In this document: one piece after another, positions 1-64,000 of the stretch
Numbering within the stretch: position 1 is the stretch's first letter
How the letters are laid out: each line of letters begins with the position of its first letter
Source of the DNA: Guyparkeria halophila
GTDB lineage: Bacteria; Pseudomonadota; Gammaproteobacteria; Halothiobacillales; Halothiobacillaceae
Assembly (NCBI RefSeq): GCF_034479635.1
Contig: NZ_CP140153.1
Location: 1,557,501 to 1,621,500 of the forward strand
DNA length: 64,000 nt
Reading direction: 5' to 3'
The notes under the pieces: model-generated
Told to the model about the DNA's origin: nothing
Database searches by the model: none
The model's input: only the letters and a program-made list of their open reading frames with translations
Position numbers and translations under genes: made by a program

Positions 1-1477
1 TCTCGCCGGTCTGGATGTTCCATTCCCAGGTGCCGACATTGGTCCCCTCGATCACGTTGCGCAATCGCTCCCGTTCCCGATTGAGGGCCTCCTCGGCCCG
101 TTCGCGCTCGGTGATGTCGTGGACGATCACGAACATGCGCCCGCCCTGGGGATGGTCGTTCATGGGCGTGACGTGCACCTCGACCCGACGCTCCTCGCCG
201 GAACGCAGGCGATGCGTGTGCAGGTGACATTGGCCGCCGGCCACGCCGCCGTTGCTGAACTCGTCGAACTGCTGGCAACGGTGAGCCCAGAGCCGGTCAA
301 CGGGCTGGCCGATCAACTCCTCGCGTGACCAGCCATAAAATGCCGCCGCGGCGTCATTGGCGTCCAGGATCTCGCCCTTCTCGAAGTCGAGCAGCAGGAG
401 TACCGACGCATTGTCTTCAAAGAAACGCCGAAACCGCTCCTCACTCCGCCGCACGGCCAGGTGGCGCAACAGCAGCGCAAGCGACAACCCGGCGATCAGG
501 AGGACCGACACACCCAGCACCATGATGAGGACGCGGTGCTGCGTCCAGATATCGGTCAACGTGATCTCGGGCGGGGTGTCGAACGGCGGCAGGCCGAGAC
601 GACGGCTGAGCTCCTCGACCGGCGCGTAGTCGCCCGGCGGGCCGAAACCGGCGATCCCCGCGAGCATCGAGGCCGGATCACTGGTATCGAGCGAGAACAG
701 CGCCGCCCCGATCCGGCGTTCCAGGTCGGCGCCCATGTGCTGCATGGTCACCATGGGCCATTCGGGGTACAGCCGGGTGGAGACCGCGAACGGATAGCTG
801 CCCACCGACTGCGGATTGACCACCCGCAGGTTGTCGATATGCGACGCCCCCAGCCCGCGCAGGTTCTCGAGCACGCCGGTCCGGATAAAACCGACGTCGA
901 CCTTGCCGGTCAACACCGCCTCGATTACCGCGTCGTGGGTGCCGACGAAACGAAAGCTTGCCGTCTCGCGCAGGTCCACGCCGGCATCGAATACCTCGTA
1001 CAGCGGGGCACGGTATCCCCCCAGGAATTCGGTACCCGGCGCGGCGATCGTCTTTCCCGCGAGGTCCTTGAGCGCCTCGATCCCGGTCTCGCCCTTGCGC
1101 GTGATGATCACGCCCCCGAGGCTGCGGGTGGTGGTGCCCTGATGACGCGCGACCAGGGTGGCCAACACCCCGGAGAGCGTGTTCTCCGACCGAACCATCA
1201 CGTAATGGGTCGGGTTGGTCAGCAGCAGGTCGACCTGATTGCGCCGGATAGCATGGTCGAGCTGATCGGGCGGCAGCACCTTGAGGCGGAAGGTCACGCC
1301 CGAGATGTTGTCGTTGAGGTAGTCGACCAGGGGTTGGAAACGCTGCTCCATGATGGGTGCCGGGCGCATGCCGAATACGCCCACCAGCACCTCGTTCTCG
1401 GACATCAGCGCCTGTGCCCCGCCGGTCCAGAGGAGCAACGCAAGCAGCGACCAGGCGATTGGCAGGCGCCGCCTCAC
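1..1477 (-). CDS. PhnD-type binding domain / PAS sensor protein (partial)
   Basis: Incomplete: after 492 codons it runs off the left edge of the window. The GTG start overlaps the upstream stop by four bases (GTGA), so translation is probably coupled. Residues 1-24 form a signal peptide. About 30-305 matches the periplasmic phosphonate-binding (PhnD-like) fold, starting VGVFGMRPAPIMEQRF. A membrane helix lies at 316-338, a PAS domain at about 345-458 ending in the typical VIVHDITERERAEEAL, and a second PAS begins near 470. The output domain (histidine kinase or GGDEF/EAL) lies outside the window and is not known. Likely a membrane receptor that reads a periplasmic ligand. The ligand cannot be told from sequence; PhnD-type domains in sensors need not bind phosphonate. 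Confidence 0.85.
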   Translation of the reverse strand, partial: MRRRLPIAWSLLALLLWTGGAQALMSENEVLVGVFGMRPAPIMEQRFQPLVDYLNDNISGVTFRLKVLPPDQLDHAIRRNQVDLLLTNPTHYVMVRSENTLSGVLATLVARHQGTTTRSLGGVIITRKGETGIEALKDLAGKTIAAPGTEFLGGYRAPLYEVFDAGVDLRETASFRFVGTHDAVIEAVLTGKVDVGFIRTGVLENLRGLGASHIDNLRVVNPQSVGSYPFAVSTRLYPEWPMVTMQHMGADLERRIGAALFSLDTSDPASMLAGIAGFGPPGDYAPVEELSRRLGLPPFDTPPEITLTDIWTQHRVLIMVLGVSVLLIAGLSLALLLRHLAVRRSEERFRRFFEDNASVLLLLDFEKGEILDANDAAAAFYGWSREELIGQPVDRLWAHRCQQFDEFSNGGVAGGQCHLHTHRLRSGEERRVEVHVTPMNDHPQGGRMFVIVHDITERERAEEALNRERERLRNVIEGTNVGTWEWNIQTGE

Positions 1478-2433
1478 GGGGTCTCCTCGCGCGGCAGGTA
1501 GTCGGCCGTCACCCAGTGGTCGATGGCGGCCATTGAAGGCGGCGGCTCACCGTTGGACAGCCGTGAATGGAGGGAGCGTATGGCATCAAACAGCCGCGAG
1601 TTTCGCGACAGGTAACGGCGGTTGGCCTCGAGCCCCGGCAGAAGAACCCCGGCGATCGACCAGGTGACGGTTCGCTCGTCGATTTGCTGGGCGTCCGCGA
1701 TTCGGTAGACGGCATCCTGACGATTCGTGCGCAGGTGATGCAGCCCGCGGAAATGCGCACGGATCAGGTCGGTCAGCACCTGGTCGACCTGACCGATGCG
1801 GTCGCGACGGACGGCGAGCACGTCGAAGATCAGGTCGGGAAAGTCGCGACTGTCGATCAACCGTTCGGCGCCCGCGGTCTGCAACTGCGAGGCGGTCGGC
1901 TCGTAGGTCACCACCGCATCCACTTCGCCACCCCGCCAGGCGTTCAGGTGCTGGGTAGCGGGGCGATCGACAATGGTGACGTCATCCCAGTCGAGTTCGG
2001 CCCGGGCGAGCACGCGATCCAGCAACGTCTCGCCGACCCCGTCCACCTCGACCGCGATGCGCTTGCCGGCCAGGTCGGCGAGCGAATCAATGCCCTCGCC
2101 CACCAGCAATACGTCGCCCCCCGAGGAGACATCGAATACCAGCACCACCACGAGATCGAGACCAGCACGTCGTGCGCGAATCACCTCGTCGAGGGTCAGG
2201 GTGGCCGCATCGATCTCGCCCCGCTGCAAGGCTTCAAGCGACAGGCTCGCCGACCCCAGCCGGGTAAGCGAGACCGTCGCCGGCAACCAGTCGAACTGCG
2301 AGGCGAGCATCAGCGTCTCGTAGCCAATCCAGGGATGGTAGGCAACGCGGATGGACTGGTCGGGTGTGAGGCACCCTCCCGCGAGCGCGGCGCCGGCCAG
2401 CGGGGCGAACATCAGAAAGCGGCGTCGTTGCAT
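1474..2433 (-). CDS. NitT/TauT-type solute-binding lipoprotein
   Basis: A 319-residue protein of the NMT1/SsuA-like periplasmic binding family; the mature N-terminus VAYHPWIGYETLMLAS is characteristic. I chose the ATG at 2433 rather than an upstream in-frame start because it places MQRRRFLMF, a hydrophobic stretch and a lipobox-like LAGGC (Cys21) at the N-terminus, so the protein is probably lipid-anchored in the periplasm. The run of arginines could also act as a Tat signal. No ABC permease or ATPase is adjacent; instead the stop overlaps the start of a membrane sensor gene. A role as a ligand-presenting partner of that sensor is inference. The ligand class (nitrate, sulfonate, pyrimidine or other) is undetermined. 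Confidence 0.82.
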   Translation of the reverse strand: MQRRRFLMFAPLAGAALAGGCLTPDQSIRVAYHPWIGYETLMLASQFDWLPATVSLTRLGSASLSLEALQRGEIDAATLTLDEVIRARRAGLDLVVVLVFDVSSGGDVLLVGEGIDSLADLAGKRIAVEVDGVGETLLDRVLARAELDWDDVTIVDRPATQHLNAWRGGEVDAVVTYEPTASQLQTAGAERLIDSRDFPDLIFDVLAVRRDRIGQVDQVLTDLIRAHFRGLHHLRTNRQDAVYRIADAQQIDERTVTWSIAGVLLPGLEANRRYLSRNSRLFDAIRSLHSRLSNGEPPPSMAAIDHWVTADYLPREETP

Positions 2434-2700
2434 GTGCTGCGTCGTGTGCTGATCATTCCGTTGTGGCGACTCGATCCCGCCGTTCCCACCGTCAAGCACG
2501 CCGCATTCTGTCGGCGTCGTCACTTGTCATGGCCGTTGGGCACAAGCTATCCAAAATCGAGGCAAAAGGCCACATCCGCGCCGGTTTTTTATCTTCCCAC
2601 CCATATATTTTTCATCGTTGGCTATCAACGGCCTATCGAAACGAAAAACGACCGGCACCTGGCCGGTCGTCATATGGCGGACGAGGATGGGAAAGACGGG
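2434..2700. other. 267-bp intergenic region, AT-rich
   Basis: No gene. It holds the terminator of the exported rhodanese gene at its right end, then an AT-rich patch (about 2586-2620) unusual for this GC-rich window. On the minus strand this patch contains a TTGATA followed by AT-rich TATATG-like sequence, a possible promoter for the lipoprotein/sensor pair, but the spacing (15 bases) is short and I do not call it. Confidence 0.5.
2642..2670 (-). terminator. intrinsic terminator after the rhodanese gene
   Basis: Read on the minus strand, a perfect 9-bp stem (ACGACCGGC / GCCGGTCGT, 2662-2670 with 2648-2656) with a 5-base loop is followed by a run of five T residues. It lies about 30 bases past the stop of the rhodanese-domain gene. 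Confidence 0.85.
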
Positions 2701-3354
2701 TCAGGAAGGATCCACCGTCGTCAGGCCCAGGGTGTGCCACAGCTGCATGCCGCCCCGGTACCAGTAGATCTTGTCGGCCGGGTAGCCCAGCGCCACCAGC
2801 GCCTTGATATTGGTGGGCGACTGACCGCACCAGGGGCCATTGCAGAACAGCACCAGCTTCTTGGCCTGGCGAAAATCGAACAGACCGCCGTCCTTCTTCA
2901 CGCCGAATTCGTCGAGCAGCAATGTCTCGGCCACGAACGGATCGAAGGTGGACGACCCCGGATAGAGCTTGGTCCAGGGGATATTGACCGCGCTGGGAAT
3001 GGTGCCCTTGTTGAACCAGTCCGGGGTGCGCGAATCGATCAGCAGGAACTCGTCTTTCTCCATGGCCCGATCGGCGAGCATGTTGAGCAGCTCGATCTCG
3101 CCAATCGTGTGCACCCCCGGCAGCAGCTGGATGGGCTGCACGCAGAACGGTGGGCATTCCCGACTCGTCTGTTGGTAGTCCTCGGCGATGCGGTTGTCGG
3201 GATCCTGGTTCCGCTTGATCTCGACCTTTTCGTCTTCGTGCATCACGGTGACGGATTCGAGCTCCGGCGTGACCTTGACCTTCATTTCCTCGGCGCCGGC
3301 CACGCCGGCGGCCGCGAGCAAGGTCGCCCCGATCATCCAGGCTGACTGTTTCAT
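2701..3354 (-). CDS. exported rhodanese-domain protein
   Basis: 217 residues from the ATG at 3354, chosen because GGGAGG lies 7 bases upstream and a clean signal peptide (MKQSAWMIGATLLAAAGVAGA) follows. A rhodanese domain occupies roughly 75-210, with the CDC25/rhodanese-like LLIDSRTPDWFNKGTIPSA segment and an active-site loop CNGPWCG (Cys171, with a second Cys176). The N-terminal 50 mature residues are not rhodanese-like and carry a separate CxxxC (CPPFC, 67-71). Rhodaneses move sulfane sulfur or act as persulfide carriers; here the site would be the periplasm. The loop is six residues up to the second cysteine, so redox chemistry is also possible. The gene is monocistronic with its own terminator. 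Confidence 0.85.
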   Translation of the reverse strand: MKQSAWMIGATLLAAAGVAGAEEMKVKVTPELESVTVMHEDEKVEIKRNQDPDNRIAEDYQQTSRECPPFCVQPIQLLPGVHTIGEIELLNMLADRAMEKDEFLLIDSRTPDWFNKGTIPSAVNIPWTKLYPGSSTFDPFVAETLLLDEFGVKKDGGLFDFRQAKKLVLFCNGPWCGQSPTNIKALVALGYPADKIYWYRGGMQLWHTLGLTTVDPS

Positions 3355-3432
3355 GACACGCCTCCCTTGGTTCTTGTTTGAATCCAACCGGAGTCTAGGC
3401 CGCGTTTGTCATCCCTGCAGGCGGATGAACGG

Positions 3433-4782
3433 CTAGGTGTCGCCGCGCACCGTCTCGCCGCGACCGATGCCGTAGTAGTGCCAACCGGCCGCCTTGAGCC
3501 GTTCGGGATCGTAGAGATTGCGCCCATCGATGATCAGCGGTTCGGCCAGCGATTCGCGCATCAGATCGAAGTCCGGCGCGCGGAAGGCCTTCCACTCGGT
3601 GCAGATCACCAGGGCATCCGCGCCCTTGAGGGCGGCATCGCGGGTGCCGACCAGGGAGAGGTCGTCACGGTGGCCGTAGATGCGCTGGGTTTCCTCCATC
3701 GCCTCCGGGTCGAAGGCCTGCACGCGTGCACCGGCGGCCCACAGCGACTCCATCAGCGTGCGTGACGGCGCCTCGCGCATGTCGTCGGTGTTGGGTTTGA
3801 AGGCCAGCCCCCACAGGGCGAAGGTCTTGCCGGCCAGCGCCTCGACGCTGCCGTAATGGGCGACCAGCATCTCGAACGGGCGGTGTTTCTGGCGGCGGTT
3901 GACCGCCTCGACCGCATCGAGCAGCAGCGGCTCATGGTCGACCGAATGGGCGATCCGCGAGAGGGCCTGCACGTCCTTGGGAAAGCACGAGCCGCCATAG
4001 CCGCAGCCCGGGTAGATGAAGTGGTAACCGATGCGCGGGTCCGAGCCGATCCCGAGGCGAACGTGCTCGATATCCGCCCCGAGGCGCTCGGCCAGGCTGG
4101 CCAGCTCGTTCATGAAGCTGATCTTGGTCGCCAGCATGGCGTTGGCGGCGTACTTGGTCAGCTCGGCCGAGCGCAGGTCCATCACGATCACGCGGTCGTG
4201 ATTGCGGTTGAAGGGCGCGTAGAGCTCGCGCATCACCGCCTCGCTGTGCGGGTCGCTGGTGCCGACGATGATGCGGTCGGGCTTCATGAAGTCGTTGACC
4301 GCCGCCCCCTCCTTGAGGAATTCCGGGTTGGAGACGACATCGAAGGCGAAATCCACCCCGCGGCGTGCCAGTGTCTCGGCAACCACCTCGCGCACCTGGT
4401 CACCGGTACCTACGGGCACGGTCGACTTGTCGATGATGATCTTGGGCGCGTCCATGTGCTCGGCGATGGTGGCCGCCACGGCGCGCACGTATTGAAGGTC
4501 GGCCGAACCGTCCTCGTCCGGCGGCGTGCCGACGGCAATGAATTGCAGTTCACCGAAGGCCACGCCCTCGGCCGCGTCGGTGGTGAAGTGCAACCGGCCC
4601 TGGTCGTGGTTCTCGCGTACGATCGGCTCGAGACCGGGCTCGTAGATCGGGATCACGCCGTCGTTCAGGCGCGCGATCTTGTCGGGGTCGACATCGACGC
4701 AGGTGACCTCGTGACCCACCTCGGCGAGACAGGCGCCGGTGACCAGGCCGACGTAGCCGGTGCCAAAAATCGTGACCTTCAT
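3433..4782 (-). CDS. ugd: UDP-glucose 6-dehydrogenase
   Basis: 449 residues. It oxidises UDP-glucose twice with NAD+ to give UDP-glucuronate for capsule, exopolysaccharide or lipid A sugars in the cytoplasm. Residues 1-30 hold the Rossmann motif ([20 protein letters not shown]); the catalytic cysteine is Cys266 in [12 protein letters not shown]; Lys210 and the helix [21 protein letters not shown] are typical of the family. Full length. The start overlaps the stop of darP by four bases (ATGA), so the two are co-translated even though the functions are unrelated. No polysaccharide cluster lies next to it. Confidence 0.96.
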
Positions 4783-5342
4783 TCGTCGTTCATTCCTTGT
4801 TCGTTCATCTCGCCGGCGGCCTCGATCACGGCACGCACCTCGAGAAACAATGCCCGGCTGGCCTTGCCGTATTCCTCGCGCGCGGATTCCGCCCGGGCGC
4901 CGCGTTGCAATTGACGCAAGTGCTGGACGTCCACGGCCGGGTAGCTGTCCACGAACCGGGTGATTGCCGCCAGATCCTCGATCAGCGCATCCCGCCAGGC
5001 CTCGGCCTGCATCTGCCGGCGCTGGTTTTCCGGCGAATTCGGATCGAGCCGGTTAAGCGCTACCTCGATGGCCTCGACATCCTCTTCGCGCATCAGGCGA
5101 CCGATGTACTGACGCTGGCGCTTGGCCGCCCCGCGCGAGCGCGTCGCCTTGAGCTTCTCGATGCCATCGCGCAGCCGGTCGGTGATCGGCAGGCGATCCA
5201 GGGCATCGGCATCCAGTTCGGCCAGGCTGACGCCCAGGTCCTGGGCGGCATGCGCCTCGCGCTTGACCTGGGACTTGCTCGGGCCGAGGTCTTCCTCGTC
5301 GTGCGCCTCCGACGAATCGGGCGGCAGGTTGTGCTCGGACAT
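4779..5342 (-). CDS. darP: ribosome biogenesis factor DarP (YjgA, DUF615)
   Basis: 187 residues, highly charged and helical, matching the YjgA/DUF615 family: [18 protein letters not shown] near the N-terminus, then [16 protein letters not shown] and [14 protein letters not shown]. In E. coli this protein binds late 50S precursors and helps active-site maturation. A ribosome-binding site GGAG sits 6 bases before the ATG. It is the first gene of a two-gene unit with ugd, overlapping it by four bases. Confidence 0.92.
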
Positions 5343-5485
5343 GGTCGCTCCCGGGTGTGGCCCCGTTGATAGCCCCGTTGGTGGCCGATGGGTGCCACTG
5401 TGGACGTCAAAGCCGGGATTCTACCCAATTCTGCCCGTCGGGCGTCGCGAGACGACCAATGCACGACCAATGAACAGGCTGATGG

Positions 5486-5974
5486 TCAGCCGTGACGCGG
5501 TGATGACTCGAACGGATTGAGCTTCCAGATGCGCGCGTTGAGCAGCGCGGCGAAGGCCACCCAGAACCAGTAGGGAATCAGGAGTGCGGCGGCAAGGCTG
5601 CTGACCTGGGCGAACAACACGACGGTGAGACTGAGCACCATCCACAGCAGCAGGATGTCCACCAATCCCGCCACGATGCGCCGGCGACCGAAGAACAACC
5701 ACGACCAGGCGGCGTTGAACACGAGTTGCAGCCCATAGAGGATCAGGCCGGCGGTGCGAGCGGTCGACTCGTCGGCCATGAACACGCGCCAGGCGGCGAT
5801 GGCCATCAGCAGATAGAGCAGCGCCCAGGCGATGGGAAAGACCTTGTCCGGCGGCGTCCAGCCGGGCTTGGCCAGGGATCGATACCAGCCATCGGGACGA
5901 AAGATGCCGCCGGTCAGGGCCGTCAGCGCCACCAGAACGATGGACCCCATCAGGACCGCGATCGATTCAACCAT
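5486..5974 (-). CDS. tspO: TspO/MBR family membrane protein
   Basis: 162 residues, about five membrane helices, full family length. The signature region GGIFRPDGWYRSLAKPGWTPPDKVFPIAWALLY holds the conserved W-Y..L.KP.W.PP pattern, and NAAWSWLFFGRRR is the typical fourth-helix motif. TspO proteins bind tetrapyrroles and related ligands and modulate stress or photosynthesis gene expression; the role here is not known. GAGGAGAG precedes the ATG. It stands alone: 95 bases separate it from truD and 143 from darP. Confidence 0.93.
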   Translation of the reverse strand: MVESIAVLMGSIVLVALTALTGGIFRPDGWYRSLAKPGWTPPDKVFPIAWALLYLLMAIAAWRVFMADESTARTAGLILYGLQLVFNAAWSWLFFGRRRIVAGLVDILLLWMVLSLTVVLFAQVSSLAAALLIPYWFWVAFAALLNARIWKLNPFESSPRHG

Positions 5975-6068
5975 CGGAAACTCTCCTCACGTGTCGGACT
6001 GCAGAGAGCCTAGTCGGGCGGGCCGCGAGATGCTGCCGGCAGCGCCACGCCGCCGCGCCGTTACTTCG

Positions 6069-7211
6069 TCACCATGGCGTCACCTTGGCGGCAAACAGTT
6101 CGGCCACCAGCTCGGTGGCGTAGCTGCCGGGCGGCAGGGAAAAGGCCAGTTCGACCCGATCGCCCTCGACGCGATAGTCGAGATCGGGCACCCGGACCGC
6201 CAGGGGGCGGCGGTCGGCGGCAACCCGCCAGTCGGCGAGCCAACGCCGCCAGATCTCCTCACCGAAGCGCGTCAGCATTTCGTCGGCCAGGGCCGTCTCA
6301 CGCTCGGCGACCGCGCCTTCGGCCTGGGACAGCCCCTCGCCCCACAGTGGCCCGGTGGGGGTGACATCCCCCTGTTCGAGGCGCGCCTGCAGGGCATCGA
6401 GCTCGTCGGGCTCGGCCAGGAACCGACTGCGCGAACCGGCCAGCTGCAAGAGATCACCGGGTTCGACGCGGTCAACGGTGCCGGCCATGAGGCGCTCGGC
6501 GAGCACGTGATCGAAGATCGACGAGCGCAGGGTGGAAAGCAGCCAGTTGCGGGCCTGGCGCTTGGGGCGTCCGGTCCGGATGCCCTGGCCCCACTCGACC
6601 AACCCGCGCAGGTTGCCGAACTGGCGACCGTAGCGCTGTTCGCCGAAGTAGTTGGCCATGCCACGCGATGCCAGGCCCGGGGCGCGTTGCGCGAGATAGG
6701 CCGACAGATCGCCGTCCGTGTCCGCGTCGACGGACTCGACGTGGTCGAGCTGCAAGCGAAACCGGTTGCCACGATGGGTGCCGCGACGCAGCTTGCGGTC
6801 GTGGCGATCGATCTCGAGCAGGCCGACACCCGCCTCCTGGCAGGCGCGCTCGAATGCCTCGGGGTCGAAGGACTCGTGCGGGATGCTCAGCCACTGGGTG
6901 GTGATCGCCTGACGGTCCTTGAGACCGGAAAAGCCGATGTCGCGGGCCCGTGTGCCCGTCACCTTCGCCATCCAGTCGACCAGCGCGCCGGTGGTCATCT
7001 CGCGCTTTTCCAGCCGCAACAACCAGTGATTGCCGGCCCCGCTGGGTGCAAAGCCCAGGTCCTCGTCGACCCGGAACGATTCGGGCGTCTGCTTGATCGC
7101 CGCCTGCCACAACGGCGGACCCGACAGGCGCGGGCGCGCCGAGCCCGGCGATCCCGACCAGTCGAGAGGTGGCTGAACAACGGGGTCAGGGGTGCTCGTG
7201 GGATCAGTCAT
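6069..7211 (-). CDS. truD: tRNA pseudouridine(13) synthase TruD
   Basis: 380 residues. Isomerises uridine 13 in tRNA(Glu) to pseudouridine. The family motif GFSGLKDRQA contains the catalytic aspartate (Asp99 from the ATG at 7211); NYFGEQRYGRQFGNL and the TruD insertion domain follow. A TTG six bases further upstream is an alternative start. The gene begins inside the 3' end of pyrC (8-base overlap), so the two are probably translated from one mRNA. Confidence 0.95.
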   Translation of the reverse strand: MTDPTSTPDPVVQPPLDWSGSPGSARPRLSGPPLWQAAIKQTPESFRVDEDLGFAPSGAGNHWLLRLEKREMTTGALVDWMAKVTGTRARDIGFSGLKDRQAITTQWLSIPHESFDPEAFERACQEAGVGLLEIDRHDRKLRRGTHRGNRFRLQLDHVESVDADTDGDLSAYLAQRAPGLASRGMANYFGEQRYGRQFGNLRGLVEWGQGIRTGRPKRQARNWLLSTLRSSIFDHVLAERLMAGTVDRVEPGDLLQLAGSRSRFLAEPDELDALQARLEQGDVTPTGPLWGEGLSQAEGAVAERETALADEMLTRFGEEIWRRWLADWRVAADRRPLAVRVPDLDYRVEGDRVELAFSLPPGSYATELVAELFAAKVTPW

Positions 7212-8247
7212 CGACAAGCGAGGCCGTCCACTCGATCGTCTCGCCGCTCAAGAACGGCACCACCACGTCACCGCCGCAGTCGAACGGCGCCGGCACGACC
7301 TGGACCTTTCGCTCCAGCCGCAGGCGGCGCTCGTTGGCCGGCAAGCCGTAGAAGCGCGGACCGTTGAGACTGGTGAAGGCTTCCAGGCGGTCGAGCGCAC
7401 CCAGCTGGTCGAACACCTGGGCGTAGAGCTCGGTGGCCACCGGGGCGGTGAACGCCCCCGCGCAACCGCAGGCGGATTCCTTGGCGCCCTTGGGGTGCGG
7501 GGCGCTGTCGGTACCCATGAAGAACTTGCCCGACGGGTCCACCGCCGCTTCCAGCAGTGCCTCGCGGTGCTTCTCGCGCTTGAGGATCGGCAGGCAGTAG
7601 TAGTGCGGGCGAATCCCGCCGGCCAGCATGGCATTGCGGTTGAACATCAGGTGATGCGCGGTGATGGTCGCCCCGAGGCGTTCGCCCTGGGAGCGCACGA
7701 AGGCGACCGCCTGGGCGGTGGTGATGTGCTCCATCACCACCCGCAGGTTCGGGTAGCGCTCGAGCATGGGCGCGAGCACCCGCTCGATGAACACCGCCTC
7801 ACGATCGAAGATGTCCACCGCCGGATCGACCACCTCGCCGTGCACGCACAGCGGCAGCCCGGTGCGCTCGAGCGCTGCAAGCACCGACTCGATCGCCAGC
7901 GGATCGGTCACCCCGTTCTCGGAATTGGTGGTCGCCCCGGCCGGGTAGAGCTTCACGGCGTGGATGTGCGGATCGGCCGCGGCCTGCTCGATCTCGTTGG
8001 CCGTGGTGCGGTCGGTGAGATAGAGCGTCATCAAGGGCTGGAAATCACGGTCCGGCCCCACGGCGGCCAGGATGCGATCCCGGTAGGCCCGGGCCTCGGC
8101 CACGCTGGTCACCGGCGGCACCAGGTTGGGCATGATGATCGCCCGAGCGCACTGTCGGGCCGACAAGCCGGCGACCGCGTCGAGCATGGCACCGTCGCGC
8201 AGGTGCAGGTGCCAGTCGTCCGGCTGGCGAATAATCAGTTCATCCAC
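7204..8247 (-). CDS. pyrC: dihydroorotase, class II
   Basis: 347 residues. Catalyses the reversible cyclisation of carbamoyl-aspartate to dihydroorotate in pyrimidine synthesis. Zinc ligands appear in DWHLHLRDG (His13, His15); the carboxylated lysine is Lys99 in HAVKLYPAGATTNS; later histidines lie in LCVHGEV and MEHITT. I placed the start at the GTG at 8247 because AAGGA lies six bases upstream; an in-frame TTG at 8253 would sit only one base from that site. Followed directly by truD. The other pyrimidine gene in the window, pyrD, is 3.2 kb away and on the other strand. Confidence 0.95.
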   Translation of the reverse strand: MDELIIRQPDDWHLHLRDGAMLDAVAGLSARQCARAIIMPNLVPPVTSVAEARAYRDRILAAVGPDRDFQPLMTLYLTDRTTANEIEQAAADPHIHAVKLYPAGATTNSENGVTDPLAIESVLAALERTGLPLCVHGEVVDPAVDIFDREAVFIERVLAPMLERYPNLRVVMEHITTAQAVAFVRSQGERLGATITAHHLMFNRNAMLAGGIRPHYYCLPILKREKHREALLEAAVDPSGKFFMGTDSAPHPKGAKESACGCAGAFTAPVATELYAQVFDQLGALDRLEAFTSLNGPRFYGLPANERRLRLERKVQVVPAPFDCGGDVVVPFLSGETIEWTASLVDD

Positions 8248-8307
8248 AGACAATCCTTAGTGGGATCAATGGGTTTCAATCGGTAGTTCGCGTGGTTTTC
8301 GACATCG

Positions 8308-8802
8308 TTACCAGGCGATGTAGGCGTAGCCGTCTTCCTGGTATTCCATCAGGGCCGCGGCTCCGACCTGTTCGATGCGGGCGAAATCCCGGATGTCATC
8401 CGCGCTGTAGCCGACGGTATCCATGGTGTTGCCACAGGCAATCCACTCGACGTCGTAGTTCTTGGCGAACCCCTCGACGCGGGCGTAGATCTCCTCGTCC
8501 ACTTCGCGCATGGGTTCCTTGGCAAGGATGTGGATGCCCTTGGCGAAGCAGGCCACGGCGATCTTCACGTTGCCGCCGTACTTGCCGATCATGGCGTTCA
8601 TCGAGTTGAGCACGTGGGTCTGGTACTCCACGTCGCCGTGATTGAGCTGGTAGATGACCTTGTGCGCCGGCTCGTCACCCGGGAAGAACAACTCCTCGTC
8701 ACCGCCGCCGTCCTGGGCATGCGCGCGGCCCAGGCCGAATACGGCGCCGACACCGGCCATGGCGGTCATGAAACGGCGTCGATTCTTGAGAAAATCCTGC
8801 AT
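8308..8802 (-). CDS. exported DsrE-family protein
   Basis: 164 residues. The N-terminus (KNRRRFMTAMAGVGAVFGLGRAHA) has a twin-arginine pattern followed by a short hydrophobic region, so Tat export is likely. The rest fits the DsrE/DsrF/YchN-like fold (KVIYQLNHGDVEYQTHVLNSM, VEWIACGNTMDTVGYSADDI), with cysteines at 85 and 123. DsrE-type proteins carry sulfur as persulfides, but many exported relatives are uncharacterised. It is a single gene; pyrC starts 60 bases downstream. Together with the exported rhodanese it hints at periplasmic sulfur chemistry, which is inference. Confidence 0.8.
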   Translation of the reverse strand: MQDFLKNRRRFMTAMAGVGAVFGLGRAHAQDGGGDEELFFPGDEPAHKVIYQLNHGDVEYQTHVLNSMNAMIGKYGGNVKIAVACFAKGIHILAKEPMREVDEEIYARVEGFAKNYDVEWIACGNTMDTVGYSADDIRDFARIEQVGAAALMEYQEDGYAYIAW

Positions 8803-8964
8803 ACCTCTACCTCTCTAACCAACAGGCCGCGTCGAGTGACGCCGGGCCTGTCATCGTGGGTCTGAACGGTCCGTCGATAGCGCTTCCATGGCCTTCACCT
8901 TAGGTCATGGTAGCGCATTAACGATTGGCCGTCGGGCGCCGCGCATTGTGGCGGGAGCGCGGTG

Positions 8965-10578
8965 TCAGTTGCTGGCTCCGACCCGCATCAGGACGTAGCC
9001 GCCCTTCGCGTACAGCACCTCCCCCGGCGTGCGCTCGGCGCGTTCGCTGCGGGTCAATAACAGATCCCCTTCGCGCACCTCGCGCCGCTCGACCACCTGT
9101 TGGGCGTAGACACCGAAGCTCGGCACGTTCATGTCCCGCATGACCAGCGGCCCCGGCAGGTCACGCGCCATCATCCCCGCGTCGCGTACCGGCCCCTGCT
9201 GCATCTGGCCGACGGCGTTGAGTACCAGCGCATTGACCACCAGTGAACAGGACAGGGCGACCGGGATCATCACCTTGGGCAGCGACCACTGTCGCGCGAA
9301 ACCGGCGGCCATCACCAGCAGCAACGTGCCGCCGACGATCAGGTACCACGACATCCCGAAGAATCGATCACGCTCGGCCAGCATGTCCTGCACGTAGGAC
9401 GGCTTGATCTGGTCGAAATTCACCTCGATCAGCCAGGGCAACAGCAGCACGAACAGCAGGAACAGCGCCGGCGGCACCAGGTGCAACCAGCGATTGCGGA
9501 TGTGCGGCAGGTGGGAGGCCATCACCAGCATCAGGCCCACCAGGCCGTAGTTGAGGTAATGCGGCAGCTTGGTGCCGGAAAACGAGAACAGCAAAAGCGT
9601 CAGGCCAAACCAGATCCAGCCAAACCGCCGCAACGCCAGCGGCAACGAGGCCGGCTTGCCGTAGGCGCCCTGCCAGTCGCTGGGCAGGTAGCGCAACGCG
9701 GTCAGCACCGCGCCGGTGAACGGCAACAGGGCGATCAGGGTGACCAGCGGGTAATACCACAGCCCCCCGGAATGCCCCTCCATCGGCTCGTCGAAACGGC
9801 TGACGTTGTTCTTGAGGAAGAACTCGTCGATGAAATGCTGGCCGTGTTCGATCCAGACGGCCACGTACCAGGGCAGTGCCACGGCCAGGAAGATCACGAT
9901 CCCCTGCCAGTCGAGCACAGCCCGCCACCAGTCACGCCCGCGCGCCGTGACCAGGTAGAAGGCGAAACTGGCCGCCGCCGGGATGACCACCGCCACCGGC
10001 CCCTTGGTGAGAAAGCCCAGCCCCATCGCCAAATAGGCCCAGCGCACCCAACGACGCTCGCCGGTCGCCCAGTGATTGAAGGTGGCGAACACCGCGCCGG
10101 TCAGGAACAAGAGCAGGACGGCATCGGAAATCGCCGCCTTGCCGACCACGGTGGTCATCAGCGAGGTGGCCGCGATCAAGCCGGCGAAAAACGCCGGCCG
10201 CGCGCCGAGATAGCGATCGGCAAAGACGTAGATCAGCCCGACCCACGCCGCCGAGGCGAGCACCGACGGCAGGCGGAAGGCCCACTCGGTAAACCCGAAC
10301 AGCCCGACGGGCGCGGCCTGCAGCCAGTAGATCAGTACCGGCTTGGCGAAACGCGGCTCCTCGTTGAGGTACGGCGTCAGGAAGTCGCCGCGCTCGAACA
10401 TCGCCCAGGTCGCGCCGGTAAACGCGCCCTCGTCGAGATCGAACAGCGGCAGGCTGCCAATGCCCCAGACGTAGCCGATAGCTATCGCGACGGCGAGCAC
10501 GGATAGATGGACCCCACGCGAATCCAGCCAGGCAGAGGGCCGTTGGGCGGATGAATCGGGCTGGGTGGTCATGGGCAT
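8965..10578 (-). CDS. glycosyltransferase family 39 (ArnT-like) membrane protein
   Basis: 537 residues with about 11-12 membrane helices. The first periplasmic loop carries the acidic motif LPLFDLDEGAFTGATWAMFE typical of GT39/GT83 enzymes that use polyprenyl-phosphate sugars; LNEEPRFAKPVLIYWLQ follows, as in ArnT. It likely adds a sugar to a lipid or protein at the periplasmic face. Lipid A as the acceptor is only a possibility. A GT2 polyprenyl-phosphate sugar synthase that could supply its donor lies 8 kb away (18180-19235). The start may instead be the ATG at 10572. Confidence 0.85.
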   Translation of the reverse strand: MPMTTQPDSSAQRPSAWLDSRGVHLSVLAVAIAIGYVWGIGSLPLFDLDEGAFTGATWAMFERGDFLTPYLNEEPRFAKPVLIYWLQAAPVGLFGFTEWAFRLPSVLASAAWVGLIYVFADRYLGARPAFFAGLIAATSLMTTVVGKAAISDAVLLLFLTGAVFATFNHWATGERRWVRWAYLAMGLGFLTKGPVAVVIPAAASFAFYLVTARGRDWWRAVLDWQGIVIFLAVALPWYVAVWIEHGQHFIDEFFLKNNVSRFDEPMEGHSGGLWYYPLVTLIALLPFTGAVLTALRYLPSDWQGAYGKPASLPLALRRFGWIWFGLTLLLFSFSGTKLPHYLNYGLVGLMLVMASHLPHIRNRWLHLVPPALFLLFVLLLPWLIEVNFDQIKPSYVQDMLAERDRFFGMSWYLIVGGTLLLVMAAGFARQWSLPKVMIPVALSCSLVVNALVLNAVGQMQQGPVRDAGMMARDLPGPLVMRDMNVPSFGVYAQQVVERREVREGDLLLTRSERAERTPGEVLYAKGGYVLMRVGASN

Positions 10579-10664
10579 TCCGGCGGCGGTGTGATTTGTC
10601 GAGACGTCCGACCCGGCGGTCGGACGGTGATTGTATCAGTGGCGCCCCGCCTGACCAGCCGCCA

Positions 10665-11168
10665 TCAAGCAAGGTAACGCTTGTCCGGCGGCGGTGGCCG
10701 ATTGACGACTAGGCAACTCGCCATGATGTCGTGCAATCCCTGCTTCCGACGCGTGAACGCGATCATGAGAAAACCGATCAACAATATGAACGCGGAGAGA
10801 ATCTTGCCGAAATGCCGGCCGGTCGCTCGCCAGAATCCGATTTGCGCGCCCTGCCGGTCGACCACCTTCATGCCAAGCAGCCGCTTGCCCGGCGTGGCCT
10901 GCCACGCCGAGCTTTCGAAAAACGCGTAGTAGAACCATCCGCCGATCAGGCCCACCACGTTGCCGAACGGACCCGCCCAGCCCTCCGACGCACCGCCGGC
11001 GACCAGCAGTATGGCGCCGAGCACGGCGACCACGACCACGATGACCACCAGGACCAACCAGTCGACCAGGTAGGCCAGCAGCCGTTTCCAGAAACCGCCG
11101 TAGCCATTCGGCACGACCTCGTTTGTCGGTGATTGCTCCATCCGGGCATCCATGCCTCGCTGTTCCAT
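10665..11168 (-). CDS. RDD-family membrane protein
   Basis: 167 residues from the ATG at 11168, where CGGAGAAAGAAG gives a good ribosome-binding site; the longer open frame upstream has no such signal. The RDD pattern is visible: GFWKRLLAYLVDWLVLVV (R..D in helix 1), a second hydrophobic hairpin, then TPGKRLLGMKVVDRQG and a last helix ending FTRRKQGLHDIMASCLVV. RDD proteins are small membrane proteins; some are implicated in Na+/H+ exchange, but for most the function is unknown. Divergent from pyrD. Confidence 0.85.
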   Translation of the reverse strand: MEQRGMDARMEQSPTNEVVPNGYGGFWKRLLAYLVDWLVLVVIVVVVAVLGAILLVAGGASEGWAGPFGNVVGLIGGWFYYAFFESSAWQATPGKRLLGMKVVDRQGAQIGFWRATGRHFGKILSAFILLIGFLMIAFTRRKQGLHDIMASCLVVNRPPPPDKRYLA

Positions 11169-11477
11169 CTTCTTTCTCCGTATGTGGCGGGGGAGGTCCG
11201 CACGAACGCTAGACCGCTCTGTGTGCCGTGAGCCGGGGCAGATGCAAGGTGATCCCCCACCGCGGAAGAGCCATTTTCTCTCTTGTCCTTGGACGACAAC
11301 GCCGCAGGTGCCTGGCTCAAGGCGCAACCGGCAGGAGTTGGCATTGGTGCGGGGCGGCCTAAGGATAAGCGACCCGGGCAACCCCGGCAACGAGGTGTGT
11401 GATTCGCGTTACCATGGCGTTCAGCCTGCCGCGGCGTCACGCGCGTCAGACGTCTCCACCGCAACCGACGACCAGCG
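11169..11477. other. 309-bp divergent intergenic region (RDD gene / pyrD)
   Basis: No gene found. Promoters for both neighbours should lie here. I see no hexamer pair good enough to call; TTGGCA at 11338 has no acceptable -10 at proper spacing. No hairpin terminator or pyrimidine-type leader peptide is evident. Confidence 0.5.
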
Positions 11478-12506
11478 ATGAACCTCTATCCCCTAGTCCG
11501 TCCCCTGCTCTTCCGCCTCGACCCGGAGACGGCCCACCGCGTCACACTGACCCTGCTCGATCTGGCGGCCCGCACGCCGTGGTGCGGGATGCAGCGTCGC
11601 GGGGTCTCGGCAGACCCGATCACCGTCATGGGCCTGGAATTCCCCAACCGGGTCGGCCTGGCAGCCGGTCTGGACAAGAACGCCGCGCACATCACCGGCC
11701 TGTCCTGTCTTGGATTCGGCTTTCTCGAGGTGGGCACGCTGACCCCGCGCGCCCAGCCGGGCAATCCCGCACCGCGCCTGTTTCGATTGGCGGATGCCGA
11801 GGCACTGATCAACCGGATGGGCTTCAACAACGACGGCATCGAGTCGGCGCTGGCAAATATCGCCGCCGCGCCGCGCAGCGTGCCGCTGGGCATCAACCTG
11901 GGCAAGAACTTCGACACCCCGATCGAGGCGGCGATCGACGACTATCGTGCCGGGCTGGCCGCGGTGTATGACCAGGCCGACTACGTCACCATCAACATCT
12001 CCTCACCCAACACCGCCAACCTGCGCAACCTGCAGGGCGGCGAGGCCTTCACCGCGCTGCTCGCGGGTCTGGTCGAGGAGCGCGAGCGCCTGCGCGAAGA
12101 CAGCGGACGTCAAGTACCGCTTGCCATCAAGATCGCCCCGGACATCGAGGACGAGGAATTCCCGGCACTGGTCGACGCGCTGGTCGCCCACGGGATCGAC
12201 GCGGTCATCGCCACCAACACGACCACCGGCCGCCCCCTGGTCTCCGGCCTGCCCCAGGCCGACGAGGCCGGCGGGCTCTCCGGTCGCCCGGTGCGCGAAC
12301 GCTCGACCGAGGTGATCGCCGCCCTGCGCGAACGCCTGCCCGAGGACTTCCCGATCATCGGCGTTGGGGGGATCGACTCGGGTGAAGCGGCAGTGGAGAA
12401 GATCCAGGCCGGGGCCGACCTGGTGCAGGTCTACACCGGGCTCATCTACCACGGCCCGCAGCTGATTCGCGACGTGGCATGCGCCCTGGCCGAATCCGAC
12501 GACTGA
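11478..12506 (+). CDS. pyrD: dihydroorotate dehydrogenase (quinone), class 2
   Basis: 342 residues. A membrane-associated flavoenzyme that oxidises dihydroorotate and passes electrons to quinone. The N-terminal extension (MNLYPLVRPLLFRLDPETAHR) is the membrane-binding helix pair of class 2. The FMN region LAAGLDKNA and the catalytic serine (Ser175 in NISSPNTANLR) sit at the positions seen in E. coli, and VGGIDSGEAAVEKIQAGADLVQVYTGLIY closes the barrel. Convergent with the MoeB-like gene, 24 bases apart. Confidence 0.97.
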   Translation: MNLYPLVRPLLFRLDPETAHRVTLTLLDLAARTPWCGMQRRGVSADPITVMGLEFPNRVGLAAGLDKNAAHITGLSCLGFGFLEVGTLTPRAQPGNPAPRLFRLADAEALINRMGFNNDGIESALANIAAAPRSVPLGINLGKNFDTPIEAAIDDYRAGLAAVYDQADYVTINISSPNTANLRNLQGGEAFTALLAGLVEERERLREDSGRQVPLAIKIAPDIEDEEFPALVDALVAHGIDAVIATNTTTGRPLVSGLPQADEAGGLSGRPVRERSTEVIAALRERLPEDFPIIGVGGIDSGEAAVEKIQAGADLVQVYTGLIYHGPQLIRDVACALAESDD

Positions 12507-12530
12507 CGAACTCGCCGGACCGCGTCTGGC

Positions 12531-13286
12531 TCAATCGGCGCGGCGAGCGGCACACACCGGGCAGTCCGGGTCCTGGCGATATTTGACGGTGCGCCACTCG
12601 GCGTCCTTGAGATCAAACAGCGCCAGCCGACCGACCAGCGGGCGCCCCGCCCCGGCGAGCACCTTGATCGCCTCGGCGGCCTGCAGGCTGCCGATCATGC
12701 CCACCAGTGGCGAGAGCACGCCGGTCTCGGCGCAGCGCAACTCGTCCTCGCCCTCCTCGCGATACAGGCAGCGGTAGCAGGGTGTGTCCGGATCACGATG
12801 GTCGAACACCGTCACCTGCCCGGCCCACTGGATCGCCGCACCGGACACCAGCGGCACGCGCCGTTCGGCGCAGGCGGCGTTCAGGGCAAAGCGCAACTCG
12901 AAGTTGTCCGAGCAGTCGACCACCAGATCGACAGCGGCCACCGCCCGGTCCAGCCGCTCACCTTCCAGCCGGGCCTCGACCGGCACCAACCGGACCCCGG
13001 GATTGATCTCGCCAAGGCGCGCGCTGGCGGAGGTCACCTTGCTCTGCCCCACCCGCGCCTGGTCATGGATGATCTGGCGTTGCAGATTGGACAGGTCGAC
13101 CTGGTCGAAGTCGGCAAGATGCAGTTCACCCAAGCCGCTCGCGGCGAGATACATTGCCACCGGCGAGCCCAGCCCACCCAGGCCGACCACCAGCACCCGG
13201 GCGGCGAGCAGACGTTCCTGGCCCTCGTAGTCGAGGCCGTCGAGCATGATGTGGCGCCCGTAGCGCAGCAATTGATCGTCGTTCAT
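12531..13286 (-). CDS. moeB: MoeB/ThiF-type sulfur-carrier adenylyltransferase
   Basis: 251 residues from ATG at 13286 (MNDDQLLRYGRHIML). It adenylates the C-terminal glycine of a ubiquitin-like sulfur carrier (MoaD or ThiS). The nucleotide motif VVGLGGLGSPVAMYLAASG, the segment VDLVVDCSDNFELRFALNAAC and CAETGVLSPLVGMIGSLQAAEAIK match MoeB/ThiF, and two CxxC pairs (CYRC and CPVC) form the structural zinc site. MoeB and ThiF cannot be separated reliably by sequence alone. It follows prmC and a hypothetical gene, a position often held by moeB after hemA-prfA-prmC. Confidence 0.88.
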   Translation of the reverse strand: MNDDQLLRYGRHIMLDGLDYEGQERLLAARVLVVGLGGLGSPVAMYLAASGLGELHLADFDQVDLSNLQRQIIHDQARVGQSKVTSASARLGEINPGVRLVPVEARLEGERLDRAVAAVDLVVDCSDNFELRFALNAACAERRVPLVSGAAIQWAGQVTVFDHRDPDTPCYRCLYREEGEDELRCAETGVLSPLVGMIGSLQAAEAIKVLAGAGRPLVGRLALFDLKDAEWRTVKYRQDPDCPVCAARRAD

Positions 13287-13330
13287 GGTCTCGTCGTGGT
13301 TGGTTTTCTTTGATGAGGTCTGCCAACGCA

Positions 13331-13354
13331 AATGCCCGGCGTGAGCCGGGCATT
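13331..13354 (-). terminator. hairpin after the 13383-13799 gene
   Basis: A perfect 10-bp stem (AATGCCCGGC / GCCGGGCATT) with a GTGA loop. The T-tract on the minus strand is short (ATTTGCG), so termination may be weak or the hairpin may stabilise mRNA ends instead. Confidence 0.55.
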
Positions 13355-13382
13355 GTTCCCCCATCGCGTCAGCGCGAGGTGT

Positions 13383-13799
13383 TCAGAGATAATGACGCCA
13401 AGGGTCGTCGGGACGCTCGGCGCTCTCCTCGGGGTGGCGATCACGGATGACACCCGCCTCGCCGGTGGCACGGTATTTCTGCAGCGGCAGGTTGCAGCCG
13501 TCCAGCCCCAACGCCTCGCGCTGGTTCTGCTCGGTGTAGTCGACCAGCGCGCACTTGAGCTTTTCCAGCAAGGCGGCATCCAGATGAAGGCCGGCTGCCT
13601 GCAGCGCCTGCCGAATCACCTTGAGACAAATGACGGAAAGGTCGTACTCGACCTCCAGGCACAGCGGCCCGCGGCGCTTGGCGGCAATCACCCCCGGCAA
13701 CCACCGGGCGAACGACTCCGCGGCTCGTGCCGGCTCCCCTTCCTGGTGCGGGCCACGAAACCAGATTTCGTGCATCTTGATCAGTTGCTTGTCTTCCAT
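13383..13799 (-). CDS. conserved hypothetical protein, possible HMA-like fold
   Basis: 138 residues, no export signal. I do not recognise a named family. The middle part (ARWLPGV...CLEVEYDLSVICLKVIRQAL, then AAGLHLD) resembles the beta-alpha-beta rhythm of heavy-metal-associated domains but lacks the CxxC metal site, and the following helix LLEKLKCALVDYTEQNQREALGL is conserved-looking. The C-terminal 35 residues are polar. It lies between prmC (89 bases upstream gap) and the MoeB-like gene on the same strand and so may be co-transcribed with them. Function unknown. Confidence 0.65.
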   Translation of the reverse strand: MEDKQLIKMHEIWFRGPHQEGEPARAAESFARWLPGVIAAKRRGPLCLEVEYDLSVICLKVIRQALQAAGLHLDAALLEKLKCALVDYTEQNQREALGLDGCNLPLQKYRATGEAGVIRDRHPEESAERPDDPWRHYL

Positions 13800-13888
13800 G
13801 CCGGCGCCTTGCCTTCCCCACTGTACGGATCAAGACTAGCGCAGTTGCCAGGGCGAACCAAGAACGGCGTACCGCGCGACGACGGGTA

Positions 13889-14785
13889 TCAGCCCGGGCG
13901 CCGCCCGGCGGTGACGCGGGGGTGTCCGGCCACGTCCCGACGCGTATCGATCGTCTCGAATCCGGCCTGGTCGAGCAGCCCGCCGACCGCTTGGGCCTGC
14001 TCGAATCCGTGCTCGAGCAGCAGCCATCCCCCCGGTCGCAGCACCGTGCGGGCCTGAGCGATGATCCGCCGGTAGTCGGCCAGCCCCGCCTCGTCGGCCA
14101 CCAGGGCCTCGATCGGCTCGTGGCGCAGGTCGCCGGCGGTGAGATGCGGATCGCCGGCGGCGATGTACGGTGGATTGCTGACGATCAGGTCGACCGAGCC
14201 TGGCGCGACCGCGTCGAGCCAGTTGCCCTGCCACAGGCCCACCTTCACCGAGGCGCCCTGCTCGGCCAGGAATTCGCGATTGCGCGCCGCGAGTCGGATC
14301 GCCACCTCGGAGCGGTCGACGGCATGCACGTCGGCGGCGGGCCGCTCGGCGGCAATCGACAGCGCGATCGCGCCGCTCCCCGTGCCGAGATCCAGCACCC
14401 GCGACCGCGTCGTCCCGGGTAGCAACTCGAGGGCGCATTCGACCAGCAGCTCGGTGTCCGGTCGGGGAATGAGCACGCCGGGCGCGGCGTGGAAACGATA
14501 TCGCCAGAAGCCGCGCTCGCCGATCAGGTAGGCGACCGGCTCACCCGCCGCGCGCCGCTCACAGAGCGACTCCAGCCGGTGGTGACTACCCGGCTCAAGC
14601 GGTCGGTCGCCCTGCAGCATCAGTGCGGTGGTATCCAGGCCGGTGACGAAGCCGGCCAGCAGACGAACCTCGAACAGCGCCTCCGCGCGCTCACAACCAC
14701 GCCCGGCCACGATCCGTTCACCACAGCGTCTCAGCAGCGCATCGAGGCACTCGTCGGTGGACGCCGGGTTCACGGCCCCTGTCAC
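13889..14785 (-). CDS. prmC: peptide chain release factor N5-glutamine methyltransferase
   Basis: 298 residues. Methylates the glutamine of the GGQ motif of release factors. The true start is the GTG at 14785, overlapping the prfA stop as GTGA; the open frame continues upstream only as an out-of-frame shadow of prfA. The SAM motif is [10 protein letters not shown] (132-141), and the signature NPPY is at 204-207. Preceded by [14 protein letters not shown], the usual substrate-binding segment. Translational coupling to its own substrate gene, prfA, is the standard arrangement. Confidence 0.96.
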
Positions 14786-15873
14786 GTGCCTTCCTGCGCG
14801 AGCGCCTCCAGTTGCGCGGCCTGGTCGGCCTGACGCAACGGCACCGCCACCTGGGCGAGATCGCCGGCGAGGATCTTGTCGATCTGATGGAGCGTGAGGT
14901 TGATGCGGTGGTCGGTCACGCGCCCCTGCGGGAAGTTGTAGGTGCGGATACGGTCGGAGCGGTCGCCACTGCCGACCAGGGCCTTGCGGTTGGCGGCCGT
15001 CGCCTCGGCCTGCTCGCGGCGCGCCTCGTCGGCAAGTTTCGCTGCCAGCAGATCCATGGCCCGCGCCCGGTTCTTGTGCTGCGAGCGCTCTTCCTGGCAT
15101 TCGACCACCGTGCCGCTGGGCAGATGGGTGATGCGGATCGCGGAATCGGTCTTGTTGACGTGCTGACCACCGGCCCCGGAGGCACGGAAGGTATCGACCC
15201 GCAGGTCGTTGGCGTTGATCTCCGGGGCGTCCGCCGCGGGGATGACCGGCATGACCGCCACCGTCGCCGCCGAGGTATGGATGCGTCCCTGGGTCTCGGT
15301 CACGGGCACCCGCTGAACGCGGTGGGCACCGGACTCGAACTTGAGCCACGAGTAGACCCCGTCACCACTGACCCGCGAGATCAGCTCGCGGTAGCCGCCG
15401 TGCTCGCCTTCGGAGGCCGACAGCACCTCGACCTTCCAGCCCTGGGACTCGGCAAAGCGACCGTACATGCGGAACAGGTCACCGGCGAAGATCGCCGCCT
15501 CGTCGCCGCCCGCGCCGGCCCGGATCTCGAGGAACACGTCGCCCTCGTCATTCGGATCCTCGGGGAGCAACTGGCGCTCGATCTCGGTGTCCAGTTCGGC
15601 GTATCGCCCTTCCAGATCGGCGAGTTCCTCGCGGGCCATCTCGGCCATGTCGGGGTCATCCCCCTCGACCAGGGAGCGCGCCTCCGCGAGCTCCCGCTCG
15701 GTGCGACGATAGGTCTCGACGTTCTTCACCAAGGCCTCGAGTCGGGCGTATTCGCGCGACAGGCGCTGGAAGCGGACCTGATCGGCGATCACATCGGGAT
15801 CGGCGAGCAGTGCGGTGATTTCCTCGAAACGTTCGACCAGGCTGTCGAGCCGGGCGACCAGGGCGTTATGCAT
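14782..15873 (-). CDS. prfA: peptide chain release factor 1
   Basis: 363 residues. Recognises UAA and UAG stop codons and triggers peptide release. The anticodon-like tripeptide is PVT (190-192), which marks RF1 rather than RF2, and the catalytic GGQ is at 235-237 in [17 protein letters not shown]. Starts at ATG 15873 ([10 protein letters not shown]). Lies 81 bases after hemA and overlaps prmC by four bases. Confidence 0.97.
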
Positions 15874-15954
15874 AAAAGATTCGGGTACGAAAAGTGAGGG
15901 GAACGATCAGCGGTTGGAGCGCCGCCCGACCGGATAGCGGGCGAAGGGAATGCG

Positions 15955-17283
15955 CTAGCGCTCGCGGTCGTCGTTCGGGTTGCGGTTGCCCCATTGCCCG
16001 ACCGGCAAGGCACGTTGGGCAAGCGTTTCGGCGTCCTCGTCGAGACCCACCACGTGGGAGACGCTCTGCACCGTGGCGAGGTCGCCACTGACGCAGGCCT
16101 GGCGCAGTACCACGGTCGGCTGGTGGATCAGGCGGTTGGTCAGCGTGCGCGCAAGATAATCGAGCGCTTCCTGCGGGTCGCGACCGGATTCGATCATCGA
16201 GCGGGCCCGTGCCAGCGTCTCGTCACGCATGTCCTCGGCGCGCCGGCGGTAATTGCGGATCAGTTCCGCGCCGGTCTGCAACTGCACCCATTGCAGGAAA
16301 TGCTCGACCTGGACGTCGATGATCTCCTCGGCCTGCTCAGCCGCCTCACGACGGCTGCGCTGCCCCTCGTCGATGACGGTCTTGAGATCATCGACGGTAT
16401 AGAGGTAGACGTCCTGGAGCTTGCCCACTTGCGGCTCGATATCGCGCGGCACGGCAATGTCGACCATGAAGATCGGGCGGCGCTTGCGCTCGCGGATCGC
16501 CTGCTCCACCGCGCCCTTGCCCAGCACCGGCAGGGAGCTCGCGGTCGAGGAGATGACGATATCCGCGCGGTGCAGGTGCGCCGGGATGTCGCCCAGGCCG
16601 ATCGCGCTGCCGTCGTACTGCTCGGCGAGCATGTGGGCCCGCTCGATCGAGCGGTTGGCGACGATCACTCTCGAGAGCCCCGCCGACTGCAGGTGTCGGG
16701 CACACAGCTCGATGGTCTCGCCCGCGCCGATCAGCAGCGCGGTCTTTTCCTCGAGCGAACCGAAGATCTGCCGGGCCAGACTGACCGCCGCGAAGGCGAC
16801 CGACACCGGCGAGGCACCGATCTGCGTGTCGGTGCGCACCTGCTTGGCCACCGCGAAGGTGTTCTGGAACAGGCGACCGAGAATCGGGCCCAGCGCATTG
16901 GCGTCCTGCGCCAGCGTGAAGGCGTCCTTGATCTGGCCGAGGATCTGCGGCTCGCCCAGCACCATCGAGTCGAGACCGCAGGCCACCCGCATCAGATGAC
17001 GAATCGCCGACTCGTCGGTGTGGGCGTAGATGTAGGGGGCCAACGCCTCCGGCGACATCTGGTGAAACGTCGCTAGCCACTCGACCAGTTCGTCGGTGAC
17101 GCATTCGGCGTGGGTATAGATCTCGGTGCGGTTGCAGGTGGAGACGATCGCCGCCTCTCGCGCCCCACCGTCACCAAGCAGTTCCTTGAGGGCGTTGTGC
17201 ACGCGCTCGGGGCCGAACGCGATGCGCTCGCGCACGTCCACCGGTGCGGTCTTGTGGTTAACCCCGAAGGCGATCAGTGACAT
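15955..17283 (-). CDS. hemA: glutamyl-tRNA reductase
   Basis: 442 residues from the ATG at 17283. It reduces Glu-tRNA(Glu) to glutamate-1-semialdehyde, the first committed step of tetrapyrrole synthesis; hemL, which takes the product, is also in this window at 55.6 kb. The catalytic cysteine is Cys50 in VSTCNRTEIY, the same number as in E. coli. MVLGEPQILGQIKDAF and the NADPH motif ALLIGAGETIELCARHL are clear. A consensus TATAAT lies 6-12 bases before the ATG (see promoter entry). First gene of hemA-prfA-prmC. Confidence 0.96.
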   Translation of the reverse strand: MSLIAFGVNHKTAPVDVRERIAFGPERVHNALKELLGDGGAREAAIVSTCNRTEIYTHAECVTDELVEWLATFHQMSPEALAPYIYAHTDESAIRHLMRVACGLDSMVLGEPQILGQIKDAFTLAQDANALGPILGRLFQNTFAVAKQVRTDTQIGASPVSVAFAAVSLARQIFGSLEEKTALLIGAGETIELCARHLQSAGLSRVIVANRSIERAHMLAEQYDGSAIGLGDIPAHLHRADIVISSTASSLPVLGKGAVEQAIRERKRRPIFMVDIAVPRDIEPQVGKLQDVYLYTVDDLKTVIDEGQRSRREAAEQAEEIIDVQVEHFLQWVQLQTGAELIRNYRRRAEDMRDETLARARSMIESGRDPQEALDYLARTLTNRLIHQPTVVLRQACVSGDLATVQSVSHVVGLDEDAETLAQRALPVGQWGNRNPNDDRER

Positions 17284-17289
17284 GGCGGA

Positions 17290-17295
17290 ATTATA
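17290..17295 (-). promoter_or_regulatory. consensus -10 box immediately before hemA
   Basis: The minus strand reads TATAAT, a perfect -10 hexamer and rare in such GC-rich sequence, ending 6 bases before the hemA ATG. Transcription from it would begin at or just after the ATG, giving a leaderless or nearly leaderless mRNA, unless the start codon is further in. The -35 region (around 17313-17318, CGTCAA) is poor. Confidence 0.4.
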
Positions 17296-17334
17296 GCCTC
17301 GCACACCCGGTTTTGACGATCCCCGCGACAGCCA

Positions 17335-18183
17335 TCAGCGTCCACGCGACCCCAGTCGACCCAATCGACGATCCAGCGACCGGCTCAGCCGTCCCGGCCA
17401 GTAGCGCAGCGTGCCGACAAACAGCGCGGCCACCCCGATCAGCGCGACCAGCCAGTTGGCCCAGAGCCCCTGCGGATACCCGACGTCGACCCAGGGCGCC
17501 CCCAGCGCGCATACCGCACAGACGAACACCGCCACCGGCACCGGCCAGCGGGCGTGTCGGGCCGCCGGCCAGCGATCGACCAGCCAGACGGCCACGGCCA
17601 CCGACACCAATCCGACGATTGCCCCGGCAAGCACGTCGGTGGGCCAGTGCACACCGGCCACCATCCGCGAGATGCCCATGATCGAGGCGACCGCCAGCAG
17701 CAGTGCCACCCACGGCCAGCGCGGACGCAAGCCCAGGATCAGCAACCCGGCAAAGGTGAACGCAGTCACCGTGTGCCCCGACGGGAACGCCTTGGAACTG
17801 ATCGAGTGCCCGATCAGGTTGAAGGCATCGGCCTCCAGCACACCCGGGGGGCGGAGCACGTCGAGCAGCGGCTTGATGCTGTGGGTGATGGCCGTGGCGA
17901 TAATCGCGGCGAACAGCAGCAAGATCGCCAGGCGGGGACGCCAGAGCACAAACGGCAGCAGCAGGCCCAGCGTCAGCCAGGTGTCGGCCAGGGCGTTGAC
18001 GCCGGCCCAGAACGCTTGGGTCGATTCGATGCCGCCCAGGACATTGAAGACATGAAACAGGGACTCGCGGGCACCCGGCCAGGCGAACACGCCCAACAGC
18101 AGGACGACCGCGGTCAGCACGAAGGCCAGCACCAGCTGGTTGGCCGGGGCCGGATCACGGCGAACGGCAGTCTGGCCGGTCAT
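17335..18183 (-). CDS. PAP2-family membrane phosphatase
   Basis: 282 residues, six or more membrane helices. All three PAP2 motifs are present: KPLLDVLRP, then SSKAFPSGHT, then SRMVAGVHWPTDVLAG, giving the catalytic His pair. Such enzymes remove a phosphate from lipid phosphates, for example undecaprenyl diphosphate or lipid A. The start overlaps the stop of the GT2 glycosyltransferase by four bases (ATGA), so it probably acts on the same lipid-linked sugar pathway, for example by recycling the polyprenyl carrier (inference). The last 60 residues add more membrane helices. Confidence 0.9.
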   Translation of the reverse strand: MTGQTAVRRDPAPANQLVLAFVLTAVVLLLGVFAWPGARESLFHVFNVLGGIESTQAFWAGVNALADTWLTLGLLLPFVLWRPRLAILLLFAAIIATAITHSIKPLLDVLRPPGVLEADAFNLIGHSISSKAFPSGHTVTAFTFAGLLILGLRPRWPWVALLLAVASIMGISRMVAGVHWPTDVLAGAIVGLVSVAVAVWLVDRWPAARHARWPVPVAVFVCAVCALGAPWVDVGYPQGLWANWLVALIGVAALFVGTLRYWPGRLSRSLDRRLGRLGSRGR

Positions 18184-19235
18184 GCCCGGTCCCCGTGGGC
18201 GGACACACCGCCGTCGGCCTCGTTGCCGCGCTTGCCGGCCGACGGCATGCGGAAGGCATCGTTCTCGCCTGCCAGGTCAAAGCGTGCCGGCAGATGGTAG
18301 GTGCGCACGTCACGCGACTCGTAGTAGGTCCGGGAAAGCATCTCGGAGAGCACGCCGGTGGTCAGCATCTGCACACCGATGAGGATGAACAGGATCGAGA
18401 CCAGCAGCAGTGGCCGGTCGCCGATGTCGTGCCCCAGGATCTTCTCGATCAGCAGGTAGAACATCCCCAGCCCGCCCAGCAGACCGAACCCGGTACCCAG
18501 CAGGCCGAAGAAATGCGCCGGTCGCGCCGAAAAGCGCATAAAGAAGTACACGCTGATCAGATCGATGATCACGCGGAAGGTGCGCGACAGGCCGTACTTG
18601 GAGGTGCCGGCCGTGCGCGGATGGTGCGTCACCACCTCCTCGGCGATCCGGCTGGGGGCGGTCTGCGTGGCCAGCCAGGCGGGGATGAATCGGTGCATCT
18701 CGCCGTATAGCCTCACGCCCTTGATCACCTCGGCACGAAAGACCTTCATGCTGCAGCCGTAGTCGTGCAGGTTGACGCCGGTCAGGCGCCGGATCAGGCG
18801 ATTGGCCAGCCATGAGGGCACCTTGCGCAGCCAGTTGTCCTTGCGATCGCGCCGCCAGCCGGCCACCAGGTCCAGGTCCTCGCGCAACAGCCGGTCGACC
18901 AGGCGCGGGATATCGATCGGATCGTTCTGCAGGTCGCCGTCCATGGTCACGATCACCTCGCCGCGGGCGAGATCGATACCCGCCTGCATCGCGGCGGTCT
19001 GGCCGAAGTTGCGCGTCAGCGGGATCGGCCGGACGTGCGAGCCGAAGGCCTCACGCGCCTCGCGGATTCGGGCAACCGTGGCATCCGAGGAGCCGTCGTC
19101 GACCAGCAACAGCTCCCAGGCTCCGGTATAATCCGCCAGCGCGTCGTGCACCCGTTCGACCAACGGCGAGACGTTCTCCTGTTCGTTGAACATCGGCACG
19201 ACGATGGAAAGCGGCGCGGCAAGCTGGGTTGTCAT
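18180..19235 (-). CDS. GT2 polyprenyl-phosphate glycosyltransferase (ArnC/DPM1-like)
   Basis: About 351 residues. An N-terminal GT-A domain (LSIVVPMFNEQENV, LLLVDDGSSDAT, VTMDGDLQNDP) is followed by two C-terminal membrane helices around 235-300, the arrangement of ArnC, GtrB and DPM1 homologues, which transfer a sugar from a nucleotide donor to undecaprenyl phosphate. An in-frame ATG four codons upstream (19247) is also possible. The neighbour on the same mRNA is a PAP2 phosphatase, and an ArnT-like GT39 enzyme at 9-10.6 kb could use the product. Confidence 0.88.
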   Translation of the reverse strand: MTTQLAAPLSIVVPMFNEQENVSPLVERVHDALADYTGAWELLLVDDGSSDATVARIREAREAFGSHVRPIPLTRNFGQTAAMQAGIDLARGEVIVTMDGDLQNDPIDIPRLVDRLLREDLDLVAGWRRDRKDNWLRKVPSWLANRLIRRLTGVNLHDYGCSMKVFRAEVIKGVRLYGEMHRFIPAWLATQTAPSRIAEEVVTHHPRTAGTSKYGLSRTFRVIIDLISVYFFMRFSARPAHFFGLLGTGFGLLGGLGMFYLLIEKILGHDIGDRPLLLVSILFILIGVQMLTTGVLSEMLSRTYYESRDVRTYHLPARFDLAGENDAFRMPSAGKRGNEADGGVSAHGDRA

Positions 19236-19656
19236 GGCGTGGAGCACCCCGTGGTAAGGCTTGATGAGGGCGTGATTGGCGGGAACGCGGATTCCCCGCG
19301 TGCGCTAGCGGCCCGTGGGTCGGTAGTGCAAGGCATCACTGGCGTCGATTCGGCATGGCAATCCGGGATCGACAAAAGCGCGGGCAGTGTACGGCAGGTA
19401 CGCCCGCGACCGCCACCACCCGCTAGTGCCGCGACGACACGAGGCCATCGCCGACCACTGCCCACTCGCCGCCCGCGGCCCGATACCGACTTGCCAGCAA
19501 ACTTGACCCCAACCCGTGACGGCTTGATCCTCTCAACCACATGAGCCACCACCAACCCAGCCCTAGAACGGCGCCTTCCGCCCTGCCTGCGCCGTCGGCG
19601 CCACGGCCTTTCCGACGGCAGCCGGATGCCCCCCGCGCCGCCACGCCGCGCCTCCC
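19236..19656. other. 421-bp divergent intergenic region
   Basis: Lies between the minus-strand GT2 gene and the plus-strand GGDEF/EAL gene. No supported gene. TTGACC at 19503 has only a poor TTGATC partner 15 bases on, so no promoter is called. There is no visible terminator or repeat. Confidence 0.5.
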
Positions 19657-22600
19657 ATGACCTCGACGACGGTCCAGCGACTCGAGGCCATGGCCCGCTC
19701 GCTTGGCGAGCGGCTGCCTCGCGACGAGGCACTCGGCGCCCTGCTCGAGACGATTGCCGCGTGCTATCCCGCCCTGTCACGCAGTGCCGTGTTCCTGAGC
19801 GAGGATGGTCGGCTGTTGGCCGCGAGCCATGACTTCGACCCCGCTCTGCTGCCGGATCCGGGCGTGGCCAGCACCCCGGGTGATCCCTCTCATCCAGCCG
19901 CGGCGATCGAGGACATCGAGGAACGCCTCCTCCTGCAGGCACTCGGCGCGGAAGACGGCGCGCTGGGCTACTGGGCGATCGAGATCGTCGAGTCCCTGCC
20001 CGAGACGGAAACGCTCCAGGCATTGCACGCCAGCATCGACCAACTGTTCGCCAGCACGCAGGCGGATGCCGCGGAACTCAAGCGTCGTCAGCGCCAGCGG
20101 ATCGAGCGACTGGAACGCGACCAGGCACTGATGCAGTCGCTGCTCGCCCAGATCGACACCCTGATCCTGGCCGATGACGAGCAGCGCATGCTCGATGTCG
20201 TTTGTACGCAGCTGGTGGAAACCGGCCTATTTCTGGGCGCCTGGGTCGCCCCGGCCGAGCACGGCATCACCCCGATTGCCACCGGTGGCGACAGCGAGAT
20301 CATCGACCGGCCGAGTGCGGAGGTGAAACGTACGCTGGAAGACGGCATCCGCCGTGCCCACGCGCTGGTCGACAGCGGCCGACGCCTGGTGATCGACGAG
20401 CGCATCGCCGCGCCCTTCGCACAGCTGAACTGGTTCGACACCCCGCCGCTGGCCGCGCTGGTGCCGTTATCGCGCGGAGGCCGGCTCTGGGCCTTCCTGG
20501 TGGTGATCGCCGCGGCCGAGTCGGACCTCGATCAGCAGGTAAGCGAGGTGCTGGTGCACTTGGGCGAACTGGTCAATCGCAGCCTCGAGCAGCTCGACCT
20601 GCGCGATCGACTCGACGAGGAACAGCAACGCAACACCTACCTCGCCTATCACGACCCGCTGACCAACCTGGCCAATCGCCGCGCCGTCGACGCCGAACTG
20701 CCCAAGGCACTGGCGCGGGCGGACCGGCACCAGCAGATGCTGGCGGTCGCACTGCTCGACCTGGACGATTTCAAGCCGATCAACGACCGCTTCGGTCATG
20801 CTGCCGGCGACGAGATGCTGATGACGCTCGCCGCGCGCCTGAAAAACGCGATTCGGGATACCGACACCGCCGCCCGGCTTGGCGGGGACGAGTTCCTGCT
20901 GATCCTGGAGGACATCGAGGGTGACGAGGGGCTGGCGCGGGTACTCGATCGCGTGGCCACCACCATCCGGCAACCGATTTCCCTGGAAGACGGTGTCGAG
21001 GTCCACGCCAACGGCTCAATCGGGGTCACGCGCTATCCACTCGACGACAGTGCGCCGCAACAGCTGATCCGGAACGCGGATGCCGCGCTGTACGCCGCCA
21101 AGAACAACAAGTCGGCCCGCCGGCAGGACTGGGTGATCTGGGAGCGGGAGACCACGCAACGAGGCCAGGACCTTCCCGAGATGAGCGAGACGGTTAAGGC
21201 GTATGGCCCGGCCGCGAAGATGCTTCTCGAGCGGATTCAACCGGAGGTGGATCGTCTCAGCGACGATTTCATCGATCGATTCTACGCCGAGCTATCCAAG
21301 CAGGAATCGATCCGTACCGTACTCGACCGCCTGTCGACCGCGGAATACGCGACGTTGCAGACTCAGCAGGCAGCGCATCTGGCCTTCCTGCTCGATCCCG
21401 ATCTGAGCGAAGAGGCGCACGTCAATCGTGCCCGTCAGATCGGCCACGTCCATGCCCTGGCGGGTGTTTCGCCCAGCGACCTGGTCCGCGCGATCACGGT
21501 CTACATGCACGAGTTCAACGACACCTTCAATCGCGCCCACCTCAACCAGCGTCACCAGAACCGGCTCGAGCGCGTCTTTACCGAACGACTCAGCATGGAA
21601 CTCTCCCACCAGCTCACCGCCGGCCAGGCGGTGGACGACGAGTTCCATGCCGGCCTGGTCGAGATGGACCGGCGTCGTCGCGACGAGCGCAACTGGCCGG
21701 ACTTCAACGAGCACCTGCTCGATACCCTGTCCGGTCTGCCCGGCATCGATGGCGTGGCGATCCTCTCGCCCAATGCGGACGGCCGCTTCGTTGCCAACTA
21801 TGCCGAGGGCGTCGACCTCTTCAATCGCCCGGACGGACGCAGCGACCTCCATCCCACGCTGGATCTCAAGCGCCCGGAGTCGGATCATCCGGTTTCGGTC
21901 GCCTATCGGCAGGCCCGCGTGACCAGGATGGACAACACCCTCGCCGATCCCGCGGGCGCCCCCTGGGCCAAGCCGGCCGAGGCACTGGGAGTGCGCAGCT
22001 CGGTGGCGATCCCGATCCTCGACAACCGCGACCAGCCGATCGCAGTGATTTGTCTGCACGGTCGCATCCCCGGCATGTTCGCGAATGCGAGGCTGCAAGG
22101 CTTTGCCGGCCAGTTGATGGCGTTGGTCAGTCAGGCCTGGCGACAGATCCGCAGTCCGACCGCCCTGCTCTACGCCAAGGGCGATTATGACCGCTGGCGA
22201 CAGGCCTTCTATGACGGCGGACTGGAAATGATCTTCCAGCCGGTCATCGACGTGCAGACGGGCCGCCTGACCACGCTGGAAGCACTGGCCCGCCTGTACC
22301 TGCCGGATGGCGAGGTGATCCTGCCGAACATGTTCATCCCGTGGCTCAATGACGGCCAGGTCATGCGGCTGTTCGAGCTGGGCCTGGAGCAGTCGCTGAT
22401 CTGCCTGCGCGACATCGAGGCACGCCACGGCCCGTCGCTGTCGGTCGCCATCAACCTGCCGGTGGGCGTACTGATGGACCCGGCCACGCCCGGGCACGTC
22501 CGCGCGGCGCTCGACCGCCATGGCGTCAGCCCCCACCGGGTCACCCTCGAGTTGCTCGAACAGGGCGATACCGGCTTCGAGCCGAGCGACCTGGCCGAAC

Positions 22601-23265
22601 CGATGCAGCGGCTCGGTGAGCTGGGCGTCAACCTCGCCATGGACGATCTCGGCTCCGGCTACAACAACCTGTTGCGGCTGCGCAGCCTGCCGTTCAACAC
22701 GGTCAAGGTCGACCAGGGCATGGTGCGCGCGGCCCAGCACGAACCCGGCCGGGTTCTGACCTTCATCGCCTCGATGATCCAGATGGCTCAGGCCCTGGAG
22801 TTGCGCACCGTGGTCGAGGGCCTGGAAACGCCCGACTTGATCGAGGCCACCGCCCTGCTCGGCGGCCAGCTCGGCCAGGGCTACGCGATCGCCCGACCGA
22901 TGCGCCGCAACGCCCTCGCCGGCTGGATGACCCGGTTCGATTTCGCGACCCACCCCGCCCGGCCGCGCACGGCACTCGGCGCCATGGCCGCCCTCTGGGG
23001 GTTGCGTTCGCTGGGACGCGCCCACCTGGAGCAATCCGAGCGCCATCACCAACTGCGCGCCGCCGCTGCCTGGTGGGCGACCGAAAACCTCGACCGCCAT
23101 CGCCACCTGGCCACCGGCATCCTGTCACTGCTACAGGAATTCCGCGACGGGACCATGCCGGGCGAAACCTTCGAGGCCCGGCTGCAGGGCTACATGGGCA
23201 CTCTCGATCAGCTGATACGCTCCACGGCAACCGACGAGGTCAGCGCGGCGACGGCCGACGAATGA
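19657..23265 (+). CDS. GAF/GGDEF/globin/GAF/EAL c-di-GMP protein
   Basis: 1202 residues, cytoplasmic. Domains in order: GAF-like (about 10-140), GAF-like (165-320), GGDEF (about 330-485) with intact GGDEF at 409-413 and an RxxD inhibitory site just before it (RDTD), protoglobin-type sensor (about 509-660) with the proximal histidine likely His599 in GHVHALAGV, a third GAF (675-835), and EAL (about 845-1090) with Glu875-Ala-Leu, INLP, MDDLGSGY, KVD and EGLET all present. Both synthase and phosphodiesterase sites look intact. A final stretch of about 110 residues rich in His, Glu and Arg matches nothing I know. The globin domain suggests control by oxygen or another haem ligand. The start has no good ribosome-binding site and is uncertain. 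Confidence 0.9.
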   Translation: MTSTTVQRLEAMARSLGERLPRDEALGALLETIAACYPALSRSAVFLSEDGRLLAASHDFDPALLPDPGVASTPGDPSHPAAAIEDIEERLLLQALGAEDGALGYWAIEIVESLPETETLQALHASIDQLFASTQADAAELKRRQRQRIERLERDQALMQSLLAQIDTLILADDEQRMLDVVCTQLVETGLFLGAWVAPAEHGITPIATGGDSEIIDRPSAEVKRTLEDGIRRAHALVDSGRRLVIDERIAAPFAQLNWFDTPPLAALVPLSRGGRLWAFLVVIAAAESDLDQQVSEVLVHLGELVNRSLEQLDLRDRLDEEQQRNTYLAYHDPLTNLANRRAVDAELPKALARADRHQQMLAVALLDLDDFKPINDRFGHAAGDEMLMTLAARLKNAIRDTDTAARLGGDEFLLILEDIEGDEGLARVLDRVATTIRQPISLEDGVEVHANGSIGVTRYPLDDSAPQQLIRNADAALYAAKNNKSARRQDWVIWERETTQRGQDLPEMSETVKAYGPAAKMLLERIQPEVDRLSDDFIDRFYAELSKQESIRTVLDRLSTAEYATLQTQQAAHLAFLLDPDLSEEAHVNRARQIGHVHALAGVSPSDLVRAITVYMHEFNDTFNRAHLNQRHQNRLERVFTERLSMELSHQLTAGQAVDDEFHAGLVEMDRRRRDERNWPDFNEHLLDTLSGLPGIDGVAILSPNADGRFVANYAEGVDLFNRPDGRSDLHPTLDLKRPESDHPVSVAYRQARVTRMDNTLADPAGAPWAKPAEALGVRSSVAIPILDNRDQPIAVICLHGRIPGMFANARLQGFAGQLMALVSQAWRQIRSPTALLYAKGDYDRWRQAFYDGGLEMIFQPVIDVQTGRLTTLEALARLYLPDGEVILPNMFIPWLNDGQVMRLFELGLEQSLICLRDIEARHGPSLSVAINLPVGVLMDPATPGHVRAALDRHGVSPHRVTLELLEQGDTGFEPSDLAEPMQRLGELGVNLAMDDLGSGYNNLLRLRSLPFNTVKVDQGMVRAAQHEPGRVLTFIASMIQMAQALELRTVVEGLETPDLIEATALLGGQLGQGYAIARPMRRNALAGWMTRFDFATHPARPRTALGAMAALWGLRSLGRAHLEQSERHHQLRAAAAWWATENLDRHRHLATGILSLLQEFRDGTMPGETFEARLQGYMGTLDQLIRSTATDEVSAATADE

Positions 23266-24160
23266 AAAGCGCCAATCCCGCGGCGAGCAGCGCGGTACCC
23301 AGCACGAACAGATGCAAGTTGACCGCCGCGGCCAGCACCTTGCGCGGCTCGTCGACCAGCGGGGCCAGCAGGAGGGCCACGCCGGCCTCGTAGGTGCCAA
23401 ACCCGCCCGGGGCGTGTACCGGTAGCACCGTGGTCAGATCCCCACCGATCGCCCCGAGCACACCCGCCGCGAAACCGACCGGCGCCAGGGCAGCTAAGAC
23501 CCAGCCCAGGGCCGTCAGCTTGACCAGCCAGTTCACCCAGGTCCAGAACAGCGTGCCCATCAACCGCATCGGGCGATCGGGCAGGCTCGAGAGCATCGTC
23601 ACGCCCAGTTGCGCCAGTCGCCCATCCCGCCGGGCAAGCACCCCGTGCAACCAGTGACGCAGACCGTAGGCAACGATCGGGGTCAGCAGCAGCAAGACGA
23701 ACAGCACGCCCAAAATCCCAGTGGAAAGGCCGAGCAGATGCCCGCCGGCCGCAAGTCCGATCAGCAGCACCACCTGCAGGTCGAGCAGGCGAAACCAGAA
23801 CAGCACCGGCATGCTCTCGAGCGGGGACAGTCGATAGTAGCGCTGCATCAGCACCGGGAAGGCCAGCTCACCGGAGCGCATCGGCAGCAGGTTGTTCATC
23901 AGGTTGTGCCAGCTCGACAGGCGGAAGGCCGACCAGAAATGGCCGGCCAACCGATCCGGAAAATAACGGGTGATGCGCAGGGTGCGAATGAGGTAACTGG
24001 CCATCATCAGCACCATCGCCACCAGCAGGGCCCAGGGGTCGATCGAAAGCCAGGGCGCAATCAGGCGTGCCGGCCCCACCCAGGCGATCGCCAGGCCGAG
24101 CAGTAGCAGCACGGCCACCCAACCCAGCATGGACGGCAGACGACCCTTGCGCGAGATCAA
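23240..24160 (-). CDS. lysylphosphatidylglycerol synthase-like (UPF0104) membrane protein
   Basis: 306 residues from a TTG at 24160, selected because GGGAGGG lies a few bases upstream; the first ATG (24130) has no such site. About eight membrane helices. The AglD/UPF0104-type motifs are visible: SAFRLSSWHNLMNNLLPMRSGELAFPVLM near helix 3 and TTVLPVHAPGGFGTYEAGVAL toward the end. This is the flippase-like membrane domain only, without the soluble aminoacyl-transfer domain of MprF. Its substrate is unknown. The 3' end overlaps the end of the GGDEF/EAL gene by 26 bases, tail to tail. Confidence 0.85.
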   Translation of the reverse strand: MISRKGRLPSMLGWVAVLLLLGLAIAWVGPARLIAPWLSIDPWALLVAMVLMMASYLIRTLRITRYFPDRLAGHFWSAFRLSSWHNLMNNLLPMRSGELAFPVLMQRYYRLSPLESMPVLFWFRLLDLQVVLLIGLAAGGHLLGLSTGILGVLFVLLLLTPIVAYGLRHWLHGVLARRDGRLAQLGVTMLSSLPDRPMRLMGTLFWTWVNWLVKLTALGWVLAALAPVGFAAGVLGAIGGDLTTVLPVHAPGGFGTYEAGVALLLAPLVDEPRKVLAAAVNLHLFVLGTALLAAGLALFIRRPSPR

Positions 24161-24232
24161 GACGCCCTCCCGGAGCCGTTGGGGTCCCGGCGCGCGCCCA
24201 CAGGTCGGCAGGCCATCGTCAGGTCGATTTCC

Positions 24233-24261
24233 GGGCCAACTTCTGGGCCAACTTCTGGGCC
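24233..24261 (+). repeat. 12-bp tandem repeat upstream of holC
   Basis: GGGCCAACTTCT occurs twice in direct tandem (24233-24244, 24245-24256) followed by a partial third copy (GGGCC). It lies between the divergent starts of the membrane protein gene and holC, just before the putative holC promoter. Confidence 0.8.
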
Positions 24262-24268
24262 GATCGCC

Positions 24269-24297
24269 TTGGGCGACATGGGGTAATTGGGCATAAT
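24269..24297 (+). promoter_or_regulatory. putative sigma-70 promoter for holC-valS
   Basis: TTGGGC (24269-24274) and CATAAT (24292-24297) are separated by 17 bases, the optimum. Predicted transcription starts near 24304, about 120 bases before holC. It is one of the better hexamer pairs in the window. Confidence 0.5.
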
Positions 24298-24423
24298 GCT
24301 CGTTTGCTCCGTGGCGTGGCCGTCGGCGGCCCCGGTTACCGATATCCGACCGACAGCATACCGACTGATCGCCACCATCGCAGCACCCCCTAACCCGGAC
24401 ATCGACCACGCCCGAAGGCCCAG

Positions 24424-24867
24424 ATGAGCGAGATTGTATTCCACCTGATCGACGACCCGGCCGAGGATGCCTTTTGGTACTTCGCCGCCGAACTCTGCGC
24501 CGAGCAGGCCGAAGCACAGCGCCCCACCTACGTGGTTTGCGCCAGTCTCGCCCACGTGGAAGGGTTCGACGACTACCTCTGGTCGTACCGAGATGACCGC
24601 TTCGTGCCGCATACCGCCGACCCGGAAGACGCGGACCACGCCCCGATCTTCATCGGCTGCGACCCGGAGGCCGGCGGCTTTGCCCGGGTGATCAACCTCA
24701 CCGGCGCCCCCATCCCGCGCCCGACCGACCGCGAGCACGTCGACGAGGTCATCCCGGCCGGCGAGCAGCCTCGCGCAGACGCCCGTGCCCGCTGGCGACA
24801 ATACAAGAGCGCCGGTGCGACCATCGACCACCACCGCATCGAGTCGGTCCGCCCCAGCGGCGAGTAG
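24424..24867 (+). CDS. holC: DNA polymerase III subunit chi
   Basis: 147 residues. Chi links the clamp loader to single-stranded DNA-binding protein. The N-terminus [27 protein letters not shown], then [20 protein letters not shown] and INLTGAPIP are family hallmarks. It precedes valS, the classical holC-valS pairing. The valS start codon is 70 bases after the holC stop. Confidence 0.93.
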
Positions 24868-24937
24868 GCCAGCCATCACCGCCGGCGGCCCCGATCCGAC
24901 CCTCCCGACCCGACGACAAGCGAACCTGAAGAACGGC

Positions 24938-27790
24938 ATGGACAAGACTTACGACCCCCGACAGATCGAACAGGACTGCTACCAGCGCTGGATGGAGGGT
25001 GATCACTTTCGCCCCGACATGCAGGCCGAGGGCAGCTACTGCATCATGCTGCCGCCGCCGAACGTCACCGGTCGCCTGCACATGGGCCATGCCTTCCAGG
25101 ACACCCTGATGGACACGCTGACCCGCTGGCACCGCATGCGCGGCGAGGCCACCCTGTGGCAGCCGGGCACGGATCACGCGGGCATCGCCACCCAGATGGT
25201 GGTCGAGCGTCGGCTGGAGTCGGAAGGGGTCTCGCGCCATGACATCGGCCGCGAGAAATTCCTCGAGAAGGTCTGGGAGTGGAAGGAGCAGTCCGGCGGC
25301 TTCATCACCGAGCAGATGAAGCGCCTGGGCGCCTCCTGCGACTGGTCGCGCGAGCGCTTCACCATGGACGATGGCCTATCCGAGGCGGTCCGCGAAGTCT
25401 TCGTCCGCCTATACGAGGACGGCCTGATCTACCGCGGCAAACGCCTGGTCAACTGGGACCCGGTGCTGCGCACGGCGGTCTCCGACCTCGAGGTGGTCAG
25501 CGAGGAGGAGGCCGGCCACCTCTGGCACATGCGCTATCCGCTCAGCAACGGCGAGGGGCAGCTGGTGGTCGCGACCACCCGCCCGGAGACCATGCTGGGC
25601 GACTCGGCCGTGGCCGTGCATCCCGAGGACGAGCGCTACCAGCACCTGATCGGCGAGACCATTACCCTGCCGCTGGTCGGGCGGCGCATCCCGATCATCG
25701 GCGACGACTACGTCGACCCGGAATTCGGCTCGGGTTGTGTGAAGATCACCCCGGCGCACGACTTCAACGACTACGCCATCGGCCAGCGCCATGACCTGCC
25801 GATGCTCAACGTCCTGACCGAAACCGCCGCGATCCGCGAGGCGGCCGAGTGCGTCGGCGAGGCGGCCCGCGACGTCGACCCGCACATCCCGGAACGCTAC
25901 CGGGGTCTCGACCGCTACGAGGCCCGTCGCCAGATCATCAGTGATCTCGAGGCCGAGGGCCTCTTGGTACAGATCGACGACCACAAGCTAATGGTGCCGC
26001 GCGGCGATCGCAGCGGCACGGTGATCGAGCCCCTGCTGACCGACCAGTGGTTCGTCGATCTCACCCGTGACCAGACCGCCACCGGCAAGCCAGGCGGGAA
26101 GAAGGCCATCACCCAACCGGCCATCGATGCCGTGCGCTCGGGCGATATCCGCTTTGTGCCCGGCAACTGGGAGAACACCTACTTCCAATGGCTGGAGAAC
26201 ATCCAGGACTGGTGCATCAGCCGCCAGCTGTGGTGGGGCCACCGCATCCCGGCCTGGTTCGACACGGACGGCAATCTGTTCGTCGGCCGCGACGAGGCCG
26301 AGGTGCGCAAGAAGTACGACATCCCCGCCGACGTCGAATTGAACCAGGACGAGGACGTGCTGGATACCTGGTTCTCCTCGGCGCTGTGGCCGTTCTCCAC
26401 GCTGGGCTGGCCGGAACAGACCGCCGAGCTCGAGCGCTTCTATCCCACCAGCGTGCTGGTGACCGGTTTTGACATCATCTTCTTCTGGGTCGCCCGGATG
26501 GTGATGATGGGCAAGTACTTCGGCAAGGACGTGCCGTTCCGCGAGGTGTACGTGCATGGTCTCGTGCGCGATGCGCACGGGCAGAAGATGTCGAAGTCCA
26601 AGGGCAATGTGCTCGACCCGATCGACATCATCGACGGCATCGACCTCGAGGCGCTGGTGGAAAAACGCACCACCGGCCTGATGCAGCCGAAGAAGGCACG
26701 GCTGATCGAGAAGCACACCCGCGAGGAGTTTGCCGACGGGATCGAGGCGCACGGCACCGACGCGCTGCGCTTCACCTTCGCCGCCCAGGCGACCACCGGC
26801 CGCGACATCAGCTTCGACCTCGAACGCGTCAAGGGCTACCGCAACTTCTGCAACAAGCTCTGGAACGCCAGCCGCTTCGTGCTGATGCAGTGCGAGGGCG
26901 AGGACACCGGGCTGGGTGACGAGCCGGTCACGCTGGGCACCGCCGACTGCTGGATCATCGGCGAGCTGCAGGCCTGCGAGGCCACGGTCACCAAGCACCT
27001 GGAGACCTACCGCTTCGATCTCGCCGCGCAGACGCTCTATGACTTCACCTGGAGCACCTACTGCGACTGGTATCTCGAGCTGACCAAGCCGGCGATCAAG
27101 CATGGCGACGCGGCCGCCCAGCGCGGCACCCGCCGCACCCTGGTGCGCGTACTCGAGACGCTGCTGCGCCTGGCCCACCCGTTCATCCCCTACATCACCG
27201 AGACCATCTGGCAGCGGGTCGCCCCGCTTGCCGGCACCAAGCGCTCGGATGACGACACCATCATGACCGCGCCGTTCCCGGTCGCCGACGAGTCGAAGAT
27301 CGACACGCAAGCACGCCAGGCGATCGACTGGCTGCAGGGCTTCATCCTGGGCGTACGCCGCATCCGCGCCGAAATGGACATCGCCCCCGGCAAGCCGCTG
27401 CCGGTGCTGGTTACCGAGGCCGCTGATACCGACCGGGTCCGCATCCGCGAGCTCGAACCGCTGTTGACCACGGTTGCGCGGATCGAGTCGATCGAGGAAG
27501 TCGACGGCGAGCTGCCGGAATCGGCGATGGCGCTGGTGGGCAAGATGCAGGTACACATCCCGCTGGCCGGCCTGATCGACGTGACCGCGGAACTCGAGCG
27601 CCTGAACAAGGCAGTCGAGGGCATCGAGAAGCAGATCGAGAAGGCGCGCGGCAAGCTGTCGAATGCCAACTTCGTCGAGCGCGCCCCGGAAGCGGTGGTC
27701 AACCAGGAGCGCGAGCGTCTGGCCGGCTTCGAGGCAGAGCTCGAGGAACTGGCCGCCCAACGCGAGCGGATCCGCCGCCTGGCCGACTGA
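24938..27790 (+). CDS. valS: valyl-tRNA synthetase
   Basis: 950 residues from the ATG at 24938 ([12 protein letters not shown]); the open frame further upstream is the holC region read out of frame. Class I motifs: HMGH at 48-51 (HIGH box) and KMSKS at 550-554. The CP1 editing domain lies between ([15 protein letters not shown]), and the C-terminal coiled-coil arm is present ([18 protein letters not shown]). It charges tRNA(Val) and proofreads threonine. Full length. Convergent with mnmC, 47 bases apart. Confidence 0.98.
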
Positions 27791-27837
27791 TCGTCCACTT
27801 CGATACGGCCCCCGGCCAGCGGGTAGGCCCGCCGACC

Positions 27838-29865
27838 TCAGTCCGGCCGGCGGCCACAGCGGTTGCCGGCCTGCCGGGCCTGCTTGTGAGCGGCACGCTC
27901 GTCGAAGCGCTGCGGGCGCAGGCCCTCGGCCAGATCCCGCGGCAACGGCGAGGGGGTTTGTTCGATTTGCGCGGCCAGGTATTCGCCGAGCCATGCCGAC
28001 CAGGTCAGCCCACGCGCCCCGTGTCCGGTCGACACCCACAGCCCGTCGGCAACTTGGCCGACGATCGGCAGACGATCCGGCGTGGTGGCACGCAAGGAGG
28101 CCCGTCCCTGCAGGCCATCGCGAGACAGCGGCAGCTCGAGTGACGGCGCGATGGCGGCAAGCCGGTGCCGGTTCCCCTCGTGCTCGTCTTCCCGGACCGC
28201 CAGTTCGGTATCGCCGGGGAGGAAGCTCGCCCCGAACAGGCGCTCACCACTGGGCAGGTCAAGCGCATAGCCCTCACGCATCAGCGGACGACGACTCACC
28301 ACGGGGTCACCGGACCGCTCCCCTCCGTGCCGCCCCCAACTGACCTGCCCCCGACATGGCTCGATCCACGGCCGCAACGCCTCGATCAGGGCCCCGCTCG
28401 ACGGGCCGGCCGCCACGATCACTTCGGCAAACGGTCCGTGCGTCCGACCGTCGGTCGTCTGCACTCGCCATGCACCCGCCGCACCCAGCAGACGCTGCAC
28501 CGACCGATCAAGACGCGTCTCGATACCGGGGGCGGCAAGCCAATGGGCAATGACCGGCCGCGGACGCAGCCAGCCCGCGGTCGGGAAGTACCAGCCGGGG
28601 GAATCGATATCGGTCACCCCCGTCAGCCCGCGCAACGAGGCGGCCTCACACCACTGAGCGAAGCCCGGATCCGGTTGCAGCTCCGCGGCAATCCCGGCCT
28701 GACGTGCGACATGCCGCTCGCTGCGCGCGAGCTTGATCACGCCATCGAACGCGGCTGTCTCGCCATCGACCAGTTCAGCCAGTTCGGCGCGCATGAAGCC
28801 CATGCCGGTCGCGGTCAGTTGTGACAGGCGGTTCCAGTCGCGACTGATCACCGGCGCGACCAGGCCGGCCGGGTTGCCAGACCCCCCACCGGCGGGGGCC
28901 GATCCCGCCTCGAACACGACCACCTCGCGTCCCCGTCGGTTGAGCGCTCGGGCCACCGTGGTCCCGGCCATCCCAGCCCCCAGGATCGCGACCGGGCCCT
29001 CGGTCCGCCTCGAGGCCACCCCGCTTGCCTCTGGCCCATCATGGCGACGGGCGCTGAGCATGGCCTCGTCGCGAGCAAACCCCGGGGGCTGCTGGACCAC
29101 GAAGCCTGCCGCGGTCAGCCGCTCTCGCACCCAAGGTGCTGCATGAGCCACCGCGGCTGTCGCCCCCGGTGCCGATAGCCGGCCCAGCTGCTGGATGACC
29201 GGCTCCTGGGGCGACTCGGGATTGCCGTCGGGGCCGTATCCATCCAGGTAAAAGGCGTCGAAACGGCCGTCGATGCGCGGGGTCTGGATGGCGGGATCCC
29301 CCCAGACCAGCGTCAGACGAATACGCCCATCCGCGAACAGACGCCGGTGAAACCCGGGCACGGGGTCGGGCCACTGCGCGTGCAGCGCGGATTGCAGATC
29401 AACGAAGCGCTCGTGGGCGTCGATCGGGAACCGCGGGTGATCGGCGAGCCACTGCTGTGCCGCGCGTTGCTGAGCGCTCCCCAGGCGCGGGAGATCGACC
29501 GCCGCGACGGGATGCGCTTCCAGGCTGACGAAATCGAGGGTGGCCTGCGGCGGCGCCAGTTCCAGGAACAGCAACGCGGTGGCGAGGAAATTGCCCCCCG
29601 TGCCGAACCCGGCCTCGAGGATGCGATTGCACTGATACGGCTTCTGGCCCTGCGCTTGGCCCTGCTCTTGGCCCGGATCCTGGCCCGGATCCTGGGCGAA
29701 GCGCGCATAAAGATCGTTGCCGGCGAGGAAGACATGCTCACTCTCGGCAAAGGCGCCGGCGCGGGGAAAATCGAGACCACCGAATGCCTCGCTGTGCACG
29801 GTGCCGTCGTCACGCCAGGCCAGCTCCGCCGGCACCAGCGGCCCGCCACCGGCGATCGGGGTCAT
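27838..29865 (-). CDS. mnmC: bifunctional tRNA mnm5s2U biosynthesis protein MnmC
   Basis: 675 residues. The N-terminal half (to about 250) is the SAM-dependent methyltransferase, with LEAGFGTGGNFLATALLF and FDAFYLDGYGPDGNPE; the C-terminal half is the FAD oxidoreductase, beginning AILGAGMAGTTVARALNRRG, that removes the carboxymethyl group. Both finish the wobble-uridine modification in tRNA. The ATG at 29865 overlaps the yjbQ stop by four bases, which fixes the start. Near residues 55-75 there is a low-complexity insert of repeated Gln-x-Pro/Gln-Gly units (see repeat entry). Confidence 0.93.
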   Translation of the reverse strand: MTPIAGGGPLVPAELAWRDDGTVHSEAFGGLDFPRAGAFAESEHVFLAGNDLYARFAQDPGQDPGQEQGQAQGQKPYQCNRILEAGFGTGGNFLATALLFLELAPPQATLDFVSLEAHPVAAVDLPRLGSAQQRAAQQWLADHPRFPIDAHERFVDLQSALHAQWPDPVPGFHRRLFADGRIRLTLVWGDPAIQTPRIDGRFDAFYLDGYGPDGNPESPQEPVIQQLGRLSAPGATAAVAHAAPWVRERLTAAGFVVQQPPGFARDEAMLSARRHDGPEASGVASRRTEGPVAILGAGMAGTTVARALNRRGREVVVFEAGSAPAGGGSGNPAGLVAPVISRDWNRLSQLTATGMGFMRAELAELVDGETAAFDGVIKLARSERHVARQAGIAAELQPDPGFAQWCEAASLRGLTGVTDIDSPGWYFPTAGWLRPRPVIAHWLAAPGIETRLDRSVQRLLGAAGAWRVQTTDGRTHGPFAEVIVAAGPSSGALIEALRPWIEPCRGQVSWGRHGGERSGDPVVSRRPLMREGYALDLPSGERLFGASFLPGDTELAVREDEHEGNRHRLAAIAPSLELPLSRDGLQGRASLRATTPDRLPIVGQVADGLWVSTGHGARGLTWSAWLGEYLAAQIEQTPSPLPRDLAEGLRPQRFDERAAHKQARQAGNRCGRRPD
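29644..29696 (-). repeat. 12-bp tandem repeats inside mnmC
   Basis: Plus-strand units TGGCCCGGATCC (two exact) flanked by diverged copies (TTGGCCCTGCTC, TTGGCCCTGCGC). In the protein this gives a run of four-residue units PGQD/PGQE/GQAQ in the methyltransferase domain. Units are multiples of three, so copy-number change would keep the frame. Confidence 0.8.
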
Positions 29866-30266
29866 TGCCGCTCGGGCAGTTGGGTGATCACGATGCGGCG
29901 CCGGTGCGGGTGCGCCCGATGCTCCCACAGGAAAACGCCCTGCCAGGTGCCCAGCATCAGGCGGCCCGCGTCCATGGGCAACGACAGCTCGTGACCCGCC
30001 AACAGCGTGCGAAAGTGGGCTGCCATGTCATCCGGCCCTTCGTCGTCGTGACGATAGGCGGGATCGCCATCCGGCGCCGCGCGGCCGATCAGGGTCTCCA
30101 GATCCGTCCGCACCTCTGGCGAGGCATTTTCGGTCAGGATCAACGAGGCACTAGTGTGCTGCAGGAACAGATGGCACAGACCGCTGCCGGACAACTCGGC
30201 CTGGACCTGAGCGGTGATGTTGGTAAAGCCCCGTCCGGGGGTGCGGATCTCGATCACTTTTGGCAT
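29862..30266 (-). CDS. YjbQ (UPF0047) family protein
   Basis: 134 residues from the ATG at 30266 (MPKVIEIRTPGRGFTNIT). The family motifs are clear: LCHLFLQHTSASLILTENASPEVRTDLE, then MAAHFRTLLAGHELSLPMDAGRLMLGTWQGVFLWEHR, including the histidines and the GTWQ...EHR end that form the metal site. Some members have weak thiamine-phosphate synthase activity, but the physiological role is open. Overlaps mnmC by four bases. Confidence 0.88.
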   Translation of the reverse strand: MPKVIEIRTPGRGFTNITAQVQAELSGSGLCHLFLQHTSASLILTENASPEVRTDLETLIGRAAPDGDPAYRHDDEGPDDMAAHFRTLLAGHELSLPMDAGRLMLGTWQGVFLWEHRAHPHRRRIVITQLPERQ

Positions 30267-30405
30267 GGTGGGTATTCTATCAGCCCATCGAGCACGTCCA
30301 GCCACCAACTCGGGCCCGCGCTGTGGCGCTTGACGCCCGAAGACAGTATGCTTGCTGTCACTTGCGGCTCAGTGCAACCCAGACGGCCAGGAGCAGGACA
30401 ACGGA

Positions 30406-30777
30406 ATGATCACTCAACGCCGCTTCGCCCGAGTCGAGATCCCGCTGCCGGTGCGCATTCGCTGCCCGAAGGCAACGTTGCGCGGCACCATTCTCGACGT
30501 CTCGCTCAAGGGTGTCCTGATCGAGCTCGAAACCGCAGGCAGCCTCAGCGACGACTGTGTCGCCGAATCGCTGAACATCGAGATCCTCTCCGATCCGGAC
30601 CAAACCGTCCTCGTCGAGCTCACCGCCCGCATCGTCCGCGAGTCGAACCGGACCCTCGCGCTGGCATGGTCCAGTATTGAACTGGATGCCCTGACCCATC
30701 TACGCGAGCTGTTGCAGGCGAACGGCGTGGAAGAGCATCAACTCTCGCGCGAACTGTCCGAATTGCTGGACGACTGA
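30406..30777 (+). CDS. PilZ-domain protein
   Basis: 123 residues. PilZ domains bind cyclic di-GMP. The expected pattern RxxxR...D/NxSxxG appears as QRRFARVEIPLPVRI followed by TILDVSLKGVLIELE, with lysine in place of the second-last polar residue before glycine. The C-terminal 30 residues form an amphipathic helix. I set the start at the ATG at 30406; an upstream in-frame start adds 18 unlikely residues. The next gene (90 bases on, same strand) is a diguanylate cyclase, so the two may form a c-di-GMP source and receptor pair. Confidence 0.85.
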   Translation: MITQRRFARVEIPLPVRIRCPKATLRGTILDVSLKGVLIELETAGSLSDDCVAESLNIEILSDPDQTVLVELTARIVRESNRTLALAWSSIELDALTHLRELLQANGVEEHQLSRELSELLDD

Positions 30778-30867
30778 GACATGCCGTCGCGTCGACGCCC
30801 GGTGGCAGGCCCGACGCAATAGGACAACACACCTCGCCCCCTGCGGCGCAAAAGACCGGAACGTCAC

Positions 30868-31953
30868 ATGTTCGATTACACCCACGACCGCGGCCAGGCC
30901 AGTGAAATCATGCGGATGGTGCTATCCCAGCTCGCCGAGCTGGGACTGCCACCGACCCCGGTCTACATCACGCTGTTCTACGAGCGCGCCCTCAAGCGCG
31001 ACGCCAGCCTCACCAAGGACATGGACGACGCGATCAACAGCAGCAATGGCCTGACCCAGGAAGTCGCCCAGGACCTGTTCGACACACACGTACTCAATGG
31101 CGCACTCAAGCAGATGTCTCGCGCCCAGGACATCATGCTGCGCGTGATGCGCAACATGATGTTGCAGATGCTCAATACCGGGAACGAGTTCTCCAACTTT
31201 GCCTCGACCCTGGGCGACTTCGTGCGCCAGATCGATCGCAGTGATTCGGTGGAGGCCCTGCGGACGCTGACCGAGGAGGTGATGGAGGATACCCGTCACG
31301 TCGAGAAGAGCGCACTGGAATCCTCCGACCAGATGAACAGCGCCGGCGACCAGATCGCCAAGCTGCGCAAGGAACTCGAAAGCGCCCGTCGCGATGCCCG
31401 CACCGACCCGCTCACCGGATTGCCGAACCGCCGTGGCCTCAACGACATGCTGCAAAAGCAGATCACCGCCGCCCTGTCGGCCGGCGAACCGGCGGCGTTC
31501 CTTCTGGCTGACATCGATCACTTCAAGCAGATCAACGACAACTACGGCCACCTGGTCGGCGACAAGATCCTGCGCTTTATCGCCCGCACCCTGCGCGAGC
31601 ACGTCAAGGGCCAGGACCAGGTGTTGCGTTACGGTGGCGAGGAGTTCGCGATCGTCCTGCCCGACACCCCCACCGACGGCGCGATGGCCGTTGCCAACAA
31701 GCTGCGCAATATCATCTCGCAGTCAAAGCTGCGCCTTGCCGAAAGCGGCCGTGAGCTGGGCGAACTCACCATCTCGATCGGGCTCACCAATGTGACCCCT
31801 CAGGATTACGCCGACAGCATCATCCAGCGTGCCGACGACGCGCTACTGGCCGCCAAGCGCAAAGGTCGCGACCGCGTGATCCACAATCCCGCCGACCCCG
31901 ACGCGACCGGACCGGACACCCTGATCGACGAGCAGAACAACACCACGATCTGA
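30868..31953 (+). CDS. GGDEF diguanylate cyclase
   Basis: 361 residues, soluble. Residues 1-165 are helical with a coiled-coil just before the catalytic domain (IAKLRKELESARRDARTD), and they match no named sensor I recognise. The GGDEF domain occupies about 170-340: DPLTGLPNRRGL, LLADIDHFKQINDNYGHLVGDKIL, and the active site GGEEF at 256-260. The inhibitory RxxD site reads KGQD, with lysine for arginine, so product inhibition may be weaker. Synthesises c-di-GMP from two GTP. Follows the PilZ gene. Confidence 0.93.
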   Translation: MFDYTHDRGQASEIMRMVLSQLAELGLPPTPVYITLFYERALKRDASLTKDMDDAINSSNGLTQEVAQDLFDTHVLNGALKQMSRAQDIMLRVMRNMMLQMLNTGNEFSNFASTLGDFVRQIDRSDSVEALRTLTEEVMEDTRHVEKSALESSDQMNSAGDQIAKLRKELESARRDARTDPLTGLPNRRGLNDMLQKQITAALSAGEPAAFLLADIDHFKQINDNYGHLVGDKILRFIARTLREHVKGQDQVLRYGGEEFAIVLPDTPTDGAMAVANKLRNIISQSKLRLAESGRELGELTISIGLTNVTPQDYADSIIQRADDALLAAKRKGRDRVIHNPADPDATGPDTLIDEQNNTTI

Positions 31954-32006
31954 CCACCTCCACGGGTCGCGCCCCGGGGTCGCCCCGCGGTCGCCAGGAC
32001 CGGCCA

Positions 32007-32525
32007 TCAAAAGGCGTTCGTGACGTCCGACTCGACGCATAGATCCTCACGGGCGACCACCGTTCCCTGCCCGAGGCGGTACAGCGCCAGGCAATCGGTC
32101 TCGGTGACCAGTGGCGCGGAAACCCCCTCTTCCCGGATCAGCACGACCGGATAGTCGCGGTCGCGCAGCGACGGCAATGCAAACAGCCGGCTGATCAGGC
32201 CCGGCATCCGACTGATATCCGAGAGATAGATCACCTCACCGCTGATCAGCCGGTCACCGACAACCGATTCCAGGACCGGGGAAAGCGTTTCGTCCGCCTG
32301 CTTGGAGCTCGAGAAGACGATGGCTTGTGTCGTGTCACCGGGGAGTCGATGGGTTTGGTCGTGCTGGTCGGTCAGTTCCCACCGCGGGAAGGGATCGCCG
32401 ATCTGGATGGTCGACGTTGCCGAATCCGGCGTTTGCGCCGCAGCGATCGAGACCACCCCCACGCTTGCCGACAGGCAGGCAGTGGCGAGCGGCGTAAAAA
32501 GACGAAGGAGGCGAGGGACGGGCAT
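32007..32525 (-). CDS. exported thioredoxin-fold-like hypothetical protein
   Basis: 172 residues with a signal peptide (LLRLFTPLATACLSASVGVVSIAAA). The remainder (IQIGDPFPRWELTDQHDQTHRLPGDTTQAIVFSSSK) starts like peroxiredoxin/thioredoxin-fold proteins, and SRLFALPSLRDRDYPVVLIREEG continues that fold, but there is no CxxC or peroxidatic cysteine; the two late cysteines (TDCLALY, EDLCVE) may form a disulfide. Probably a non-redox periplasmic relative. Tail to tail with the diguanylate cyclase, 53 bases apart. Confidence 0.72.
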   Translation of the reverse strand: MPVPRLLRLFTPLATACLSASVGVVSIAAAQTPDSATSTIQIGDPFPRWELTDQHDQTHRLPGDTTQAIVFSSSKQADETLSPVLESVVGDRLISGEVIYLSDISRMPGLISRLFALPSLRDRDYPVVLIREEGVSAPLVTETDCLALYRLGQGTVVAREDLCVESDVTNAF

Positions 32526-32594
32526 GATGCGTTCTCCGCAGGGGCAAGGGAATCGCCATGTTACCCCGTTTCCCTTATGCCGGATACATCCCGA

Positions 32595-33197
32595 TTATGA
32601 CTCGGCCTCGCGTCGCCCCTTGAGCGCCAGGCTCAGCGTGCTGGCATCGATGTACTCGAGCTCGCCACCCATCGGCACGCCCTGGGCCAAGCGCGTGACA
32701 CGCAGCCCTCGTGAACGCGCCAACTCGGTCACGTACCCCGCCGTCGCCTCACCCTCGATGGTCGCACTGGTGGCGAGGATCACCTCTTCGATCCCCGACT
32801 GGTCGAGACGTGCGGCAAGCTGATCGAGCTTCAGCTCGTCCGGACCAATCCCGTCCAACGGCGACAGTCGACCAAGCAGCAAGAAATAGCGCCCCTGATA
32901 GGCCCCCGAGGACTCGATCGCGATCCAGTCGGCGGGCGACTCGACCACGCACAGCAGACGGTCGTCACGCTGATCGTCGGCACAGATCGGGCAGATATCG
33001 CCCTCGGTGAATACCCGGCAGGAGCGGCAATGCCCCAGCTTTTCCAGCGCCTCGCCAATCGCCTCGGCCAGGTGCCCTGCCCCGGCACGATCCCGTTCGA
33101 GCAGGTGCAGCGCCATCCGCTGCGCTGTCTTCTGCCCCACGGTAGGCAGGCAGCGCAGGGCATCGATCAATTGCTGGAAACTGGGCGAGAATTGCAC
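32595..33197 (-). CDS. recR: recombination mediator RecR
   Basis: 200 residues from a GTG start with GGGAGA upstream. The N-terminal helix-hairpin-helix ([25 protein letters not shown]), a zinc finger (Cys57, Cys60, Cys69, Cys72) and a Toprim domain ([15 protein letters not shown] ... [14 protein letters not shown]) are in the usual order. RecR works with RecF and RecO to load RecA at gaps. Last of the conserved dnaX-ybaB-recR group. Confidence 0.97.
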
Positions 33198-33267
33198 GAT
33201 TCACGTCTCCCGAACGAGAAACGCCCGAACCGCAACGGATCGGGCGATGGGACCAGAAAGGGCCGGT

Positions 33268-33591
33268 TCAGAACGGCATCTTGAAGCCCGGCGGCAGATT
33301 CATGCCGGAGGTCATACCGGACATCTTGTCCTGCTGTTCCTGCTCGATACGCCGGGCGGCATCGTTGATCGCCGCGGCAATCAGATCCTCGAGCATGTCC
33401 TTGTCGTCTTCCAGCAGGCTCGGGTCGATCGAGACGCGTCGCGCCTCATGCTTGCCGGTCATGGTCACCTTGACCAGGCCACCACCGGACTGGCCTTCGA
33501 CCTCCATCTTTGCGACTTCTTCCTGCATGCGCTGCATGTTTTCCTGCATCGCCTGCGCCTGTTTCATCAGGTTGCCCATACCACCTTTCAT
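33268..33591 (-). CDS. YbaB/EbfC nucleoid-associated protein
   Basis: 107 residues. The family pattern is plain: a Met/Gln-rich first helix ([30 protein letters not shown] is its extent, residues 1-30), the small sheet [26 protein letters not shown] and a last helix [20 protein letters not shown]. It is a dimeric DNA-binding tweezer-like protein. A ribosome-binding site GGAGACCGCAG precedes the ATG. Between dnaX and recR, its usual place. Confidence 0.95.
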
Positions 33592-33608
33592 CTGCGGTCT
33601 CCTGCTGG

Positions 33609-35435
33609 CTATTGCTCATTGACTGTGTGGTGCCCGTCGATCGGGCGCACGGATTCTCGAATCAGTTCGGCCCCGGCCCGCTCGCCGATCACCCGGGCGG
33701 CCGGATGGTCGCGCAGCGATTGCTCCCGCGCTTCGGCGGTCGCTTGCTCGTTGCGCTCCCGAATCTGTGCCGGGGTTTCGACCGGGACGTCCGGTGACGG
33801 TGACGGCTGTTGCGGTGCACCGCTGGGCGTCCCTTGCACCGGGGCAGCCACGGCCGAGGTGTCACCCACCTCGAATCGCACCGGCTGATGCACGCCCAGT
33901 CGCTCCAGTTGGGCGACCAGCCGTTCCTGCGTGGCCTTCGAGGCCATGGAGAGGAAACCCGGGTCGATCACCAACACGACCGAGTCCTCGTCGTTGACCG
34001 CGTGACAGCGCTCGGCGAGGCTTCGGGCCGGCATGGACAGCTGCGCCACGATCTCGAACCAGTTCTCCGGCGTGATCGTCCAACCACCGCCCGGCTGGCT
34101 CGCCTGGCCCGGCTGGCTCAGCTGGCCCTCCCCCACTTGGGGTGTCTCGACGTGACCCACGTCGGGGGCGGCACGATTTCCTTCCTCAGCAGAAGCAATC
34201 GCCGGCGTTGCCTCGTTGGCAGCGGCGGTCTCGGCAAGATAGCCGGCCGGCTCCCGATCCGCGACACCCACGGGCGCCCAGGCGGTTTCTTGATCAGATG
34301 CCGGGGCGGGCGCTGGGCGCGACGGCGCGTGACCGGTCGCGGGGGATGCCGCCTGGCGCGCGGGCGGGCCATCGCCTCCCCGGCCGGCGCCCGGCTCGAA
34401 GGCCAGCATGCGCAGCAAGGTCATCTCCAGGCCCACGCGTGGCGAGGGCGCCCAACCGATATCACGACGACCGGACAAGGCAATCTGGTACCAGAGCTGC
34501 AGGGTGGCGGCATCCGCGTCCAATGCCGGGGCGTCCGTCGGCAGCCATTGCGCCAGCGCCGCCTGATGGACCGCCTCGGCCAGTTCCGCCAATAGCCGTG
34601 CCGGGTCCACCGATCGCTCCAGCGCCTGGTCCACCAGTCCGAACACCCCGTCGGCGTCGCCGGCGGCCAGCTGTTCGAGCAATCCGTGCAACAGTCGTCG
34701 ATCGGTGACACCGAGCATGTCGGCGATCGCGTCGGTCTCCAGGCGCCCGTCGCAGAACCCGATGGCCTGGTCGACCAGGCTCAGGGCATCGCGCATCGAC
34801 CCGCCGGCCGCATCCGCCACCAGGCGCAGGGCCTCCGCGTCGGCCTCGAGGCCTTCGCGATTGAGGATGTCGGCGAGATAGGTCTGGATATGCGCCTGGG
34901 GCAGCGCGCGCAGGTTGAATTGCAGGCAGCGCGACAGGACCGTGACGGGGAGCTTCTGCGGATCGGTGGTCGCCAGCAGGAACTTGACGTGCTCTGGCGG
35001 CTCTTCAAGCGTCTTCAACAGGGCGTTGAAACTCGCCTGGGAGAACATGTGCACTTCGTCGATCAGGTAGATCTTGAAGCGGCCTTTGACCGGCAGATAG
35101 ACGACGTTTTCCAGCAGGTCGCGGGTGTCGTCGACCTTGGTGCGCGAGGCGGCGTCGACCTCGATCAGGTCGACGAATCGGCCCGAGTCGATCTCGCGGC
35201 AGGCGGCGCATTCGCCGCAAGGCTGGCTGGAAACGCCCTGCTCGCAATTGAGGGCCTTGGCGAAGATGCGAGCAACCGTCGTCTTGCCCACGCCGCGGGT
35301 ACCGGTGAACAGGTAGGCGTGGTGAAGACGGTCGCGATCCAGCGCGTTGGTGAGTGCCTGGAGCACGTGACCCTGGCCGACCATGTCGTCGAAACGCCGG
35401 GGTCGCCACTTGCGTGCCAGTACCAGATAACTCAT
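33609..35435 (-). CDS. dnaX: DNA polymerase III subunits gamma/tau
   Basis: 608 residues; the clamp-loader ATPase. Walker A is GTRGVGKT (45-52), the zinc cysteines are 64, 73, 76 and 79, and Walker B is LIDEVH (125-129), followed by the SRC box in [13 protein letters not shown]. Residues about 355-450 are a Pro/Ala/Gly/Glu-rich linker and the last 150 residues form the tau-specific part ([23 protein letters not shown]). I saw no A-rich slippery sequence of the E. coli type, so gamma may not be made by frameshifting here. Confidence 0.97.
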
Positions 35436-35455
35436 AGCGCAGGATCCAATTGGGT

Positions 35456-35567
<112 letters not shown>

Positions 35568-35681
35568 ATTGGGTGGCGTCGTGGCCGGCCTGTTGCTGGC
35601 CAGAACGCGAGCGAAGAATAACACGCAGATCGAGCCGAAAACAGGCCGCAAGGGAAGATCCGCTCGACGATCCAGGGCACA

Positions 35682-36773
35682 TCACCCGTCGACGAGGATC
35701 TCGTCGAGCGCAGCGAGCAGCGCCGCGTTCTGCCCCTCGCTGCCGATGGTGATCCGCAGGTGATCACCGATCCGCGCCCGATCGAAGTGGCGCACGATCA
35801 CCCGACGTTCCCGCAGCCCGGCGGCAAGGCTCGCCCCGCCACGTTCGGCGTGACGGGCCAGCAGGAAGTTGGCGGCCGACGGCAACACCTCGAAGCCGCG
35901 CGCCTCCAGGTCCGCGCCGAGCTGATCGCGCATGGCAATGATCGCGCGACGCGTCTGCTCGAAATACGCCTCGTCCTGGTAGGCGGCGATGGCGCCGGCA
36001 CTGGCCAGGCGGTCGACCGGATAGGAGTTGAAGCTGTCCTTGACCCGCGCGAGCCCCTCGATCAGCCCGGCGTCGCCGACGGCAAAACCCAGTCGCAACC
36101 CGGCAAGCGAACGCGACTTCGACAGCGTCTGCGTGACCAGCAGGTTCGGGTAGCTATCGATCAGGCCAATCGCGGACTCGCCGCCGAAATCGACATAGGC
36201 CTCGTCGATGACCACCGCGCAGTCGGCAAAGTGTGCCGCGAGTCGCTCGACCTGGTCGATGGCCAGCAGCCGACCGGTGGGCGCGTTCGGGTTGGGCAGG
36301 ATCACCCCGCCGACGCTCGACGGGTCGATGGCGCACATCGCCTCGACGTCCACGGCCAGCTCCTCGTCCAGGGCAACGGTGCGCGGCTCGATCCCGAACA
36401 GCCGGCAGTACACCGGGTAGAACGAATAGGTGATGTCCGGAAACACCACCGGCCGACCACGCTGGAACAAGGCCCGGAACAGGAAGCCCAGCACCTCGTC
36501 CGACCCGTTGCCGACAAAGACCTGTTCGGCCATCACGCCGTGGTACTCGGCGAGACATTCGCGCAGCGCCAGACTGGTCGGATCCGGATAGAGCCGCAGG
36601 CCATCGTCGGCCGCGGCGCGAATCGCCTCGATCACCCGCGGCGATGGACCGAACGGGTTCTCGTTGGTGTTGAGCTTGATCAGGTCATCGATCTTCGGCT
36701 GCTCACCCGGCACGTAGGGCGACAACGCGCCCAGATCGTCCGACCAGAACCGGTTGGGGGTCGCATCGGCCAT
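35682..36773 (-). CDS. hisC: histidinol-phosphate aminotransferase
   Basis: 363 residues, a PLP-dependent fold I aminotransferase of histidine synthesis. [17 protein letters not shown] at the N-terminus, [37 protein letters not shown] and the PLP-lysine segment [18 protein letters not shown] are all typical of HisC. Starts 3 bases after the hisD stop, completing hisG-hisD-hisC. Confidence 0.96.
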
Positions 36774-36776
36774 CGC

Positions 36777-38078
36777 TCAGCCCTCGGCCTCGACCCGATA
36801 GCGAGCCGACTGGGCGTGGGCTTCGAGCCCTTCGGCACGGGCAAGCCGGTCGGCGATGCGGCCCAGTTCCGCGGCGCCGGCCGGGGAACAGTGGATGATG
36901 CTCGAGCGCTTCTGAAAGTCGTAGACCCCCAACGGCGAGGAAAAGCGCGCCGTGCCCGAAGTGGGCAGGACGTGGTTGGGCCCCGCGCAGTAGTCGCCCA
37001 GGGCCTCGGCGGTGTAACGACCGACGAAGATCGCCCCGGCGTTGCGGATCTCGCCCAGGCGCGCCTCGGCACCCTCGAACGAGAGTTCCAGGTGCTCGGG
37101 GGCAACCCGGTTGACCAGCTCGATCGCGTGATCGATATCGGCCACCTCGATCAGCGCGCCACGGGTTTCCAGCGCCTTGGCGATGATCTCGGCACGTGGC
37201 TGGTCGGGCAGCAGGCGCTCGATCGAGGCGGCGACCGTGTCGAGGAAATCGGGATCGTGCGCCAGCAGGATCGACTGCGCCTGCTCGTCATGCTCGGCCT
37301 GCGAGAACAGATCCATCGCGATCCAATCGGGATCGGTGTGACCGTCGCAGACGATCAGGATCTCGGAGGGGCCGGCGATCATGTCGATGCCCACCTGGCC
37401 GAAGACCTCGCGTTTCGCGGCGGCGACAAAGATATTGCCCGGGCCGACGATCTTGTCCACCGCCGGGATCGTCTCGGTGCCATAGGCCAGCGCGCCCACC
37501 GCCTGGGCGCCGCCGACGGTGAACACCCGATCCACCCCGGCGATACGCGCCGCGGCCAGCACGGTGTCGTTCTGCACGCCGTCCGGGGTAGGCACAACCA
37601 TGATCACCTGCTCGACCCCGGCGACCTTGGCCGGGATCGCGTTCATCAATACCGACGACGGATAGGCCGCCTTGCCGCCGGGCACATACAACCCGACCCG
37701 GTCGAGCGGCGTGACCTGCTGGCCCAGCACGTTGCCGTTGGCTTCCGTGTACGACCAGCTCTCGCCCTTCTGTCGTTCGGCGTAGGCGCGCAGGCGCTCG
37801 GCGGCCAGCTCGAGGGCCTCGCGCACATCGCCCGGAATGGCCGCGAGGGCGGCATCAAGCCGCTCGGCAGACAGTTCCAGTTCGCCCGCCGCCGTGACCT
37901 CGAGCCGATCGAGACGCCGGGTGTGCTCGACCACGGCGGCATCGCCGCGCTGGCGCACATCGGCCAGGATCTCGCGAACAATGCCCTCCACCCGATCGTC
38001 GGCCATGCCTGACCAGTCGAGGAGTTCACCCAGCTGGCGATCGAAACCCGCGGCGCGGGCATTCATGCGACGGATCAT
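36777..38078 (-). CDS. hisD: histidinol dehydrogenase
   Basis: About 433 residues. A zinc enzyme that oxidises histidinol to histidine in two NAD+-dependent steps. Seen: [61 protein letters not shown], and [24 protein letters not shown]. The ATG at 38078 shares a base with the hisG stop (TGATG); a GTG one codon earlier would overlap as GTGA. Either way the genes are coupled. Confidence 0.96.
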
Positions 38079-38719
38079 CACTTGCCCTCCAGGTACTGCT
38101 CCACCCGCTCGACGAAATCAGTCACCCGCGCATGCTTGAGCTTCTGCGCCGCGCGGTTGACGATCAGGCGCGAGGAAATCTCGGCGATGTGCTCGAGCGG
38201 CTCCAGCCCGTTGGCGCGGAGGGTATTGCCGGTGTCGACCACGTCGACGATGCAGTCGCCCAGGTCCACCAGCGGCGCGAGCTCCATCGAGCCGTACAGC
38301 TTGATCAGCTCGATCTGCCGGCCGCGATCGGCAAAGTAGGACTCGGCCGAGCGGGTGTACTTGGTCGCCACGCGGATACGGCCGGCACGCTCGAGCGCCC
38401 CCGGCTTGCCGGCCACCATCAGCTTGCACTGCGCGATCTTGAGGTCGACCAGCTCGAACAGGCCCTCGCCCCCGTGTTCCATCAGCACGTCCTTGCCGGC
38501 CACGCCGATGTCGGCCGCGCCATGCTGAACGTAGGTGGGCACGTCCGAGGCGCGCAGGATCAACAGGCGCACGCTCGGGTCGCTGGTCTCGAGGATCAGC
38601 TTGCGGCTCTTGTCCGGGTCCTCCAGCGGTTCGATACCCACGGAGGCCAGCAGCGGCAGGGTTTCCTTGAAAATGCGCCCCTTGGAGAGCGCGACGACGA
38701 TCTGGTCGGATTGGGACAT
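38078..38719 (-). CDS. hisG: ATP phosphoribosyltransferase, short form
   Basis: 213 residues. First enzyme of histidine synthesis. It is the short form (HisGS), lacking the C-terminal regulatory domain: it ends at [11 protein letters not shown]. Family segments [37 protein letters not shown] and the PRPP-binding [17 protein letters not shown] are clear. Short forms need HisZ for activity and feedback control; hisZ is not in the window. Five bases after murA. Confidence 0.95.
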
Positions 38720-38724
38720 GGCGA

Positions 38725-40316
<1,592 letters not shown>

Positions 40317-40336
<20 letters not shown>

Positions 40337-40973
40337 TCTGCTCTCGCAGGGTCCGGATCAGCCCGTCGATGCCGTCACGCTGGATCTTCTGCGCGAAGCT
40401 GCCGCGATAGTTGTTGACCAGGCTGATGCCGTCGACGATCACGTCGTAGGACTTCCACTCGCCGTCGACCGGCGCCATGCGGTAGGCCACCGGCACGGTA
40501 CCCAGATCGCCCCCGGAGACCTCGGACTCGACCACCAGTTCATCGTCCGCCCCACCCGGCTTGGTGCCGACGATCTCGATTTCCTGGTCGCCCAATTCGG
40601 AGAGCGGGCCGGCGTAGGTGCGGACCAGCAATCGCTGGAATTCCTGGTTGAACTGCGCGCGCTGGGACGCCGTGGCCTGTCGGTAGTAACGCCCCAGGAC
40701 CAACCGGGTCATGCGCGCGGAATCGACATGCGGCAACAACAGCCGATCCACGATTGCCAGCAACGCCTCGGGGTCGGCCTCCACGGCCGCCTGGTTGGCG
40801 CGAATCTCGGCGATTACTGACTCGGCGGTCGACTCCACCAAATGGCGGGCATCCGCTTCACTCGGCTCGGCACGCGCGGTCATGGCCAGACCGGCCAGCA
40901 GCAGGCCCAGCAGAGCAAGAACGGGCCGGGAGGCACGAGGGGCACGGTAAAACAGGGAGGATGCAAAGCTCAT
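40317..40973 (-). CDS. mlaC: phospholipid-binding protein MlaC
   Basis: 218 residues from ATG at 40973, followed by a signal peptide (VLALLGLLLAGLAMTARA). The Ttg2D/MlaC fold shows in LLLPHVDSARMTRLVLGRYYRQATASQRAQFNQEFQRLLVRTYAGPL (extends over about 75-120) and KSYDVIVDGISLVNNYRGSFAQ near the end. It carries phospholipids between the outer-membrane MlaA and the MlaFEDB complex. Separated from mlaD by a TolC-type gene, which is not the usual order. Confidence 0.92.
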
Positions 40974-41054
40974 ACGGATCTCACAATTGAATGTCATTGG
41001 CGACAACGCCACGCGGCGGTCCAGATGTCATGGCCCCACCGAGGGGCCCCGGCC

Positions 41055-42464
41055 TCACTGGGGATAGTCACCCGTGGCGATCGCCAACTTCGCCACGCTC
41101 ATGTTGTAGTCATTGATGAGGCGGAAATAATCAGCCTGCACCTCGGTGTTGGCCTTGACCGCTTCGGCCAACTCCTCGCCTCCCGCCAGGCCCGCCTGGT
41201 AATCCATGAAGGTCGAAACCATCCACTTGCGGCTGTTGTCCTTGGCCGCCTCCAGCGCCTGGATCTGTCGATCCAGACCATGCGACTGGTGATAGGCCTC
41301 GGCCACCTGAAACGGGATGCCCTGGCGGGCCAGCTGCGCCTTGGCGACCACACCCTGGAGCTGGGCCTCGGCATCACTGACATTCGCCCGCATCACACCG
41401 GGATTGAAATCCCACTGCAGCCCGACCACCGGCGCGGCATACGCCTGGTTGAGAGGCTGGTTGATGTAGGGGTTGTTGAGTCGATCGCGCCCCGGCGTAT
41501 ACGTCGCCCCGGCAACCACGCCGGCGTACAGGTTCGGGTAGCGTTCGCTCTTGCGCGCCTCCACGTAATGGCGCATTGCCGCCTGACCGTTCTCGGCCAT
41601 GGCCATTTCCGGGCGCTGCGCCAGGGCCCGATCGGCCAGCTCGCCGAGTTCGCCATCGGGCAAGGTGATCGGCTCGATATGCGTATCCGCCACCTCGATG
41701 CTCGAATCGATCGGCACGCCGATAATGGTCTTGAGCCCATCGATCGCGATGGCCTCGACGCTGCCGGCCTCGGCCAGGTAGCGATCCAGCTGGGCCGCCC
41801 CGCTCTCGAGCGCGTACAGCTGGCTCATCGGCACCTCGCCGGCCTCGGCGTCCTTGCGCATGTCCTCACGAGTGCGATCGACCTGGCGCTTGACCCCTTC
41901 GAGCATCTGGCGCGTGTCGCGCGCGGCCAGAAAGCCCCAGTAGGCGCGACGCACCGTGAGCCAGGTCTCGCCCCGCGCCAAGGCCACCTCGGAGGCTTTC
42001 ACGTCGCGGTTCAGGCGGGCCGCATCGCCGTAGTTCTCCAGCTTGCCGAAGGTGTAGAGCGGCTGGATGATCGAGGCGGTCAACCCAGAGGTGACGGTCA
42101 AGCCCTCGTCGAGCTCGTTGCCATCGTCGCGTAAGGTGCAGGACTCACCTGCGGGGCAGGAATTGGTGCCATTGGTGAAGATGCCGTCCTCGGCCTTCGG
42201 CGCCAGCCCCGCGTAAAGGTTGGCCGAGACGCGCGGCCCGCCCTCGCCTTTCACCCGTTCGATCAACGCCTGGGCCCGCGCGACGTTGGCGCGCTGCTCG
42301 TCGATGCGCGGGTCGGCATGCAGGGCCATCTCGGTGGCCTGCTCCAGGGTAATCGGCTCGTTCGGGGCCATCTCGGCCCGGACCGTGCCGCTTGCCAGGG
42401 CGACCAGGGCCGCCATCAGGACCAGCGCCCCGCCACGCTCTATGATTCCGTCTCGATTCTTCAT
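41055..42464 (-). CDS. TolC-family outer-membrane protein within the mla operon
   Basis: 469 residues. Signal peptide at 1-30 (GGALVLMAALVALASGTVRA). The repeated outer-membrane-efflux pattern is present: ITLEQATEMALHADPRIDEQRANVARAQA, a middle part with a Cys pair in an insertion (NSCPAGESC), a second half from LGELADRALAQRPEMAMAENGQAAMR and a late coiled-coil. Its ATG overlaps the mlaD stop by four bases. TolC homologues form trimeric barrel-plus-tunnel ducts; no adaptor or pump gene is adjacent, so a link to Mla-driven lipid transport is suggested by position only. Confidence 0.88.
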   Translation of the reverse strand: MKNRDGIIERGGALVLMAALVALASGTVRAEMAPNEPITLEQATEMALHADPRIDEQRANVARAQALIERVKGEGGPRVSANLYAGLAPKAEDGIFTNGTNSCPAGESCTLRDDGNELDEGLTVTSGLTASIIQPLYTFGKLENYGDAARLNRDVKASEVALARGETWLTVRRAYWGFLAARDTRQMLEGVKRQVDRTREDMRKDAEAGEVPMSQLYALESGAAQLDRYLAEAGSVEAIAIDGLKTIIGVPIDSSIEVADTHIEPITLPDGELGELADRALAQRPEMAMAENGQAAMRHYVEARKSERYPNLYAGVVAGATYTPGRDRLNNPYINQPLNQAYAAPVVGLQWDFNPGVMRANVSDAEAQLQGVVAKAQLARQGIPFQVAEAYHQSHGLDRQIQALEAAKDNSRKWMVSTFMDYQAGLAGGEELAEAVKANTEVQADYFRLINDYNMSVAKLAIATGDYPQ

Positions 42465-42919
42465 TCTTTTGCCTTGTCGAACAGGAATTTGGAAACCACG
42501 CTTTCGAGGATGATCGCCGACTGGGTCATCGTGATCCGGTCGCCATCCTCGAGCGACTCAAGCGCACCACCGGGCGAAATCTCGACGTATTGCGCCCCGA
42601 GCAACCCGGCAGTGTAGATGTTGGCGAAGGAATCGGTTGGCAGATTGTCGTACTTGTCGTCGATCACCATGCGCACCTCCGCCTGGAACGTCTCGGGATG
42701 GATCTCGATCGAGTCCACTCGGCCGATGGTCAAGCCGGCCAGCTTGACCGGCGATTGCACCGACAGCCCGCCGACGTTGTCGAACCGCGCGGTGACTTCA
42801 TAGCCGGCTACACGACTGGCGCCGAAGTTGCTCCATTGCAGCGCCATCACCATCAGCGCGGCGATCCCGGCGAGCACGAACAGCCCCACCACCAGCTCGA
42901 CTCCGCGTTGCACATTCAT
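42461..42919 (-). CDS. mlaD: MCE-domain protein MlaD
   Basis: 152 residues from ATG at 42919, four bases past the mlaE stop. One N-terminal membrane helix (VELVVGLFVLAGIAALMVMAL) followed by one MCE domain: YEVTARFDNVGGLSVQSPVKLAGLTIGRV and NIYTAGLLGAQYVEISPGG. MlaD hexamers hold lipid in the periplasm above MlaE. Confidence 0.95.
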   Translation of the reverse strand: MNVQRGVELVVGLFVLAGIAALMVMALQWSNFGASRVAGYEVTARFDNVGGLSVQSPVKLAGLTIGRVDSIEIHPETFQAEVRMVIDDKYDNLPTDSFANIYTAGLLGAQYVEISPGGALESLEDGDRITMTQSAIILESVVSKFLFDKAKE

Positions 42920-42923
42920 TCCA

Positions 42924-43712
42924 TCACGCCCCAAACATGAAAGCCGTCATTACAAAATCCAGTCCCAGCACGGCAAGCGAGCTCAGGACCACGGTCTGTG
43001 TCGTCGCGCGAGCCATGCCGCTGGCGGTAGGCTCGGCCCGGTAACCCTCGTAGACGGCGATCAGGGCGATCACGGCACCGAAGGCCAGCGACTTGATCGC
43101 GCCGCCGCCGACATCGTCCCAGGCCTCCATCTGCTCGCGGATCTGGCCCCAGTATGAGGCCTGGTCGACCCCCAGCACCACGACCCCGATCAGGTAGCCC
43201 CCGACGATGCCGACCAGCGAAAACATCGCCGCCAGCAGGGGCACCGCGATCATCGCCCCCCAGAAACGCGGGCCGATCACCCGCCGCAGCGGATCGACCG
43301 CCATCATCTCCAGCGCAGCGAGCTGCTCGGTGGTCTTCATCAGCGCGATCTCGGCGGTAATCGCCGAACCGGCCCGTCCGGCGAACAGCAGCGCGGCCAC
43401 CACCGGCCCCAGTTCGCGTACCAGCGAAAGGGCCACCATCACCCCGAGCGACTCGCTGGCATTGAAATTCGACAGGATGTTGTAGCCCTGCAGCCCCAGC
43501 ACCAGGCCGACAAACCCACCGGCGACCAGGATGATCACCAAAGAGAGCACGCCGGCGGCGTATATCTGCTGGAGGATATCCCGCGGGCGCGACCAGGTCG
43601 GGATCAGCACCCAGGCCAACTCGATCGCAAACAGCGCCATCGATCCGGCGTGCTGGGCCCCGTCGAGCACCAGCCGGCCCAGGCGGGCGATCGCGTTCAG
43701 CACGGCATTCAT
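42924..43712 (-). CDS. mlaE: phospholipid ABC transporter permease MlaE
   Basis: 262 residues, five or six membrane helices. MlaE/DUF140 motifs: FVGLVLGLQGYNILSNFNASESLG, LVRELGPVVAALLFAGRAGSAITAEIA, and MKTTEQLAALEMMAVDPLRRVIGPRFW, the coupling helix to MlaF. The start overlaps mlaF by four bases (ATGA). Confidence 0.96.
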   Translation of the reverse strand: MNAVLNAIARLGRLVLDGAQHAGSMALFAIELAWVLIPTWSRPRDILQQIYAAGVLSLVIILVAGGFVGLVLGLQGYNILSNFNASESLGVMVALSLVRELGPVVAALLFAGRAGSAITAEIALMKTTEQLAALEMMAVDPLRRVIGPRFWGAMIAVPLLAAMFSLVGIVGGYLIGVVVLGVDQASYWGQIREQMEAWDDVGGGAIKSLAFGAVIALIAVYEGYRAEPTASGMARATTQTVVLSSLAVLGLDFVMTAFMFGA

Positions 43713-44536
43713 TGCCCGCCCCCCAGACCGAGGTCGGCAGACAGCGGGGCCTCGTCCTCGGCCGCATTGAGCGGACCGTCGGCCGCCCCGTCGAGAAACT
43801 GTGCCAGGGCCGGCTCCTGCTCGCGCTGCGCGCGCACCTCATCCGGCGTGCCCTGCCCGATGACCCGGCCACCGGCGATCACGATCACCCGGTCGGCGAT
43901 ACTCATCGCCTCCTTCACGTCATGGGTCACGACGATGCTGGTCAGGCCCAGGGCATCGTTGAGCCGCCGGATCAACCGCAGCAGCACGCCCATGCTGACC
44001 GGATCCTGGCCGGCGAATGGCTCGTCATAGAGCATGATTTCCGGATCGAGGGCCATGGCGCGGGCCAGCGCGGCACGGCGGGCCATGCCGCCGGAAAGCG
44101 CCGCCGGGTACTTGTCCCGGGCGGAGCGCAGCCCGACCGCCTCGAGCTTGAACAGCACGATGCGGCGAATCAGCGCCTCGTCCAAACGGGAATGGGCGCG
44201 CAGCGGAAAGGCGACGTTCTCGCCCACCGTCAGGTCGGTGAACAGGGCCCCGTTCTGAAACAGCACGCCCATGCGCCGCCTCAGGGCGTACAACGCCTTG
44301 CGGCGGGCACGCGCCACCTCGATGCCGTCGACCATCACCCGACCACTCGCCGGGCGTACCTGTCCGCCGATCAACCGCAGCAGCGTCGTCTTGCCGGTAC
44401 CCGAGGGCCCCAGGACCACGGTGACCTCGCCGCGGCCGAAACGCATGTCGACGCCGTCGAAGATCACCTGGTCGCCCCGGGAGAAATGCACGCCGTCGAG
44501 CTCGATCATGTCGGTCGTGTTACGAGGATCGTTCAC
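43709..44536 (-). CDS. mlaF: phospholipid ABC transporter ATPase MlaF
   Basis: 275 residues from a GTG overlapping the preceding stop as GTGA. Walker A is GPSGTGKT (43-50), signature LSGGMARRAALARAM, Walker B IMLYDEPFAGQDP, and switch histidine in VVTHDVKEAMS. It powers MlaE-mediated lipid transport across the inner membrane. The C-terminal tail after DEVRAQREQEPALAQFLDG is the MlaB-binding region in E. coli and is about 20 residues longer than usual here. Confidence 0.95.
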   Translation of the reverse strand: MNDPRNTTDMIELDGVHFSRGDQVIFDGVDMRFGRGEVTVVLGPSGTGKTTLLRLIGGQVRPASGRVMVDGIEVARARRKALYALRRRMGVLFQNGALFTDLTVGENVAFPLRAHSRLDEALIRRIVLFKLEAVGLRSARDKYPAALSGGMARRAALARAMALDPEIMLYDEPFAGQDPVSMGVLLRLIRRLNDALGLTSIVVTHDVKEAMSIADRVIVIAGGRVIGQGTPDEVRAQREQEPALAQFLDGAADGPLNAAEDEAPLSADLGLGGGQ

Positions 44537-45021
44537 CGTCCCATCAACTCCGTCAGGGTGCGCAACCGATCGACGGTGGCCACGGAGGGCGGCTCGCCGT
44601 CGACGAACAACGCGGCCTCGGCCGGCGCCTGATCCAGGAAGGCCGACAGCCAGCCATGCAGATCGGCCGGGTTGTTACTGGCCGGCACCAGCCCCACCAC
44701 CGCCGCCGCACTGACGGCACCGGGGCGCCAGACCGGCGTTTCGTCCGTCAACCGCACCACGACGTGGCGGTCGGCATCGGCCAGCGCCTGCCACGCCGGC
44801 GACCAGGCCGACGCTTCGACCACCACAAAAACATCCGTGGGGGCTTCTTCCAGCTCCGCGAGCACGGTCTCGACGTCCGGGTCGTCTCCGGCCACCCACA
44901 AGGCGTCCTGTTCGTTGAGCAGGAAGGCCACACGCCAGTCGGCCGGCATCTCGGGATCGAAAAAGCTCGATTCGAGTGCCGGCGAACGCCGGTAGCGCAG
45001 ACCTAGATGTATCGCCTTCAT
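44533..45021 (-). CDS. hypothetical protein leading the mla operon
   Basis: 162 residues, acidic, no signal peptide or membrane helix. I do not recognise the family. Alternating hydrophobic strands and helices (WRVAFLLNEQDALWVAG, DVFVVVEASAWSPAWQAL, AAAVVGLVPASNNPADLHGWLSAFL) suggest an alpha/beta fold. The ATG at 45021 opens the gene run and its stop overlaps the mlaF GTG, so it is translated with the transporter. A minus-strand TATCAT at 45113-45118 is a possible -10 for the operon. Confidence 0.75.
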   Translation of the reverse strand: MKAIHLGLRYRRSPALESSFFDPEMPADWRVAFLLNEQDALWVAGDDPDVETVLAELEEAPTDVFVVVEASAWSPAWQALADADRHVVVRLTDETPVWRPGAVSAAAVVGLVPASNNPADLHGWLSAFLDQAPAEAALFVDGEPPSVATVDRLRTLTELMGR

Positions 45022-45128
45022 GGCTGGTGGCCACCTCGGAACGTCAATTGGCCGCCCCTGAACGGGGCAAATCGGACCTTCAGGATCGCTATCGGATCGC
45101 TAAATGCGCCGCGCATGATACACGTCGC

Positions 45129-45989
45129 TCAGGCCCCGATCTCGCGCACCAGGCGAAAACCGAGGTTCAGGTCGAATTCGTCCTGATGACGGCGCGCCCG
45201 CGATCCGCTTCGGCATGCCCCCGGGGGATCGAACCACGACCCACCCCGCACCGCGCGCAGATAACGGTATTTCTGGTCGATGCCTTGATAGGCGCGATCA
45301 CCCGGACGCGGCCCGCCGGCATAGGCATCGCGCCAGTGGTCCTGGGTGAATTCCTGCAGGTTGCCGTGCACCTCGAACAACCCCCAGGCATTGGGCGGCA
45401 GACTGCCCACGGGCACGGGCTTGCCCACCCCGCAGAGAAACAACCCGCGGGTGCAGTGCAACCCGCCGGCGCAATTGACCTCCTGGCGGCGAATCCGGTC
45501 ACCGAAGCAGAACATCGTGTCGGTGCCCGCACGGGCGGCGTACTCCCACTCGGCTTCCGTGGGGAGGCGATAGAGGTGACCGGTGATCTCGCTCAACCAT
45601 CGCGCGTAGGCCTCGGCATCGCGCGCCGAGACGTTGTACATGGGGAATTCCGGGTGATTCCAGCTGTAGGGGCGTGGCCGACGGTGCCCGCTCGCCGCGA
45701 GGAAGGCGAAATACTCGCGGCGGCGGATCGCCCCACGGGTCATGGCGAAAGCGCGCTCGAAATGCACCTCGTGGCGCGGCTGCTCGACGGGCCGGGCACC
45801 ATGTTCAGTGGCCCGGCTGCCCATCCAGCACCCACCCGGTGGAATCACGGCCACCTCGGGCGCCGGCTCGCCGCCGGCATCGCCGTCCCGGAAGACCACC
45901 TCCAGATGATGGCGCCGTGCCGCGTCGCGTTGTCGCTCGATCACCGCATCGGCAGGATCGACCTGAATGGCAGTAGCTCCCGGCTGCAT
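45129..45989 (-). CDS. FGE-sulfatase-domain (SUMF1-like) protein
   Basis: 286 residues. From about 45 on it is a formylglycine-generating-enzyme-type domain: VIPPGGCWMGSRATE, LPTEAEWEYAARAGT, VHGNLQEFTQDHWRDAY (usual form is MxGNVxEW), VRGGSWFD and LNLGFRLVREIG at the end. In true FGE two cysteines of the late RCxxR-type segment are catalytic; here that segment reads ACRSGSRARRHQDE with a single cysteine, while a cysteine cluster (CFGD, CAGGLHC, CGVGK) sits at 170-200. So a non-FGE member, perhaps binding a ligand or metal, is more likely. No sulfatase gene is nearby. Confidence 0.82.
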   Translation of the reverse strand: MQPGATAIQVDPADAVIERQRDAARRHHLEVVFRDGDAGGEPAPEVAVIPPGGCWMGSRATEHGARPVEQPRHEVHFERAFAMTRGAIRRREYFAFLAASGHRRPRPYSWNHPEFPMYNVSARDAEAYARWLSEITGHLYRLPTEAEWEYAARAGTDTMFCFGDRIRRQEVNCAGGLHCTRGLFLCGVGKPVPVGSLPPNAWGLFEVHGNLQEFTQDHWRDAYAGGPRPGDRAYQGIDQKYRYLRAVRGGSWFDPPGACRSGSRARRHQDEFDLNLGFRLVREIGA

Positions 45990-46090
45990 TCGCTCACCTC
46001 CAGGACAGGAACAAGGGATCGACCGACGCCGGAACCGCAGGAATCGCCAAGGCAGCGTCTGCCACGGGCGGCCCGCGCGCGTCGGACTGA

Positions 46091-46096
46091 TATACT
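46091..46096 (+). promoter_or_regulatory. putative -10 box of the kdsD-lpt operon
   Basis: TATACT, five of six consensus positions, lies 40 bases before the kdsD ATG in a GC-rich intergenic region. No matching -35 is visible 16-18 bases upstream, so an activator or another sigma factor may be involved. Confidence 0.35.
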
Positions 46097-46135
46097 CCGA
46101 AACCCGAAAATCTTAGCACGCCAACCGGACACGCC

Positions 46136-47122
46136 ATGGAGCACAACGCCCTGCATCCCGACAACCTGCTGCGCATGGCCCGCGAGGTGGTCGACATCGA
46201 GCGCCAAGCCATCGACGCGCTGCCCGCACGCCTCGACCAGACCTTCGTGGATGCCTGCCGCCTGATGCTTGATTGTGACGGTCGCGTGATCGTCACCGGC
46301 ATGGGCAAGTCCGGGCATATCGGTGGCAAGATCGCCGCCACCCTGGCAAGCACCGGCACCCCGGCCTTCTTCGTCCACCCGGGCGAGGCGAGCCACGGCG
46401 ACCTGGGCATGATTACCGAGCGCGACGTGGTCATCGCCCTGTCGAACTCCGGCGAAACCGGCGAGATGCTGGCCATCCTGCCGGTGATCAAGCGCCTCGG
46501 TGTCGGCCTGATCGCCATGACCGGCCGCGCACAGTCAACGCTCGCCCTGTCGGCCGACGTGCATCTGGACGTCGGCGTCGACCGCGAGGCCTGCCCGCTC
46601 AACCTCGCGCCAACCGCCAGCACCACCGCCACGCTCGTCATGGGCGATGCCCTCGCCGTTGCCCTGCTCGACGCCCGCGGCTTTCAGCCCGAGGACTTCG
46701 CACTCTCCCACCCGGGTGGTTCGCTGGGCCGGCGCCTGCTGCTGCACGTGCGTGATGTCATGCACACCGGCGAGCAGCTGCCACGCGTGGGGCCCCGCCA
46801 GAGCGTCAAGCAGGCCCTGCTGGTGATGTCCTCGGGTGGACTCGGCATGGCGGCGATTGTCGACGAGGACGATCGCCTGCTGGGGCTATTCACCGACGGC
46901 GACCTGCGCCGCCTGCTCGATCGCAGCGATTTCGATCTCGACTGCCCGATCGAGCGCGCCATGACCCCTGACCCGCGCACCTGCCCGGCCAATGTGCTCG
47001 CCGCCGAGGCGATGGCGATGATGGAGCGTGACAAGATCAACGGGCTGTTGGTCGTCGACGAGCAACACCACCTGGTCGGCGCCCTGAACATGCACGACCT
47101 GCTGCGGGCGGGGGTCGCGTGA
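46136..47122 (+). CDS. kdsD: D-arabinose-5-phosphate isomerase
   Basis: 328 residues. Converts ribulose-5-phosphate to arabinose-5-phosphate, the precursor of Kdo. An SIS domain (VIVTGMGKSGHIGGKIAATLASTGT, HPGEASHGDLGMI, ALSNSGETGEM) precedes two CBS domains (from about 205: VRDVMHTGEQLPRV and AMTPDPRTCPANVLA). First gene of kdsD-kdsC-lptC-lptA-lptB; overlaps kdsC by four bases. Confidence 0.96.
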   Translation: MEHNALHPDNLLRMAREVVDIERQAIDALPARLDQTFVDACRLMLDCDGRVIVTGMGKSGHIGGKIAATLASTGTPAFFVHPGEASHGDLGMITERDVVIALSNSGETGEMLAILPVIKRLGVGLIAMTGRAQSTLALSADVHLDVGVDREACPLNLAPTASTTATLVMGDALAVALLDARGFQPEDFALSHPGGSLGRRLLLHVRDVMHTGEQLPRVGPRQSVKQALLVMSSGGLGMAAIVDEDDRLLGLFTDGDLRRLLDRSDFDLDCPIERAMTPDPRTCPANVLAAEAMAMMERDKINGLLVVDEQHHLVGALNMHDLLRAGVA

Positions 47123-47655
47123 TGGCCAACCGCGACACGACATGGATCGAACGGGCGCGACAGGTCCGGCTGCTGGTGCTCGACGTCGACGGCGTGATGA
47201 CCGACGGGCGCCTGCACCTGACCGAGGATGGCGAGGAACACAAGATCTTCCACAGCCGGGACGGCCATGGCATCAAGCTGATCCAGGAGCTGGGCGTGGA
47301 TGTCGCGATCATCACCGGGCGCTCATCGCCGGCGGTCAGCCGACGGGCCAAGTCACTGGGCATCCAGCATGTGGTACTCGGCGCGACCGACAAGGGCCAG
47401 GCGATCGAGGAACTGGCCCAATTGCTCGAGATCGGCCTCGACGAGATCGCCGCGATGGGGGACGACGTGCTCGACCTGCCGATGCTCAACCGCGCCGGAC
47501 TATCGGCCACGGTCAGCGATGCCCCCATGGTGATCCGAAGCCGAGTCGACTGGATCAGTCCGGTCCCCGGTGGCTGCGGCGCGGTGCGGGCGTTGATCGA
47601 CACGCTGATCGACGCGCGCGACCAGTGGGGTGACGTACTGGCGCGGTACCGTTAG
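47119..47655 (+). CDS. kdsC: 3-deoxy-D-manno-octulosonate 8-phosphate phosphatase
   Basis: 178 residues, a HAD-superfamily C0 phosphatase without a cap. Catalytic aspartates 21 and 23 in VLDVDGVMTDGRL; HSRDGHGIKL; VAIITGRSSPAV; and MGDDVLDLPML. It releases Kdo from Kdo-8-phosphate. Overlaps kdsD by four bases; lptC starts two bases after its stop. Confidence 0.96.
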   Translation: MMANRDTTWIERARQVRLLVLDVDGVMTDGRLHLTEDGEEHKIFHSRDGHGIKLIQELGVDVAIITGRSSPAVSRRAKSLGIQHVVLGATDKGQAIEELAQLLEIGLDEIAAMGDDVLDLPMLNRAGLSATVSDAPMVIRSRVDWISPVPGGCGAVRALIDTLIDARDQWGDVLARYR

Positions 47656-47657
47656 GC

Positions 47658-48281
47658 ATGCGCTGGCGGCTCTCGTCCCGGGCCAACCGCGGCCTGCTCG
47701 CCATCGCGGGGCTGGGCCTGCTCGGCTGGCTGACCTGGCAGAACCTTGCCGACGAACTGATCCCGCCGACGGGTACCGCCGGTGGCTATGCCCAGCGGCT
47801 CGACAACGCCACCAGCTGGCAATACGACGAGGCGGGCCAACTCGCCTATCGGCTTGACAGCTCGCAGGCCATTCAACTCGACCAGGCGGCGACCGGCGAC
47901 CGCTACGAGCTCGATTCCCCGCGAGCCACCCTGCTGGATGCCGACCCAGCCGCACCGCCTTGGACTTTGCGTGCCGAACACGGCACGGTGACCGATCGAG
48001 GCGAGACGGTGGAACTGACGGGATCGGTTCACGCCCAGCGCGTACCGTACCGGGAACGCGGGCAACTGGAGCTGACCACCGAACAACTCTGGCTCTACCC
48101 GGCACAGCGCCAGGCACGCACCGAGGTTCCCGCTCGACTCAGCGAAACCGCCCCGGACGGCACGCCGCGCTGGCACAGTAACGCCGAGCGGATCGCCCTC
48201 GACTGGGGCAACGAGGTCCTGACCCAGACCGGGCAGGTCCAAGACGAAATCCAACCCGGCACGACGGGTAACACCGACTAA
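47658..48281 (+). CDS. lptC: LPS export component LptC
   Basis: 207 residues. One N-terminal membrane helix (GLLAIAGLGLLGWLTWQ) then a periplasmic beta-jellyroll (YAQRLDNATSWQYDEAGQLAYRLDSSQAIQ). LptC is the bitopic part of the LptBFGC complex that passes LPS to LptA. Sequence is divergent, as usual for LptC; position between kdsC and lptA makes the call firm. Confidence 0.92.
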   Translation: MRWRLSSRANRGLLAIAGLGLLGWLTWQNLADELIPPTGTAGGYAQRLDNATSWQYDEAGQLAYRLDSSQAIQLDQAATGDRYELDSPRATLLDADPAAPPWTLRAEHGTVTDRGETVELTGSVHAQRVPYRERGQLELTTEQLWLYPAQRQARTEVPARLSETAPDGTPRWHSNAERIALDWGNEVLTQTGQVQDEIQPGTTGNTD

Positions 48282-48345
48282 CCCACCCGCCCCGGCACGG
48301 CAGGAATGCCGCCCGGCGCCGGCGAGAAGGCAGGAAGACCACACC

Positions 48346-48912
48346 ATGCATATTCCGACGCGTTTCATCCGCGCAAGCCGCCCCCACGCCCCCCGACTCG
48401 CGACCCCGCTCACGATACTGGGCCTGTCACTGATGATCGGCCTCGGCGCCCAGCCCGTCCTCGCCGCCCAGGCCGACCGGGCGCAGCCGGTCAAGGTGCA
48501 GGCGGACAAGAAGGTGACCAAGTACCAGGAAGGCACCAGCGTCTACACCGGTGACGTGGTAATCGACCAGGGCAGTCTGCATGCCACCGGCAATCGCGCG
48601 ACGCTCTATCTAGAAGATGGCGAGCTGATTCGGGCCGTGCTCGAGGGCCGCCCCGCCACCTTCCGCGAACGCGATGACGAAGGCAACTGGGTCGAGGGCG
48701 AAGCACGCGAGGCCGACTACCGCACCGCCGAGGGCTCGGTCGTTCTGACCGGCGAGGCGTGGCTCAAGCGCACGGGTGACGAGATTCGCTCCGATCGCAT
48801 CACCTACGATCTCGGCACCGAGGTGGTCGAAGCCGGCGAGGAAGGCGGCAACGCCCGTGTCGAGATGACCCTGCAGCCGCGCAACACGAAAGACGCCAAC
48901 AGTGGGGACTGA
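48346..48912 (+). CDS. lptA: LPS transport periplasmic protein LptA
   Basis: 188 residues with a long N-terminal signal region ending at [11 protein letters not shown]. The OstA-like repeat pattern is seen in [42 protein letters not shown] and again in [35 protein letters not shown]. It forms the periplasmic bridge for LPS. AGGAAG lies 11 bases before the ATG. Confidence 0.94.
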
Positions 48913-48919
48913 GGCAACC

Positions 48920-49696
48920 ATGACCGAGGCGACCGCCCACTCGCGCCCTGAGGCTACCCCAAAGCGGGCTCCGGCCCTGCTCGAGGTCCACAGCCTGTCG
49001 AAGAGTTACGGCGCTCGCCCGGTGGTGCGCGATGTGTCGTTGAGCGTCGAGGCAGGCGAGATCGTGGGCCTGCTCGGTCCCAACGGGGCCGGCAAGACGA
49101 CCAGCTTCTACATGATCGTCGGCCTGGTCGGCGTCGATCAGGGCGCGGTCCATCTCGATGGCCGCGACATCACGCACACGCCGATCGACCGGCGCGCCCA
49201 CCTCGGGCTGGGTTACCTGCCGCAGGAACCCTCGGTATTTCGCAAGCTGACCGTGCGCGAGAACATCCTCGCCATTCTCGAGCTGCGCCGCGATCTCGAC
49301 CGCGCCACCCGCCGACGCGCGCTCGACGAGCTGCTCGAAGAACTCCACATCACGCACATCGCCGACTCCAAGGGCCAATCCCTGTCCGGGGGCGAGCGTC
49401 GTCGCGTGGAGATCGCCCGGGCGCTCGCCGCCAACCCCCGCGCCATGCTGCTCGACGAACCGTTCGCCGGCATCGACCCCATCTCGGTGATCGATATCCA
49501 GCGCATCATCGAGCACCTGCGGGATCGCGGGATCGGTGTCCTGATCACCGACCACAACGTGCGCGAAACCCTCGGCGTGTGCAAACGGGCCTACATCGTC
49601 TCCGACGGCACGATCCTGGCGCACGGCACGGCCGAGCAATTGCTGGCGAACCAATCGGTGCGCGACGTCTACCTCGGCCACGATTTCACCCTGTAA
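48920..49696 (+). CDS. lptB: LPS export ATPase LptB
   Basis: 258 residues from ATG at 48920, which has GAGG six bases upstream; a GTG overlapping lptA at 48902 is less likely. Walker [10 protein letters not shown]-loop [18 protein letters not shown], signature [16 protein letters not shown], Walker [13 protein letters not shown], switch [11 protein letters not shown]: the exact LptB pattern. Powers LPS extraction from the inner membrane. Confidence 0.97.
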
Positions 49697-49911
49697 TCAC
49701 CCCGAGACGAACCGGGACGAAGCGATTTCGTGGGCGGCACTCCGGGCGAAATCGCTGGCACAGTGCGCCTCCGATCGGCTAAACTCGATCTTATGCAAAT
49801 TGCGTGCGCACACCCCTCTCATTGCCTGTTGCCGGGCTCGGCAATCCCCATGGCAGCCATTCCCCTCGCTCGCCACCAGCTCGGCGTTTTTGCAACCGCG
49901 GGAGGCCCGAC

Positions 49912-51396
49912 ATGGCCGGCATGAAGGCAGGACTCGAGCTTCGCCTGGGCCAGTCGCTGGCGATGACGCCGCAGCTGCAGCAGTCGATTCGGTTGCTGCA
50001 GCTCTCCACCCTGGAACTGAGCCTCGAGATCCAGCAGGCACTCGACAGCAACCCGCTGCTCGAGGTCGCCGAGGAGGAGCACCCGGAAGAAGACACCGCC
50101 GAGCCGGACACCGCCGAGGAGCAGGACCCTGGCGCGCAGGCGGGCGAGGAACTGCTCGAGGACCGCAAGGACAAGTCGGCGGACGACGACCTGGTCGTGG
50201 ACTCATCCTGGGAGGACTACTACGAGTCAGACGGCAGCACCTCCCTGAGTGCCAACACGCCCGGCGATGACTACGACCCCTTCGCGACCCAGTCGACCGG
50301 GGAGGACAATCTGCGCGATCACCTCCTGAGCCAGATCCATCTGGCCACGCTGTCGGAGACTGATCGCCGCATCGCCACGGCACTGATCGAATCGATCGAA
50401 CCGTCCGGCTATCTCGAGGAATCACTCGAGGAGCTCGTCGCCCTGCTCGATAAGGAACTGCCGGGCATCGATGTCGAGGAAGTCGAGGCCACGCTTCACT
50501 ACATCCAGCGTCTCGACCCGGTAGGCGTCGGTGCCCGCTCGCTGGCCGAGTGCCTGGTCATCCAGATCGACCAGCGCCACGGCGACGACCCGGCCGCCGC
50601 CGATGCCCGCGCCGTGCTGGAGGGCGACTGGCTCGAGGCAATCGCACGACGTGAACTGCCGCAGGTCACCAAGGGCCTGGGCATCAGCCGCGAACGCCTC
50701 GAGGCGGCGCTGAGACTGATCCAGATGCTCGATCCCCGCCCGGGGCTGGCCATCGGCGACACGGCAGCCGACTACATCAAGCCGGACGTGGTCGTGACCC
50801 ATCGCGAGGATGGCTGGCATGTCGACCTCAACCCGGAAATCGCGCCCCGACTGCGAGTAAACCAGACCTACGCCGGACTGATCGACCGCTCCAGCCGGGG
50901 CAAGGATGCCACCTACATCCGCAACCACCTGCAGGAGGCGCGCTGGTTCATCAAGAGCCTCAGGAGCCGCAACGAATCGCTGCTGAACGTGGCCCGCGAG
51001 ATCGTGCGTCGGCAGATCGAGTTCTTCGAACAGGGCGAGATCGCCATGAAACCCCTGGTCCTGCGCGAGATCGCCGAGACACTCGAGCTGCACGAGTCCA
51101 CGGTCAGCCGGGTGACCACCAACAAGTACATGCTCACCCCCCGGGGCGTGTTCGAGTTCAAGTATTTCTTCTCCAGCCACGTCGGCACCAGCGACGGCGG
51201 CGAATGCTCCGCCACGGCCATCCGGGCACGCATCAAGAAGCTGGTCGAAGAAGAAAATCCCAAGAAGCCCTTGAGCGACGCCAAGATTGCGACCATGCTT
51301 GGAGACGAGGGGATCGACGTCGCGCGACGGACGATCGCCAAATACCGCGAGGCGATGGGGATCGCCTCATCAACCGACCGCAAGCGACTGATATAA
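49912..51396 (+). CDS. rpoN: RNA polymerase sigma-54 factor
   Basis: 494 residues from ATG at 49912, chosen for GGGAGG seven bases upstream and because the family starts here ([31 protein letters not shown]). Glutamine-rich region I, an acidic region II (about 45-110), the core-binding domain, the helix-turn-helix segment [27 protein letters not shown]-like at about 385-412, and the RpoN box [10 protein letters not shown] at 471-480 are all present. Directs sigma-54 promoters. Standard place between lptB and hpf. Confidence 0.97.
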   Translation: [494 protein letters not shown]

Positions 51397-51417
51397 CGCA
51401 CTTATAAGGAGCGGCAC

Positions 51418-51711
51418 ATGCAGATAGACATCACCGGTCATCACGTCGACGTTACCGAGGCCCTCAAGGCCCACGTCCACGAGAAGTTCACTCGTCTTGA
51501 GCGTCACTTCGACAAACTGGTGGATATCCACGTCATTCTGACCGTGGAGCGCAAGGAAGCGCAGAAGGCCGAGGCCAACCTGCACGTCAGCGGTCAGGAC
51601 ATGCACGCCGAGGCGGTCACCGACGATATGTACGCCTCCATCGATGCCATGATCAACAAGCTCGACCGGCAGATCGTCAAGCACAAGGAAAAGCTGACCA
51701 GCCACCGCTGA
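51418..51711 (+). CDS. hpf: ribosome hibernation promoting factor, short form
   Basis: 97 residues. Short HPF, which helps form inactive 100S ribosomes in stationary phase. Begins MQIDITGHHVDVTEALKAHVHEKFTRLERHFDKL, a textbook HPF N-terminus. A strong AAGGAG site precedes it. A perfect GC hairpin (51719-51740) follows the stop, without a T-tract. Confidence 0.96.
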   Translation: MQIDITGHHVDVTEALKAHVHEKFTRLERHFDKLVDIHVILTVERKEAQKAEANLHVSGQDMHAEAVTDDMYASIDAMINKLDRQIVKHKEKLTSHR

Positions 51712-51790
51712 GCCGCCCCCGCCGGCGTGATCGCCGGCGGATGACGAGAGAAGCGCACGAATTGCTCCCGTCACCATGTCGGAATCGGTG

Positions 51791-51818
51791 TTGCACAGCC
51801 GGCGCAACACGCTATGAT
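51791..51818 (+). promoter_or_regulatory. putative promoter for ptsN-hprK-rapZ
   Basis: TATGAT (51813-51818) is five of six to consensus, with TTGCAC 16 bases upstream (51791-51796). A start near 51825 would give a leader of about 65 bases before ptsN, allowing this block to be expressed apart from rpoN. Confidence 0.45.
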
Positions 51819-51890
51819 GCGCGCCGATTCAACCATTCCCGCCCCGACCCGTGAGTGATCCTCGCGGCCAGTCGACCGACAGGGTGCTTA

Positions 51891-52373
51891 ATGAATACTG
51901 CCGAGCTGTTTCCGATCCATCACATCCGGATCGACGAGCTGTACCAGAGCCGCAAGCGTGTCCTGGAGGTACTCTCCGGCCTGCTGGCCGACGACGAACT
52001 GGGCGGCCAGCAGGCCACCCGCATCTTCGAGGCCCTGGTTGCCCGTGAACGGCTGGGCTGCACGGCCATCGGGCATGGCATTGCCGTGCCTCACGGCCGA
52101 GTCGACGACATCCTCACCCCGCGAGGCGCGCTGATACGGCTGCGCGAAGGCGTCGACTTCGGCGCCCCCGACGGCGCCCCGGTCACGCTGGTGATCGGCT
52201 TGGTCATCCCCGAGGACTGCCCGGAGCAACACCTGGAAATCCTCGGCCGACTGGCTCGCCACCTCAATGATCCCGACGAGCGGGACACGATCATGGGGGC
52301 CCAGAGCGCCGAGCGCGTCCAGGCGCTGATGGTAGAGTGGCTCAAGGACAGCGCGGAGGCGACTGCCGGCTAG
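51891..52373 (+). CDS. ptsN: nitrogen-regulatory PTS enzyme IIA (EIIA-Ntr)
   Basis: 160 residues. A phosphoryl acceptor with regulatory, not transport, function. The active-site histidine is His68 in TAIGHGIAVPHGR, with LDLRE-equivalent segments RLREGVDFGAPDGAPVTLVIGLVIPE. ATG at 51891 is preferred over an upstream in-frame start that adds 12 unlike residues. The TAG stop is itself part of a CTAG that borders a small palindromic element (52370-52398). Confidence 0.94.
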   Translation: MNTAELFPIHHIRIDELYQSRKRVLEVLSGLLADDELGGQQATRIFEALVARERLGCTAIGHGIAVPHGRVDDILTPRGALIRLREGVDFGAPDGAPVTLVIGLVIPEDCPEQHLEILGRLARHLNDPDERDTIMGAQSAERVQALMVEWLKDSAEATAG

Positions 52374-52398
52374 GGAAGGTCGTGCAGACCTTCCCTAA
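52370..52398. repeat. collapsed inverted-repeat element abutting ptsN
   Basis: A 21-base palindrome (GGAAGGTC-GTGCA-GACCTTCC, 52374-52394) flanked by CTAG on the left and CTAA on the right. Its right half is the exact complement of GGAAGGTCTGCAC, the terminal repeat also found at 54347 and, diverged, at 61952. It looks like two element ends joined after loss of the middle. It could also act as an mRNA hairpin; there is no T-tract. Confidence 0.65.
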
Positions 52399-52447
52399 AC
52401 CGGGCTTTCGCCCGACCATCGAGCCTTGATCGGCAAACGGGCAGGCC

Positions 52448-53413
52448 ATGATCCCGAGCTTCACCTACCAACACCTTCCCTCCAATGCCGGCGACGGCGA
52501 CTGGCAGCAGGCGCTTCCCGACAGCTGGGACACGCCCGTTGGCGACGACCAGCGCCTGGTCGGCCCGGCGAACCCCTGGATACCCACCCGCGTCGCGCTG
52601 ATCTCCCCGGCGCTGCGCCACTACCTGCAATGCGGTGAAGAGTGCCTGCAGCGGGCCAATGGCCCCGTCGCGACGATCGCTTCACCGCGGGTGATCATTC
52701 TCAGTCGGGCACACGCCGACGTGCTCGCCGACTGGCTTGATCGGCACGCCACGGCCCCAAGCGCGTCGGCCGATATCCATATCCTGAGCAGCAGTGAGGA
52801 TGACGAGACTATCGCTCGTCGGCTGCGGCGGCTGTGTGGCAACACCAACGAGGACTGGCGCCATGGCGTGTTCATGGAAGTCAGCGGGCTCGGGGTGCTG
52901 ATCCGCGGCTCGGCGGGCATTGGCAAGAGCGAGGTGGCACTCGAACTCCTCAGCCGCGGGCATCGCCTGATCGCCGACGACGCGCCGTGCTTTACCGCAC
53001 ACGGTGAAGAGGTCACCGGCTCGTGTCCCGATCGCCTGTTCGGCCTGCTCGAAGTCCGAGGCATCGGTATCGTCGACATCCGGGAACTCTTTGGCAGCAA
53101 CGCCCTCAAGACCCGCAAATATCTTCGTCTGATCGTCGACCTCTATTCCTCCGATGCCGGCCGGACGATCGGCGCCGAGGAACGGCTGTTCGGCGACCGC
53201 GGCAACGAGCGGGTCGCCGGGCAGACGATCCCCGTCTGGCGCCTGCCGGTGGCACCGGGGCGCAACCTGGCGGTCCTGTTGGAAACCATCGTCCGCCAAC
53301 GCAATCTGGAACGTCAGCGGGGCGGCCAGCCGGCCAGCCCGCAAATCACGCGGCTGTTCGCCGACGGCGAGATGCCCCCACGACCCGACGAAAGCCCGGA
53401 GCCCTGGTCATGA
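52448..53413 (+). CDS. hprK: HPr kinase/phosphorylase
   Basis: 321 residues. Phosphorylates and dephosphorylates the regulatory serine of HPr. Walker A GSAGIGKS (154-161), then EVALELLSRGHRLIADDAP, and the signature EVRGIGIVDIRELFGSNAL, all typical of HprK. The N-terminal domain (1-130) is divergent, as is common in proteobacteria. Overlaps rapZ by four bases. Confidence 0.95.
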   Translation: MIPSFTYQHLPSNAGDGDWQQALPDSWDTPVGDDQRLVGPANPWIPTRVALISPALRHYLQCGEECLQRANGPVATIASPRVIILSRAHADVLADWLDRHATAPSASADIHILSSSEDDETIARRLRRLCGNTNEDWRHGVFMEVSGLGVLIRGSAGIGKSEVALELLSRGHRLIADDAPCFTAHGEEVTGSCPDRLFGLLEVRGIGIVDIRELFGSNALKTRKYLRLIVDLYSSDAGRTIGAEERLFGDRGNERVAGQTIPVWRLPVAPGRNLAVLLETIVRQRNLERQRGGQPASPQITRLFADGEMPPRPDESPEPWS

Positions 53414-54291
53414 CCAGACCGTTACCGCGCTTGATACTCGTCACGGGGCAATCCGGCTCCGGCAAGTCCGTGGCCCTGGCCGCGCTGGAAGACAGCGGGT
53501 TCTACTGCATCGACAACCTGCCGCCGGACCTGCTCGACCATCTCGCCGAAAGCTACCTGGAAGGCGGCATCGTCGCCCGGGGGATCGCAATCAGCATCGA
53601 TGCGCGTGCGCCCGAGCAATCGCTGGCCAACCTGCCCGACCGAATCGACCGACTCAAGGAGCGCCTGCCGCAACTGCAGATCAGCAGCCTGTTCCTGGAG
53701 GCCGACCGTCAACGCCTGATCACCCGCTTTTCCGAGACACGTCGACGCCACCCACTCTCCTACCAGATCGACAACCTGGTCGAGGCGATCGCGCGCGAGG
53801 GTCAACTGCTGATGCCCATCCGCGCCTACGCCGACCTGGTCATCGACACCAGCCTGACAACCGTCCACCAGCTCCGCGAGGACGTGCGTGCGCGCCTGAT
53901 CGGTGAAAAGGAGTCCGGTCCACGCATCCTGATCCAGTCGTTCGGCTTCAAGTTCGGCATCCCGCTCGATTCCGACTTCCTGTTCGATGTGCGCTTCCTT
54001 CCCAACCCGCATTGGGCGGCAGCGCTGCGTTCGCACAGCGGTCTCGACCAACCGGTCGTGGACTACCTGGAACAGCACCCCGTGACCCACGAGACCCGCG
54101 CGCGCATCGCGGACTTTCTTGCTCACATGCTGACCGAGGCAAGCCACAGTGATCGCAGTTATCTGACCTGCTCGGTCGGCTGCACCGGCGGCAAGCACCG
54201 CTCGGTCTACATCGTCGAGCAGATCGCCTGCGATCTGCGGCCGACCTTCGCCAACCTGGTGGTGCGGCATCGTGATCTCGGCAACCACTGA
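53410..54291 (+). CDS. rapZ: RNase adapter protein RapZ
   Basis: 293 residues from ATG at 53410, overlapping hprK as ATGA; the open frame extends upstream only as a shadow of hprK. Walker A GQSGSGKS (13-20), DSGFYCIDNLPPDLL, and the C-terminal ILIQSFGFKFGIP ... DVRFLPNPHW ... TCSVGCTGGKHRSVYIVEQIA. In E. coli RapZ delivers the GlmZ RNA to RNase E and so controls amino-sugar synthesis; glmS is not in this window. Confidence 0.96.
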   Translation: MTRPLPRLILVTGQSGSGKSVALAALEDSGFYCIDNLPPDLLDHLAESYLEGGIVARGIAISIDARAPEQSLANLPDRIDRLKERLPQLQISSLFLEADRQRLITRFSETRRRHPLSYQIDNLVEAIAREGQLLMPIRAYADLVIDTSLTTVHQLREDVRARLIGEKESGPRILIQSFGFKFGIPLDSDFLFDVRFLPNPHWAAALRSHSGLDQPVVDYLEQHPVTHETRARIADFLAHMLTEASHSDRSYLTCSVGCTGGKHRSVYIVEQIACDLRPTFANLVVRHRDLGNH

Positions 54292-54346
54292 ACCGGCACG
54301 CCGTCCCCTGTCTCGAACCGGTTTTTCGGTATGATGCCCTTTTTGC

Positions 54347-54437
54347 GAAGGTCTGCACGAAGCCGATGCCACTCTGGCCTGGCGAGTCGTCCGTGCTCAA
54401 GGGGCGCAGAGCGGTATCGGATTTGTGCAGACCTTCC
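54347..54437. mobile_element. 91-bp element with inverted ends between rapZ and EIIA
   Basis: The left end GAAGGTCTGCACGAAGCCGA (54347-54366) is an imperfect inverted copy of the right end (54413-54437), whose complement begins GGAAGGTCTGCACAAATCCG. Eleven bases (AAGGTCTGCAC) are identical and most of the next 14 agree. No coding capacity. The ends match those of the repeat at 52374 and resemble those of the 271-bp element at 61952, so I read it as a non-autonomous mobile element, shortened. No clear target duplication remains. Confidence 0.6.
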
Positions 54438-54470
54438 TTTGCCGACCGCGACCGAGGAAGCATCCCCGCA

Positions 54471-54872
54471 ATGACCGTCGGAATCCTGCTGATCTGTCAC
54501 AACGACATCGGCGGCCAGTTGATCGAGACGGCCACCGACATGCTCGAGCGTCTCCCCACCCGGCTCGACCACCTCGACGTCCGTCAGGACGACGATCCGA
54601 TCGATCTGCTCAACGCCGCCCGGCGACGGGTCGCGGACCTCGACAGTGGCGAGGGGGTACTGGTGATGACCGACATGTACGGCTCGACCCCGTCGAACAT
54701 CGCCCATCGCTTGCGCGACCAGCACGACGTGCAGGTGCTGTCCGGCGTGAATCTCCCCATGTTGGTCCGCGCCCTGAACTATCCGCGTCTGCCGCTCGAG
54801 CAGATGACGGCGAAGGCCTGCAGCGGGGGACGCGAGGGCATCATCCAGGAAGGAGCGACCGACCGGTCATGA
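54471..54872 (+). CDS. mannose-type PTS EIIA domain protein
   Basis: 133 residues, a single EIIA(man)-type domain. Active-site histidine His10 in GILLICHNDIGGQLIETA; LVMTDMYGSTPSNIA and VLSGVNLPMLVRALNY are the other conserved parts. It takes phosphate from HPr. No EIIB, C or D genes are present, so the role is regulatory. ATG at 54471 follows GAGGAAG. Overlaps HPr by four bases. The gene's upstream region carries a small inverted-repeat element. Confidence 0.93.
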   Translation: MTVGILLICHNDIGGQLIETATDMLERLPTRLDHLDVRQDDDPIDLLNAARRRVADLDSGEGVLVMTDMYGSTPSNIAHRLRDQHDVQVLSGVNLPMLVRALNYPRLPLEQMTAKACSGGREGIIQEGATDRS

Positions 54873-55159
54873 ACGACAGCGCCCCATCAGTCGCCCAGCG
54901 GCAATTGACCCTGCGCAATCGTCGCGGCCTGCACGCCCGAGCGGCCGCGCGTTTTGCCGCGAAGGCCGAACAATTCGAAAGCGAAGTCGAGGTCGAATTC
55001 AACGACCGCCGGGTCAATGGCAAGTCGATCATGGGCCTGATGATGCTGGCCGCCGCCTGTGGCAAGACGATCAGCGTCACCGCCACCGGCGACGATGCTG
55101 CCCAGGCCATCGAGGGGATCGCCGACCTGGTCGATGCCCGTTTTCACGAATCCGAATAA
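54869..55159 (+). CDS. phosphocarrier protein HPr
   Basis: 96 residues. Phosphocarrier with the histidine site at His22 in NRRGLHARAAARFAAKA and the regulatory serine at Ser53 in GKSIMGLMMLAA, the target of HprK encoded 2.4 kb upstream. ATG at 54869 overlaps the EIIA stop as ATGA. Could be named ptsH or npr. Enzyme I, usually the next gene in related clusters, is absent here. Confidence 0.95.
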   Translation: MNDSAPSVAQRQLTLRNRRGLHARAAARFAAKAEQFESEVEVEFNDRRVNGKSIMGLMMLAAACGKTISVTATGDDAAQAIEGIADLVDARFHESE

Positions 55160-55176
55160 GAGAAACGGAGTACAGC

Positions 55177-55506
55177 ATGCAGCGTAGAGGCAACTCAGCG
55201 AAAGACGGTTACGTCGGGATCGACAACGACCGAGATGGTGGCATGACCTTCCACGGCCGCCTGGTGCTCGACGCCCGCGTGTTCGGACTGATCCCGGAAG
55301 ACGAGACCTGCGAAGGCTGGGAACTGGGCCGCCTGCAGGGACTGGCCGACCGGGTCAACGCCGAGTGGGACAAGCATGGCGGTGGCATTCCGAGCCTGCT
55401 GCCCGACGATCTGCGCCGTCGCCACGCGGAGATCTACGAGAAGCAGATGGAGAAGGCGCGCGATGCCGGCTGGAACCCGGACGCGAATCTCGAGGACGAA
55501 CAATAA
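55177..55506 (+). CDS. conserved hypothetical protein after HPr
   Basis: 109 residues, soluble, acidic, no named family recognised. Features: GRLVLDARVFGLIPEDETCEGWELGRLQGLADRV, then LLPDDLRRRHAEIYEKQMEKARDAGWNPD. GGAG lies 7 bases before the ATG, 17 bases past HPr, and a strong terminator follows, so it is the last gene of the rpoN-PTS block. Position suggests a regulatory partner, which is inference only. Confidence 0.75.
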   Translation: MQRRGNSAKDGYVGIDNDRDGGMTFHGRLVLDARVFGLIPEDETCEGWELGRLQGLADRVNAEWDKHGGGIPSLLPDDLRRRHAEIYEKQMEKARDAGWNPDANLEDEQ

Positions 55507-55550
55507 GGCGATCGGGCACGAAGCATCCCTTCGCCCCGCCCTAGACGTCA

Positions 55551-55585
55551 AAAGGCCGCCGGACCCCCTTCCGGCGGCCTTTTTT
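55551..55585. terminator. bidirectional intrinsic terminator
   Basis: A perfect 9-bp GC-rich stem (GGCCGCCGG / CCGGCGGCC) with an eight-base loop, a run of six T on the plus side and four A before the stem, so it works in both directions. It ends the plus-strand PTS block and the minus-strand hemL gene, whose stop is 40 bases away. Confidence 0.93.
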
Positions 55586-55625
55586 ACTGCCCGGAGACCC
55601 GCTAATCGCAGGCCCCGCCGGGTAT

Positions 55626-56915
55626 TCAACCTGCCATGCGGGCCAGCACGCGCTCGGCGGCGCTGATCGTCGCATCGATCTCCGCCTCGCCGTGGGCCAT
55701 CGAGACGAATCCCGCCTCGAACGACGACGGCGCAAAGTACACGCCCTCGTCGAGCATGCCGTGGAAGAAGGCCTTGAAGGCCTCCTTGTCGCAGGCAGTC
55801 GCGTCGTTGAAGTTGGCGACGCGGTCCTTGTCGGTGAAGAACAGCCCGAACATGCCACCCACGTTCTGGGTGATCATCGGGATGCCGTGCGCCTTCGCGG
55901 CGGCCGACAGACCATCGCAGAGTGCCTGGGTGCGACGGGTCAGCACGTCGAAGAAACCCGGCACGCTGATCAGCTCGAGCGTCTTTACGCCGGCCGCCAT
56001 GGCCATCGGGTTACCCGACAGCGTGCCGGCGTGGTAGACCGGCCCCATCGGCGAGATCATCTCCATGATCTCGCGCCGGCCGCCGAAGGCACCCACCGGC
56101 ATGCCGCCGCCGATCACCTTGCCCATGGTGGTCAGGTCCGGCTTGATGCCGTAATGCTCCTGCGCCCCGCCCAGCGACACGCGAAAACCGGTCATCACCT
56201 CGTCGAAGATCAACACCGCGCCGTACTCGTCGCAGACGTGGCGCAGCCCCTCGAGGAAACCCGGCTCCGGCGGGATGCAGTTCATGTTGCCCACCACCGG
56301 CTCGACGATGATCGCGGCGACCTCGTCACCCACCTCGGCAAACACCTCGCGCACCTGCTCGAGGTTGTTGTACTCGACCGTGGTGGTCAGATCGGCGAAC
56401 GCCTTGGGTACGCCCGGGGAGCTCGGCACGCCGTGCGTGAGCGCCCCCGAGCCGGCCTCGACCAGCAAGGAGTCGGAGTGACCGTGGTAGTTGCCCTGGA
56501 ACTTGACGATCCGGTCCCGGCCGGTAAAGCCGCGAGCCAAACGGATCGCGCTCATGGTGGCCTCGGTGCCCGAGGAGGTAAGCCGCACCATGTCCATCGA
56601 CGGCACCAGCTCGCAGAGCAGATCGGCCATGCGGGTTTCGCTGACCGTGGGGGCACCGAAGGACAGGCCGCTCTTGGCGGCGTCGCGGACCGCCTCGATC
56701 ACGTCGGGGTGCGCATGCCCCAGGATCATGGGCCCCCAGGAGCCGACGTAATCGATATAGGACTGGTCGTTCTCGTCGAAAAAGCGGGCGCCCTCGGCGC
56801 GCTTGACGAAGACGGGATCGCCGCCGACCGAGCCAAAGGCACGCACCGGCGAATTCACCCCGCCGGGGATGTGGGTCTGCGCGCGTTCGAACAGCTCGTG
56901 GTTGGATGCGGTCAT
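55626..56915 (-). CDS. hemL: glutamate-1-semialdehyde 2,1-aminomutase
   Basis: 429 residues. Makes 5-aminolevulinate from the product of HemA. PLP lysine is Lys266 in [54 protein letters not shown] and [12 protein letters not shown] are all standard. Full length. Its ATG touches the thiE stop codon. Last gene of the PhK-like-glk-thiE-hemL run. Confidence 0.97.
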
Positions 56916-57602
56916 CTAGGGATTCTCCGGATCGTGGTTTGTGCTTGAAAGGGATTCGATCGGGCCGGCGGCCATGGCTTGCGCCATGGTCTCGGCGGCG
57001 GCCCGGATGTCGGGGGCGGCGAACACCTCGCTGATCACCGCGATCATGTCGGGCCGATGCGGCATCAGGTCGCCCACGTTGGTCGCCGTAATACCGCCGA
57101 TGCCGCAAACCGGACGACCGAGCCGCTCCCGGGCCCAGCCGAGCACCTCCGCGGGGGCGCCGGGCGCATGCGGCTTGGTTGGCGACGGGAACATCGCGCC
57201 GAAGGCCAGGTAATCGGCACCTTCGGCCGCGGCGCGTTCGGCCCGAAGCCGGTCAGCATAGCAAGACACACCGATGATCGCATCGAGCCCCGCGGCCTGA
57301 AAGCGGGCCCGCGTGTCGGTCAACGGGGCATCCTCGCGGCCCAGATGCACCCCGTCGGCGCCGACCTCGGTCGCCAGTGCCACGTCGTCGTTGACGATGA
57401 AGACGCGACCATGATGCCGGCACAGCTCGCCGAGGGCCGCGGCCTCGTCACGGCGCCGCTCGGCATCGCCGCTCTTGTCCCGATACTGGACGATCCGTGC
57501 CCCACCCTGAATGGCCTCGCTGACCGCCTCGACCAGCGCCTCGCGCTGAAATCGGGTGGTATCGGTGATCACGTAAAGTCCGTTCAGCTCGCCCCGCCTC
57601 AT
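56916..57602 (-). CDS. thiE: thiamine-phosphate synthase
   Basis: 228 residues from ATG at 57602 (MRRGELNGLYVITDTT), which shares a base with the glk stop (TGATG); the open frame upstream is a glk shadow. It joins the pyrimidine and thiazole moieties of thiamine. QYRDKSGDAERR, VFIVNDDVALATEVGADGVHLGREDAP, IGVSCY and GAMFPSPTKPHAPGA are classic ThiE segments. The thiE-hemL pair is common in gammaproteobacteria. Confidence 0.95.
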   Translation of the reverse strand: MRRGELNGLYVITDTTRFQREALVEAVSEAIQGGARIVQYRDKSGDAERRRDEAAALGELCRHHGRVFIVNDDVALATEVGADGVHLGREDAPLTDTRARFQAAGLDAIIGVSCYADRLRAERAAAEGADYLAFGAMFPSPTKPHAPGAPAEVLGWARERLGRPVCGIGGITATNVGDLMPHRPDMIAVISEVFAAPDIRAAAETMAQAMAAGPIESLSSTNHDPENP

Positions 57603-58636
57603 CACGCTCCCCTGCTCGAGTCCATTGCCTGCTCGGCACGGTCCCGCGCAGCCAGTTCGCGCGCGCCGGCCAGGCCGAGTCCGCCATCGGCAATCACCCA
57701 CAACGGCAGACGACCGAGCATGGTCGCAAACCGCCCCTTGTCGAGAAAGCCCTCGAGCGTCTGCTCGCGCAGGAACGGCAGGATGTGCCCGACAATGGCG
57801 CCGGCGAGGAACACCCCGCCGGTGGGCAGTGCCTTGAGCGCCAGGTTGCCGGCCTCCGCGCCAAGAATCCGCGCGAACAGCCGACAGGCGATCACCGCGC
57901 ACTCGTCCTCGCCGCGATTCGCCCATTGCGTGATCAGGGCATTGGGGTCGGAAGCCGCTGACAGCTGTCCATCGGCGCCCGGGGCCGGTCGCCCAAGTTC
58001 CGCGTGACGCGCAAAGGCATAGAGCGAGGAAAAGCCGTCACCACTGAGAATGCGCTCGTAGCTGACATGCCCACCGAACCGCCCACGCAGGTAGCGCAGC
58101 AACGCCATCTCGCGCTCGTCGTTGGGGCCGAAGTCGCAATGTCCGCCCTCGCTCGGCATCGGGTTGTGGTCATGACCGTCATGGAAGAACAGGGCCTCGC
58201 CCAGCCCGGTACCCGGCGCGATCACCGCCGCGTGCCCCTTGCCCGACGCGGCCTCGGGATTGAGGTTCACCCGCCGGTCGATCGGGCTTGCCAGCGCGCC
58301 CAGGCCCACGGCGATCAGGTCATTGACCAACCGCACCGGCGCGCCGCCGAGCGCCTTGCCAATCATCGCCGCCGACAAGGTCCAGGGCAGGTTGGTCGCC
58401 TGTACCCGGGCATCCGCGCCCTCACCCTGCACCGGGCCGGCGATACCGAACGCCGTCGCCTCGATCGGCTCGCGGTCATGATGTCGCCCGGCAAGGTCGA
58501 GAAAGGTCGACAGCATGGCGGAAAAATCCGCGTATTCCCGACTGGACAAGGTCTGTTCGAATCGCGCCACCGGCTCGTCGTCGGCGAACAGCGCCAGGCG
58601 TGAGCGTGTTCCACCGATGTCACCCGCGAGAATCAT
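57602..58636 (-). CDS. glk: glucokinase
   Basis: 344 residues. Phosphorylates glucose with ATP. N-terminal phosphate motif LAGDIGGTRSRLALF, catalytic Asp106 in VRLVNDLIAVGLG, IAPGTGLGEALF, and PSEGGHCDFGPND with the glucose-binding residues. GGAGGAGGT precedes the ATG. The first 17 bases lie within the end of the PhK-like gene, so the two proteins are made together. Confidence 0.95.
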   Translation of the reverse strand: MILAGDIGGTRSRLALFADDEPVARFEQTLSSREYADFSAMLSTFLDLAGRHHDREPIEATAFGIAGPVQGEGADARVQATNLPWTLSAAMIGKALGGAPVRLVNDLIAVGLGALASPIDRRVNLNPEAASGKGHAAVIAPGTGLGEALFFHDGHDHNPMPSEGGHCDFGPNDEREMALLRYLRGRFGGHVSYERILSGDGFSSLYAFARHAELGRPAPGADGQLSAASDPNALITQWANRGEDECAVIACRLFARILGAEAGNLALKALPTGGVFLAGAIVGHILPFLREQTLEGFLDKGRFATMLGRLPLWVIADGGLGLAGARELAARDRAEQAMDSSRGA

Positions 58637-61600
58637 CGCCGACCTCCTCCGTCACACCCGCCGAATCGGCATCGGCCATGAGCAAGTAATCAAGCGCCGC
58701 GCCCACCCAGTAGGCAACGGCCTGAGGGGGCCGATGGTAGAAGGCCTGCCAGGCATCTGCCCGCGACTCGTCGTAAAGCCCCTCTTGTTCGGGATGATCC
58801 TGGAGCCAGGCCAGACGCACGGCGTGCCCGATTACCACGTCGAGTACCAGCGGTTCCTCGATCGACAGTCCCGGCGCCTGCGCCACGATCTCGATCAGCG
58901 CAGCGATCGCCTCGACGTTCAACTCCCGGTATTCAGGCGCCTCGATTCGATTGAGCCGATGTTCGACGGCCAGGGCGAAGTTGTGCTCGCGGGCCGTGGA
59001 CTGGCCACGATAAAGCGCGCTGTCGAGCACATTGCGCGGATCGAACCGGTTGCCGATCACCAATGTCGGGACATGGCCGAGCAAACCCCAGACCCCCTCG
59101 TAAAAGCGTTCGGGCAACCGACTCATGGCCCCGCCGATCTCGCGATGGTGGTACCAGTCGACCGAGCGACCCGCCTCATGGGGCGACTCCGGGTGACTCG
59201 ACCCATATCGAGCCAGCACCGAGGCCACCGCCGATTGGGTCATTTCGTCCCCGACAGACACGGGGGGAAGGCTGGCGCTGTCGCGTCGATGCAGCGCCTC
59301 GAGCCGCTCGGGTTGATCGCGCCAGTCGATCGCCTCGCGCAATCGATCGCGCAGGGCGTGCGGCGTCATGTCGACGAGATCATCCAGCGCCTGCGACGGC
59401 GGGATCGCTGCCTCCCGGGCGCGCAGGGCCACCAGGATCTGCAGCAGCGGGCCGGTACGCAGGGTGATCACGTTGCAGAACAGCTCCGGCTCGGCGCGCA
59501 GCCAGGCACCGAGGTGAATCACGAGTTCCTGGGTCAGGCAACGCTCGCGCGGATCGTCCCCGCAATAGGCGTGGATCCGCCGCAGGATCTCGCGGTTCGA
59601 AATCGGTGCGTCGATCACGGCCGAACGGCTGTAGGAACGGCCCACGGCCAACCGCTTCTGGCGCACGACCAGGTCCATCAAGGCGACCTCGAGGAACCCG
59701 TCGACCACCCCGGCCAGATCAGCAACCAGGCGCATCACCCGCCAGGCACCCACTCGCTGGGCCAGATGCAACAGGGCGAAACAGTGACCTTTCCAGTCGC
59801 GCCATTCACCGTTGACATCGGCGAACGTCCGCTCAGGGGGCAGCGCGCTCCGCGCCAGCCAATCGAGCAACGCCAGCCGTTCATCCAGCGCGGTGACGCG
59901 CCCGAAGGCCGCGATCCGCTCGTCGACCGAAGGCGCCTCGCCCAGCTCGGCGGCAATGGCATCGACGTCACCACCCCACTCCCATGGTCCGTCGGTGACG
60001 GGCGGTTCGGCGGGCGCCTCGGGGAGCTCGCCGGGCAATCGCCACCGGGATGCCGATTCCGCCAACGCGTCCAGGGCCTCGACCCGAATCCCGTCAACCC
60101 GGCCGCTCGCCAGCTTGTCGAGGAATGCCAACAGCGCCTTGCCACCCGGCCCGTCGAGCATCCAGTCGAAAACCGGAATGGCCCACAGCGGCTGACCCGG
60201 GCCACGGGCATACCGGGCCAGGTAGGCAAGGCTGGTACGAATCTCGTGGACCAGCAATTCGGTATCCCGGCCAAGGAGGAAGATGTTCGTGTCGAACAGG
60301 GCCGGGGCCACCGCACAGTCGCCCTTGTCGGTGGCGATCAGACGGCCCGCCGAGAGACCCAGCAGGCGGCGCTTGGGACGCCCGCTCAACGCGAGGCGCG
60401 CATTGGTACCGACCGAGGCCAGTCGCTCGACCAGGACGTCGGCCGGAATCACGGCCGTGCGGGTCCGATCCGGCCACGAGACCGGTGCAATGCCCGCCGC
60501 CTCGAGCCGCTCGCCCACGGAGGGCGTCTGGGCCAGCAGGGTCACGCCGATCGCGGGATTAGCGGTATCCCGCCGGGAGCCATGACGGCCGATCGGGTCC
60601 ACATCATCCGGTTCAATACGTCCCGCCAACAACAGCCGGCCGACCACCCAAAGGCTCTGCGCCCAGACCAGCGGTCGGTTTTCATTCGCCAGCCGATCGG
60701 CGGAGCCGGGGGCGTGACGCTCGGTCGCGAGCGACTCGATCGGCACGTAATAGAGTTCGGGCAACACCGGGGCGCCACATTCGCAGACCGCGACCCACTG
60801 GATCTGCCGTTGAATCGACACGGCGGTGGCGCGATCCCCGGAAAAACAGGCGTTGATCAGCCGATAGGTGAAAAACAACGGCCACTCGCACTCGATGCGG
60901 GCAAAGGCCTCGAGCTCTTCGGGCTCGTAGTGGAGCTTGGTGTCATCCTCGATCGCCGTCTGGTGTCCGTCGCGCAGAAAGCGCTTGTAACCGTAACGCC
61001 CGGCCAGCCGGGTCTCGATGCGTTCACCCACCTCCTCGGCCTTGTTGCCGGCGGCAAAGGCCGGAAAACCGATCACGGCGAGCAGGGCCGAATCGATCTC
61101 CTTGGAGGCCGATTCCCGCGGGAGGATGGAGTCCAGGCACTGCTGTACCCGGGCGATATCGTCGGGCACCACCTGCAATCGACTGCTGTCGTCGCCCTGC
61201 TTGCCGAACAGATCGAATTCGTCGGCGGCCTCCAGCGCGGCGAGTACCAGGCCAAGCGAACTGGCATTGAGCTCGCGCACGCCGTGGTTGATCTTGTTGC
61301 CACGCTCCCAGATGCCGTAGTCGGGGATCACGTAGGCCCGGGACAGGTACCAGACCAGGTTCTGGACGAAATCCACCTCGTCACGCCCCTGCACGATCGT
61401 CAGTCCGCCTGCGGTCATCTGCACCAGCATCAGCACGAACAGCGAGGTGGCATCCAGTTGCAGGTGCCCCCACTCCTCGTCGCCCACCACCGCCTCGCCG
61501 CTGGCGGTGTCGTACTTGGCATGCAGGGCGTCGATCGGGTCGAGGCTGTGCTTGAAGCGCTCGACCCGGTCGGCCTGGCGCATCATGGCGAGCAGCAGCC

Positions 61601-61904
61601 CGCGCATGTTGCGAACGACCGCCTGTTCGAGCTCGAAGGCACGGGTCGAGTGCCCGGCGCGGCGGCAGGCGATACCCAGCGCCCAGGGGCCGAGGATGCT
61701 GTAGACGTTGTCGCGCACCCAGGCGTCCGTGTAATCGCCGTGGGCGGTCACGGCGGTGCTGGCCGGCAGGAGCCCGGAGACAGGGTGCTGCCGATCAAGG
61801 ATGTGCCGGCGCACCTCGCCGAACAGCGCATCAAGCGACACCGCGTCGATCGAAGGATCGACGGCGGCGTCGGATGAAGGGGAAAGGACGTGACCGGACG
61901 TCAT
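58620..61904 (-). CDS. phosphorylase kinase alpha/beta-like GH15 protein
   Basis: 1094 residues from ATG at 61904 (MTSGHVLSPSSDAAV); the frame upstream enters the adjacent mobile element. It strongly resembles the regulatory subunits of eukaryotic phosphorylase kinase: TDAWVRDNVYSILGPWALG (59-77), GHLQLDATSLFVLML (146-160), WERGNKINHGVRELNASSLG (199-218), GYKRFLRDG (305-313) and IECEWPLFFTY (337-347). The first 450 residues form the (alpha/alpha)6 glucoamylase-like domain; the rest is helical and poorly characterised. Length is near that of human PHKB. Bacteria have no phosphorylase kinase catalytic subunit of this type, so function is open: oligosaccharide hydrolase or binding regulator. Overlaps glk. 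Confidence 0.9.
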   Translation of the reverse strand: MTSGHVLSPSSDAAVDPSIDAVSLDALFGEVRRHILDRQHPVSGLLPASTAVTAHGDYTDAWVRDNVYSILGPWALGIACRRAGHSTRAFELEQAVVRNMRGLLLAMMRQADRVERFKHSLDPIDALHAKYDTASGEAVVGDEEWGHLQLDATSLFVLMLVQMTAGGLTIVQGRDEVDFVQNLVWYLSRAYVIPDYGIWERGNKINHGVRELNASSLGLVLAALEAADEFDLFGKQGDDSSRLQVVPDDIARVQQCLDSILPRESASKEIDSALLAVIGFPAFAAGNKAEEVGERIETRLAGRYGYKRFLRDGHQTAIEDDTKLHYEPEELEAFARIECEWPLFFTYRLINACFSGDRATAVSIQRQIQWVAVCECGAPVLPELYYVPIESLATERHAPGSADRLANENRPLVWAQSLWVVGRLLLAGRIEPDDVDPIGRHGSRRDTANPAIGVTLLAQTPSVGERLEAAGIAPVSWPDRTRTAVIPADVLVERLASVGTNARLALSGRPKRRLLGLSAGRLIATDKGDCAVAPALFDTNIFLLGRDTELLVHEIRTSLAYLARYARGPGQPLWAIPVFDWMLDGPGGKALLAFLDKLASGRVDGIRVEALDALAESASRWRLPGELPEAPAEPPVTDGPWEWGGDVDAIAAELGEAPSVDERIAAFGRVTALDERLALLDWLARSALPPERTFADVNGEWRDWKGHCFALLHLAQRVGAWRVMRLVADLAGVVDGFLEVALMDLVVRQKRLAVGRSYSRSAVIDAPISNREILRRIHAYCGDDPRERCLTQELVIHLGAWLRAEPELFCNVITLRTGPLLQILVALRAREAAIPPSQALDDLVDMTPHALRDRLREAIDWRDQPERLEALHRRDSASLPPVSVGDEMTQSAVASVLARYGSSHPESPHEAGRSVDWYHHREIGGAMSRLPERFYEGVWGLLGHVPTLVIGNRFDPRNVLDSALYRGQSTAREHNFALAVEHRLNRIEAPEYRELNVEAIAALIEIVAQAPGLSIEEPLVLDVVIGHAVRLAWLQDHPEQEGLYDESRADAWQAFYHRPPQAVAYWVGAALDYLLMADADSAGVTEEVGDDSRG

Positions 61905-61951
61905 GCGATATACCGGGTGGTCGTTACGGGCAGGCCGGGGACAGCGTCTAG

Positions 61952-62222
61952 GGAAACTCTGCACGATTCGAGGGCGCCTCTGCGAGACCGCCAAGGGGGT
62001 CAGTTGCAAGGCGCAGTCCGCCGTGACTGCGGCGCCCCTTCACACGGGCTGCAACGTCGACAAATACCCCCTTGGCGACCCGCCCGGCCGGGCGGGGCTT
62101 GCGGGTCTGTCCGCACTCGGCGTTCCCGCCCCTCGCCGGGCAATGAGCCCGCCTTCGGCTCGGCGCCTTGATTGCGAACAGACCCGCGAGCCAGAGGCAC
62201 CATCGAATCGTGCAGCGCTTCC
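61952..62222. mobile_element. 271-bp MITE-like element, IS5-type ends
   Basis: Flanked by CTAG on both sides (61948-61951, 62223-62226). The left end GGAAACTCTGCACGATTCGA matches the complement of the right end, GGAAGCGCTGCACGATTCGA, at 18 of 20 positions, and similarity continues inward to about 30 bases. Inside are two more inverted pairs: CCAAGGGGGT (61991) with ACCCCCTTGG (62066), and GCGGGTCTGT (62101) with ACAGACCCGC (62178). No transposase. YTAR-type 4-bp targets such as CTAG are typical of the IS5 group, so a non-autonomous IS5-like element is the best reading. It lies 48 bases before the PhK-like gene. Confidence 0.8.
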
Positions 62223-62272
62223 CTAGTATGGGGGCGATGGCGATTTCCGACCAGAGGTCGGCGGCATCGAAT

Positions 62273-63238
62273 TCAGTGGCGGGTAGACTCGGGCGGCTCG
62301 ACACTGTCGCTGGTGAGCAATTGCTCGACGTCGACCCGATCGAAGCGGTACAGGCTGCCGCAGAAGTCACAGCGAATCTCGACCAGTCCCGGCGTCTCGT
62401 CACTGTCGATCGTCGCCTCGAGTTCCTCTCGTCCCAGGCTGGCGAGCATCTGGCCGACACCCTCACGGGTGCAGCCACAATTGAACGAGACCCGCGCCAC
62501 GTCATGGATGCGCAACGCCTCCTGGTGGAACAGGCGGTGCAGGAGCTCCGGGGCAGAGATGGCAAGCATCTCGGACCGGCCCTTGTCGCCCACGAGGGTA
62601 TCGACCAGCTTACCGACGTGCTCGAACCCGCGGGCCGCCACCCCGGAAGCCGGCGCAATCCCACCGGTCTCGGGCATCTGCTGGACCAGCATGCCCGCGG
62701 TCACCTCGCCGTCGGCCGCCAGGACCAGACGGGTCGGCAACTGCTCTGATTGCTGGAAATACCCCTCGATGGCGTTTTCCAGGCCGGCACCGGCGATCGG
62801 CACCAGTGACTGGTAGCGCGCGCCCTCGTCGGGCTCGATCGTCAAGACCAACTGCCCGCGCCCGAGCTGATCCTCGAGATGGGCGCTCGTGCCCTCAAGA
62901 CGCTCGTCCTCCCACTTGGCCATGCAGCGAAAGCGACGATCGGAGGTGACCTGCACCACCAGCAGGCTGATCGGACCGCGACCGGCGAACTGCAGCACCA
63001 GGCGCCCTTCGAACTTGAGACTCGCGACCATCAACACGGCCCCGGCAACGGCCTGCCCCAGCAGACTCGCCACCGCCGGCGGGTAGTCATGGTTCTCGAT
63101 CGCCGCCTGCCAGGTGGGCTCCAGGCGCAGGGACACCCCGCGCACCCGCCCATCCTCGAAGGAAAAGCGGAACAGTTCGTCGCCCTGCGGCAGGTTTTGC
63201 CAGTCGATCGATTCCGACTTGCCGGTCATCTCGCTCAT
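62273..63238 (-). CDS. hslO: redox-regulated chaperone Hsp33
   Basis: 321 residues. A holdase switched on by oxidation. The C-terminal zinc switch is intact: Cys254 and Cys256 (NCGC) and Cys290 and Cys293 (CDFC), i.e. CxC-x33-CxxC. N-terminal segments RVRGVSLRLEPTWQAA and LLGQAVAGAVLMVASLKFEGRLVLQFAGRGP are typical. Start taken at ATG 63238; a second ATG lies three codons on. A monocistronic unit bounded by gatB and the mobile element. Confidence 0.96.
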   Translation of the reverse strand: MSEMTGKSESIDWQNLPQGDELFRFSFEDGRVRGVSLRLEPTWQAAIENHDYPPAVASLLGQAVAGAVLMVASLKFEGRLVLQFAGRGPISLLVVQVTSDRRFRCMAKWEDERLEGTSAHLEDQLGRGQLVLTIEPDEGARYQSLVPIAGAGLENAIEGYFQQSEQLPTRLVLAADGEVTAGMLVQQMPETGGIAPASGVAARGFEHVGKLVDTLVGDKGRSEMLAISAPELLHRLFHQEALRIHDVARVSFNCGCTREGVGQMLASLGREELEATIDSDETPGLVEIRCDFCGSLYRFDRVDVEQLLTSDSVEPPESTRH

Positions 63239-63277
63239 GGGATTCCCCCGGGTTGCTGCACGACGGTTCAGTCGCTC

Positions 63278-64000
63278 TCAGTTGCCATCGAGGCGGCGCT
63301 TGAGCACCTCGTTGACCGCCTGCGGATTGGCCTTGCCCTTGGCCGCCTTCATCACCTGGCCGACAAAGAAGCCGAACAGCTTGTCCTTGCCGCCCCGGTA
63401 GGCCTCGACCTGCCCCGGGTTGGCGGCGATCACCTCGTCGACCATCGCCTCGATCGCGCCGGTGTCCGAGATCTGCTTGAGACCACGTGCCTCGATGATC
63501 TCGTCGACCGATCCGCCCTGCTCGGCCAGCGCCTCGAACACCTCGCGGCCGAGCTTGTTCGACAGCGTGCCGTCGGCAATCCGCTCGAGCAGGTCGGCCA
63601 GCTTGTCGGCCGGCACCGGGCATTCGCCAATCTCGCACTCGAGCCGGTTCAAGAGCGCGGCGACCTCGCCCATCACCCAGTTGGCGGCCAGCTTGGCGTC
63701 GCTCCCCTCGCGGGCGATCACCGCCTCGAAGTACTCGGCGGTCGCGCGGCTGGCGGTGAGCACGCCGGCATCGTAGGCGCTCAGGCCGTACTCGGACTGG
63801 TAGCGTTCGGCCTTGGCATCGGGAAGTTCGGGCAACTCGGCGCGCCAGGACTCGATCGTCTCGTCGTCGATGACCACCGGCAGCAGGTCCGGGCACGGGA
63901 AGTAGCGGTAATCGTCCGCCTCTTCCTTGGTGCGCATCAGGCGGGTCTCGTCGCGGTCCGGGTCGTACAGGCGGGTGGCCTGCACCACCTCGCCGCCGGT
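63278..64000 (-). CDS. gatB: Asp/Glu-tRNA amidotransferase subunit B (partial)
   Basis: The C-terminal 241 residues or so; the start lies past the right edge. The visible part begins [40 protein letters not shown], the end of the GatB kinase domain, followed by the helical and YqeY-like tail domains ([31 protein letters not shown]). GatB activates misacylated Glu-tRNA(Gln) or Asp-tRNA(Asn) for transamidation. hslO follows 39 bases downstream. Confidence 0.95.

Follow-up and report, generated by a model that had tools for sequence, protein, structure and literature searches.

What function might a bacterial protein serve that resembles the regulatory alpha and beta subunits of human phosphorylase kinase (PhK), and whose gene runs directly into that of glucokinase? 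This question is raised by a locus of Guyparkeria halophila, analyzed here within a 64,000-nucleotide stretch of contig NZ_CP140153.1 (positions 1,557,501 to 1,621,500; hereafter, the window), and it touches on human PhK as well, the significance of whose glucoamylase-like domains was described as still in need of investigation (PMC10978961). The gene, here called P0001, begins with an ATG at 61904, ends with a stop codon at 58620-58622, and encodes 1094 aa. An earlier note on this DNA had placed it correctly, without naming the strand, which is minus. The 17-base overlap with glk that was claimed there is real, and since the glk ATG lies at 58636, it covers 58620-58636; the description "fused by overlap" holds for the overlap and not for a fusion, as the two genes are separate, overlapping reading frames. 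The downstream product, P0002, had glucokinase as its top NCBIfam match (E 3e-73, under that model's curated cut-off). The overlap suggests that P0001 and Glk may be produced together.

Features of the P0001-glk locus, in window positions (the D2 and D3 boundaries are approximate and were set in this analysis)
Feature	Position	Strand	Basis
PhK alpha/beta-like GH15 protein gene (P0001)	58620..61904	minus	1094 aa, translation
D1	60585..61841	minus	most GH15 structures align inside residues 14-444; 144/419 columns invariant
E200 codon, predicted general acid, WER motif	61305..61307	minus	aligned with PHKA E185; invariant 37/37
E383 codon, predicted general base, LPE motif	60756..60758	minus	aligned with PHKA E371; invariant 37/37
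D2 equivalent, ~residues 441-625	60030..60584	minus	aligned to PHKA/PHKB; 9/185 columns invariant
D3 equivalent, ~residues 626-735	59700..60029	minus	mostly helical in model; 5/110 columns invariant
KPBB_C match, residues 831-1078, within D4-D5	58671..59414	minus	PF19292 E 5.2e-73
17-bp overlap, P0001 gene end / glk start	58620..58636	minus	reading-frame coordinates
glk, glucokinase, 344 aa (P0002)	57602..58636	minus	PF02685 E 6e-81

The neighbors of the P0001 gene that could be identified were Hsp33, GatB, glk, a TMP-TENI protein, and a class-III aminotransferase. No Rfam family reached its gathering score within 57000-63300, and no promoter- or terminator-like sites were found in 61850-62350. 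A 1120-aa ORF runs antisense to P0001 on the plus strand (58515-61877); since all homologues retrieved match the minus-strand protein, it was rejected as a real gene and taken as a side effect of the high GC content of the P0001 gene.

When P0001 was searched against the PDB with phmmer, it matched human PhK alpha (PHKA) with E 7.9e-172 and human PhK beta (PHKB) with E 6.8e-134, values that exclude a chance likeness, and the alignments consisted of several stretches reaching from residue 21 to beyond 1011. A profile search with the family retrieved PHKA and PHKB at E 0 and 6e-269. Apart from these, no glycosidase-like PDB chain was found by phmmer at E<=1 or by the profile at E<=10. In Pfam, P0001 matched both PF00723 (GH15; E 7e-61, above cut-off) and PF19292 (KPBB_C; E 5e-73), and KPBB_C followed the GH15-like domain in 37/37 aligned sequences (P0001 and 36 relatives). 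P0001 is a genuine homologue of PhK alpha/beta over its full length. Four segments noted previously (AWVRDNVYSIL, GHLQLDATSL, NHGVRELNASS, and IECEWPLFFTY) are indeed present in the translation, and the length is close to that of PHKB (1093 aa for the chain in 8jfk); the PhK-like segments in the first 350 residues were confirmed, while the restriction to that part was not, as the resemblance extends over the whole length. The profile results likewise bore out an affinity to PHKA/PHKB, and an ordinary bacterial glucoamylase was rejected on the PDB sequence matches, which are to PHKA/PHKB only, on the presence of KPBB_C throughout, and on the trees described below.

The predicted structure of P0001 (pLDDT 77.5) agrees with the fold of human PHKA/PHKB (8jfk, 8z5m, and others), to which the protein is homologous over its entire length. 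The model could be superposed on PHKA with Z 46.7 across 766 residues, reaching residue 869, while a match to 8z5r_A covered residues 20-1075 at an rmsd of 12.6, with the domains shifted, and Foldseek matches extended over about 1100 columns at an rmsd of about 14. For the KPBB_C region, Foldseek matched 8xyb_A (TMt 0.71), a 173-residue chain from a human PhK gamma-delta entry that is presumably the C-terminal domain of PhK alpha. P0001 is thereby predicted to have the five-domain D1-D5 fold. GH15 structures fitted the first domain only (Z about 20-27, residues about 15-440), for which the model predicts the (alpha/alpha)6 barrel of GH15, with low confidence for stretches of the active-site region at residues 197-209 and 309-338. 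The nearest single-domain structures were 5z3a-f and 7c24-25 (Z about 27), 5z3a being the isomaltose glucohydrolase of Kribbella (PMC12446779).

In two trees, the bacterial proteins grouped with PHKA/PHKB apart from the GH15 enzymes (support 100/98 and 100/100). The first tree included L146, with a branch of 9.86, and the second was built without the long branches L146, L150, L151, L158, and L160. Human alpha and beta appear nearest to the cyanobacterial members, with moderate support (97/88 in the first tree and 83/88 in the second). An AU test, chosen after the first tree had been seen and based on a single human sequence for either subunit, gave p 0.016 at a log-likelihood difference of 2.88. 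By identity, human alpha came closer to cyanobacterial members (up to 54%) than to human beta (43%); in this comparison, the 23 GH15 loci were represented by their longest ORF, and the values for L146, L165, L167, and L168 are void (wrong frame length). Over D1-D2, P0001 itself was 44% identical to human alpha and 35% to beta.

Alignment with GH15 proteins indicated that both catalytic glutamates, E200 and E383, are intact in P0001, and the same motif positions (WE and E) aligned with those of six ordinary GH15 proteins from this class. The counterpart of E200 in PHKA, E185, has been named as catalytic (PMC10978961). Both glutamates and the W-x-R-D motif were invariant in 37/37 aligned sequences, and WER and LPE were found in all 50 loci inspected among the 80 relatives kept for analysis. 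D1 was the most conserved part of the family (144/419 columns invariant versus 45/640 in D2-D5), and D3 was the least conserved. With GH15 glucohydrolases (glucoamylase, isomaltose glucohydrolase, and trehalase), P0001 shares the barrel, the two catalytic glutamates, and the RD and WE motifs; it differs from them by about 650 additional residues (D2-D5), and the LPE-Y and NENxPLVWAQ of its family are replaced by (S/A/P)E-(E/D) and GNFPQ in the six GH15 proteins used for comparison. Conservation of the glutamates alone leaves the type of reaction unfixed, since the same pair is used by a GH15 homologue that acts as a transglucosidase (PMC12446779).

In the human subunits, PHKA shares the glutamate pair and the RD motif with P0001, while PHKB has lost the general base, with Lys at the position of E383 (E383K). 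Human alpha departs from the 37 bacterial sequences at 18 of the 144 D1 positions that these all share, and beta at 42; five of the 18 changes in alpha cluster at 407-415, next to a motif alignable with one conserved in GH15. The human alpha-gamma-delta subcomplex and the holoenzyme were reported to be inactive toward maltose, isomaltose, and glycogen (PMC10978961), and the changed invariants, with the cluster at 407-415, may be the reason. The D1 positions kept in the bacterial sequences and changed in human alpha predict where activity may have been lost.

Relatives of P0001 are far more common than previously implied, with at least 576 in a scan of GTDB species genomes, from which the 80 kept comprised 59 cyanobacterial and 21 gammaproteobacterial members. 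A survey of glk neighborhoods showed that the link recurs: glk was the next gene downstream, in the same orientation, in 19/19 full-length host-family loci and in 27 of the 30 loci of a second family, probably methanotrophs, often with a gap of just a few bases, so that an accident of one genome was rejected. By contrast, glk was adjacent in none of the 59 cyanobacterial loci (54 with at least 1.2 kb of downstream sequence and five with less), and it was absent from the examined flanks of G267, G288, G362, G382, L079, and L096. Eight recurrent neighbors of the cyanobacterial loci were scanned (a WecG-type transferase, MgtE, a subtilase, a GcvT-like protein, an amine oxidase, a histidine kinase, a phytoene synthase family member, and an alpha/beta hydrolase), and these eight gave no functional hint.

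Glycogen synthase GlgA was found in 14/14 carriers, compared to 207/355 other genomes in the class sample, and outside the host family in 10/10 carriers (Fisher p 0.005, with relatedness ignored). In the host genome, glgC, glgB, glgA, malQ, and a GH57 gene lie side by side, and two weak matches to the phosphorylase family were detected (E 3e-14). No GlgX match over cut-off was found there; five of the 14 carriers do have one, which argues against the PhK-like gene being a simple substitute for GlgX. A clear GH133 debranching enzyme was not supported for the host, whose one borderline match is a 471-aa frame scoring 21.8 bits against a cut-off of 21 (E 9.8e-5).

With the glutamates and W-x-R-D invariant, D1 the most conserved domain, glk downstream, and GlgA in the carriers, we hold with modest confidence that P0001 is a GH15 glucohydrolase that works inside the cell on glucans derived from glycogen and supplies Glk with free glucose. 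P0001 would then be a cytoplasmic, active alpha-glucoside glucohydrolase of the PhK alpha/beta family, in which the D1 barrel would remove terminal glucose, by an inverting two-glutamate mechanism, from maltodextrins or the alpha-1,6 stubs of limit dextrins. The glucose released would be phosphorylated by Glk, made from the same mRNA by coupled translation, and D2-D5 would serve as a scaffold, probably an oligomer-forming one. We infer hydrolysis, substrate, cytoplasmic location, oligomerization, the single mRNA, and coupled translation from these genomic and structural features. In methanotrophs, the PhK-like protein may offer a way of obtaining free glucose from glycogen. Some observations count against the hydrolase: MalQ, present in 14/14 carriers, could itself free glucose, and the host also has the GH57 glycosidase; GlgA-positive genomes without the PhK-like gene are common (207/355); and adjacent glk is missing from all the cyanobacterial loci.

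The inactivity of human PhK, whose alpha subunit retains both glutamates, also counts against hydrolysis and leaves room for a non-hydrolytic glucan sensor, in which D1 would bind glycogen or maltodextrin ends and the scaffold would act as an on-off switch for Glk or a phosphorylase, much as human alpha and beta control a kinase with no hydrolase activity detected. We regard such a sensor as unlikely, though deserving of weight. Coupling to glk would suit a stoichiometric complex, and bacteria retain the C-terminal region corresponding to human D5, which contacts gamma in alpha and dimerizes in beta (PMC10978961). A binder, however, would have no need to keep its general base unchanged across so much divergence, and PHKB has lost its own; the 18 altered invariants may account for the inactivity of human alpha, and glk is not found near any of the 59 cyanobacterial loci.

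Rather improbable, in our judgment, is an active hydrolase or transferase that has nothing to do with glycogen and acts on another glucoside, such as isomaltose, trehalose, sucrose, or a glucosyl compatible solute. The closeness of 5z3a would fit this, as would the trehalases and GH15-like transglucosidase included in GH15 (PMC12446779), but the carriers are glycogen-synthesis genomes, and GlgB was the only GH13 match in the host, so that neither amylosucrase nor TreS was seen. Least credible by far is a bacterial PhK-like complex, in which P0001 would recruit a Ser/Thr kinase controlling glycogen phosphorylase. Human PhK has gamma and delta partners, whereas P0001 has none known and its gene is paired with glk instead. 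The host genome does contain two protein-kinase-domain matches, but no protein kinase is among the identified neighbors of P0001, and the better match, a 573-aa protein encoded elsewhere in the genome, has HAMP and Cache sensor domains and scored best with PknB-type models, below cut-off. P0001 ends in GDDSRG and so lacks the CaaX farnesylation motif found at the C-terminus of the human subunits (PMC10978961).

If the glucohydrolase reading is correct, a broader and more speculative scenario can be outlined, which we put forward tentatively and think on balance doubtful. The bacterial family would be the surviving ancestral state of the PhK regulatory subunits, a glycogen-bound glucohydrolase, perhaps an alpha-1,6-glucosidase debrancher that passes glucose to a co-translated glucokinase in glycogen-making bacteria without GlgX. 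Eukaryotes would have taken it up from a cyanobacteria-like lineage, after which alpha and beta would have arisen by duplication, catalysis would have been lost, and glucan sensing would have been kept for the kinase.

No description of a bacterial PhK alpha/beta-like family or of its glk link was found in the titles and abstract openings of the papers listed by literature searches. One bacterial gene has already been tied in print to PhK and glucoamylase, as PkgA of the E. coli ETT2 region is listed as 'phosphorylase kinase and glucoamylase' (PMC3977695); the likeness is by description only, and PkgA is listed with 1059, presumably bp, compared to 3285 bp for the P0001 gene. With relatives in methanotrophs and cyanobacteria whose active-site residues are kept, the puzzle of the glucoamylase-like domains of PhK becomes testable.

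The phosphorylase kinase (PhK)-like protein P0001 is a member of the PhK alpha/beta family with a GH15 barrel, since its sequence and predicted fold match the human alpha and beta subunits (PHKA and PHKB), and GH15 structures cover the barrel domain D1 alone. Pfam matched P0001 to GH15 (E 7e-61) and the PhK C-terminal domain KPBB_C (E 5e-73), and both domains were present in 37/37 aligned bacterial sequences (P0001 and 36 relatives). When P0001 was compared with PDB sequences using phmmer, PHKA (E 8e-172) and PHKB (E 7e-134) were followed only by two unrelated chains near E 1, with no other glycosidase, and a profile of the 37 sequences matched the same two subunits (E 0 and 6e-269, respectively) and no further glycosidase at E≤10. 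The structure of P0001 predicted from 37 sequences (pLDDT 77.5, pTM 0.75) aligned with PHKA (Z 46.7, 766 residues, 3.8 Å) and PHKB (Z 44.1, 786 residues). Another alpha chain aligned across residues 20 to 1075 with an rmsd of 12.6, and the domains are therefore differently placed in the model and in that chain. Against GH15 structures, D1 alone was matched, with Z about 27 for the 5z3/7c2 glycosidases (5z3a being the Kribbella isomaltose glucohydrolase, according to the available text of PMC12446779) and about 20 to 25 for glucoamylases. Databases already capture the family, as Pfam models match these bacterial proteins. To this, the present analysis adds a comparison along the full length of the protein, an intact site, the repeated coupling to glk, and the link with glycogen.

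In the phmmer alignment, E200 and E383 of P0001 align with E185 and E371 of PHKA, named as its two catalytic glutamates in PMC10978961. Both residues, together with W62, R64, and D65, were invariant in 37/37 aligned sequences, and six GH15 proteins of the class align at these same positions. The WER and LPE motifs were found in all 50 loci inspected, out of 80 kept from a scan of GTDB species genomes, two of the 50 being without a clean translation. In PHKB, Lys replaces the general base and Gln replaces the Arg. With domain limits set by us, 144/419 columns of D1 and 45/640 of D2 to D5 were invariant in the 37 sequences; 18 of the 144 are changed in PHKA, five of them clustered at 407 to 415, and 42 in PHKB.

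In 19/19 full-length loci of the own family (L002 to L020, host included), the glucokinase gene (glk) immediately followed the PhK-like gene on its strand. Seven more (L021 to L027) were too short downstream to be scored; for two of these genomes, the loci L063 and L064 do reveal glk. The same arrangement was observed in 27/30 loci of family f168, the exceptions being one locus that ends with its contig and two without glk within 1.5 kb downstream. In the GTDB scan, glk was directly downstream in 19/80 loci; these three locus sets share some genomes. Gaps between the two frames were often −4 to +14 bp. No cyanobacterial locus had glk downstream (0/59, 54 with at least 1.2 kb of downstream sequence), nor was it found in the flanks of L079, L096, or the loci in G267, G288, G362, and G382, and a profile search that included two positive controls repeated the absences. 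Among individual genomes, glk was present in G217, present but cut by the contig end in G154, and represented in G180 by a divergent glk-like gene, while the G188 and G327 loci end too early to score. Of the neighbor-related terms looked for in a study of methanotroph glucokinases (PMC6406325), none occurred apart from one unrelated "clustering".

In the host genome (a single contig of 2.45 Mb), malQ, a GH57 gene, and glgC adjoin glgB and glgA. The PhK-like gene is the sole GH15 match of this genome and the GlgB frame its only GH13 match, and two weak phosphorylase-family matches were found (best E 3e-14). Across the class sample, GlgA was detected in 14/14 carriers versus 207/355 other genomes (10/10 carriers outside the own family, p 0.005) and phosphorylase in 13/14 versus 199/355 (9/10 outside, p 0.03), in tests that ignore relatedness. 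MalQ was present in 14/14 carriers. TIGR02100 (GlgX) exceeded its cut-off in 5/14; in the remaining nine its matches were low, that of the host falling on GlgB, and GH133 gave low matches in 4/14. The words glucoamylase and GH15 are absent from the available text of PMC8062543 (on Mtm.).

We somewhat favor a reading in which P0001 is an active glucohydrolase that would hydrolyze glycogen-derived glucans inside the cell, and the glucose so released would pass to Glk; here we infer hydrolysis and substrate, as well as the oligomeric state of P0001. The strongest counter-argument is human alpha, which has the same glutamates and in which no hydrolase activity was seen (PMC10978961), and the strongest reply is that the bacterial proteins retain residues lost in human alpha.

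KPBB_C was found in 14/369 genomes of the class sample, 10 of them outside the own family, and in 1/14 control genomes (Synechococcus elongatus). In the relatives sample (n = 57), protein searches matched 27/27 own-family genomes (host included; several as fragments) and 0/30 from other families. The gene is carried by 53/101 f168 genomes, of which G274 was joined in the tree to Methylomonas and other Methylococcales. The GTDB scan gave at least 593 pattern matches, at least 576 encoding a relative; the 80 kept comprised 59 cyanobacterial (by title) and 21 gammaproteobacterial loci (by title or tree place). The PhK-like protein of L051 (G154, family f129) pairs with a Halothiobacillaceae one (98/97), and f129 members L047 and L048 group elsewhere; this placement could reflect transfer or a misbinned contig.

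Over D1-D2, human alpha shares about 48 to 54% identity with most of the bacterial members included in the comparison; its identity is 44% with P0001 and 43% with human beta. The human pair grouped with cyanobacteria inside the bacterial set in each of two trees (support 97/88 and 83/88), and a single bacterial clade without humans was rejected (p 0.016), the difference in likelihood being small. That human PhK alpha/beta may be nearest to cyanobacteria is a lead rather than a result, because the two human branches are long and the trees hold no other eukaryotes.

Features of the PhK-like locus and of two other host loci (window positions unless a locus is named)
Feature	Position	Strand	Remarks
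PhK-like gene (P0001), 1094 aa	61904 to 58620	minus	reading frame
glk	57602-58636	minus	overlapped by last 17 bases of PhK-like gene
Element, 279 bp	61948-62226		between Hsp33 and PhK-like genes; 35-bp imperfect terminal inverted repeats (89%)
Open frame, 1120 aa	58515-61877	plus	antisense to nearly whole PhK-like gene
Glycogen cluster	L210:6090-16921 (C1 about 1518-1529 kb)	malQ, GH57, glgC minus; glgB, glgA, DUF1631 protein plus	outside window; 4-base overlaps of malQ/GH57 and glgA/DUF1631 frames
Ser/Thr kinase, 573 aa	L212:3575-5296		Cache and HAMP domains; nearest PknB-type models

Genes for Hsp33 and GatB lie upstream of the PhK-like gene, and genes for a TMP-TENI protein and a class-III aminotransferase downstream of glk. 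The MTSG N terminus of P0001 is also found in three close relatives. The 279-bp element looks like a dispersed MITE-like element, given its inverted repeats and similar copies elsewhere: resembling stretches (about 70 to 85%) occur in the Guyparkeria-related loci L066, L068, L069, and L070, and its end repeats recur in host locus L212. The kinase encoded in L212 joins kinase and sensor parts in an unusual-looking combination. The long antisense frame is probably a composition effect.
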